From a bacterium (GTDB lineage Bacteria > Actinomycetota > Acidimicrobiia > Spongiisociales > Spongiisociaceae), in assembly GCA_028821235.1 (NCBI GenBank), contig JAPPGV010000023.1, positions 1 through 35,041 of the forward strand: a DNA stretch of 35,041 bases. Direction: 5' to 3'. The translations under genes were made by a program, and so were the position numbers. Below are positions 1 to 35,041 of this stretch, one piece after another (within the stretch, counting starts at the first letter, position 1; the number at the start of each line of letters is the position of its first letter). The notes under the pieces were generated by a model that saw nothing but the letters and a program-made list of their open reading frames with translations, had not been told where the DNA came from and made no database searches.

Positions 1-140
1 ATCGGCTTGTCCTCGCCGAGTTGCGAGGCGTAGGCGACCGGATGCCAGTAGTCGAACAGTGCCTGGTAGAGGCGCTCCTCGGCGGAGTGGTCGAAGCGTA
101 TCTCGTCCTCGGTCACGCTGTACTGGTCGGCAACGGTCAT
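1..140 (-). CDS. Rieske [2Fe-2S] oxygenase-like protein, N-terminal fragment
   Basis: Reading leftward from an ATG at 138-140, the first 46 residues run off the window edge. A clear GGAGG ribosome-binding site lies about 5 bases upstream of the ATG. The segment ends in a YWHPVAYAS-type block followed by GEDKP, which matches the start of Rieske non-haem iron oxygenases of the vanillate O-demethylase/phenylpropionate dioxygenase type, where (F/Y)WHPV precedes the Rieske fold. Such enzymes hydroxylate or demethylate aromatic and related substrates using electrons from a separate reductase. The cluster ligands (CxH...CxxH) lie outside the window, so the Rieske centre is not seen directly. Family assignment is reasonable; the substrate is unknown. 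Confidence 0.7.
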   Translation of the reverse strand, partial: MTVADQYSVTEDEIRFDHSAEERLYQALFDYWHPVAYASQLGEDKP

Positions 141-190
141 ATCGTCCTCCGATTTCCCGCCCTCGGATGCCCGGCCCGGCCGAGTCTACG

Positions 191-343
191 AACCTCAGGC
201 ACAGGACGTCACCGGTGGTGCGGTGTTCCTGAGGTTTAGGGCGTCATGGGTGGTGTTCTGTGCCTCAGGTTGGTGGATCGCAGCTTTCTTGAGGCTGAGG
301 GCGTCACCGGTGGTGCGGTGTTCCTGAGGTTTAGGGCGTCATG
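191..343. repeat. Intergenic palindromic repeat cluster (copy set 1)
   Basis: This stretch between the Rieske gene and the DUF1697 gene is built from a ~21-base half-site of the form CCTGAGG-YYY-AGGRCGTCA. Direct copies lie at 226-246, 286-306 and 321-341. Inverted, more degenerate copies (AACCTCAGGCACAG at 191 and TGTGCCTCAGGTT near 259-271) lie between them. A 41-base stretch is repeated exactly at 208-248 and 303-343. The same half-sites recur at 2606-2724. No gene is supported here. It may be a REP/BIME-like dispersed element. Confidence 0.75.
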
Positions 344-438
344 TCGGGCTCGAGGGGCCATATGCGAACTTGGGTTGGTTACCCTCGGGCGGCCGGTGCC
401 TCCACCGGCGCCCCGGCAGACAGCCCTGGAGACCTTCG

Positions 439-999
439 ATGCCTACCGCTGCGGACTCTCGTAAGACCAAGCGCTATCTCGTCATGCCCCGGGGTATCAA
501 CGTAGGGACCGGGAATCGGGTACAGATGGCGGGGCTCAGGTCGAAGTTGACCGAGGCGGGCTTTTCCGACGTGGCGACCGTTCTAGCGAGCGGGAACGTG
601 ATCGTTTCCGCCGGATCGGATCGACCCGACGAGGTCGCCGGCGTGGTGCGGCGGTTGCTCTCCGACGCGTTCGATGTCGATGTTCCCTGTATGGCGCGAA
701 CGGCGGGCCAGGTTCGGCGGGTGCTCGATCGCATTCCCTTGCGGGAGGTCGTCTCCAACCCGTCGCGCTACCTCGTGATCTTCCTGTCCGAGGAGCCCGA
801 TCCCGCGTTGGTAGGTGCGCTGCTGGAGGAGGACCACAGCCCTGAGGCCATCGCGATCGAAGGCACGGAGGCATACGTCTGGTCCCCGGATGGCGTTGCG
901 GCTATGACCCTCTCGTATGCCTACCTCGAGAGGCGGTTGGACGTAGTGGCTACGGCACGCAACTGGAACACCATCAACAAGATCGTCGCCAAGCTCTGA
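439..999 (+). CDS. DUF1697 family protein
   Basis: This 186-residue protein of unknown biochemical role matches the usual DUF1697 length (about 175-185). The diagnostic N-terminal signature PRGINVG followed by (V/M)xMAxLR is present at about residues 17-32. It is followed by the conserved LASGNV(I/V) block, and the C-terminal end NWNTINKI corresponds to the family's RNWxTVxKL motif. The ATG at 439 is preferred over upstream in-frame starts because it leaves the usual short lead before RGIN. The ribosome-binding site is weak (TGGAGA around 427-432). It stands alone between a palindromic repeat cluster and an amidohydrolase gene, so context gives no functional clue. Confidence 0.88.
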   Translation: MPTAADSRKTKRYLVMPRGINVGTGNRVQMAGLRSKLTEAGFSDVATVLASGNVIVSAGSDRPDEVAGVVRRLLSDAFDVDVPCMARTAGQVRRVLDRIPLREVVSNPSRYLVIFLSEEPDPALVGALLEEDHSPEAIAIEGTEAYVWSPDGVAAMTLSYAYLERRLDVVATARNWNTINKIVAKL

Positions 1000-1185
1000 C
1001 TGCTTGGCAGATGGGCTGGAGGTTCCCCAACCTTCGAGTACGCCGCCGGGTCCCCCGTCTCCGCTCCTCCTCCCGGGCAAACGGGTAACGGTCGGGCGAT
1101 CCGCGTGGCCTCTCCCTGGCTTCGGGAAACCCCGGTCTACGATCATCGACCAGGACCCGGCACGGGCTCGACGGTAGGGAGGTTC

Positions 1186-2571
1186 ATGGCGGATCCGGTG
1201 CCACCGCAGCGTTGTGACCTGCTTCTCGAGGGCGGGACCCTGGTGACCCTCGATCCGGCCCGGCCCGTGATCGAGACGGGGTACGTGGCGATCTCGGGCG
1301 AGCGGATCGTGGGAGTCGGGGAATCGGGCGGATCTCCCGAGTACCGGGCCGATCGGGTGATCTCGTGCCGTGGCCGGTTGGTGATGCCGGGCCTGGTCGA
1401 CTGCCACAACCACCTCTTCCAGTCGCTGGGACGCAGCCTGGGCGAGGGCCTGCCCGGCTGGGATTGGCTGAGCAGGTTCATGTGGCCGTACGCATCCGCG
1501 ATCACGCCGGAGGAGACCGTGTCGGCGGTATACCTGGCGGCGGTGGAGGCCGCCCTGGCCGGTACCACCGCGCTGTTGGACCATCACTACGGCCGCACCG
1601 ACTACGAGACCACCCTGGCGGTGGCGGCCGCCCTGGAGGATGTTGGCCTGAGAGGGGTGGTGGCGCGCGGCGTCACCGGCGGCTACACGGCGCTGGCCGA
1701 GCGTCAGGGCCTGCCCCGGGAGGCCTTCACGGGCAGCGACCGGGAGGAACTCGACACCACCGCGGCCTGTATCGAGGCCCGCCCTCCCGGGTCCCGGGTG
1801 GCTATATGGCCCGGCCCGATCAACACCGTCTACACCGGCCAGGACCTGCTGGCCGCCGCGGTAGAGACGGCCCGCCGGTACGGGACCGGTTGGCACACCC
1901 ATCTCAGCGCTCCCAGGAGCGACCCCGATGTCTACCGGGAGGCATACGGGGTCCGTCCGGCCATCTGGCTCCACAGCCAGGGTCTGCTTGGCCCGGATGC
2001 CGTGCTGGCCCACGCCACCTGGCTCGATGACGGTGAGATCGAGGCCATCGGCTCGACCGGTACCGCGGTGGTGCACTGCCCGATGTCCAACCAGTACGTT
2101 CCCTACGGGGTGATGCCCATGCGCCAACTCCTCGACGCCGGCGCCACCGTGGGGATGGGCACCGACGGCTCCACCTGCGGCCATCGCCAGGACCTCTTCG
2201 AGAACATGAAGATGCTGGTGCTCATGCACCGGCTGGCGGAGCTCGAACCCACCGCCTCGTCAGCCGCCGAGGCACTGCGCATCGCCACCGTAGGCGGGGC
2301 AACGGCTTTGGGCATCGATGCGGGGCGGCTGATTCCCGGGGCGCTCGGCGATGTGATCGTGCTGGACGCCACCCGACCCCACCTCACCCCGGCCCACGAC
2401 CCCCGCTCCGCCCTGGTCTATGCCGCCCGGGGCAGCGACGTGACCACGAGCATCGTGGGCGGCGAGGTCATCGTGGAGGACGGCCGCTGCACCCGGGTGG
2501 ACCAGGACGAGGTCATAGCGGAAGCCCGGGCGAGGGCGGCGGAGCTGATCGGACGGATCGGCCTGGCCTAA
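1186..2571 (+). CDS. Amidohydrolase, ATZ/TRZ (TrzA/SsnA-like) family
   Basis: This 461-residue metal-dependent hydrolase probably deaminates or dechlorinates a heterocyclic or purine-like substrate in the cytoplasm. The N-terminal beta-sandwich strand is followed by the metal motif HNH (His74, His76), then HTH with His237, His276 in VLAHATW, and the metal-binding Asp327 in GMGTDGS. These are the ATZ/TRZ-type ligands seen in S-adenosylhomocysteine/8-oxoguanine/chlorotriazine hydrolases. The length is normal for the family. The ATG at 1186 is chosen because GGGAGG lies about 4 bases upstream; an in-frame GTG at 1105 has no such site. A small hairpin and two palindromic repeats follow the stop. 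Substrate cannot be deduced. Confidence 0.9.
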   Translation: MADPVPPQRCDLLLEGGTLVTLDPARPVIETGYVAISGERIVGVGESGGSPEYRADRVISCRGRLVMPGLVDCHNHLFQSLGRSLGEGLPGWDWLSRFMWPYASAITPEETVSAVYLAAVEAALAGTTALLDHHYGRTDYETTLAVAAALEDVGLRGVVARGVTGGYTALAERQGLPREAFTGSDREELDTTAACIEARPPGSRVAIWPGPINTVYTGQDLLAAAVETARRYGTGWHTHLSAPRSDPDVYREAYGVRPAIWLHSQGLLGPDAVLAHATWLDDGEIEAIGSTGTAVVHCPMSNQYVPYGVMPMRQLLDAGATVGMGTDGSTCGHRQDLFENMKMLVLMHRLAELEPTASSAAEALRIATVGGATALGIDAGRLIPGALGDVIVLDATRPHLTPAHDPRSALVYAARGSDVTTSIVGGEVIVEDGRCTRVDQDEVIAEARARAAELIGRIGLA

Positions 2572-2588
2572 CCCCTCTCGGCAGGATA

Positions 2589-2605
2589 CGCCTGGCTGCC
2601 AGGCG
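2589..2605 (+). terminator. Short hairpin after amidohydrolase gene
   Basis: CGCCTGG-CTG-CCAGGCG forms a perfect 7-bp stem with a 3-base loop, 17 bases after the amidohydrolase stop codon. There is no T-run, because the palindromic repeat begins immediately afterwards. It may end or stabilise the transcript, but it is not a classical Rho-independent terminator. Confidence 0.3.
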
Positions 2606-2724
2606 AACCTGAGGTTCAGGACGTCATATGTGAGCGCCCTCTGCCTCAAGAACACCATAGATCGAGCATCGGCAGCGAACCTGAGGTCCAGGACGTCATA
2701 TGTGACGCCCTCTGCCTCAAGAAC
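2606..2724. repeat. Two tandemly placed copies of the palindromic repeat (copy set 2)
   Basis: Two near-identical 47-48-base imperfect palindromes lie at 2606-2653 and 2678-2724, 72 bases apart. Each starts AACCTGAGG(T)YCAGGACGTCA and ends with the inverted counterpart TGACGCCCTCTGCCTCAAGAA. They differ by only a few bases and carry the same half-site as the cluster at 191-343. The rest of this 432-base gap (2725-3003) shows no gene, no clear promoter and no other repeat. Confidence 0.75.
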
Positions 2725-3003
2725 CGCAGACGGCCCAAGTCGCGAAAATCCGGTGCTCCGCACCGGGCCCACCCCCGCCGCCACCTGTCCGATTGGGCGT
2801 GTGGATCGGCCATGCCCGGCCGGGTGCCGGGAATCGGCGGTCGCTCCACTGAGCCTTGTATGTTCCCTGGGCCGGCCGTTCCGATCGGTCTCACATCATC
2901 GGCCGGCACTTGGTGCTTGGCGTTGGGCAACGTATCTCGAAGCTAGGACAGTTTCAAGGCTGTTCTGCGAGAACGCGAAAAATAGCTCGGGTCGAAGCTA
3001 CCG

Positions 3004-3954
3004 CTAGGCGGACCACACCCTCTTGAAAAGGTCTATCCAGTTGTGGCCCATGATGCCGGCGATGGCGCCGGACGGGTAGCCCCGCCGGGCCATCTCCTCG
3101 CGGATGCCGGGAATCTTGGTGGGCGAGTCAAGATCGATGAGGCGGGGGTCGGCGCCCATCGGGTAATCCTCGACGGTCCACGCTCCGGACGCGATCATGC
3201 GCTCGACCATCTCCATACCCGACTCGCAGAAGTCCAGCCCCAGCCCCACCTGATCGGGTCCGATCATGTCCACCAGGTAGTCGATGTGGTCCACCAGGTC
3301 CGATACCGTGGCGCCCTTCCCGCCGGGTTTCACGAAGGCCGGGAAGGTGACCACCCCGACCAGGCCGCCGAGGTCCGCTACCGCCCTGATCTGCTCGTCG
3401 TCGATGTTGCGGCGATGGGGGTTTATCGCGGCCGGGTTGGAGTGGGAGAACACCGGCGGCGCCGAGGTGGCGCGCATGGCGTCCATGGTGGTGCGCCGCC
3501 CGGTGTGGGAGAGGTCCACCACGATCCCGAGCCGGTTCATCTCCCGTATCGCCTCCCGCCCGAACGCCGTGAGCGGGCCGTCCTCGCGGCTCAGGCATCC
3601 GTCGCCCAGCGGGTTGGCGAAGTTGTAGCAGAGCTGGACCATGCGGAGCCCCAGGCGGTGGAAGGCCTCGTAGTTGGAGAGGTCCTCGCCGAGGGGGACG
3701 CCGTTCTGGAAGTGGATGATCACTCCCAGCTTGCCGGGATCGGGGAACCGGTCGAAGTGGGAGGGTTCGGTGACCCCCACCAGCCGGTCGTCCCGCTCCA
3801 TCCAGCGGGCCCACTGCTCGAGTAGCCGCAGCGTCTCCGAAGGGGTCTCCCAGTTGGCCACGGTCGGCGCCCCTATGTCGACCCCGCCCTCGATGTAGAG
3901 GCCCCACGACTCGGGGTCGGTCATCAGTGGGCAGACCGCGTCCACAACCGTCAT
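3004..3954 (-). CDS. Peptidase M19 (membrane dipeptidase) homologue with altered zinc ligands
   Basis: This 316-residue protein belongs to the renal/membrane dipeptidase family, which cleaves dipeptides (often including D-amino acids) with two zinc ions. Family blocks are clear: VDLSH (His150), FSHSNP (His171), HRRN, and LGLDF with a conserved Asp. However, the usual N-terminal HxD ligand pair (VDGHNDLP in typical members) reads VDAVCPL, with Val7 and Pro9 in place of His and Asp. The bridging-Glu segment (EGG-H) reads QNGV at residues 83-86. One metal site is therefore probably lost. The ATG is preceded by AGGTGG at suitable spacing. It is monocistronic and divergent from the first ABC operon. 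It has no signal peptide, so it is probably cytoplasmic. Confidence 0.87.
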   Translation of the reverse strand: MTVVDAVCPLMTDPESWGLYIEGGVDIGAPTVANWETPSETLRLLEQWARWMERDDRLVGVTEPSHFDRFPDPGKLGVIIHFQNGVPLGEDLSNYEAFHRLGLRMVQLCYNFANPLGDGCLSREDGPLTAFGREAIREMNRLGIVVDLSHTGRRTTMDAMRATSAPPVFSHSNPAAINPHRRNIDDEQIRAVADLGGLVGVVTFPAFVKPGGKGATVSDLVDHIDYLVDMIGPDQVGLGLDFCESGMEMVERMIASGAWTVEDYPMGADPRLIDLDSPTKIPGIREEMARRGYPSGAIAGIMGHNWIDLFKRVWSA

Positions 3955-4520
3955 GAATGTCCACCTGTCGAGATTGCGGGTACCGGGCCTGAGGAAGGCC
4001 CTTCTGAGCGCGGGATTGTACCGAAAGGGAAGTACGCGGCTGTGTGATGCTAGTGGTTGTTATCCGGTTCGCCTGGTAGCTGATGTCCGATCGTTGGAAT
4101 CGAGCGGGCAAGTGGGTTATCCCAGGCTCAGATCCACCCATTGAGTCGATGGTGGGCTTGGTGCGGGTTGCGTCAGTCGGATAGGTCGGCGAGTTCCTCT
4201 TGAGGCTGCCCAAAAAACGACCCTGCTGTGGCGTTGATCCCAGCACACACAGTCCGTCACGCTGAATTGGTGGCTGCCATAAGCTCGGCACAGTGGGGCC
4301 ATGCTGCAGAGGTACAACTGGGAGACGCGGCAGGTCGCACACTCGGTGTGAACACAAGACTGCGGGCCAAGATATTCCTCGGTTTTCCCGACGTATCCGA
4401 AGGTCTCTGGGTTAAATTGAGCTATTCGCCCATGCGAGTTTGGGCCAAAAGTGGAGGCTCCTCAGCTCCTCCGAACCCGGGCGGGCCTGTGGAGACTTAC
4501 CCTGGAGGAGGGTCGACCCG
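3955..4520. other. Divergent intergenic region upstream of ABC operon 1
   Basis: This is 566 bases between the leftward M19 gene and the rightward binding-protein gene. Both promoters must lie here, but no convincing -35/-10 pair, operator dyad or riboswitch was recognised. Open frames crossing it have no family features and lack ribosome-binding sites. GGAGGAGGG at 4504-4512 is the ribosome-binding site of the downstream lipoprotein gene. Confidence 0.4.
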
Positions 4521-6299
4521 ATGCGGACTCGAGAACACGCAAATCGTAGCTACTCATATCGGAGGCGGCTCGCAATCTGGTTTGGAGTTCTCGCGCTCGT
4601 CGCCGCGGCTTGTGGCGGCGCCGAGGAGGATACTGCGGCTCCAACGACTGCGGCTCCAACGACTGCGGCTCCGACAACTGCGGCTCCGACAACTGCGGCT
4701 CCAGCCACCGATGGGGCCACGGAAACTACCCAAGCTGTAGCCACGACGGCAGCGCCAGCGGTCGCCGCCGAGTCGTGCCTCCAACCCGGATCCGAGGTCA
4801 CCATCATCAACCAGACCAACGTCCGGAATACGGTCAACCCTCTTCTCGCCATCGACACCACCGGATACTGGAGGACCGATCTGATCTTCGATCTCCTGAT
4901 CGATGTGGATCCGGATACCGCCGAAATCGTTCCGGAGTTGGCTCGTTCGTGGGACATCTCGGACGATAACTTGACATACACCTTCCACCTTCAGGAAGGG
5001 GTCGTATTCCACGACGGCGCGCCGGTGACCGCCGCGGACGTGGAGTTCACGATCGAGAGCATCCTGGCGCCTGGATTCCTGGGCCAATGGCGGCCGAGGC
5101 TCGCCAATATCGTCGGATCCGACGCATTCACGGACGGCTCAGCCGACAAGGTCGCGGGTGTTGAGGTCCATGACGACTACACGATTTCGATCACGCTGGC
5201 GAAGCCTGACGCCTCGTTCATGGCGATCTCCGTCAGAGAGGTACTGAAGGTCCTCCCGAAGCACTTGCTGGAAGGGGAAGGTCCCATCGGGGCGGATCAC
5301 CCGTTCTCGCTGCATCCGATAGGCAGTGGTCCCTATGAGTTCGTCCAGTGGACGGAGGAGAAAACGACCTTCAAGGCGTTCGATGGCTACTGGCAACCGA
5401 ATCGTGGCTGTATCGAAACTGTGCACCACGGGGGGATCCAGGATGTCAACACCATGCTGGTGGCGATGGAAACGCAACAGGCTCATGCCATGGACCGGAC
5501 TCCACCTGGCGACATAGATCGCATGGTCGCCTTGCCACACATCGACGTCGCTACCTATGACAAGGCACAGCTCGACGGTCTCGTGTTCAATGTTGAGAGC
5601 CATGAGGCTCTAGCCAATCCGGACGTTCGGCGGGCCATTGCGATGGCCATCGACAAGGAATCCTTTGTCACGAACTTCTTGGGCCAGTATGCGACCGTAC
5701 GGAACAGCTTCCTGATCAGCAACTCCTGGGCATTCGACGCGGCCGTTGAGATGCCGCCTTACGATCCCGATGCTGCGGCGGCATTGCTTGCCCAAGCGGG
5801 CTACCCCGGCGGGGAAGGTATTGAGCTGACCTTCTTCTACAACGATGGGAACAGCAATCGTGAAGGGCTGGCGATCTATGCGCAGGCAGAACTCGCCAAG
5901 CTCGGCATCGATGTCACCATCGAAACGGCCAAGTGGCCGCAGTTCATCGAAGCCGTGCGGAACGGCGAGTTCAATGTCGCCGTGATGTCTCTCCATTCCG
6001 GCTTCCCGGATCCGGCGATCATTGGACAGACGTATGGCACGGGCGAACCCGAGAACCATATGAATTACTCCAATAGCGCTGTGGACGAGGCCTTGACGGC
6101 TGCCCTACTCACGACTGACATCGATGAACGGAAGGCGCACTACTCGATTATCCAGGAGAACCTGGCGGCGGATACGCCGTTCGTGCCGGTGTTCAGCCCA
6201 CCCGGCACCGTCCTGTACAACTCGGATCTGCTCACCGACGTCTTCCCGTCCAACAACCGGATGTACTGGGATGTCCGTCAGTGGAAGGTAAACGAGTAG
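4521..6299 (+). CDS. ABC transporter substrate-binding lipoprotein, family 5 (DppA/OppA type)
   Basis: This 592-residue extracytoplasmic peptide-type binding protein is the receptor of the importer encoded just downstream. It has a basic N-terminus (RRR), a hydrophobic stretch and the lipobox LVAAAC, placing the lipidated cysteine at residue 31. An Ala/Pro/Thr linker encoded by 15-base tandem repeats follows, then an SBP_bac_5 body with typical blocks such as PELARSWDIS, FHLQEGVVFHDG, GSGPYEF and DVRRAIAMAID. The ATG at 4521 has GGAGGAGGG about 8 bases upstream. In-frame codons further upstream would bury the signal peptide. Family 5 receptors bind di- and oligopeptides, nickel chelates or glycosides. 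The partner hydrolases favour a peptide-like ligand, which is inference. Confidence 0.92.
   Translation: MRTREHANRSYSYRRRLAIWFGVLALVAAACGGAEEDTAAPTTAAPTTAAPTTAAPTTAAPATDGATETTQAVATTAAPAVAAESCLQPGSEVTIINQTNVRNTVNPLLAIDTTGYWRTDLIFDLLIDVDPDTAEIVPELARSWDISDDNLTYTFHLQEGVVFHDGAPVTAADVEFTIESILAPGFLGQWRPRLANIVGSDAFTDGSADKVAGVEVHDDYTISITLAKPDASFMAISVREVLKVLPKHLLEGEGPIGADHPFSLHPIGSGPYEFVQWTEEKTTFKAFDGYWQPNRGCIETVHHGGIQDVNTMLVAMETQQAHAMDRTPPGDIDRMVALPHIDVATYDKAQLDGLVFNVESHEALANPDVRRAIAMAIDKESFVTNFLGQYATVRNSFLISNSWAFDAAVEMPPYDPDAAAALLAQAGYPGGEGIELTFFYNDGNSNREGLAIYAQAELAKLGIDVTIETAKWPQFIEAVRNGEFNVAVMSLHSGFPDPAIIGQTYGTGEPENHMNYSNSAVDEALTAALLTTDIDERKAHYSIIQENLAADTPFVPVFSPPGTVLYNSDLLTDVFPSNNRMYWDVRQWKVNE
4632..4706 (+). 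repeat. Five 15-base tandem repeats in the lipoprotein linker
   Basis: The unit ACTGCGGCTCCAACG or ACTGCGGCTCCGACA occurs four times in a row, followed by a fifth copy diverged at its end. It encodes a Thr-Ala-Ala-Pro-Thr pattern just after the lipidated cysteine. The unit is a multiple of three, so copy-number change would lengthen or shorten the linker without breaking the frame. Confidence 0.85.
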
Positions 6300-6354
6300 A
6301 GGTCTAGCCGAACTCGTTAAGATCGGGGCAACCTGAGAAGGTGCGTTCCGACAC

Positions 6355-7368
6355 ATGAAGGAGCACGCGGCAAGCCCCTCTCCGTCCGAGCACGCCCTGC
6401 TGTCGGTGAGGGATCTGGCGGTCGACTTCGAACTCGAAGGCGGCGTCCTTCGGGCGGTGGACCGTATCTCCTACGACGTCCGTCCAGGCGAGATAGTCGG
6501 GATCGTCGGAGAGTCCGGGTCGGGCAAGAGCGTTTCGGTCCTGGCGGTTCTCCGCTTGCTCAACGTCTACACGTCAGGAGCGAGCGTCACTGGCGAGGTG
6601 CTGTTCGAGGGCCGAGATCTCTTTGCCCTCACGGCCAAGCAGATGAGGGAGATTCGCGGCAAGGACATCACCCTGATCTTCCAGGATCCCTCTTCGTCAT
6701 GGCATCCAGTGTTGAGAGTCGGTCGCCAGGTGGCCGAAGTGAGCCTGGCTCACGGGAAGATGGGATCTGACCGTGTACGGCAACACGTGGAAGGCCTGTT
6801 CGAGTCTGTCGGCATCCCCAACCCTCGGGTCAGGTACGAGCAGTACCCCCACGAGTACTCGGGCGGGATGAAGCAGAGAGCCATGATCGCCATGGCCATA
6901 GCGAACAGGCCGAAGCTCTTGATCGCGGACGAGCCCACCACTGCTCTCGATGTCACGATCCAGTCACAAGTGCTGGAATTGCTGAGAAACGTGACCGCGG
7001 AAACGGGTGCTGCCCTCATCCTGATCTCGCACGACATAGGCGTGATAGCGGAGATGGCCGACCGTGTGATCGTGATGTATGGAGGACGGGTGATGGAGGA
7101 GGGCCCGGTGGAGCAGGTGCTGCTATCGCCGCGCCATCCATACACCAGGGGACTGCTGTCGAGCCTGCCGCAGATCGACCAGGAGATGTCACGATTGCCG
7201 ACCATCCCCGGGTCTCCGCCTCAGATGTTCCAAGCACTGGCCGGCTGTCCCTTTGAACCGCGGTGCGGGCTCTCCGGGGACCGTGATCCTTGCCGGGAAT
7301 CACGGCCGTCCCTGAGACAGTGCGGCGAGGACCAGTTCTCGGCGTGCCATTTCTTCGAGGAGCTTTAA
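6355..7368 (+). CDS. Peptide-type ABC importer ATPase (DppD/OppD-like)
   Basis: This 337-residue nucleotide-binding subunit of the importer energises transport at the inner face of the membrane. It shows Walker A GESGSGKS at 52-59, Q-loop Gln110, signature YSGGMKQR at 168-175, Walker B LLIADEP at 188-194 and H-loop His226. A C-terminal oligopeptide/dipeptide domain is rich in cysteines (CPFEPRC...C...C...C), typical of the DppD/OppD class. It follows the binding-protein gene by 55 bases on the same strand, with GAGAAGG upstream as a moderate ribosome-binding site. The stop codon TAA touches the left arm of a palindromic insert that separates it from the second ATPase gene. Confidence 0.94.
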   Translation: MKEHAASPSPSEHALLSVRDLAVDFELEGGVLRAVDRISYDVRPGEIVGIVGESGSGKSVSVLAVLRLLNVYTSGASVTGEVLFEGRDLFALTAKQMREIRGKDITLIFQDPSSSWHPVLRVGRQVAEVSLAHGKMGSDRVRQHVEGLFESVGIPNPRVRYEQYPHEYSGGMKQRAMIAMAIANRPKLLIADEPTTALDVTIQSQVLELLRNVTAETGAALILISHDIGVIAEMADRVIVMYGGRVMEEGPVEQVLLSPRHPYTRGLLSSLPQIDQEMSRLPTIPGSPPQMFQALAGCPFEPRCGLSGDRDPCRESRPSLRQCGEDQFSACHFFEEL

Positions 7369-7534
7369 GTGGTCTGGCTGCGAAACAGCTTGGTGTGTTC
7401 TGGCGGTCATCGGTGTCCCGTCGCTGCGTTCCGCTTCCTCAACGTACCGCTGCGGGTACGCCTTCGTCAGCGGGCCTTGCGAGGAACACCGCTGCCGACT
7501 CCATACCACACCGCCATTCCGCAGACAGACCACT
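7368..7534. repeat. 167-bp palindromic insert between the two ATPase genes (MITE-like)
   Basis: The ends form inverted repeats: AGTGGTCTGGCTGCG at 7368-7382 and its complement CGCAGACAGACCACT at 7520-7534 match at 14 of 15 positions. Weaker pairing continues inward (GGTGTGTTCTGG against GGTGTGGTATGG). A small internal hairpin, CGTACC-GCTGCG-GGTACG, lies at 7443-7460. No protein gene is supported. Other genes of this operon overlap or lie close together, so this looks like an inserted non-autonomous element or a folded RNA. A target-site duplication could not be established. Confidence 0.55.
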
Positions 7535-7549
7535 AGGAAGTACGTGCCG

Positions 7550-8611
7550 ATGGAACGTCGCTCGTATCGCGCTGAAGCAGTCAACGGGGAGGCCGGTCCG
7601 CGCTCGGGTTCCCCGTTGCTGACTGTAAGGGACCTGACGAAGACGTTTCCCGTGCGTAAGGGCCTTTTCGGACGCCCGGAGGCGATGATCCAGGCGGTCA
7701 CCGATGTGAGCTTCTCGATCTATCCCGGGCAGACGCTCGGGCTGGTCGGCGAGTCCGGTAGCGGTAAGTCCACCACGGCGCTGTGCGTAACCCGGCTACT
7801 GGACGTCACGTCCGGCAGCGTCGTGTTTGACGGCCAGGAGTTGTCCGATCTGTCTCGGCGCAGCATGCGGCCCATCCGCCGGAACATGCAGATCGTCTTC
7901 CAGGATCCGTACTCGTCCCTCGACCCCAGGATGACGGTGAAGGAGATCATTGCGGAGCCTCTGCGGGTGTATGGCTCCTACGGTCGTAGAGGGCAGGGTG
8001 AGAGAAAGGTACATGAGCTGCTGGAGAAAGTGGGGATGAATGCCGCCGACGCGGCCAGGTTCCCCCACGAGTTCTCCGGTGGGCAGAGACAGCGCATCAG
8101 CATTGCCCGGGCACTGGCCCTCGAGCCAAGGCTCCTAGTCCTTGATGAGCCCGTCAGCGCTCTGGATGTCTCGGTCCAGGCACAGGTTACGAACCTGCTC
8201 CGGGACCTCCAGGAGGCTATGGGGCTGGCCTATCTGTTCATCGCCCACGATCTCGCGGTCGTGCATCATGTGTCCGATTGGATCGCGGTGATGTACCTGG
8301 GCAAGATCGTCGAGTACGGCACCGTGGACCAGGTGTTCAGCCAGCCGACCCACCCCTACACCCAGGCCCTGCTGAGCGCGATACCGAGTGCGGACCCGAC
8401 CAGGGCCGACGACCTCGATGAGCGGATCATCCTCACCGGGGAGATACCCGACCCCGCCGACCCGCCCTCGGGATGCCGGTTCCGTACGCGCTGCTGGAAG
8501 GCGGAGCCGACCTGTGAAGAGGTTTCTCCGGAACTGGTGGACACCCTTGGGGTCGGGCACCCGAGCGCCTGCCACTTCCCGGAACTGCAGGCGAGCGGGG
8601 TCCACCGATGA
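7550..8611 (+). CDS. Peptide-type ABC importer ATPase (DppF/OppF-like)
   Basis: This 353-residue second ATPase of the importer forms a heterodimer with the DppD-like subunit. Motifs are Walker A GESGSGKS at 67-74, Q-loop Gln118, signature FSGGQ at 175-179, Walker B LLVLDEP at 195-201 and His233. The C-terminal oligopeptide domain has the usual Cys cluster (CRFRTRC...C...C). The ATG at 7550 is preferred over the GTG at 7544 because AGGAAG at 7535-7540 is then about 9 bases away. That site lies directly after the right arm of the palindromic insert. The gene ends in an ATGA overlap with the first permease gene, indicating coupled translation. Confidence 0.94.
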   Translation: MERRSYRAEAVNGEAGPRSGSPLLTVRDLTKTFPVRKGLFGRPEAMIQAVTDVSFSIYPGQTLGLVGESGSGKSTTALCVTRLLDVTSGSVVFDGQELSDLSRRSMRPIRRNMQIVFQDPYSSLDPRMTVKEIIAEPLRVYGSYGRRGQGERKVHELLEKVGMNAADAARFPHEFSGGQRQRISIARALALEPRLLVLDEPVSALDVSVQAQVTNLLRDLQEAMGLAYLFIAHDLAVVHHVSDWIAVMYLGKIVEYGTVDQVFSQPTHPYTQALLSAIPSADPTRADDLDERIILTGEIPDPADPPSGCRFRTRCWKAEPTCEEVSPELVDTLGVGHPSACHFPELQASGVHR

Positions 8612-9546
8612 CCCGCTTCATCGTCAATCGCATAGCGCAGATCATCCCGTTGCTCATCCTGTTGAGCGTTTTCATCTTCACGATGATGCACTTGGCGCCC
8701 GGCAGTCCCGAGAGCTTCTATCTCACCGACCACTACACCGAAGAGCAGGCCGAAGCAGTGCGCGAGCAACTCGGGCTCAACGAACCTCCCGTCAGGCAGT
8801 ACCTCACCTGGCTGGGGGCCGCGATACGTGGTGACTTCGGGCAGACGTTCACATACGGGGTCACCGTCACGGAGGTGATTCTCGCCCGGCTGTGGCCCAC
8901 CCTGCAGTTGCAGCTGCTCGCGCTGACCGTTTCGGTAGTGATCGCCCTCCCGGCCGGCGTGATCTCCGCACTCAGACGAAACTCGAGACTCGATCATTCG
9001 ATAACGACCGCAACCCTGTTCGGTCTGTCGATGCCTGACTTCTGGTTCGCCCTGTTGCTGATGCTGACGTTCTCCGTACACCTGGGATGGCTACCCGCTT
9101 TCGGAACCGGAAGCGAAGGCCTCTTCGCGGCCCCCCTCAACCTTGTCATGCCGGTGGCCGTCCTAGGGCTCTCCGCAGTGCCCTGGTATGCCCGGGTTGT
9201 GCGATCGTCCATGCTGGATTCCCTGGCGGAGGACTACATCCTGACCGCCGCGGCCAAGGGCTTGACTCCGGCCCGGATCACGATCCATCACGCTCTCCGC
9301 ATAGCCATTCTCCCCCTGGTCACCGTCATCGGTCTGTCCATGGCGCGGGTGCTCTCGGGCGTGATCGTGGTGGAGACGATCTTCGTCTGGCCGGGGTTGG
9401 GCCAACTGGCGTGGGAGGCTGTGATCCGCCAGGACTATCCCGTCATCCTGGGCCTGACCATCTTCACGGCCGCGTTCGTAATGATCTTCAGCCTGATCGT
9501 CGACATCATTTACACCTACATCGATCCGAGGATTCGTTATGTCTAG
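8608..9546 (+). CDS. Peptide-type ABC importer permease (DppB/OppB-like)
   Basis: This 312-residue inner-membrane subunit forms half of the importer channel. The N-terminal membrane segment after residues TRFIVNRIAQ, the HLAPGSP block, and the EAA-type loop (ARVVRSSMLDSLAEDY, then AAAKGL) are all typical of the BPD_transp_1 class, as is the conserved C-terminal end IYTYIDPRIRYV. About six hydrophobic segments are visible. It starts inside the previous stop (ATGA) and overlaps the next gene by 8 bases, so the ATPase and permease genes form one translation-coupled unit. Confidence 0.94.
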   Translation: MTRFIVNRIAQIIPLLILLSVFIFTMMHLAPGSPESFYLTDHYTEEQAEAVREQLGLNEPPVRQYLTWLGAAIRGDFGQTFTYGVTVTEVILARLWPTLQLQLLALTVSVVIALPAGVISALRRNSRLDHSITTATLFGLSMPDFWFALLLMLTFSVHLGWLPAFGTGSEGLFAAPLNLVMPVAVLGLSAVPWYARVVRSSMLDSLAEDYILTAAAKGLTPARITIHHALRIAILPLVTVIGLSMARVLSGVIVVETIFVWPGLGQLAWEAVIRQDYPVILGLTIFTAAFVMIFSLIVDIIYTYIDPRIRYV

Positions 9547-10438
9547 CGAGCGCTCAGCGAGTCCAGCGACTTCCACTCACGGCCAGGTACGCTCCCGGAG
9601 CCGGTTCAAGCGAATCGCCTGGCGGTACAGCCGGAACCGGCCGGCGGTCGTGGCGATGGCCTTTCTCACCATTCTCATCATCGTTGCGATACTTGCGCCG
9701 CTGGCAGCTCCGTACGATCCTGTGGTCCAGGACCTGCCGAGGCGCTTGGAGCCCCCGAGCAGAGAGTTCTTGTTGGGGACCGACGCCTTCGGCCGAGACA
9801 GCTTCAGCCGGATGATTTACGGCGCCCGGGTGTCGCTCCTTGTCGCCTTCGCCACGGTGGCACTGATCATCCTCATAGGTACCACGGTCGGCATCCTCGC
9901 GGCCTACTACCGCTTGCTCGATGGTCCTTTGATGCGGATTGTCGACCTGCTGATGGCGATGCCTCCGCTGTTCCTCCTGATCATGCTCGTGGCCCTGTTC
10001 GGCGCCAGCACGGGACATACGGTGCTGTTCATTGCCCTGAGCTACTGGCGGACCACCGCCCGGTATGTGAGAGGCCAGGTCTTATCGCTCAAACATAGGG
10101 ACTATGTGAAGGCCGCTCTGGCTTCTGGCGCGTCCGATGTCCGGATATTCGTGCGCCACATCATCCCCAACATCTCCGACGGGCTGATCGTGATCGCCAC
10201 GCTCTCGATCTCCTTCGTCATCCTGCTCGAGACGGCCCTGAGCTACCTGGGCCTGGGAGCACAGCCGCCGACTCCGAGTTGGGGCGGGATGCTCGCCGAC
10301 GGGAGGCAATACCTGCAGATCTCATGGTGGTTGACGGTCTTCCCGGGTCTGGCGATCTTCCTCACGGTGATGGCCTTCAACTTCGTCGGTGACGGCCTGC
10401 GCGACGCCTTCGACAGCAGATCCGCAAAGGCGGTGTGA
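9539..10438 (+). CDS. Peptide-type ABC importer permease (DppC/OppC-like)
   Basis: This 299-residue inner-membrane partner of the DppB-like permease has a Ser/Arg-rich cytoplasmic N-terminus of about 35 residues, which precedes the first membrane helix. DppC hallmarks follow: APYDP, LLGTDAFGRDSFSR, the EAA loop (RGQVLSLKHRDYVKAALASG) and LSYLGLGAQPPTPSWG. The start ATG at 9539 lies 8 bases inside the upstream gene. The gene ends at 10438, and a PPOX-type gene begins 63 bases later on the same strand, which may belong to the same transcript. No terminator hairpin was seen between them. Confidence 0.94.
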   Translation: MSSERSASPATSTHGQVRSRSRFKRIAWRYSRNRPAVVAMAFLTILIIVAILAPLAAPYDPVVQDLPRRLEPPSREFLLGTDAFGRDSFSRMIYGARVSLLVAFATVALIILIGTTVGILAAYYRLLDGPLMRIVDLLMAMPPLFLLIMLVALFGASTGHTVLFIALSYWRTTARYVRGQVLSLKHRDYVKAALASGASDVRIFVRHIIPNISDGLIVIATLSISFVILLETALSYLGLGAQPPTPSWGGMLADGRQYLQISWWLTVFPGLAIFLTVMAFNFVGDGLRDAFDSRSAKAV

Positions 10439-10501
10439 GCATGGAGTCCGCGGTTGGGCCGGCTCAGCGGGGCGGGACTCCCCGAGCGGGAGACGACCCC
10501 G

Positions 10502-10897
10502 ATGCTTAGCGAGAAGGTGAAGGAGTTCGCAGAGGGCCCGAATTTCGCGGTCCTCACGACCATGCTGCCGGGAGGCCATCCGGCCACTCAGGTCATGTGG
10601 GTCGACTGTGATGATGAGGTGCTGCTCATCAATACGGAGACACACCGTCAGAAGTTCAAGAACATACAGAGAGACCCGCGGGTGACGGTGGCGATCTGGA
10701 AGCGGGACGATCCGTACGAGTATGTCGAGGTCAGGGGAACGGTGGTGGAGACGATCGGGGGAAGCCGGGCCAGGCAACACATCGATGAGCTCGCCCTCAA
10801 GTACTTCGGCCGGCTGTACGACAGCAGCATCATCGAGAGCGAGCGTGTCATCCTCCGGATCCGCCCCTTGTCGGTTCCTTCGAGGCCCGGCGGCTGA
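10502..10897 (+). CDS. Pyridoxamine-5'-phosphate-oxidase-like (PPOX class) flavin/F420-binding protein
   Basis: This 131-residue split-barrel protein resembles the short PPOX-class proteins common in actinobacteria, which bind FMN or coenzyme F420 and reduce small substrates. Recognisable blocks are NFAVLTTMLPGG at the N-terminus, HRQKFKNIQRDPRVTVAI in the middle and the VEVRGTVV strand. The length is typical (about 130). The ATG at 10502 is chosen because GGGAG lies about 9 bases upstream and family members begin close to this point. It follows the dppC-like gene and precedes a prolidase-like amidohydrolase by 46 bases. The cofactor cannot be told apart from sequence alone. Confidence 0.85.
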   Translation: MLSEKVKEFAEGPNFAVLTTMLPGGHPATQVMWVDCDDEVLLINTETHRQKFKNIQRDPRVTVAIWKRDDPYEYVEVRGTVVETIGGSRARQHIDELALKYFGRLYDSSIIESERVILRIRPLSVPSRPGG

Positions 10898-10943
10898 TTC
10901 AAGGATGTAGCCGGCTAGGCGAGGAAAGGAGGGTGGTGGAGAA

Positions 10944-12164
10944 ATGGAGACATCGTCGGTAAACATTCGGGGGGTTAGCTGGCTGGACACGTCTTCGGGC
11001 GAGTACAGCACGAGGGACATCCTCGTCCGCGGTGGCGCTATAGCGGAGCCCTCAGGTGAAGCAGCAGACCTGACAATCGACGCATCCGGGTTGACGGGGA
11101 TGTACGGCCTGTGGGACTGCCACACCCACGTCGGCGGCTTGATGTACGACCCGGATGCTCAAGGGTATTTCGAGGCACCCGCCGCCCGCACCATCCGGGC
11201 GGGCGTGAACCTCGCGCAAGCGGCCCGGATGGGCATCACGGGTGTGCGAGCGGTCGGCGAGTGCGACGACATCGATCTGGCACTGAGCCGCGCCTACGAG
11301 GCGGGTGTTCCTCCCGGCCTCCGGCTCCGCGGCGCCGGCTGCTCCCTCAAGACCACCGGTGGCCATGGGGTGGCATATCCCCGTGAGTACGTTCGTATGA
11401 GGGGATCCTTGACCGTGGATGGCCCGGCTGAGGTGGCACGGGCTGTCCGCCGGCAGGTCTCTCGTGGTGCGCATTGGATCAAGGCTTCGCTTACCGGGGG
11501 TCTCTACAGCGAGCACGAGACCGTGGACGGGGGCCAGTTCTCTGACGAGGAACTGGAGGCGTTGCTGGCGACGGCGAACCAGCGCGGCATTCCCGTGGCC
11601 GCTCATTGCGGTGGGAGTGATCAAGCAGTGCGATTCTCCAGGTTGGGAGGGCGTTCGGTTGAACACGGCTATGCGTTGGACGAGCGGGCAGCTGCTGCGA
11701 TGGCGGAATCGTCAACGTGGCTCGTGCCAACGATCGGGGTGACTCACGACTCCTCCTTCATAGCCGAAGACGGGTGGCCGTCGCACGCTGCGAACCGGGC
11801 CGCGGCCTCTATCCGGAAGCACCGGGAGGGCCTCCGGGCTTGCCTGGAGGCCGGCGTGCGGATCGCCGTCGGCGCGGACCTGAACCCGATCGGGCCCCGC
11901 CTGCACCGGGAGATGGAACTCCTGGAGGAGGTGGGCGTCGACAGGCTGACCGTGCTGCACGCCGCCACGATCGGCGGCCGCGAACTCAATGGTCTCGGGT
12001 CGCAAAGCCTGCCGGGGCCCGGTGCCGCTGCCGACCTCGTTCTCACCGAAGGATCACCTCTCGATGATCCGAAGGTACTGCGTGATCCGGTTCTGGTCAT
12101 GGCGTTCGGCCGTGTCCTCAAGGGAGAAGGCACCGAGCACTGGGCGCCGTCTTGGAAGCGTTGA
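10944..12164 (+). CDS. Amidohydrolase, prolidase/imidazolonepropionase-like
   Basis: This 406-residue TIM-barrel metal hydrolase resembles the bacterial Xaa-Pro/Xaa-Arg dipeptidase group of the amidohydrolase superfamily. All expected metal ligands are present: His60 and His62 in CHTH, Lys180 in WIKASLTGG (the carbamylated bridging lysine), His221 in AAHCGG, His241 in VEHGY and Asp312 in VGADL. The family usually hydrolyses N-acyl amino acids or dipeptides in the cytoplasm. AAAGGAGG upstream gives a strong ribosome-binding site. Its position behind a peptide-type importer suggests it processes the imported compound, which is inference. Confidence 0.88.
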   Translation: METSSVNIRGVSWLDTSSGEYSTRDILVRGGAIAEPSGEAADLTIDASGLTGMYGLWDCHTHVGGLMYDPDAQGYFEAPAARTIRAGVNLAQAARMGITGVRAVGECDDIDLALSRAYEAGVPPGLRLRGAGCSLKTTGGHGVAYPREYVRMRGSLTVDGPAEVARAVRRQVSRGAHWIKASLTGGLYSEHETVDGGQFSDEELEALLATANQRGIPVAAHCGGSDQAVRFSRLGGRSVEHGYALDERAAAAMAESSTWLVPTIGVTHDSSFIAEDGWPSHAANRAAASIRKHREGLRACLEAGVRIAVGADLNPIGPRLHREMELLEEVGVDRLTVLHAATIGGRELNGLGSQSLPGPGAAADLVLTEGSPLDDPKVLRDPVLVMAFGRVLKGEGTEHWAPSWKR

Positions 12165-12348
12165 GGGTTCCTTGTCCGGCAACCGTCACAACAGACGACA
12201 ACCCTCTTTCGTCAGGGATCTTCAGTGGTCAGAAATGGACTGCACGCAGGGCCTCAGCACCGAGCATCATGGTAAACTCACACCAAACAACGGTTAGGGC
12301 TGCAGTAGCTAGATTCGAACGGCCTTGCCGGCACAGGAAGGATCTCTA

Positions 12349-13206
12349 ATGATTGTCGACTTTAGGATACGACCCCCCTACAGGGGCTTCAAGGATCTGC
12401 ACATCTTCAGCCCTCGAGACCCCAACCCGGATCCTGTCACGCAGCACGGCCTCTCGCTCGACTTGCCGGAATACAAGTCGCGCACTGAGCTGTCCATGAC
12501 CCATCTCATTGCAGAAATGGATGAGGCGGGAATCGACGTAGGCGTCGTCCACGGCCGGCAGTCGCCGGCACCCTTTGGCACCGTCAGCAGCGACACCGTC
12601 GCCGCGATAGTCGAGGAGTATCCCGGGCGGTTCGTCGGCTTCGGGGGTGTGGATGGCTCCCGTGGCGAGGAAGCTCTGGAAGAAATAGAGAAGTGCCACA
12701 GTCTAGGACTCCGGGGTATTTCTTTTGACAACGGGTTCTCTGATCCGCCACTGCATAACGATGACCCGCAATTGATGCCGCTGTACCAGTTGTGCAGTGA
12801 TCTCGGCCTTATCGTGTCCCTCACCAGCAGCATCTTCCTGGGTCCGGACATGTCGTACTGCCACCCCATCCACGTCCAGCGTGTGGCGCTCGCTTTCCGA
12901 GACCTGACAATCGTGGTCCCACATGCCAATTGGCCCTGGACGACATTGGCCTGCAGCGTGGTCTTCCAAACCAACAACGTCCACCTGATACCGGACTTCT
13001 ACCTCAACATGCCCAACACTCCCGGCGCTCACGAGTACGTGAGGTCGGCGAACTACTTCATGAGCTACAACCTGCTGTTCGGTAGCAGCTACCCGGTGAG
13101 GCCCTTCGGGCAGAGCGTCGAGCAGTTTCGAGCGTTGCCATTCGACTCGGACGAGATACTCAATCGGGCCCTGGGAGAGAACGCCGCACGGATTCTCGGC
13201 CTCTAG
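12349..13206 (+). CDS. Amidohydrolase-2 family protein lacking canonical metal ligands
   Basis: This 285-residue TIM-barrel protein is of the amidohydrolase-2 (ACMSD/gamma-resorcylate decarboxylase-like) type. The fold is indicated by the N-terminal strand, VEEYPGRFVGFGGVD, GLRGISFDN, the IHVQRVALAFRDLTIVVPHA segment and the C-terminal ENAARILGL. The usual first-strand HxH is replaced by FRIRPP (residues 5-10), and the C-terminal FGSDYP block reads FGSSYP, losing the metal Asp. A relaxed subgroup with such changes exists among amidohydrolase-2 proteins, so it may work without the usual metal or act on a different reaction. AGGAAGGA precedes the ATG at 12349. A 184-base gap upstream may hold its own promoter, but none is clear. 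Confidence 0.83.
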   Translation: MIVDFRIRPPYRGFKDLHIFSPRDPNPDPVTQHGLSLDLPEYKSRTELSMTHLIAEMDEAGIDVGVVHGRQSPAPFGTVSSDTVAAIVEEYPGRFVGFGGVDGSRGEEALEEIEKCHSLGLRGISFDNGFSDPPLHNDDPQLMPLYQLCSDLGLIVSLTSSIFLGPDMSYCHPIHVQRVALAFRDLTIVVPHANWPWTTLACSVVFQTNNVHLIPDFYLNMPNTPGAHEYVRSANYFMSYNLLFGSSYPVRPFGQSVEQFRALPFDSDEILNRALGENAARILGL

Positions 13207-13250
13207 GCCCGAAAATCCGGCCGCGGATCGCGGTTCCCGACTGTGAGGTC

Positions 13251-14906
13251 TTGTTGACGGAAACGCTAGATCGAGTTATCGCCGATTATCTCGAGACGGT
13301 GCTCCGAGCCGATCCAGTGGCGGCTACGCAGGTGGGCGTACACACGTGGGACTCGGACCTCGGCACCTTCGGACCCGAGGTCGCCGATGACTATCTGCGG
13401 GATCTCCATGGATCGATAGCTCGTCTGGAAGGCATCGACCTTTCCCCCTTGCCCTTCTCGAGCCGATTGGACGCGTCCGTCGCCATGGTCGATGCCAGCG
13501 TGAAGGCACGCCAACTGGTAGAGACACGATTCTGGGAGCGAGCGCCGTTCTGGCATCTGGAACGACTCGGCACCGGGGCCTCCGTGCTCATGCAGCGCCC
13601 GTTCGCAGCCGTCCAAGAGCGGGCCGAGTCCCTTCTCTCCAGGCTCGAAGCGGTCCCGGGCTATCTGGCATCAGTACGACGTCTCATCGTTCCGTCGGAC
13701 CTTCCAGTGCCATACGTCGATATGACCATCAGGGCGGCCGACGGCCTCCAGACGTTCTTCGGGACGTCTGTCCCGATGTTCGCTGATCAATTGGAAGGTC
13801 GGATCACGTCTCGACTATCGGCTGCCGGGCAGAGAGCGGCGGCTGCGGTGGCGGAGTTCTCCGAATCATTGAATGAGATACGCGGCACAGCCGGCGGGAG
13901 CTTTCGGGCCGGCGCGGCGTACTTCGACTTCCTTCTTCGCACCTATCACGGTGTTCCGCTCGACCACTCCGAGCTTTTCGAGTGGGGGAAGGACCAAGTG
14001 GGGCGGGATCGTGCTCGATTGGAGGATTACGCAAGAGCCTTGGACCCGGATCTTCACTGGACCGAACAGGTGAGCCGGGTCAAGGAGCGCCATCCCCGCC
14101 CGGAGGGGTTTGCTGATGCCTATGCAAACGAGATGGAGCGAGCTCGTGAGCACTGCGTGGAGAAGGATCTGATCTCGATACCCGACGACGAGGTGTGCCA
14201 CGTCCGATGGCTGCCGGAATACCTGCGGGTCGGCTTGCCGATCGCTGTCATGTCACCAAGCCCTAGCTTCGAACCCGGTCTGGTCAGCGAATGGCTGATC
14301 ACGCCCATCGATCCGGACGCGCCTTCCCAACGCCGGTCCCAGCACATGCGCGATAACTGCTTTGCGTTCTGCGAATCGATCGCCGGCCACGAGACTTATC
14401 CCGGACACCATCTCCAGCGAGTCCATCACAAGTTGGCGACGAAGGCGTCGCCGATTCGTACGTACTTCGTGTCTCCACTCTTTTCCGAGGGTTGGGGCCT
14501 CTACACAGAGGACCTGTTGGACGAGACCGGCCTGTTCGATGACCCGGCGGTCAAGATTTTCAAGCTGCGTAATGCCCTCTGGCGTTCCGTTCGCGTGGTC
14601 ATCGATACTGGCCTCCATACGAGGAATATGAGTCTGGCTGAAGCGACCAGGCTCTTGGAAGAAGAGGTCGCTCTTGACTGGCATATGGCTGAAGGCGAGA
14701 TCACCAGATACATCAGGCATAATAATCCTACGTACCCTTCGTCCTACCTCATGGGCAGGACCGCCATACATGATCTGCGAGCACGGTGCGGTAGCGGCGT
14801 CACGTTGAGGACTTTCCATGATCGATTGCTGTCCTACGGCTCTGTTCCGCTTTCCTTCCTGGCTGAAGAGTTGACGGGAGACAGAGATGAGAGACCCGGA
14901 ACGTAG
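13251..14906 (+). CDS. DUF885 family putative zinc hydrolase/peptidase
   Basis: This protein of about 550 residues, of the DUF885 family, is a poorly characterised group regarded as zinc peptidases. The metal motif HETYPGHH is at residues 380-387, with the downstream glutamate in SEGWGLYTE (Glu413), an HExxxGH...E pattern. There is no signal peptide, so it is probably cytoplasmic, unlike the secreted members. The start is a TTG: both 13251 and 13254 are possible. GAGG at 13245-13248 suits 13254 slightly better, and no ATG gives a full-length protein. It follows the amidohydrolase-2 gene by 44 bases. Substrate unknown; a peptide is likely from family and context. Confidence 0.85.
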   Translation: MLTETLDRVIADYLETVLRADPVAATQVGVHTWDSDLGTFGPEVADDYLRDLHGSIARLEGIDLSPLPFSSRLDASVAMVDASVKARQLVETRFWERAPFWHLERLGTGASVLMQRPFAAVQERAESLLSRLEAVPGYLASVRRLIVPSDLPVPYVDMTIRAADGLQTFFGTSVPMFADQLEGRITSRLSAAGQRAAAAVAEFSESLNEIRGTAGGSFRAGAAYFDFLLRTYHGVPLDHSELFEWGKDQVGRDRARLEDYARALDPDLHWTEQVSRVKERHPRPEGFADAYANEMERAREHCVEKDLISIPDDEVCHVRWLPEYLRVGLPIAVMSPSPSFEPGLVSEWLITPIDPDAPSQRRSQHMRDNCFAFCESIAGHETYPGHHLQRVHHKLATKASPIRTYFVSPLFSEGWGLYTEDLLDETGLFDDPAVKIFKLRNALWRSVRVVIDTGLHTRNMSLAEATRLLEEEVALDWHMAEGEITRYIRHNNPTYPSSYLMGRTAIHDLRARCGSGVTLRTFHDRLLSYGSVPLSFLAEELTGDRDERPGT

Positions 14907-15016
14907 GAGGGTACTGAAAAACGTCCAGTTGGTCCGATTGCCGGGACAAAACCCCAGTTCAAAGCACCGCGTGCCAACCAATCCCCGTCTCTTTTTTGGA
15001 GCACGCTCCTAGCCGT

Positions 15017-15034
15017 GATACTTGAGCAAGTATC
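15017..15034. promoter_or_regulatory. Perfect 8+8 dyad, possible operator
   Basis: GATACTTG-AG-CAAGTATC is a perfect inverted repeat with a 2-base centre, just upstream of the DUF1028 gene and downstream of the DUF885 gene. Its short symmetric form fits a dimeric regulator site better than a terminator, because no T-run follows. Which regulator would bind is unknown. Confidence 0.35.
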
Positions 15035-15082
15035 TTGGTCTCGGCAAAGCTGGCAACGTCCAGCCGTGCTACCGTCGAAGCG

Positions 15083-15949
15083 GTGACGTTTTCGATAGTG
15101 GCTCGCAGCGCAGACGGTGCATGGTGGGGGTCTGCGGTGGCCTCGAGATGTCTAGCAGTCGGACGAGCCGTACCTGCCGCCAAAGTGAACGTGGGTGCGA
15201 TCGCAACCCAGGCCAAATGCAATCTCACATACCGGGAACGCGGGCTCGCCCTACTTAGCTCCGGGGTCTCAGCAGAGGAAGTCGTGAGAAGTCTGGTGCA
15301 AGACGACGAACATCGACAGTACCGGCAGCTCGGGGTTGTGGACGCGATGGGGCGGGCCAGCAGCCATACCGGAGAGGACTGCAACGGTTGGGCCGGCCAT
15401 GTGGTGGGTGAAAACTATGCCATCCAAGGGAACTTCCTTTCCGGCCCGGGTGTGGTCGCCGCGATGGAAAGGGCTTGGCTGGCAACTGACGAGTCGGACG
15501 AACTCGAGCGCCGGATGCTCGCGGCGCTGCTAGCCGGCGATCGCGCCGGTGGCGACAGGAGAGGGCGCCAGAGTTCTGCGATCCTGATCGTTACCGAAGC
15601 GGGCGCCTACGAAGAAGGCGCCAGCGACGAGTACACGAACCTCAGGGTCGATGACCACCACGATCCGGTGATCGAATTGATACGCCTCTCCGATATCCGA
15701 GCGGTTCACCTGGTTCAGAGTGATGGGCCGGGCGCGATTCCACTCGAGGGAGACGTGTTGGGTGAGATCGCGGTGCTGCTGGACCGGATCGGATATCCGT
15801 CGGAGACGTCTGCCGACGATGCGGTGGTTGCTGCCTTGGAAGTGTGGGCCATCGACGAGTACCTGTCCGGACGCTTTCACGGCGACTCGGTGGACGTAGA
15901 ACTCCTGAACGTGCTTCGCAATCGCGCCGGAGCGGGCTCCCTCATCTGA
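15083..15949 (+). CDS. DUF1028 family (Ntn-hydrolase-like) protein
   Basis: This 288-residue protein of the DUF1028 family is predicted to have the Ntn-hydrolase fold, with no settled activity. It opens with VTFSIVAR, matching the family's MTFSIVA start. It continues with WGSAVASRCLAVG, GAIATQAKCN, the LGVVDAMGRASSHTG block with GWAGHVVGENYAIQGN, and the end of the core, LRVDDHHDPV. On this basis the GTG at 15083 is chosen; a TTG at 15035 would add 16 residues with no family match and abuts the dyad. The ribosome-binding site is weak. DUF1028 genes are often found beside peptide or amino-acid hydrolases and ABC importers, as here. The C-terminal ~70 residues may be an extra helical domain. 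Confidence 0.85.
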   Translation: MTFSIVARSADGAWWGSAVASRCLAVGRAVPAAKVNVGAIATQAKCNLTYRERGLALLSSGVSAEEVVRSLVQDDEHRQYRQLGVVDAMGRASSHTGEDCNGWAGHVVGENYAIQGNFLSGPGVVAAMERAWLATDESDELERRMLAALLAGDRAGGDRRGRQSSAILIVTEAGAYEEGASDEYTNLRVDDHHDPVIELIRLSDIRAVHLVQSDGPGAIPLEGDVLGEIAVLLDRIGYPSETSADDAVVAALEVWAIDEYLSGRFHGDSVDVELLNVLRNRAGAGSLI

Positions 15950-15977
15950 ACGCGGACTCCGGCCTCGAGGAGTTGAG

Positions 15978-16676
15978 ATGGTTATCACCCCCGACCTCAT
16001 CGTCGTATTCGGCGCAGCAGGCGGTATGGGCAGGGCGGTTACCCGACTGGCCCGGAATCAAGGCTTCCGGGTCATCGGCTACGACAAGTTCCCACGGATC
16101 GATGACGAGTTCGAGGTCCGTGAACTGGACGCATGCGATCCGGTTGAAGTGGAGAAGGGGCTCTCGGACGCCCTCCGCCACGCGAACGGTGGTCGCGTAG
16201 CGGTTGTCGATGCCGTGGGAGTGCCAAGTCGGGGCACGGTTGCGGACGTGACGCCCGAGGAGTTCGATCGGGTCATCAACATCAACCTACGATCGGCCTA
16301 CCTCATCACCCAGGGACTCGTTCGCCTGCTCCGGTCAGGAGCATGTTCGTGGGCCGGGATCATCCACATAGCGTCCGGAGCAGGCGCTCTCGGCGCCACG
16401 GATAGGTTCGCCTACAGCGTCGCGAAGGCCGGTCTGCTGGGGCTGTGCAAGCAGGTGGCCCGGGACTTCAAGGACGACTCCTTCAGGATCGTGGCGATAA
16501 GTCCCGGCCTCGTAGACACCGATTTCGCCACTCCGATGTTGACCGCCGAGGAGCGTGAGGAGTACCGGGAGCGTCGGGCTGACTCCATCTCAGCCGACGG
16601 GATCGCAGAGCTAGCCCTGTGGACCATCCGGCATGGCATGATCGCCATGCATGGAGGCTCTCTGGATGTCTACTAG
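15978..16676 (+). CDS. Short-chain dehydrogenase/reductase (SDR)
   Basis: This 232-residue classical SDR oxidises or reduces a hydroxyl/keto group using NAD(P). The cofactor loop is FGAAGGMGRA (Gly12, Gly16, Gly18). The structural Asn is in the NINLRSAYL block (about 101-103). The catalytic set is Ser133 in IASGAG plus Tyr146 and Lys150 in YSVAK. Asp36, at the end of beta-strand 2 (VIGYDKF), suggests NAD preference. GAGGAG upstream of the ATG is a good ribosome-binding site. Its 3' end overlaps the sulfite-oxidase-like gene by 11 bases, so the two are probably coupled and may form one redox step. The substrate is unknown. Confidence 0.92.
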   Translation: MVITPDLIVVFGAAGGMGRAVTRLARNQGFRVIGYDKFPRIDDEFEVRELDACDPVEVEKGLSDALRHANGGRVAVVDAVGVPSRGTVADVTPEEFDRVININLRSAYLITQGLVRLLRSGACSWAGIIHIASGAGALGATDRFAYSVAKAGLLGLCKQVARDFKDDSFRIVAISPGLVDTDFATPMLTAEEREEYRERRADSISADGIAELALWTIRHGMIAMHGGSLDVY

Positions 16677-17733
16677 CTCCAGCGACGGCTTGATGGTCTC
16701 TCGGGTGAGGGCAGAACTCAGCCAGCCGCGGGTGTCACAACTGGGCGAGTTCATCACTCCGAATCACCTGTTCTTTGTCAGGGACCACTTTGTCAACCGG
16801 CCGGCACTCTCTGATGATGAGTGGCGGCTGCATCTTACGGGAGTCGGTGTCCAGGACACGGCCGTCTCGCTCGCCGACCTCAGAGACCTGCCGTCAAAGT
16901 CCCTGACCGTGACCCTGGAGTGTGCGGGCAATGGAGGTTACGGCAGGGGTGCCGACCGGCAGCAACACCATATGAGGACCATGGTGGGGACGGCAGTCTG
17001 GCGAGGCGTTCCGGTCACGGCCTTGTTCGAGGACGAGATCCCACCGGAGGTCACGGAGTTCGTCTTTCGAGGCTATGACGGCGGTGAGGATCCCGACGAG
17101 CCGGTCCCGATCGACTGCTACACAAGGAGCATTCCCAGAGCCAAGGTTCTTGACGGCGATACGCTGCTCGTCTACGAGATGAACGGTGAGCCCCTACCTC
17201 GAGAGCATGGGTTCCCGGTCCGGTTGATAGTGCCGGGCTGGTACGGCATGGATTCGGTGAAGTGGCTCAGGTCTATCGAGGCAAGAACCACACCGCTCGG
17301 CCATTTCTACGACGATCACAAGTACAGGGCCCAGTGGACGGATGCGGGCTTGCAAGCCGGACGGCGAGTACGCGAGATGGGAGTGAAGTCGTTGGTCCTG
17401 TCCCCTTCGAATGGTCAGCGGATCCTCCTCGGGGACATACCCATCTCGGGGTTAGCATGGGCGGGTCAACGTGACGTGACCAGCGTGGATATCAGCTTTG
17501 ACGGTGGCCAGAGCTGGCAACCCACCGAACTCGGCGATGAGGTGCGGCCGTACAGTTGGAGGGCTTGGAGCCTGACGCACGAGGCGGATGAAGTGGGTCC
17601 GCTGGACTTCATGGTCAGGGCCGTCGACTCCGCGGGTCGCGCACAGCCCATGGAGGCGCTGCCTGCGCGCAACTACGAGGCCAACTGGGTGCAGCGGGTG
17701 CTCGTGTTCGTGGTTGCCGGCTTGGAGCCGTAG
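16666..17733 (+). CDS. Sulfite-oxidase-family molybdopterin oxidoreductase
   Basis: This 355-residue protein has the oxidoreductase molybdopterin-binding fold followed by a Mo-co dimerisation domain (about residues 240-350). The molybdenum-coordinating cysteine is Cys86 in TLECAGNG. The pterin-pocket blocks VPGWYGMDSVKWL and DGDTLLVYEMNGEPLPREHGFPVRL are also clear. No Sec or Tat signal is visible and there is no haem domain, unlike secreted sulfite dehydrogenases. The ATG at 16666 has GGAGG 8 bases upstream; the ATG at 16651 carries that site inside the coding frame. It overlaps the SDR gene. Substrate might be sulfite or another oxyanion, but context with peptide hydrolases leaves this open. 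Confidence 0.9.
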   Translation: MSTSSSDGLMVSRVRAELSQPRVSQLGEFITPNHLFFVRDHFVNRPALSDDEWRLHLTGVGVQDTAVSLADLRDLPSKSLTVTLECAGNGGYGRGADRQQHHMRTMVGTAVWRGVPVTALFEDEIPPEVTEFVFRGYDGGEDPDEPVPIDCYTRSIPRAKVLDGDTLLVYEMNGEPLPREHGFPVRLIVPGWYGMDSVKWLRSIEARTTPLGHFYDDHKYRAQWTDAGLQAGRRVREMGVKSLVLSPSNGQRILLGDIPISGLAWAGQRDVTSVDISFDGGQSWQPTELGDEVRPYSWRAWSLTHEADEVGPLDFMVRAVDSAGRAQPMEALPARNYEANWVQRVLVFVVAGLEP

Positions 17734-17886
17734 ACGTCCAGTCGGTTGTGTCCGCCGGAGCGGGTCAACCTCAATGCAGACGGGTCTCCGGCAGACCACC
17801 CCAAGGGATCACAATCCTTCTCAAGGTCCTACGCCGAGCCGTCTCGCAGGGGTACCAACACCGACACTTTCATAGCCCGGCGGATC

Positions 17887-17916
17887 TTGCCTTCCTATCG
17901 CGCCCCAGCATATGCC
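17887..17916 (+). promoter_or_regulatory. Weak candidate promoter of ABC operon 2
   Basis: TTGCCT and TATGCC are separated by 18 bases, about 110 bases upstream of the second binding-protein gene. This 292-base gap after the sulfite-oxidase-like gene is the natural place for the operon promoter. The match to a housekeeping promoter is only moderate, and nothing else stands out in the gap. Confidence 0.22.
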
Positions 17917-18025
17917 GTTTTCGCGCCCCTTCGCTATGGTTAACGGCGCTCTAAGCGCAGGTGACCCGACCGCGGACGCGACCACCTGCCGAGACCGAAA
18001 AGCGAGCGAAAGCAAGGATGGAAAC

Positions 18026-19876
18026 ATGATCAGATCTCGTGTGTGGGTAGCAGCCCTTCTGGCGATGGCGCTAGTAGCGGCCGCCTGCGGAGGGGATGAC
18101 CCCGAACCCGCGGCCGCCCCCACCACCGCAGCCGCCACAACTGCCACCACGGCCGCCATGGCGGAGGAGACGACCACAACGGCCGCCATGGTGGAAGAGA
18201 CGACCACAACGGCCGCAGAGGTGACGACCACCACCCAGCTGACGGGAATCGAGCTGGCCGGCGGCGAGGGCAGTTGCGCCCCCGAGCCCGAGGCAGCTCC
18301 GCCCAGAGGTGTCGCTCCGGTTGACGGCATGACCATCGTCCGGGCCATCAGCGGTGATGTCTCCACCATCGACCCGCGGCGTAACTTCGAGGCTCGCGCC
18401 TCTGAGATGGTCGCCAACATGTACGACCAGCTCACCACCTTCCATCTGGTGCCGAACGCCGACGGCGTGCTGGTGGCCGACTCCACCCGACCCCAGGGTC
18501 TGCTGGCAGAGAGTTGGGACTTCAACGAGGACTGCACCTCGGTGATCTTCACCCTTCGCCAGGGTGTGAAGTTCCACCACACGGGTAACGAGATGACCGC
18601 CGAGGACGTCCGGTGGAGCTTCCTGCGGGCGGCCTACCTGGACGGGGGCGGCTGGTTCGACCATGCGGTGATCGGCCTCTACGACTTCGGTTCGGAGTCC
18701 GACATCGAGACCGCCATCACGGTCATCGACGACTACCACATCCGTTTCGACTTCAACAAGCCCACCCCGTTCCCGTTGCACGTGCTGTCCAACGCCGGAG
18801 TCACCGTCTACGACTCCGAGGTGTTGATGGCCCACGCGACCGACGACGACCCGTGGGCACACGAGTACCTGAAGACCAACGACGTCGGGACCGGCCCCTT
18901 CTACCTGGAGAAGCTGGAACCGGGCGTCGAGATCGTGCTCAAGCGCAATGACGACTACTACCTCGGCCCGGCCCAGGCGGAGCGGATCATCCTGCGGGTG
19001 ATCCCCGACGCAGCCCAGCAGGCAGCCCTGCTGACCGCCGGTGAGATCGACTTCGCCGAGGCAGTGCCGGTCACCGCCATCCCCGACCTCCGCGACCAGG
19101 GCGTGAAGGTCACCACGGTCGGCGGTAACAACCAGGCCGTCATGTACATGAACCCCACCAAGGAGCCGTTCGACGACGTGAACTTCCGGCAGGCGATCTC
19201 CTACGCCTACCCGTACGATGACGTGCTGGAAGGCGTCTACTTCGGTGCGGCGAGCCGGGGTGGTGGGCCGATCCCCTCGACCACTCCCTCGTACAACCCG
19301 GACGCTCCGTTCTACAGCCAGGATCTGGACAAGGCCCGCGAGCTGCTGGCCGCCTCGTCATACGACGGCCGGACTCTGGACCTCTACATAGACGGAACGC
19401 TGGCATTCGCGCCCGAGCTGGCGATCGTGGTCCAGGCCTCTCTGGCCCAGATCGGGGTGGACGTGAACATCGTGAGGCTCGACTCCGGTCAGTTCCGCGA
19501 CAACGTGTTCGCCCAGGACGGCGACGTACGGATCAACCCGATGGAGTTCTTCCTGTTCTACTTCGGGTCCGGTTCGTGGGTGAACGAGCCCCAGTACCAC
19601 ATGGAGCTGTTCTGGGAGCCCAACGCCTTCGCCATGCGGAGCAACTACGAGAACCCGGAGGTCACGGAGAAGCTGATCGCCGCCAAGTTCCTGAGCCCGG
19701 CCGATCCGGCGAGGGCCCAGCTCTACCACGACGTGCAGGCGCTGATGCTGGCCGACGCCCCCGCGGTGTGGCTGGCCGAGCCGCATCACATCGTGGCGTC
19801 CAGCCAGGACGTCCAGGGATTCATCTGGAGACCCGATCAGATCAACCGTTACTACTACGTGACCAAGTCGGCCTGA
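18026..19876 (+). CDS. ABC transporter substrate-binding lipoprotein, family 5 (second system)
   Basis: This 616-residue receptor lipoprotein of importer 2 has the signal peptide MIRSRVWVAALLAM with lipobox LVAAAC (Cys21). A Thr/Glu/Ala-rich linker to about residue 75 follows, and then the family 5 binding fold (LLAESWDFNEDC, FTLRQGVKFHHTGNEMTAEDVRWSF, GTGPFYLEKL, FRQAISYAYPYDDVL). The ATG at 18026 is preferred because it begins the signal peptide, with AAGGATGG nearby as a ribosome-binding site. A strong terminator-like hairpin follows the stop and precedes the permease genes, so this gene is probably expressed above its partners. Downstream hydantoinase-family genes suggest a cyclic amide or peptide ligand; this is inference. 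Confidence 0.92.
   Translation: MIRSRVWVAALLAMALVAAACGGDDPEPAAAPTTAAATTATTAAMAEETTTTAAMVEETTTTAAEVTTTTQLTGIELAGGEGSCAPEPEAAPPRGVAPVDGMTIVRAISGDVSTIDPRRNFEARASEMVANMYDQLTTFHLVPNADGVLVADSTRPQGLLAESWDFNEDCTSVIFTLRQGVKFHHTGNEMTAEDVRWSFLRAAYLDGGGWFDHAVIGLYDFGSESDIETAITVIDDYHIRFDFNKPTPFPLHVLSNAGVTVYDSEVLMAHATDDDPWAHEYLKTNDVGTGPFYLEKLEPGVEIVLKRNDDYYLGPAQAERIILRVIPDAAQQAALLTAGEIDFAEAVPVTAIPDLRDQGVKVTTVGGNNQAVMYMNPTKEPFDDVNFRQAISYAYPYDDVLEGVYFGAASRGGGPIPSTTPSYNPDAPFYSQDLDKARELLAASSYDGRTLDLYIDGTLAFAPELAIVVQASLAQIGVDVNIVRLDSGQFRDNVFAQDGDVRINPMEFFLFYFGSGSWVNEPQYHMELFWEPNAFAMRSNYENPEVTEKLIAAKFLSPADPARAQLYHDVQALMLADAPAVWLAEPHHIVASSQDVQGFIWRPDQINRYYYVTKSA
18151..18210 (+). repeat. Two 30-base tandem repeats in the lipoprotein linker
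   Basis: Two copies at 18151-18180 and 18181-18210 match at 28 of 30 bases and encode a Met-(Ala/Val)-Glu-Glu-Thr-Thr-Thr-Thr-Ala-Ala pattern in the surface linker. The unit preserves the reading frame. Confidence 0.75.
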
Positions 19877-19907
19877 TCACCCGGTAGTAACCCGAGGAAC
19901 AACGGAC

Positions 19908-19951
19908 AAGCCGCCGGGCCGGTACGCTGGCCCGGCGGCTTTCCCCTTTTT
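19908..19951 (+). terminator. Strong Rho-independent-type terminator inside ABC operon 2
   Basis: AAGCCGCCGGGCC at 19908-19920 pairs perfectly with GGCCCGGCGGCTT at 19929-19941 around an 8-base loop, and is followed by CCCCTTTTT. It starts 32 bases after the binding-protein stop and ends about 50 bases before the first permease gene. It is expected to stop or thin transcription so that the receptor is made in excess over the channel, or to protect the receptor mRNA 3' end. Confidence 0.88.
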
Positions 19952-19999
19952 GGGGGACCGGTGCTGTAATAAAAGGAGAAGGCACGGGGCTAGGAGAAG

Positions 20000-21043
20000 A
20001 TGCTCTCTTACGTGATCCGGAGGCTGGCAGCCCTCATCCCGATCCTGATCGGGGTCACCCTGCTCGCCTTCATCGTCTCCCATGCCCTGCCCGGGGACCC
20101 GGCCCGCCAGTACGCCGGCATCAACGCTTCCGAGGCCCAGGTGGAGGCCATCCGGGCACGTCTGGGACTGGACCGCTCCCTACCCCAGCAGTACTGCGTC
20201 TACATGATCGGCGACACCTGCCTGGGGGGATCCGGGAAGGGCGGCTTGATACGTGGCGACCTCGGTGACTCGATCCGCACGGGGTTCTCTGTTGCCGAGG
20301 ACGTGGGCGCCAGGCTGCCGGCGACCCTCGAGATGGTGGCCGCCGGAATGCTGTTCGCCCTGCTGGTGGCCCTGCCTCTAGGGGTTTGGGCGGCGGTGCG
20401 CAAGGGCAAGCTGCTGGACAAGTTCTGCCGTTTCATCTCGACCCTGGGGGTAGCGGTCCCCGACTTCTGGCTGGCCATGATCCTCCTGCTGGTCTTCTTC
20501 ATAGTCCTCCAATGGCTACCGGGACCGGTGGGACGGTTGCCGATCGGCGCGGAGCTCCCCGACGGCCCCACCGGCCTGTACCTCGTCGACTCACTGGTGG
20601 CCGGCGACTGGGAGACGTTCCGGACGGCGCTCAAGCACCTGCTCCTGCCCATGGTGGCGATCGGGTTCCCGGCCGTCGCCCCCATCCTGCGGCTCACCCG
20701 CAACGCCACCCTGTCGGTACTCAACTCCGACTACATAGCCTTCGGCCGCGCCGCCGGCCTGCGGGGGGCGCCGCTCTACCTGAAGTACGTTCTCCGCAAT
20801 GCGCTGCCGGGCGCGGTGACCATGACCGGACTGATCGCCGGGTACATGATCGGCGGGGCGGTGCTGGTGGAGAGGGTGTTTTCCTGGCCGGGAGTGGGCC
20901 TGTACGGCTACAACTCCCTGGTCAACACCGACTACCCGGCCATCCAGGCCTACGTCCTGCTGTCCGCCGTCACCTACACGGTCGCGTTCCTGATCGTCGA
21001 CCTGGTCCAGTCGGTGATCGACCCGCGGGTGAGGCTGAAATGA
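20000..21043 (+). CDS. Peptide-type ABC importer permease (DppB/OppB-like), system 2
   Basis: This 347-residue inner-membrane channel subunit has DppB blocks: LSYVIRRLAALIPILIGVTLL as the first helix, HALPGDPARQY, the ARLGLDRSLPQQY periplasmic segment, the EAA loop (FGRAAGLRG) and the C-terminal DLVQSVIDPRVRLK. A 12-residue insertion around CVMYIGDTCLGG-type sequence (about residues 67-80, with two cysteines) lies before the second helix and is longer than in the system 1 permease. AGGAGA precedes the ATG at 20000. Expression depends on read-through of the hairpin upstream or on a promoter between 19952 and 19999; AATAAAAGG in that gap is AT-rich but not a clear promoter. It overlaps the next gene by ATGA. 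Confidence 0.93.
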   Translation: MLSYVIRRLAALIPILIGVTLLAFIVSHALPGDPARQYAGINASEAQVEAIRARLGLDRSLPQQYCVYMIGDTCLGGSGKGGLIRGDLGDSIRTGFSVAEDVGARLPATLEMVAAGMLFALLVALPLGVWAAVRKGKLLDKFCRFISTLGVAVPDFWLAMILLLVFFIVLQWLPGPVGRLPIGAELPDGPTGLYLVDSLVAGDWETFRTALKHLLLPMVAIGFPAVAPILRLTRNATLSVLNSDYIAFGRAAGLRGAPLYLKYVLRNALPGAVTMTGLIAGYMIGGAVLVERVFSWPGVGLYGYNSLVNTDYPAIQAYVLLSAVTYTVAFLIVDLVQSVIDPRVRLK

Positions 21044-21870
21044 CCACCCGCAGGTACGACGCGCGGCTCATAATCGGCCTGACCATGTTCGGGTTCATGG
21101 TGGCCGTGGCCGTCTTCGCGCCGCTCATCGCCCGCAACGATCCGCTCGCCATCGACCTGACCAACCAGTTCGTGCCGCCGTCGGCGGATCACTGGTTCGG
21201 AACCGCCAGCCTCGGTTTCGACGTCTTCGCCCGGGTCGTCTACGCCGCCCGCCACGACCTGCTGATCGCGGTCTCCGCTGTTGCCCTCTCCATCGCCATC
21301 GGCCACCCGATCGGGTTGCTGGTCGGTTACGTGGGCGGTTGGGGCGACTCGGTGACCATGCGCTTTCTGGACGTGATCCAGGCCTTCCCGGCCCTCGTGC
21401 TGGCGATCGGCGTGCTGGCCGCCCTGGGTCAGGGAGTCCGCAACCTGATCCTCGTGATCGGGATCGTGGGCGTGCCCACCTTCGTCCGCCTGGTGCGGGC
21501 CGAGGTCCGCTCGCTCCGGGAGCACGCCTATGTGGAGGCGGGCCGGGCGGTGGGCAACTCCCGGTCCAAGATCCTGGTGCGTTACATCGCCCCCGGGACG
21601 GTCGGCACGGTGGTCACCCAGGCGGCGGTCAGCTGCGGCTGGGCGATCCTGCTCGCCGCCGCCCTCGGCTTCATCGGCCTGGGCGTACCGCTTCCCGAGC
21701 CCGAGTGGGGGGCGATGATCGCGGAGGGCATACCCGAGATGAGGAGGGGAGGCAGCTGGTGGATCCCGGTCTTCCCCGGAATCGCCATCGCCATAACCGT
21801 GTTCTCCCTGAGCCTGATCGGTGAGTCGGTGGCCGACCTCGTGGAGCCCACCCGGAGGAAGTCACGATGA
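21040..21870 (+). CDS. Peptide-type ABC importer permease (DppC/OppC-like), system 2
   Basis: This 276-residue channel partner of the DppB-like permease is slightly short for the class because the N-terminal cytoplasmic tail is only about 10 residues. Blocks seen are IARNDPLAIDL, HWFGTASLGFDVFARVVYAAR (the usual GTD-x-x-GRD motif reads GTASLGFD), the EAA loop (RLVRAEVRSLREHAYVEAGRAVG) and ALGFIGLGVPLPEPEWGAMI. The start ATG sits in the previous stop codon (ATGA) and its own stop overlaps the next ATPase gene in the same way. The complete GRD motif is lost, but the fold is otherwise normal. Confidence 0.93.
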   Translation: MTTRRYDARLIIGLTMFGFMVAVAVFAPLIARNDPLAIDLTNQFVPPSADHWFGTASLGFDVFARVVYAARHDLLIAVSAVALSIAIGHPIGLLVGYVGGWGDSVTMRFLDVIQAFPALVLAIGVLAALGQGVRNLILVIGIVGVPTFVRLVRAEVRSLREHAYVEAGRAVGNSRSKILVRYIAPGTVGTVVTQAAVSCGWAILLAAALGFIGLGVPLPEPEWGAMIAEGIPEMRRGGSWWIPVFPGIAIAITVFSLSLIGESVADLVEPTRRKSR

Positions 21871-22826
21871 GCGCCCTCCTCGAAGTCCGGGGCCTCGAGG
21901 TGGGGATCGGCGGTCTGCCCATCCTCCGCGGCGTGGACATGGAGGTCAGGCCGGGGGAGATACTCGGCGTGGTGGGCGAGACCGGGGCCGGCAAGTCCAT
22001 GACCGCCCGCTCCGTCCTCGACCTGCTCCCCGCCGCCGCCACGGTCGACTTCGCGTCCTGCACGTTCGCCGGGCAGGACTTCATCCCTCCGAAGGCCCGC
22101 CAGGAGGCCCGCGGCCACCGGATCGGCTTCGTGCCCCAGCGGCCCCGCGGCAGCCTCAACCCGGTGTTCCGGGTCGGCAACCAGCTGTCCGCCACGCTCC
22201 GCCGCCTCCGGGACATGGGCAGGCGGGAGGCGAAGGACGAGGCCCTCGGCCTGTTGCGCTCGGTGCGCATCACCGACCCCGAGCGGGTGTACCGGTCGTT
22301 CCCCCACGAGCTGTCAGGCGGGATGTGCCAGCGGGTCTGCATCGCCATCGCCCTGGCCGGCGAGCCCGATCTGATCATCGCCGACGAGCCCACCACCGGC
22401 CTCGACGTGACCATCCAGGCCGAGATACTCCGGCTGCTGGGCGAGCTGATCACCGAGCGCAACGCGGCCGGCATGCTGATCACCCACGATCTGGGGGTGG
22501 TGGCCGACGTGTGCGACCGGGTGGCGGTCATGTACGCGGGGCGGGTGGTGAACCTGGGCACCACCACCGAGATCTACCGCGAGGCCCTGCATCCCTACGC
22601 CAACCGGCTGGTGTCCATCGCCACCTCCCTCGACTCGGGCGGCACTCCCCGGGAGATCCCGGGGAGGGTCCCAAACCCTGGCGATGAGCTGGCCGCCTGC
22701 GCCTTCGCCCCCCGCTGCTTCCGGGCCGGGCCCGGCTGCTTCGACGTGGAGCCGCCCCGCATCGACCGGGACGGCCAGATCGCCTTCTGCCACCATCCCG
22801 TCAACGCCGGCGAGGTCCCGCGATGA
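21867..22826 (+). CDS. Peptide-type ABC importer ATPase (DppD/OppD-like), system 2
   Basis: This 319-residue ATPase has Walker A GETGAGKS at 37-44, Q-loop Gln91 (VPQRPRGSLNP), signature LSGGMCQR at 149-156, Walker B LIIADEP at 169-175 and His207. The C-terminal oligopeptide domain is present, with the Cys-rich tail (CAFAPRCFRAGPGC...C). The pair of ATPases in this operon is of a different subgroup from system 1: the Q-loop region QRPRGSLNP replaces the common QDPxxSLNP. It overlaps both neighbours by 4 bases, indicating tight translational coupling. Confidence 0.94.
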   Translation: MSALLEVRGLEVGIGGLPILRGVDMEVRPGEILGVVGETGAGKSMTARSVLDLLPAAATVDFASCTFAGQDFIPPKARQEARGHRIGFVPQRPRGSLNPVFRVGNQLSATLRRLRDMGRREAKDEALGLLRSVRITDPERVYRSFPHELSGGMCQRVCIAIALAGEPDLIIADEPTTGLDVTIQAEILRLLGELITERNAAGMLITHDLGVVADVCDRVAVMYAGRVVNLGTTTEIYREALHPYANRLVSIATSLDSGGTPREIPGRVPNPGDELAACAFAPRCFRAGPGCFDVEPPRIDRDGQIAFCHHPVNAGEVPR

Positions 22827-23791
22827 CCGCGGCCGCCGACACCCTGGCGATCAGGGACCTCACCAAGGTCTTCCGGATCAGGACGAGAGGCTTCCGCCAC
22901 GCCGACCTCAAGGCGGTCGACGACGTCACCCTCTCCATCGCGCCCGGGCGCACCCTGGCCGTGGTGGGCGAGTCCGGATCGGGCAAGACCACGCTGGCCC
23001 GCCTCATCCTCCGCCTCCTGGAGCCCACCGAGGGGACGGTGCTCCTCGAGGACGCCGACATCACCGCCATGGAAGGCGCCGAGCTGGAGGACGTGCGGGG
23101 CCGGATGCAGATCGTCTTCCAGGACCCCTACGACTCCCTCTCGCCCTGGCAGACGGTGGGCCGTACCGTGGCCGAGCCGCTGCTGCTGCACGAGGACCTC
23201 ACCATGAAGCAGGCATCCGGGCGGGTGGCAGAGATGCTGGAGCGGGTGGGCCTCAGCCCCGAGCACGCCCGCCGCTACCCCCACGAGCTCTCCGGAGGCC
23301 AGGCCCAGCGGGTGGGCATCGCCCGGGCCATGGTCACCGAGCCCGCCCTGGTGGTGCTCGACGAGCCCACCTCATCGCTGGACATGTCGGTCCAGTCCCA
23401 GATCCTCCTCCTGCTCCAGTCGCTCCAGGAGGAGATGGACATCTCCTACCTGTTCATCTCCCACGACCTGTCGGTGGTCCGCTACATCGCCCACGACCTG
23501 GCCGTCATGTACCTGGGCAAGGTGGTGGAGTCGGGCCCCGCCGCCGAGATATTCGCCTCGCCCCGCCACCCCTACACCGAGGCGCTGCTGCGGGCCGCCC
23601 CCCGTCCCGACCCCTCCCACAAGACCGACCACGTCTACCTGGTCGGCGAGCAGCCCTCCGCCCTGGACCGGGCCCCGGGCTGCCCCCTCTACGGGAGGTG
23701 CCCGATCGCCGAGGACGTCTGCGCCGACACCCCCCAGGTGCTGGTGGACATCGGCGCCCAACACCGCGTCGCCTGCTGGAAGCGGACTTGA
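22823..23791 (+). CDS. Peptide-type ABC importer ATPase (DppF/OppF-like), system 2
   Basis: This 322-residue ATPase has Walker A GESGSGKT at 49-56, Q-loop Gln100 (FQDPYDSLSPWQ), signature LSGGQ at 156-160, Walker B LVVLDEP at 176-182 and His214. A C-terminal oligopeptide domain carries four cysteines (CPLYGRC...C...C). It begins with an ATGA overlap and ends with a TTGA overlap into hyuA. The hydantoinase-type enzyme is therefore translated from the same message as the importer, which strongly links transport and hydrolysis of the same compound. Confidence 0.94.
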   Translation: MTAAADTLAIRDLTKVFRIRTRGFRHADLKAVDDVTLSIAPGRTLAVVGESGSGKTTLARLILRLLEPTEGTVLLEDADITAMEGAELEDVRGRMQIVFQDPYDSLSPWQTVGRTVAEPLLLHEDLTMKQASGRVAEMLERVGLSPEHARRYPHELSGGQAQRVGIARAMVTEPALVVLDEPTSSLDMSVQSQILLLLQSLQEEMDISYLFISHDLSVVRYIAHDLAVMYLGKVVESGPAAEIFASPRHPYTEALLRAAPRPDPSHKTDHVYLVGEQPSALDRAPGCPLYGRCPIAEDVCADTPQVLVDIGAQHRVACWKRT

Positions 23792-25827
23792 AGCTACGGG
23801 TAGCAACCGACATCGGCGGCACCTTCACCGACGTGGTGGCGTACGACCCGGACCTCGGCAGGTACACCACCGCCAAGGCCCCCAGCCGCAGTGATGACCT
23901 GGCCGGAGGGGTCATGGACGCCCTCGCTCTGGTGGTCGACGACCCGTCGGGAGTCGAGTCCTTCGTGCACGGCTCCACGGTGGGCCTCAACGCCTTCCTG
24001 CAACGTAGGGGAGAGCGGGTCATCCTCCTGGCCACCAAAGGCGCCAGCGACATCTACCACGTGGCCCGGGGCAACCGCCTCGACATGTTCAACATCCGCT
24101 ACCGCAAGCCCGTCCCCCTTATCCCCCGCCGCGACATCATCCCCGTCGGGGGACGGCTGGACAGCGACGGCAACGAGCTAATCCCCCTCGACCATGAAGA
24201 CCTCCGCCGGGCGGCCGAGCGCATCCGCTCCGAGAATGTCCGCTCCGTGGCGGTGGCCTTCCTGTTCTCCTACGTCGACCCCTCCCACGAGCTGGCCGCG
24301 GGCGAGATTCTGGCGGAGCTGCTGCCCGAGGTGTCCGTCTCCCTGTCCTACCAGGTGGCGGCCGAGTGGCGGGAGTACGAGCGGACCGCGTCGGCGGTCA
24401 TGGACGCCTACATCGCCCCCTCCGTGTCCCGCTACATGGCCGACCTCTCCACCCGCCTCACCGGCCGAGGGATGGAGGCCCCGCTGCGGGTGATGCAGTC
24501 CAACGGGGGAGTCATCTCCGCCCGCTCCGCCTCCGAACGTCCGCTCCAGACCCTCCTGTCCGGCCCGGTGGGAGGCGCGGCCGGAGGCGTGGCGCTCGCC
24601 GAGGTCCTGGACCGGCCCAACCTGATCTGCATCGACCTGGGTGGCACCAGCTTCGACGTGAGCCTGATCACCGCCGGCCATGCCGACAGCTCCCCCTCCG
24701 CCCTGCTGGAGGGCCTGCCCGTGCTCATGCCGGTGGTCGACATCCACACCATCGGGGCCGGAGGCGGATCCCTCGCCTACCAGCAGGCCGGGGGCCTGCG
24801 GGTGGGGCCCGAGAGCGCCGGCGCCCATCCCGGCCCCGCCTGCTACGGAAGGGGAGGGACCCGGCCCACCGTCACCGACGCCAACCTGTACCTGGGCAGG
24901 ATCGACCCCACCTACTTCCTGGGCGGCAACCTCACCCTCGACGTAGATGCGGCCCGGCAGGCCCTCGAGGATCTAGGGGCCAGGCTGGAACTGGACGGGG
25001 AGAAGCTCGCACTCGGCATCATCGAGGTGATCAACGCCAAGATGTCCCAGGCCATCCGCACCCTCACCGTGGAACGGGGCATCGAACCCCGGGAGTTCAG
25101 CCTGGTGGCCTTCGGAGGCGCCGGGCCCATGCACGCCGTGGCGCTAGCCCAGGAGCTGGGCATAGCCGAGGTGATCGTCCCCCCCGACCCGGGCGGCTTC
25201 TCGGCCTGGGGCATGCTGCAGTCGGCGGTCCGCCAGGACTTCAGCGAGGCCTTCTTCCGGGACTTCGCCGACCTCGACACCACCGACATGGAGGCCCGCT
25301 TCGCCAGCCTCGGCGAGCATGCCGTCTCCAGCCTGCTCGGAGAGGGCGTGGGCCACGATGCCATCTCCCTCGTACGGCGCCTCGACATGCGCTACCAGGG
25401 CCAGGAGCACACCCTCACCGTCACCTTGCCCGACGGCGCCTCCCCTTCCCCAAACGGCCATCTCGCCGGCCTGCGCCGGCGCTTCGAGGACATCTACCGC
25501 GCCCGCTACGGCCACTCCAACCCCGATGCCTCGCTCGAGACCGTCAACCTGAGGCTCACCGCCCTCGGCGACGTGGGACGTCCCCTCCTCCAGCCCAACT
25601 ACCGCCCCGGCCACCCCTCCGACGCGCCGTCCAAGACCACCCCGGTGCTGTTCGCCACCGGTTCCTATCCCACCGCCCGGTTCCACCGCGAGTACCTGAT
25701 GCCCGGATGCGCCATCGCCGGCCCCGCCATCGTCGAGGAGGCCACCGCCACCACCGTCATCCCCCCCGAAGGCTCCGCCACCATCGACGAGTACGGCTGC
25801 CTGATCATCAAGGCCCCGCCGCTGTAG
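23788..25827 (+). CDS. hyuA: Hydantoinase/oxoprolinase subunit A
   Basis: This 679-residue HyuA-type subunit belongs to the ATP-dependent N-methylhydantoinase/5-oxoprolinase/acetone-carboxylase superfamily. The N-terminal domain starts TDIGGTFTDVVAYD (phosphate-1 loop, residues 7-20). The central domain has CIDLGGTSFDVSLI and the TIGAGGGSLAY block. The C-terminal region with YRARYGHSNPD and IAGPAIVEE is normal. The start is a TTG at 23788, overlapping the previous stop as TTGA. Open frame upstream of it is only the shadow of the ATPase gene. HyuA and HyuB together open cyclic amides such as 5-oxoproline or hydantoins using ATP. HyuB is encoded about 1.1 kb downstream, after a toxin-antitoxin pair. 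Confidence 0.93.
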   Translation: MKLRVATDIGGTFTDVVAYDPDLGRYTTAKAPSRSDDLAGGVMDALALVVDDPSGVESFVHGSTVGLNAFLQRRGERVILLATKGASDIYHVARGNRLDMFNIRYRKPVPLIPRRDIIPVGGRLDSDGNELIPLDHEDLRRAAERIRSENVRSVAVAFLFSYVDPSHELAAGEILAELLPEVSVSLSYQVAAEWREYERTASAVMDAYIAPSVSRYMADLSTRLTGRGMEAPLRVMQSNGGVISARSASERPLQTLLSGPVGGAAGGVALAEVLDRPNLICIDLGGTSFDVSLITAGHADSSPSALLEGLPVLMPVVDIHTIGAGGGSLAYQQAGGLRVGPESAGAHPGPACYGRGGTRPTVTDANLYLGRIDPTYFLGGNLTLDVDAARQALEDLGARLELDGEKLALGIIEVINAKMSQAIRTLTVERGIEPREFSLVAFGGAGPMHAVALAQELGIAEVIVPPDPGGFSAWGMLQSAVRQDFSEAFFRDFADLDTTDMEARFASLGEHAVSSLLGEGVGHDAISLVRRLDMRYQGQEHTLTVTLPDGASPSPNGHLAGLRRRFEDIYRARYGHSNPDASLETVNLRLTALGDVGRPLLQPNYRPGHPSDAPSKTTPVLFATGSYPTARFHREYLMPGCAIAGPAIVEEATATTVIPPEGSATIDEYGCLIIKAPPL

Positions 25828-25879
25828 CATGCTGCTCAACCACAGCTCGCTGGCACCGCACAGGTTTTGGAGACGATCA

Positions 25880-26173
25880 ATGCAGCACGACCCCCGTGCG
25901 ACTGACACCGCCGTCGCAATAACCGCAAATGACACCACCGCAATCGCTCGATGGGCTAAGGCTGCAATCGCTCAGGCCGAGGTAGAGGCCATGAGCGATC
26001 CGGCCGGTTACTTCGCTACCGTTCCGGCCTGCAAGGGTGCGTGGGCTAGCGGGTCGACTCCTGAGGCGGCCATCCGTGAGCTCGAAGATGTTCTGGCTGA
26101 TTGGGCCGAGGTTCACTTGCGAACCGGTAACCAGCCACCGCTACCTGCCATGGGCGGCATCAGCCTCGGCTGA
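25880..26173 (+). CDS. hicB: HicB-family antitoxin
   Basis: This 97-residue antitoxin of a type II HicAB pair neutralises the HicA mRNA interferase. The HicB fold is shown by YFATVPACKGAWASGSTPEAA-type sequence (the family's YxAxVPxLPGCxxxGxTxEEA pattern) followed by a helix rich in Glu/Leu. The N-terminal ~25 residues are Ala/Thr-rich, with no obvious DNA-binding motif. The ATG at 25880 is chosen because GGAG lies 7 bases upstream; the ATG at 25829 has none and would start one base after hyuA ends. The gene order hicB-hicA is the reverse of the common hicA-hicB order, but occurs in other bacteria. Confidence 0.85.
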   Translation: MQHDPRATDTAVAITANDTTAIARWAKAAIAQAEVEAMSDPAGYFATVPACKGAWASGSTPEAAIRELEDVLADWAEVHLRTGNQPPLPAMGGISLG

Positions 26174-26403
26174 TGAGCCGACGGCTAACCCCCGTTAGCC
26201 ACCGCGATCTCCTGAGGAAGCTCCGCAGCTTTGGCTGGGAAGGACCGATACGGGGATCGAAGCACTCTCATATGGTGCAGCCGGGGCGAGGATTTCCGTT
26301 GACAATCCCGAACCCCCATTCCGGTCAGGAAGTGAGCGTACCCCTGCTCCGGCAGATCCTACGCCAGGCCGGGATCTCGCGAGACGAGTGGCTGGACGGA
26401 TGA
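26173..26403 (+). CDS. hicA: HicA-family toxin (mRNA interferase)
   Basis: This 76-residue HicA toxin has a small double-stranded-RNA-binding-like fold that cleaves mRNA. It reads RDLLRKLRSFGWEGPIRGSKH, then a catalytic-type His in GSKHSHM (about residue 32), FPLTIPNPHSGQEV and VPLLRQILRQAGISRDEW, all closely matching the family. The length is within the normal 60-80 range. The ATG shares its A with the hicB stop (TGATG), so it is coupled to the antitoxin. It lies within the hydantoinase operon between hyuA and hyuB. It appears intact. Confidence 0.88.
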   Translation: MSRRLTPVSHRDLLRKLRSFGWEGPIRGSKHSHMVQPGRGFPLTIPNPHSGQEVSVPLLRQILRQAGISRDEWLDG

Positions 26404-26674
26404 GAGCACGACCCGCCGAGTGACGCAGGCTCCAGTACGGAAGCCTGCCCCGACCACTATGTAGATTCACCGCTAAGTGCCCACCGATTCGGGCCGATCA
26501 TGAGCGCGAATCGCCTAGTTTCGAAGGCGCAAATCTCACAATTGGCTTCAACTGGGGATGCATGGAAGGGATTTATCGATCGTTACAAGCGACACCGCTC
26601 GCCCAACAGCTGGGTATGCCACCACCCCGTCGCGCTGCTTCCTAACGATCTACACTCAGGGTACGGTGACTCCC

Positions 26675-26899
26675 ATGCTGAACCTCGCGGACGAGATCCA
26701 AGACGCACGTGGCAGGTACGAAGCTCTTGCCAAGAGTTTCAACGACCTCGCAGCCGAGCTCAACAAGACGTCCCATTTCCGCAGCCCTGAGGAGTATTCC
26801 AAGGCGACAACAGAACTTCGCGCCCAGTTGATCGCTATCCAGGACGAGATAGAGTCCACTGTGGCCTACATCAATCGATCGGCTGACCTCGCCGACTAG
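26675..26899 (+). CDS. Small predicted coiled-coil protein of unknown function
   Basis: This is a 74-residue open frame starting MLNLADEIQDARGRYEAL. It is almost all helical, with heptad-like Leu/Ile spacing (LADEIQDARGRYEALAKS and LRAQLIAIQDEIES), and no membrane segment. No family is recognised. The ribosome-binding site is weak, and an in-frame GTG at 26666 is another possible start. TACACT at 26651-26656 could be a -10 element, which would give a very short leader, but no matching -35 is clear. It lies between hicA and hyuB on the same strand, 43 bases before hyuB. A small real gene is plausible but unproven. The 271-base gap before it (26404-26674) holds nothing else recognised. Confidence 0.4.
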   Translation: MLNLADEIQDARGRYEALAKSFNDLAAELNKTSHFRSPEEYSKATTELRAQLIAIQDEIESTVAYINRSADLAD

Positions 26900-26942
26900 G
26901 CCGGGCAGCGAACGGTTGCCTGATGATCGGAGTTCTACCGCT

Positions 26943-28616
26943 ATGAGACCCGACCCGATCACGATCGAGATCCTCCGGAACGCCTTCATCATGGCGGCGG
27001 AGGAGATGAACGCGGCGCTGATCCGCTCCGCCTACACGCCGGTCATCTACGAGTCGAAGGACTGCGCGGTGGCGCTCATCGACAGCAAGCACCGGGTGCT
27101 GGGCCAGTCCTCCGGGGTGCCGCTGTTCCTGGGCAACCTGGAGGCCTGCACCCTCGCCACCGAGGAGATGTTCGGGCGGTCCGTATGGGGCCAGGGCGAC
27201 ATCTGGATCATGAACGACGCCTACCTGACCGGCACCCACATGCACGACGTTACGGTCTTCGCCCCCATCTTCTACCAGGGCGACCTGGCCGGCTTCGCCG
27301 CCTCCCGGGCCCACTGGCTGGACATCGGCGCCAAGGACCCGGGAGTGCCGATGGATTCGGTCGAGATCTTCCAGGAGGGGGTCCGCCTGCCCCCCACCAT
27401 GGTGGTGAGAAACGGCGAGCCCGTGCAGGACATCTGGGACATCATCGAGGCCAACGTGCGCTTCCCCCGCTCCGCCATCGGCGACATGACCGCCCAGTTC
27501 GCGGTGGCTTCGATCGGCGAGCACCGCCTGGGAGCCCTCTTCGACCGCTACGGGCGGGACACCGTGGAGGCTGCCGCCGAGGAGATATTCCGCCAGAGCG
27601 AGCAGCTCGACCGCGAAGCCATCCGAGCCATCCCCGACGGCGAGTACACCGCCGAGGGCTTCCTGGACTCCGACGGGGTGGGGGACGACCCGGTCCGCAT
27701 CAAGGTCAGGATCAACGTGGAGGGCGAGCGCCTGCTCTTCGACCTCACCGAGGCCGACGGACCCGGCCAGGGCCCCATCAACTGCGGGGCCGTGCAGACC
27801 CTGTCCGCCTGCCGCTTGGCGTTCAAGTACCTGTTCAACTCCCATCACCCCGTCAACGGAGGCACGTTCCGGCCCCTGGAGGTGAAGACCCGGCCCGGAT
27901 CGATCCTCCATGCCCGGTCCCCGGCCGCCTGCCAGTTCTACTTCACCCCCCTGGGCCTGATGATCGACCTGATCTGCTCCGCCCTCTCGCCCGCCCTGGC
28001 CGAGACGGTCCCCGCCGCCCACTACGGCGACGGCATGATCTTCCAGTTCACCGGCATCAACCCTCGGACCGACGACCTGTTCCTCGACAACGAACCGCAC
28101 GTGGGCGGATGGGGAGCATCGCAGGGCCGCGACGGGGAGGACGGGATGATCTGGACCCTGTCGGGCAACTTCCACGACATGCCCATCGAGGTGTTCGAGT
28201 CCAAGTTCCCCGCCCGGATCACCGAGTACGGGTACCGCCAGGACTCGGCCGGGCCCGGCAAGTGGCGGGGAGGCAACGGCATCATCCGCGAGTACACGAT
28301 GACCACCGACACCGAGATGAGCCTCTGGTTCGAACGCTCCGGCAACCCCGCCTGGGGCCTCTTCGAAGGCAAGGCCGGAGCTCCCCCCGAGGTAGTAATC
28401 AACCCCGGAACCCCCAGGGAGACCCGCCGCCTCAAGACCAACCTCATGCCCCTCCGCATTGGAGATGTCGTCCGCTGCTACACGGGCGGCGGAGGCGGCT
28501 ACGGCAACCCCCTGGACCGCGACCCCCAGGCCGTGGAAGCCGACCTGGCCGACGGCCACATCTCCTCCGACTACGCCCGACGCCACCACCGCTACAACAC
28601 TCGGAAAGCCACCTAG
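26943..28616 (+). CDS. hyuB: Hydantoinase/oxoprolinase subunit B
   Basis: This 557-residue HyuB subunit is the catalytic partner of HyuA in opening cyclic amides. Diagnostic blocks are DPITIEILRNAF at the start, AALIRSAYTPVIYESKDCAVAL, GDIWIMNDAYLTGTHMHDV (with conserved Asp and His residues), HWLDIGAKDPG and the C-terminal RCYTGGGGGYGNPLDRDP. The length matches the usual 520-580. The ATG at 26943 has GGAG about 10 bases upstream; longer in-frame starts add no family sequence. It is separated from hyuA by hicBA and a small gene instead of following directly, as is usual. Confidence 0.94.
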   Translation: MRPDPITIEILRNAFIMAAEEMNAALIRSAYTPVIYESKDCAVALIDSKHRVLGQSSGVPLFLGNLEACTLATEEMFGRSVWGQGDIWIMNDAYLTGTHMHDVTVFAPIFYQGDLAGFAASRAHWLDIGAKDPGVPMDSVEIFQEGVRLPPTMVVRNGEPVQDIWDIIEANVRFPRSAIGDMTAQFAVASIGEHRLGALFDRYGRDTVEAAAEEIFRQSEQLDREAIRAIPDGEYTAEGFLDSDGVGDDPVRIKVRINVEGERLLFDLTEADGPGQGPINCGAVQTLSACRLAFKYLFNSHHPVNGGTFRPLEVKTRPGSILHARSPAACQFYFTPLGLMIDLICSALSPALAETVPAAHYGDGMIFQFTGINPRTDDLFLDNEPHVGGWGASQGRDGEDGMIWTLSGNFHDMPIEVFESKFPARITEYGYRQDSAGPGKWRGGNGIIREYTMTTDTEMSLWFERSGNPAWGLFEGKAGAPPEVVINPGTPRETRRLKTNLMPLRIGDVVRCYTGGGGGYGNPLDRDPQAVEADLADGHISSDYARRHHRYNTRKAT

Positions 28617-28646
28617 GTCTGACCGAAGGCTCCTGATCAGGGCGAG

Positions 28647-28682
28647 GTTTCGAGAGCTATGTCTCTCCGAACCTCTCGAAAC
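28647..28682. terminator. Hairpin between convergent hyuB and PhyH genes
   Basis: GTTTCGAGAG pairs with CTCTCGAAAC, a perfect 10-bp stem with a 16-base loop, lying across the end of the leftward PhyH gene and about 30 bases beyond the hyuB stop. It has no T-run on either strand. It could act as a weak bidirectional stop between converging transcripts. Confidence 0.3.
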
Positions 28683-29454
28683 GGCCCGTGGCATCGGCAT
28701 GGGCCGCTAGCGCCGCCTCGTCGAAGTCGGCCTGCGGTCGGGGCTCGAGGTCGAAGTGCCCGTATTGGTCGACTCCCCGCACGAGCATGGCCGACTCCCG
28801 AATCCCCACGGTCTGGCGCACATGGGTGGGCAGGTAGCGGAACGCGATCCCGATGCGACGATAGGATGACGCGTTCGGCCGGGACCCGTGGACCGCCAGG
28901 ACATGATGGAGCGAGATCTCCCCGGCGGACAGGCTGAGATCCACACCCTGGCTCTCGTCGACTTCCACCATCACCTCCTGTCCTCGGGACAGCAGGTTGT
29001 CCTCCCCGAAGGTGTCGTGGTGCGTGATCTGGCCCCACCGGTGGCTGCCCGCCACCACCCGGACGCACCCGTTCTCGGTGGTGCTGTCGGTGAGCCCCAG
29101 CCAGGCAGTGACCACCTCCGGAGGTTCCAGGCCCCAGTAGGTCGAGTCCTGGTGCCATGACACGAACCCCGGATCGTGCGGCTCCTTGATGAAGAAGTCG
29201 GTCGACCAGCACAGGATGTCGGGTCCGATGACCGCTTCGACGGCATCCAGGATCCGCGGATGCCGGATCAGCCGATCGAGCCAGGTCCACACCAGGTAGG
29301 TCTTGAAGCGGTATTTCTCGGGCAACCCCTGGTGCTCGGCCTCGAAGGCCTCCAGACGCCGGCGGCACTCCCGGGCCTCATCGCCCGAGAGGACGGGGAT
29401 CGGGAAGTAGTAGCCGTCCCTACGGTAAGACTCGCTGATGCTGCTGCCGGACAT
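28657..29454 (-). CDS. Phytanoyl-CoA dioxygenase (PhyH) family protein
   Basis: This 265-residue Fe(II)/2-oxoglutarate-dependent oxygenase hydroxylates an unactivated carbon. The iron ligands are His101 and Asp103 in WHQDSTYWG, and His189 in LAVHGSRPN. The 2-oxoglutarate-binding Arg is in the SSYRRIGIAFRYLP block (Arg199 or Arg200). The family's GCVRVVAGSHRWG strand (about 129-141) is also clear. The ATG at 29454 is the best start by family length; longer frames to the left of it add low-complexity residues. The ribosome-binding site is weak. It is divergent from an alpha/beta hydrolase gene. PhyH proteins of this type act on many lipids and small metabolites; the substrate is unknown. Confidence 0.92.
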   Translation of the reverse strand: MSGSSISESYRRDGYYFPIPVLSGDEARECRRRLEAFEAEHQGLPEKYRFKTYLVWTWLDRLIRHPRILDAVEAVIGPDILCWSTDFFIKEPHDPGFVSWHQDSTYWGLEPPEVVTAWLGLTDSTTENGCVRVVAGSHRWGQITHHDTFGEDNLLSRGQEVMVEVDESQGVDLSLSAGEISLHHVLAVHGSRPNASSYRRIGIAFRYLPTHVRQTVGIRESAMLVRGVDQYGHFDLEPRPQADFDEAALAAHADATGRFERFGET

Positions 29455-29596
29455 GACCGATGCTCTCGCTGGCGAAATCCTAGCCAGGGGCACCCGGCCC
29501 CTCCCGGAGGCCTGATCCCCCTTGCTTACTGCCGCGGCCGGATGGATCTGCCCCAGGGGTAGGGTGGAAGCCGTGCTTGGATGTGTTGCCGTCCCG

Positions 29597-30493
29597 ATGC
29601 GCCGCCCGGGGCAGGGTGTGGGGCAGGGATCAGCCGGACTGCGCCCCGCCCGCCGCCGGATCTCAGCCTCTGACGGTGCAGGACTCAGCGCCATCGTGTG
29701 GCCCGGTTCTCGCCGCACCGGGTTCCTGCTGGTCCATGGCCTCTCGTCCAACGCCCGGTTGTGGGACGACGTCGCCGGACACCTGGCGGCTAACGGCTAT
29801 CCCGTAGCGGCGGTGGATCAGCGTTCCCATGGACGATCCGACCGGGTGGATGGCCCGTTCAACTTCGCGACCCTGGCCGACGACCTGGCGGCGGTGATCG
29901 AAGCGGTCTTCGCCCCGGAGACGGCGGTGGTAGCGGCCGGACAATCCCTGGGCGGCAACGTGGTCGTGGAGTTGGCCCGCCGGCATCCCCGGAAGGTGGC
30001 CGGGGCGGCGTTCATCGACGGGGGCTTCATCACCCTGAGCGACCTTTTCCCCGACTGGGAGACGGCTCTGGCCGAACTGACACCCCCCTCGTTCGAGGGC
30101 CTCACCCCGGCCGTCCTTGAGAGGAGGCTGCGGGAAGGTCACCCGGACTGGCCCGAGAGCGGCATCAGGGGGCAGATGGCCAACTTCGCCACGGCTCCTG
30201 ACGGGACCCTGCGCCCCCACCTGGCCAGGGAGCACCACTTGATGCTGCTGCGTGAGATGTGGGAGCACCGCCCGGCCGAAACGGCTCCGTTCGTGGAGTG
30301 CCCGGCGCTGGTCGTGGCCGTCCACGACTCCTCGCCGGCGGGGGCAATGAGGCGCAGGTCGGTCGACCGGTTCGTCCGACGGCTGCCGAGAGGGAGGCTG
30401 ATCCGGGTGGTGGCCGATCACGACCTCCACGCCCAGTACCCGCGCCGCACCGCCGGCTGGCTGGAGGAACTGGCCGGGGAGGCGATGCGTTGA
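29597..30493 (+). CDS. Alpha/beta-fold hydrolase
   Basis: This 298-residue hydrolase is probably cytoplasmic. It has the oxyanion motif VHGLS (residues 46-50), VDQRSHGRSD, the nucleophile elbow GQSLGG (Ser117), the acid Asp244 in VVAVHD, and the catalytic His275 (or His278) in VADHDLHAQYP. The start is uncertain: the ATG at 29597 is used, but GTG codons at 29564 and 29573 are in frame and the sequence AGGGTGGAAG sits among them. The first ~25 residues are Gly/Arg-rich and may not belong to the fold. It overlaps the next gene by TTGA. Substrate (ester, lactone or amide) not predictable. Confidence 0.87.
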   Translation: MRRPGQGVGQGSAGLRPARRRISASDGAGLSAIVWPGSRRTGFLLVHGLSSNARLWDDVAGHLAANGYPVAAVDQRSHGRSDRVDGPFNFATLADDLAAVIEAVFAPETAVVAAGQSLGGNVVVELARRHPRKVAGAAFIDGGFITLSDLFPDWETALAELTPPSFEGLTPAVLERRLREGHPDWPESGIRGQMANFATAPDGTLRPHLAREHHLMLLREMWEHRPAETAPFVECPALVVAVHDSSPAGAMRRRSVDRFVRRLPRGRLIRVVADHDLHAQYPRRTAGWLEELAGEAMR

Positions 30494-31674
30494 GCGCCGG
30501 CCGCCTCATACTGATGGGATCGGGAGAGACCTCCAACCGGCTGGTGGCCGCCCACCGCCTGGGCATCGAGGCGGCCCGCGCCCGGGAGGTGCTGGTGCTC
30601 GACACCCCCTACGGGTTCCAGGAGAACGCCGCCATCCTGTCGGAGCGGCTGACCGGCTTCTTCCGCACCAGCCTGGTAGTGGAGGCGGGAGTGGCCTCCT
30701 ACCGCTCCGCCCGCGCCGGACCGGTCGCCCTGGAACGGATGCTGGCTGCGGTGCGGCACGCCCGCTACGTGTTCGCCGGACCGGGCTCGCCGGGCTACGC
30801 CCTCGGGGTCTGGCGGGACACCGGGCTGGCCGCGGCCCTGCGCGACCTGCTCTCCGGCGGCGCCACCGTGACGCTGGCCTCCGCCGCGGCCCTGACCGCC
30901 GGGGTCAAGACCCTCCCCGTCTACGAGATATACAAGGTAGGAACCGACCTGGAATGGCTGGAGGGCTTGGACCTGGCCTCCCACCTCGGCTTGGAGGCGG
31001 TGGTCGTGCCCCACTGGAACAACACCGAGGGGCAGGGGTTCGACACCAGCCGCTGCTACATGGGCCGGCGCCGCTTCGAGATCCTGCGCGCCCAGCTCCC
31101 GGACGGGACGGGCGTGATCGGGGTGGACGAGCACACCGCCGCCATCATCGACTTCGGGAGAGGAACGCTGGACGTGCTCGGCGCCGGAGGAGTCACCCTG
31201 ACCGGCGCCGATGTCACCTTCCTCGGCGACGGCGCGACCATGCCCCTCGAGACCGTGCTGGATCTCCTCCAGAGCGACCCCGCCCCGGCACCCACCCCGA
31301 GCCCCGAGCCTCTGCCCGACTTCGCCGTCGCCCTGGCCTCCGGCTCGGCCGAAGACATCGCCCGAGCCCTGCTCGAGGCTGAGACCCTCGCCGCCACCGG
31401 GTCAACACCCGCGAGAGCGGCCCTGCGAGGCATGATCCTGGAGCTGTCCGAATTGGCGGTAGAAGGCCTGATAGACCCGGAAGAGCGCGTGGGAGGACAC
31501 GTCGACCTGCTGGTCGAGACGAGGGACCGCCAGCGAGCGGACAGACGCTGGGATGAAGCCGACCGGATCCGGGCGGGCCTCACCGCACTGGGGGTCACCC
31601 TCCAGGACACACCCGACGGAACCCACTGGACCCTGGAGGACACCGGCCGATCCGCCGCCAACCCGACCTCCTGA
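30490..31674 (+). CDS. S51-peptidase-like/type 1 glutamine-amidotransferase-like domain fused to cysteinyl-tRNA-synthetase-type C-terminal domain
   Basis: This 394-residue two-domain protein has an N-terminal part (about 1-258) that resembles the peptidase S51/cyanophycinase-like fold: LILMGSGET, FAGPGSPGYAL, a Ser131 elbow in TLASAAALTAG, VVPHWNNTEG and GVDEHTAAI. Pro/Ala-rich residues 262-275 form a linker. Residues 276-382 resemble the anticodon-side tail of cysteinyl-tRNA synthetase, ending RWDEADRIRAGLTALGV and LQDTPDGTHW (compare the family's WxxADxIRxxLxxxGxxxxDxPDGTxW). There is no HIGH/KMSKS catalytic domain, so it is not a synthetase. The start is a TTG overlapping the hydrolase stop (TTGA). 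Whether the Ser is catalytic and whether the tail binds tRNA are unknown. Confidence 0.82.
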   Translation: MSAGRLILMGSGETSNRLVAAHRLGIEAARAREVLVLDTPYGFQENAAILSERLTGFFRTSLVVEAGVASYRSARAGPVALERMLAAVRHARYVFAGPGSPGYALGVWRDTGLAAALRDLLSGGATVTLASAAALTAGVKTLPVYEIYKVGTDLEWLEGLDLASHLGLEAVVVPHWNNTEGQGFDTSRCYMGRRRFEILRAQLPDGTGVIGVDEHTAAIIDFGRGTLDVLGAGGVTLTGADVTFLGDGATMPLETVLDLLQSDPAPAPTPSPEPLPDFAVALASGSAEDIARALLEAETLAATGSTPARAALRGMILELSELAVEGLIDPEERVGGHVDLLVETRDRQRADRRWDEADRIRAGLTALGVTLQDTPDGTHWTLEDTGRSAANPTS

Positions 31675-31781
31675 CCCGATCAGATCCCCCGCCTCCGGGA
31701 TCCGGTTTGAAGATCAACCGTGACAGTCAATGTCGCGTTGATACAGGACCGGTGAACCCCGAGCGACGATAGGGCGTGGTG

Positions 31782-32846
31782 CTAGCCGGCGGCCAGTTCC
31801 AGCATCCGTTCATACATGGCCCGGGCGTCGAAGCCGGGGTTGTCGCCGACCCAGTCGTCGACCACGCTGCGGGTGGCCTGTTTCCACTCGTCGAGTTGCT
31901 CATCGCCGAGCACGATCTTGATGATCCCGGCCTCTGCGTTCCGCTCGGCTGCGGTGATGCTGGCCCGGTCATAGAACCCGGCTGCGGCATCGGAAACGGT
32001 CCGAGCGGACACATCGTTGATGGCTGCCTGCTGGTCCGGTGCCAGGCCGTTCCAGGTGTCGAGGTTCATCACCAGGAACGATGCGAGGACCTAGCATCCA
32101 CACTCGGTGCCGCTCGCGATCACTTCGGTCAGGTTGTGGGTGGCCAGGGCCGTGTCGACCGTCAGCACACCGTCGATCTCGCCGGCGTCGATAGCGGCCC
32201 GCATGTCAGGAGCGGCCATGTTCACCGGGATGGCGCCAAGGGCTCTGATCACCTCGGCCTGTACCGGGCTGGGCGCCCGCAGGGTGAGCCCCGCCAGGTC
32301 CTCCACAGCCGACGCGACACCGTCCGCCAGCCACAGGTCACCCGGACCGGTAGTCCACAGACCCAGGACCTTCACGCCGGAGTACTCGCCGCGCAAGGCC
32401 TCGAACTCCTCGTACAAGACCCACAGTGCGGCGGTTCCTTCCGCGGCGCTGCCGAACACGAAGGGCATCTCAACCACGCCGGTGGCCGGGAAACGTCCCG
32501 GCGAGTACCCCTGCAGTGCCCATCCGATGTCCTGGCCGCCCGCGGCCACGTTCTCGTAGGTATCCGCCGCCGCGCTGAGAGCCTGCTCGGGATGGAACTC
32601 CACCGCCACGGTGTTGCCCGATGCTTCCCAGACGTCCTCCGCCCACGGGTCGAGGACCTGGACACGCACCGGATGATCAGCCGCGAACGGATACCCCAAG
32701 CTGAGCATCACCGGCTCGGAATCCTCCCCACCCGCACAGGCCGCCGCCACCACAGCCAACACCACCAGCACCACCAGGACCCGCCACCGATTATCTACGT
32801 CTCCGGAGACGTCCATTGGGACACGGGCGTCGACAGCGGTGTTCAC
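31782..32846 (-). pseudogene. TRAP-transporter DctP-type receptor lipoprotein, broken by an in-frame TAG and fused to a VapC-like start
   Basis: Reading leftward from a GTG at 32846, a lipoprotein signal (LAVVAAAC) and a DctP body (GYSPGRFPATGVVEMPFVFGSAAEG, DLAGLTLRAPSPVQAEVIRALGAIPVNMA) run to a TAG at 32091-32093 (codon 252). The same frame then continues for another ~100 codons with MNLDTWNGLAPDQQAAINDV, typical of the DctP C-terminus. Read-through gives 354 codons, close to full length, so the lesion is a single nonsense codon or a sequencing error. The first ~16 residues (MNTAVDARVPMDVSGD) look like a VapC/PIN start, not a signal peptide. GTG overlaps the vapB stop. No TRAP membrane subunits lie nearby. 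If functional, only the signal and body up to codon 251 would be made. Confidence 0.8.
32797..32812. other. 16-bp perfect palindrome at the VapC-stub/receptor junction
   Basis: ACGTCTCCGGAGACGT is perfectly self-complementary and sits exactly where the VapC-like N-terminus gives way to the receptor signal peptide. It could be a recombination scar, an operator for the receptor gene, or chance in GC-rich DNA. Confidence 0.3.
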
Positions 32847-33058
32847 CGCCCTCGGATCTCCTCCATGTAGTCGTCGGTGTCCTTGCCGCGGTCGAGGATG
32901 GCATAGACCCGCTCGACGGGATGTGGGGCAGCGGTCCGCTTGTGGATGAGGATTCCTTGCTCTGTGGGGGTTAATTCCACTTCGACATTGTGATTCAGGC
33001 CGAATCGCTCCCGCAACCCCCTGGGAATAGTGATCTGACCCTTCTCAGACACCCGCAT
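32843..33058 (-). CDS. vapB: AbrB/VapB-type antitoxin
   Basis: This 71-residue swapped-hairpin AbrB-fold DNA-binding protein has a start MRVSEKGQITIPRGLRERFG that is the family's MRV(T/S)EKGQVTIPK signature. The C-terminal tail, DRGKDTDDYMEEIRGR, matches VapB antitoxins that wrap around a VapC toxin. The ATG at 33058 has GGGAGG a few bases upstream; a longer frame adds 15 unrelated residues. It overlaps the following gene by GTGA, as vapB-vapC pairs often do, but only a short VapC-like stub follows, joined to a TRAP receptor. It may be an orphan antitoxin that still represses its own promoter. Confidence 0.85.
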   Translation of the reverse strand: MRVSEKGQITIPRGLRERFGLNHNVEVELTPTEQGILIHKRTAAPHPVERVYAILDRGKDTDDYMEEIRGR

Positions 33059-33131
33059 GATGCCTCCCGTCTGAAACCCTGCTGCGTTGGCTTCATGCTT
33101 CACCGTACCGGAACAGTCGCGGTCGTAGCTC

Positions 33132-33149
33132 TCGACGGACTACCGTCGA
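33132..33149. promoter_or_regulatory. Hairpin/dyad in the divergent vapB-phosphatase gap
   Basis: TCGACGG-ACTA-CCGTCGA is a perfect 7+7 inverted repeat, 74 bases upstream of vapB and 54 bases before the phosphatase start. AbrB-type antitoxins bind dyads near their own promoters, so an operator role is possible but not shown. Confidence 0.3.
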
Positions 33150-33203
33150 AGCCGGACCCAAGGGATATCGATTAGCACCCGAAGGACCAGACCGGCCAGG
33201 ACG

Positions 33204-34298
33204 ATGGATAACCCCATACCCTCCTACGAAGGCGCCAACCTGGCGAACCTCGCCGCCGAACTGGAGATCCGCCTCACCGGCCGTTCCCCGACCCGAGGCC
33301 TCCGTCTCGACCTGGCCGAGCTGATCCCCCACACGCGGAACTACCTACTCGTCATCATCGACGGCCTCGGCGACCTGCAACTCTCCCACCCCGCCGCGGC
33401 CACCCTCCGCCGCCATCGTCGAGCCGCCCTGTGTGCGCCGTTCCCCACCACCACGTCAGTCGGGCTGTCCGCGGTGGGCACGGCAATGGCGCCCATGCAG
33501 CACGGAGTGATCGGCTACACCCAGTGGATGCCCGCCCTCGGCACGGTCGTGAACATGCTGGAGTGGGCGGACATGGCAACGGGACAGCCCATCGACCTAG
33601 ACCCGGCCGACTTCCACCCCACCCCCAACCTGCCCGAACGCCTCAGCGCGGCCGGTGTGAGAACGGTGATCTTCAAACCCACCGACCTCCTCGACACCCC
33701 GGTGAGCAACATGGTCTGCCGCGGCGCCGAACGCCACGGATACACATCCCCCTTCGACATCCGGCCGCCCGCGGTTTCCGGTGACGGCGACCGCACCCTG
33801 ACCGTCGTGTACACGGCCCCCGTGGACACAGCCGCCCACGCCTACGGCCAACGCTCGCAGGCCTACAGCGCGGCCCTCTCCCAAACAGGCCAGGTGTGGG
33901 AACACCTCAGACGTTCCTTCCCGAGCGACACCACCCTCATCGGATCAGCCGACCACGGCCACTGCGACATCCCTCCCGAAGGCAAGATCTACCTGGACGA
34001 GAACCTCACCGAAGGCATGACATGGTGGGGCGACGGCCGCGTCCTCATGTTCTCCGGACCCCTCGAACCGGTACACCGGATCGCCCGCCGGACCAACGCC
34101 CAGTTCGTCAGCGCCGACCAACTACGCCGATGGCTGGGCGGAGGCCCCCGACACCCCGCCCTCACCGAACTCCCCACCGCCGCCCTCCTAGCCCCACCCG
34201 GAACAGTCATCTTTCCCCAACACCTCCCGAGCCCCTACGTAGGCCACCACGGCGGCATCACCCCCCAAGAGCTACAAATTCCCTTACTAGTCGCCTAG
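33204..34298 (+). CDS. Alkaline-phosphatase-superfamily phosphodiesterase/nucleotide pyrophosphatase-like
   Basis: This 364-residue two-metal hydrolase is of the NPP/phosphopentomutase-like superfamily. The metal Asp53 is in VIIDGLGD, the nucleophilic Thr (82-84) in FPTTTSVG, the metal Asp and His in APVDTAAHAYG, Asp-His in SADHGHCD, and the last His in VGHHGG. No signal peptide is visible, so it is probably cytoplasmic. The ATG at 33204 has CCAGG close upstream, a weak ribosome-binding site. It is divergent from vapB. Members cleave nucleotide or lipid phosphodiesters; substrate unknown. Confidence 0.9.
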   Translation: MDNPIPSYEGANLANLAAELEIRLTGRSPTRGLRLDLAELIPHTRNYLLVIIDGLGDLQLSHPAAATLRRHRRAALCAPFPTTTSVGLSAVGTAMAPMQHGVIGYTQWMPALGTVVNMLEWADMATGQPIDLDPADFHPTPNLPERLSAAGVRTVIFKPTDLLDTPVSNMVCRGAERHGYTSPFDIRPPAVSGDGDRTLTVVYTAPVDTAAHAYGQRSQAYSAALSQTGQVWEHLRRSFPSDTTLIGSADHGHCDIPPEGKIYLDENLTEGMTWWGDGRVLMFSGPLEPVHRIARRTNAQFVSADQLRRWLGGGPRHPALTELPTAALLAPPGTVIFPQHLPSPYVGHHGGITPQELQIPLLVA

Positions 34299-34559
34299 CC
34301 GCTGGCTCAGGTCCATCGCCGCATCGCCACACCCCTCCCTCGCAAATCCAGCTAGCCGCCACTCGCAGGCGTGGTCGAATCGGTCGGTCCGGTTGTAGTC
34401 CGACCCGACGCCGATGTTGAATCCCACTGTGCGACGCCGCGTCAACCGCTCATGGTGCCGACGACAGCACCGACATCGGAGTTGCCACTGCCACACCAGC
34501 ACACCCTGATGCTCGCCGGTTGCAGGGACCAGGGAAGGGTCGACCAAGCGGCTCAACTA
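34299..34559. other. Unassigned sequence near contig end
   Basis: There are 261 bases between the phosphatase gene and the Abi-like remnant. Short open frames exist on both strands, but none shows a family motif, a good ribosome-binding site or clear coding bias. No RNA gene or repeat was recognised. Confidence 0.4.
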
Positions 34560-34868
34560 CTACAGAATCTCTTGGCGTTGGGTGAGTATCTCCATGGTTC
34601 TGCTGCGGGCTCCGATCCACTTCCTTGTGTCCGGGCAAATCCATCCGGCGATCTCGACAAGGCCTGCCAGTCACTGGCCAAGTCGCGGTTGTGGATAGGT
34701 TCGTGGTGAGCTACGCGGTTCCGCAGCTTATGCAGCCGCGGCATCCGGTTGTGGACGTCGGACCGCACGGCTCGAGGAGCGGGCCCTCTGCCCATCAGCA
34801 GGCCTGGAAGCTGTTTCGCCGGGCGTCAGGCTGGCGAACACGATATGCTCGTGGAGTTGAGGGTCGCT
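34560..34868 (-). pseudogene. Abi-family (Abi_2-like) protein C-terminal remnant with frameshifts
   Basis: On the minus strand, SDVHNRMPRLHKLRNRVAHH-type sequence followed by EPIHNRDLASDWQAL matches the RNRxAHHEPI core of Abi-like abortive-infection proteins. The match then continues in another frame as VEIAGWICPDTRKWIGARSR and ends ILTQRQEIL before a TAG at 34560-34562. One missing base near 34651 (TTGTCGAG where TTGGTCGAG is expected) would restore the frame. Upstream, LHEHIVFASLTPG resembles the preceding family segment, again in another frame. Because the adjacent sequence is visibly poor, sequencing or assembly error is as likely as real decay. Confidence 0.6.
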
Positions 34869-35041
34869 CTCTCTTGAGGTGGTCTGCGGGACCCGGGCGC
34901 CGATCAGTCCCGACAGGCAACTACCCGGGGGGGGGGGGGCGGCGCGGGCGGCGGCCCGGGTGCTCTTGAGTTCATTGGGAAGGGGGCCAGATATCGGAAA
35001 ACCCCCACACCGGCCCCCCCGGTTTTGGGGGCGGGATCCCC
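34869..35041. other. Low-complexity, probably low-quality contig end
   Basis: This stretch contains a run of ten or more G (34926-34940 region), GC-only stretches such as GGCGGCGCGGGCGGCGGCC and C-runs close to the last base. That composition is unlike the rest of the window and typical of unreliable assembly ends. No feature should be called here. Confidence 0.6.

Follow-up and report, generated by a model that had tools for sequence, protein, structure and literature searches.

What would a serine hydrolase do with the tail of a cysteinyl-tRNA synthetase (CysRS)? This question is raised by a gene in the 35,041-nucleotide stretch of actinobacterial DNA analyzed here (hereafter, the window), which the initial annotation had read as an S51-like domain followed by a CysRS-type tail without any synthetase core (Table 1). 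Both halves of that reading were borne out, by the predicted fold and by a match to the Pfam family CysS_C, and the motifs it had named (MGSGET, a Ser131 elbow, and GVDEHTA) were all found in the protein, the elbow reading ASAAAL. The 394-codon frame starts with a TTG at position 30490 and overlaps the TGA stop of an upstream alpha/beta hydrolase gene as TTGA, as had also been claimed; close relatives share this start point, with beginnings such as MSAGRL. The S51 fold (residues 1–258) comes first and the C-terminal part of CysRS follows. The class I catalytic core of CysRS (HIGH/KMSKS) is absent: TIGR00435 (cysS) matches at profile positions 416–464 only, and residues 1–258 are taken up by the S51 fold. 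No model for the whole protein was found in Pfam or NCBIfam. The same genome encodes a separate CysRS, so the fusion protein is no substitute for it, and replacement of an absent synthetase was ruled out.

Table 1 Features of the fusion gene, its upstream neighbor, and the glycosyltransferase loci (window positions unless a locus is named).
Feature	Position	Strand	Basis
Upstream alpha/beta hydrolase, TTGA overlap; true start may be ATG 29597	29522..30493	+	Frame, Pfam, loci comparison
Fusion gene, 394 aa, S51-like hydrolase and CysRS C-terminal part	30490..31674	+	Frame, Pfam, alignment, structure model
S51-fold hydrolase domain, residues 1–258	30490..31263	+	VIA Z to 6nqc, cyanophycinases, and PepE; profile
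Ser131, predicted nucleophile, invariant	30880..30882	+	Alignment; pairs with Ser of CSAGAM in 6nqc
His175, predicted catalytic His, invariant	31012..31014	+	Alignment; pairs with PHF in 6nqc
GVDEHTA block, residues 211–217 within this stretch; His215 invariant, Asp213 98%, Glu214 92%	31123..31143	+	Alignment
Helical bundle homologous to the CysRS bundle preceding the anticodon domain, about residues 273–333	31306..31488	+	Profile alignments to 8qhp and 1li5; whole-model VIA to 1u0b 333–461
CysS_C anticodon-binding microdomain, residues 337–381	31498..31632	+	PF23493; tail-only model against 1u0b 407–461
G34-contact equivalents: Arg345 (R423), Arg349 (R427), Trp354 (W432), Asp358 (D436) of E. 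coli CysRS	31522..31563	+	Alignment mapping; contacts from PMC12684709
Glycosyltransferase loci with N-terminal CysS_C	L181:1451-2362; L182:723-1658 (-); L183:1717-2634; also L186, L187		

Structure prediction, one of the checks proposed for residues 1–258, gave a clear S51 fold. On an AlphaFold model of the window protein built with 36 sequences (mean pLDDT 90), VIA matched this region to 6nqc (Z 26.3), cyanophycinases (Z 23.7–24.1), and PepE (Z 20.5) over 207–230 residues; Foldseek also placed it in the S51 fold, and a profile matched 6nqc at E 3e-9. Against TIGR02069, the NCBIfam cyanophycinase model, the protein scored E 5e-5, below the cut-off, and the Pfam search gave no match of the protein itself to PF03575, a family matched by 22 of 36 relatives (best E 5e-8). 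The 36-sequence alignment shows no variation at Ser131, His175, and His215 and hardly any in the blocks GSGE, DTPYGFQEN, GPGSP, and PVYEIYK; Cys189 is invariant there, yet missing from some members in streamlined genomes. Glu146, Asp213, and Glu214 are candidates for the third catalytic member.

The fold over residues 1–258, the positions of Ser and His, and the GxDExTA block are shared with the S51 peptidases PepE (6a4r, 1fy2), CphB (3en0, 7uqw), and the acI-B1 actinobacterial peptidase (6nqc). Unlike these, the fusion protein reads SAA at the serine elbow, the Gly that follows Ser-Ala in the canonical SAG being lost, and has an insertion specific to its family after His175; the solved chains are also too short for a CysRS tail. 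The altered elbow and the insertion suggest that the substrate is probably other than that of PepE, cyanophycinase, and other known S51 enzymes.

Profile searches with the C-terminal segment returned the significant CysRS similarity that the initial reading needed. Pfam CysS_C (PF23493) matched residues 337–380 at E 3.6e-5 (24.2 bits; cut-off 23), and phmmer with the window protein against the PDB matched CysRS chains, which the family profile reached at E 1e-12 and a tail-only profile at E 3e-14, in an alignment that continues through the helical bundle. The tail is thus more than a microdomain: like the C-terminal domains of CysRS (1u0b, 1li5, 3tqo, 8qhp), it consists of a helical bundle and an anticodon-binding microdomain, and the difference from CysRS is that an S51 hydrolase replaces the class I synthetase core. 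In the whole model, VIA matched residues 273–383 to 1u0b, a CysRS–tRNA-Cys complex, at Z 8.1 over 106 residues with an rmsd of 14.6, a value suggesting that the bundle and the microdomain stand in the model at an angle unlike that in 1u0b. The tail modeled alone matched 1u0b 407–461 at Z 8.0 with an rmsd of 2.0 over 55 residues. A Z of 8 is modest by itself, and the argument for homology is carried by the profile match.

The single-sequence CysS_C score is modest as well, as would be expected of a chance resemblance or of an assembly or annotation artefact joining two genes. We consider this explanation practically negligible, and indeed refuted by the conserved architecture, as CysS_C is matched by 36 of 36 aligned relatives and the identical arrangement recurs in dozens of independent genomes, Streptomyces plasmids included. 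A scan limited to one genome for each species yielded 308 related stretches, of which 80 were kept. Because some tail peptides were part of its bait, linkage was tested apart with residues 1–258 only. This query matched 32 of 396 genomes of the phylum, and the tail was present in all 27 close full-length relatives that it found; the one tail-less match examined (L140) is an S51 protein that is only distantly related, and one further match was partial. The initial annotation had asked whether the two halves co-occur in other genomes; they do so in every close full-length relative examined, an obligate linkage that extends across several phyla.

Relatives occur in Acidimicrobiia, in other Actinomycetota (including Streptomyces and Nonomuraea), and in metagenome-assembled genomes labeled Chloroflexi, Dormibacteraeota, and Eremiobacterota. 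The full architecture is found in Streptomyces, on a Streptomycetaceae plasmid, and in Nonomuraea, and is called "hypothetical" where annotated. Of 296 genomes from the class, 109 gave a match. The gene is patchy, being present in about 10% of the sampled phylum genomes of good quality and, in full length, in 2 of 10 genomes of its own genus. In a streamlined genus (1.0–1.1 Mb genomes), it occurs in 33 of 42 genomes, including all 8 of the 8 that are at least 90% complete. Tail loss in short members (about 360 aa) was ruled out: in the four streamlined-genus proteins examined, the bundle is shrunken and the microdomain intact. No relatives of the fusion protein were found on viral contigs, hence nothing points to a phage gene. 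A microdomain tree of 48 columns, in which most forks are unresolved, was consistent with a single fusion origin (79/91 support) and a separate origin for the glycosyltransferases described below.

In the crystal structure of E. coli CysRS, R427, D436, and W432 contact the anticodon base G34, and R423 does so via water (PMC12684709). When 116 family tails, some of them near-duplicates, were aligned with this enzyme, Arg345, Arg349, Asp358, and Arg361 (R423, R427, D436, and R439) were conserved in 100% of the tails and Asp373 and Trp380 (D451 and W458) in 99%, the exception being one contig-end truncation; position 354 (W432) was always F, Y, or W. The fusion tails share these conserved residues with CysRS, and the pattern at the 423, 427, 432, and 436 equivalents matches that of the synthetase. 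Retention of the G34-contact residues favors a real tRNA-Cys-reading role over decoration; the tail would bind tRNA-Cys through the GCA anticodon. Judged from these residues, it is reasonably likely that the fusion protein binds tRNA-Cys, and action on tRNA-linked or Cys-linked substrates, as first proposed, is plausible.

The CysS_C microdomain is also found N-terminally on family-2 glycosyltransferases of other Actinomycetota, where it retains most of the invariant residues without the final Trp (the Trp458 equivalent). This is the main reason why our confidence is moderate: either the microdomain reads tRNA-Cys and has been reused for that purpose, or the invariant residues serve its structure and it is employed generically. 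In the latter case, the tail might be a generic RNA- or protein-binding or dimerization module, carried by an ordinary hydrolase of the S51 type that acts on peptides or small amides and has no role involving tRNA-Cys. That the glycosyltransferases are unrelated enzymes with no evident tRNA link fits such a module, as does the finding of no recurrent translation genes near the fusion loci. Nevertheless, the fusion tail keeps the whole C-terminal arrangement of CysRS, together with the Trp458 that the glycosyltransferases lack, and its RNA-contact positions are invariant while most other microdomain positions vary; we regard the generic module as rather unlikely.

Our preferred reading, held tentatively, is that of an S51-fold serine hydrolase that is guided to tRNA-Cys by the C-terminal half of a CysRS, which it has captured. 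The hydrolase would strip tRNA-Cys of an acyl or peptidyl group, such as an incorrect or damaged amino acid, and the alpha/beta hydrolase, where present, would act in the same pathway. By analogy with trans-editing, the bond cleaved would most likely be an ester or amide on tRNA-Cys, although the case for acyl or peptidyl removal is weaker than that for tRNA-Cys binding. The proposed logic, a separate hydrolase clearing a charged tRNA, resembles that of the free-standing trans-editing factors DTD, YbaK, and ProXp-ala, which serve other tRNAs and have hydrolase folds other than S51. Unlike the proposed fusion tail, ProXp-ala is described in an excerpt of PMC10164551 as reading the acceptor stem, not the anticodon.

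In favor of a tRNA-Cys hydrolase, we counted the retention of the tail despite a shrunken bundle and a ~1-Mb genome, and the precedent of MccG, an S51 enzyme cutting an aminoacyl-nucleotide amide according to excerpted text of PMC9239234. Counted against it were the SAA elbow, the insertion, the patchiness of the gene, and the coexistence of deacylases, and, against tRNA reading, the residue pattern of the glycosyltransferases, which may be structural. In the streamlined genus, DTD is present in 20 of 20 genomes and a YbaK-type protein in 19 of 20, leaving no obvious gap for the fusion protein to fill; a stand-in for missing deacylases was thus ruled out. It is less likely than not that the family is a new hydrolase class, an anticodon-reading deacylase or peptidyl-tRNA hydrolase for tRNA-Cys that would have arisen when an S51 fold acquired, in one ancient event, the C-terminal half of CysRS.

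MccG also bears on a reading in which tRNA-Cys is a regulator: the tail would sense free or charged tRNA-Cys and switch a peptidase or an aminoacyl-nucleotide hydrolase, which might, by analogy, destroy a cysteinyl-adenylate-like inhibitor of CysRS. As excerpted from PMC9239234, S51 enzymes of the MccG group, mostly from standalone genes, cut processed microcin C, a toxic aminoacyl-nucleotide; MccG has the S51 fold in common with the fusion protein but targets an isoaspartyl-nucleotide, and the excerpt mentions no tRNA-binding tail. While patchy distribution, including Streptomyces plasmids, would suit this reading, near-universal retention in complete ~1-Mb streamlined genomes would be unusual for a resistance gene, and no biosynthetic gene cluster was seen adjoining the fusion gene; we consider a regulatory role distinctly improbable.

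Action at the anticodon loop, where an amide or ester carried by a modified tRNA-Cys base would be hydrolyzed, would agree with anticodon binding by the CysRS homologue of the tail (PMC12684709) and with the cutting of amides by S51 enzymes. However, no tRNA modification gene was seen linked to the fusion gene. As we also know of no amino-acid-type modification in the loop of bacterial tRNA-Cys, we consider this very unlikely.

Literature searches, within the library covered, found no description of an S51–CysRS-tail fusion and no paper with both cyanophycinase and cysteinyl-tRNA synthetase; the protein is an undescribed, conserved union of two known domains. To our knowledge, CysRS is not generally credited with editing. 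A dedicated tRNA-Cys hydrolase, if true, would suggest that cysteine codons are subject to a quality-control or tRNA-dependent step, which, as far as we know, has not been looked for so far. Misincorporation of selenocysteine when selenium is in excess has been investigated as a source of toxicity (PMC3636253, in excerpt). The fusion protein is directly testable, as the gene occurs in culturable Streptomyces; Streptomyces sp. CA-256286, for example, has the homologue WP_207565538.1.

The suggested pairing with the alpha/beta hydrolase held in part. A homologue immediately precedes the fusion gene in 77 of 117 loci and was not found there in the others, and the streamlined genomes do not have it at that place; the hydrolase is a frequent but not required partner. 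Among proteins of solved structure, its closest relatives are esterases and other alpha/beta hydrolases, whose functions vary. The glycosyltransferase gene of L183 likewise overlaps an upstream alpha/beta hydrolase gene. No tRNA-Cys gene adjoined the fusion gene in 60 loci. In three separate loci, a tRNA-Glu gene begins no more than about 200 bases downstream from the fusion gene (L045:7479-7749, L052:7300-7373, and L094:7341-7616), followed in two of them by tRNA-Asp and tRNA-Phe. Downstream genes on the opposite strand recur in L105:8903-9769 (-) and about 30–40 similar actinobacterial loci, at about 7200–9800; one of them resembles, by eye, a zinc-type ABC transporter binding protein. Recurrence of downstream ABC-transporter-like genes is confined to a single group of loci. 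In the window itself, positions 26916–28616 resemble, by eye, a hydantoinase B/oxoprolinase-type protein, and 32091–32846 (-) a TRAP-type solute-binding protein.
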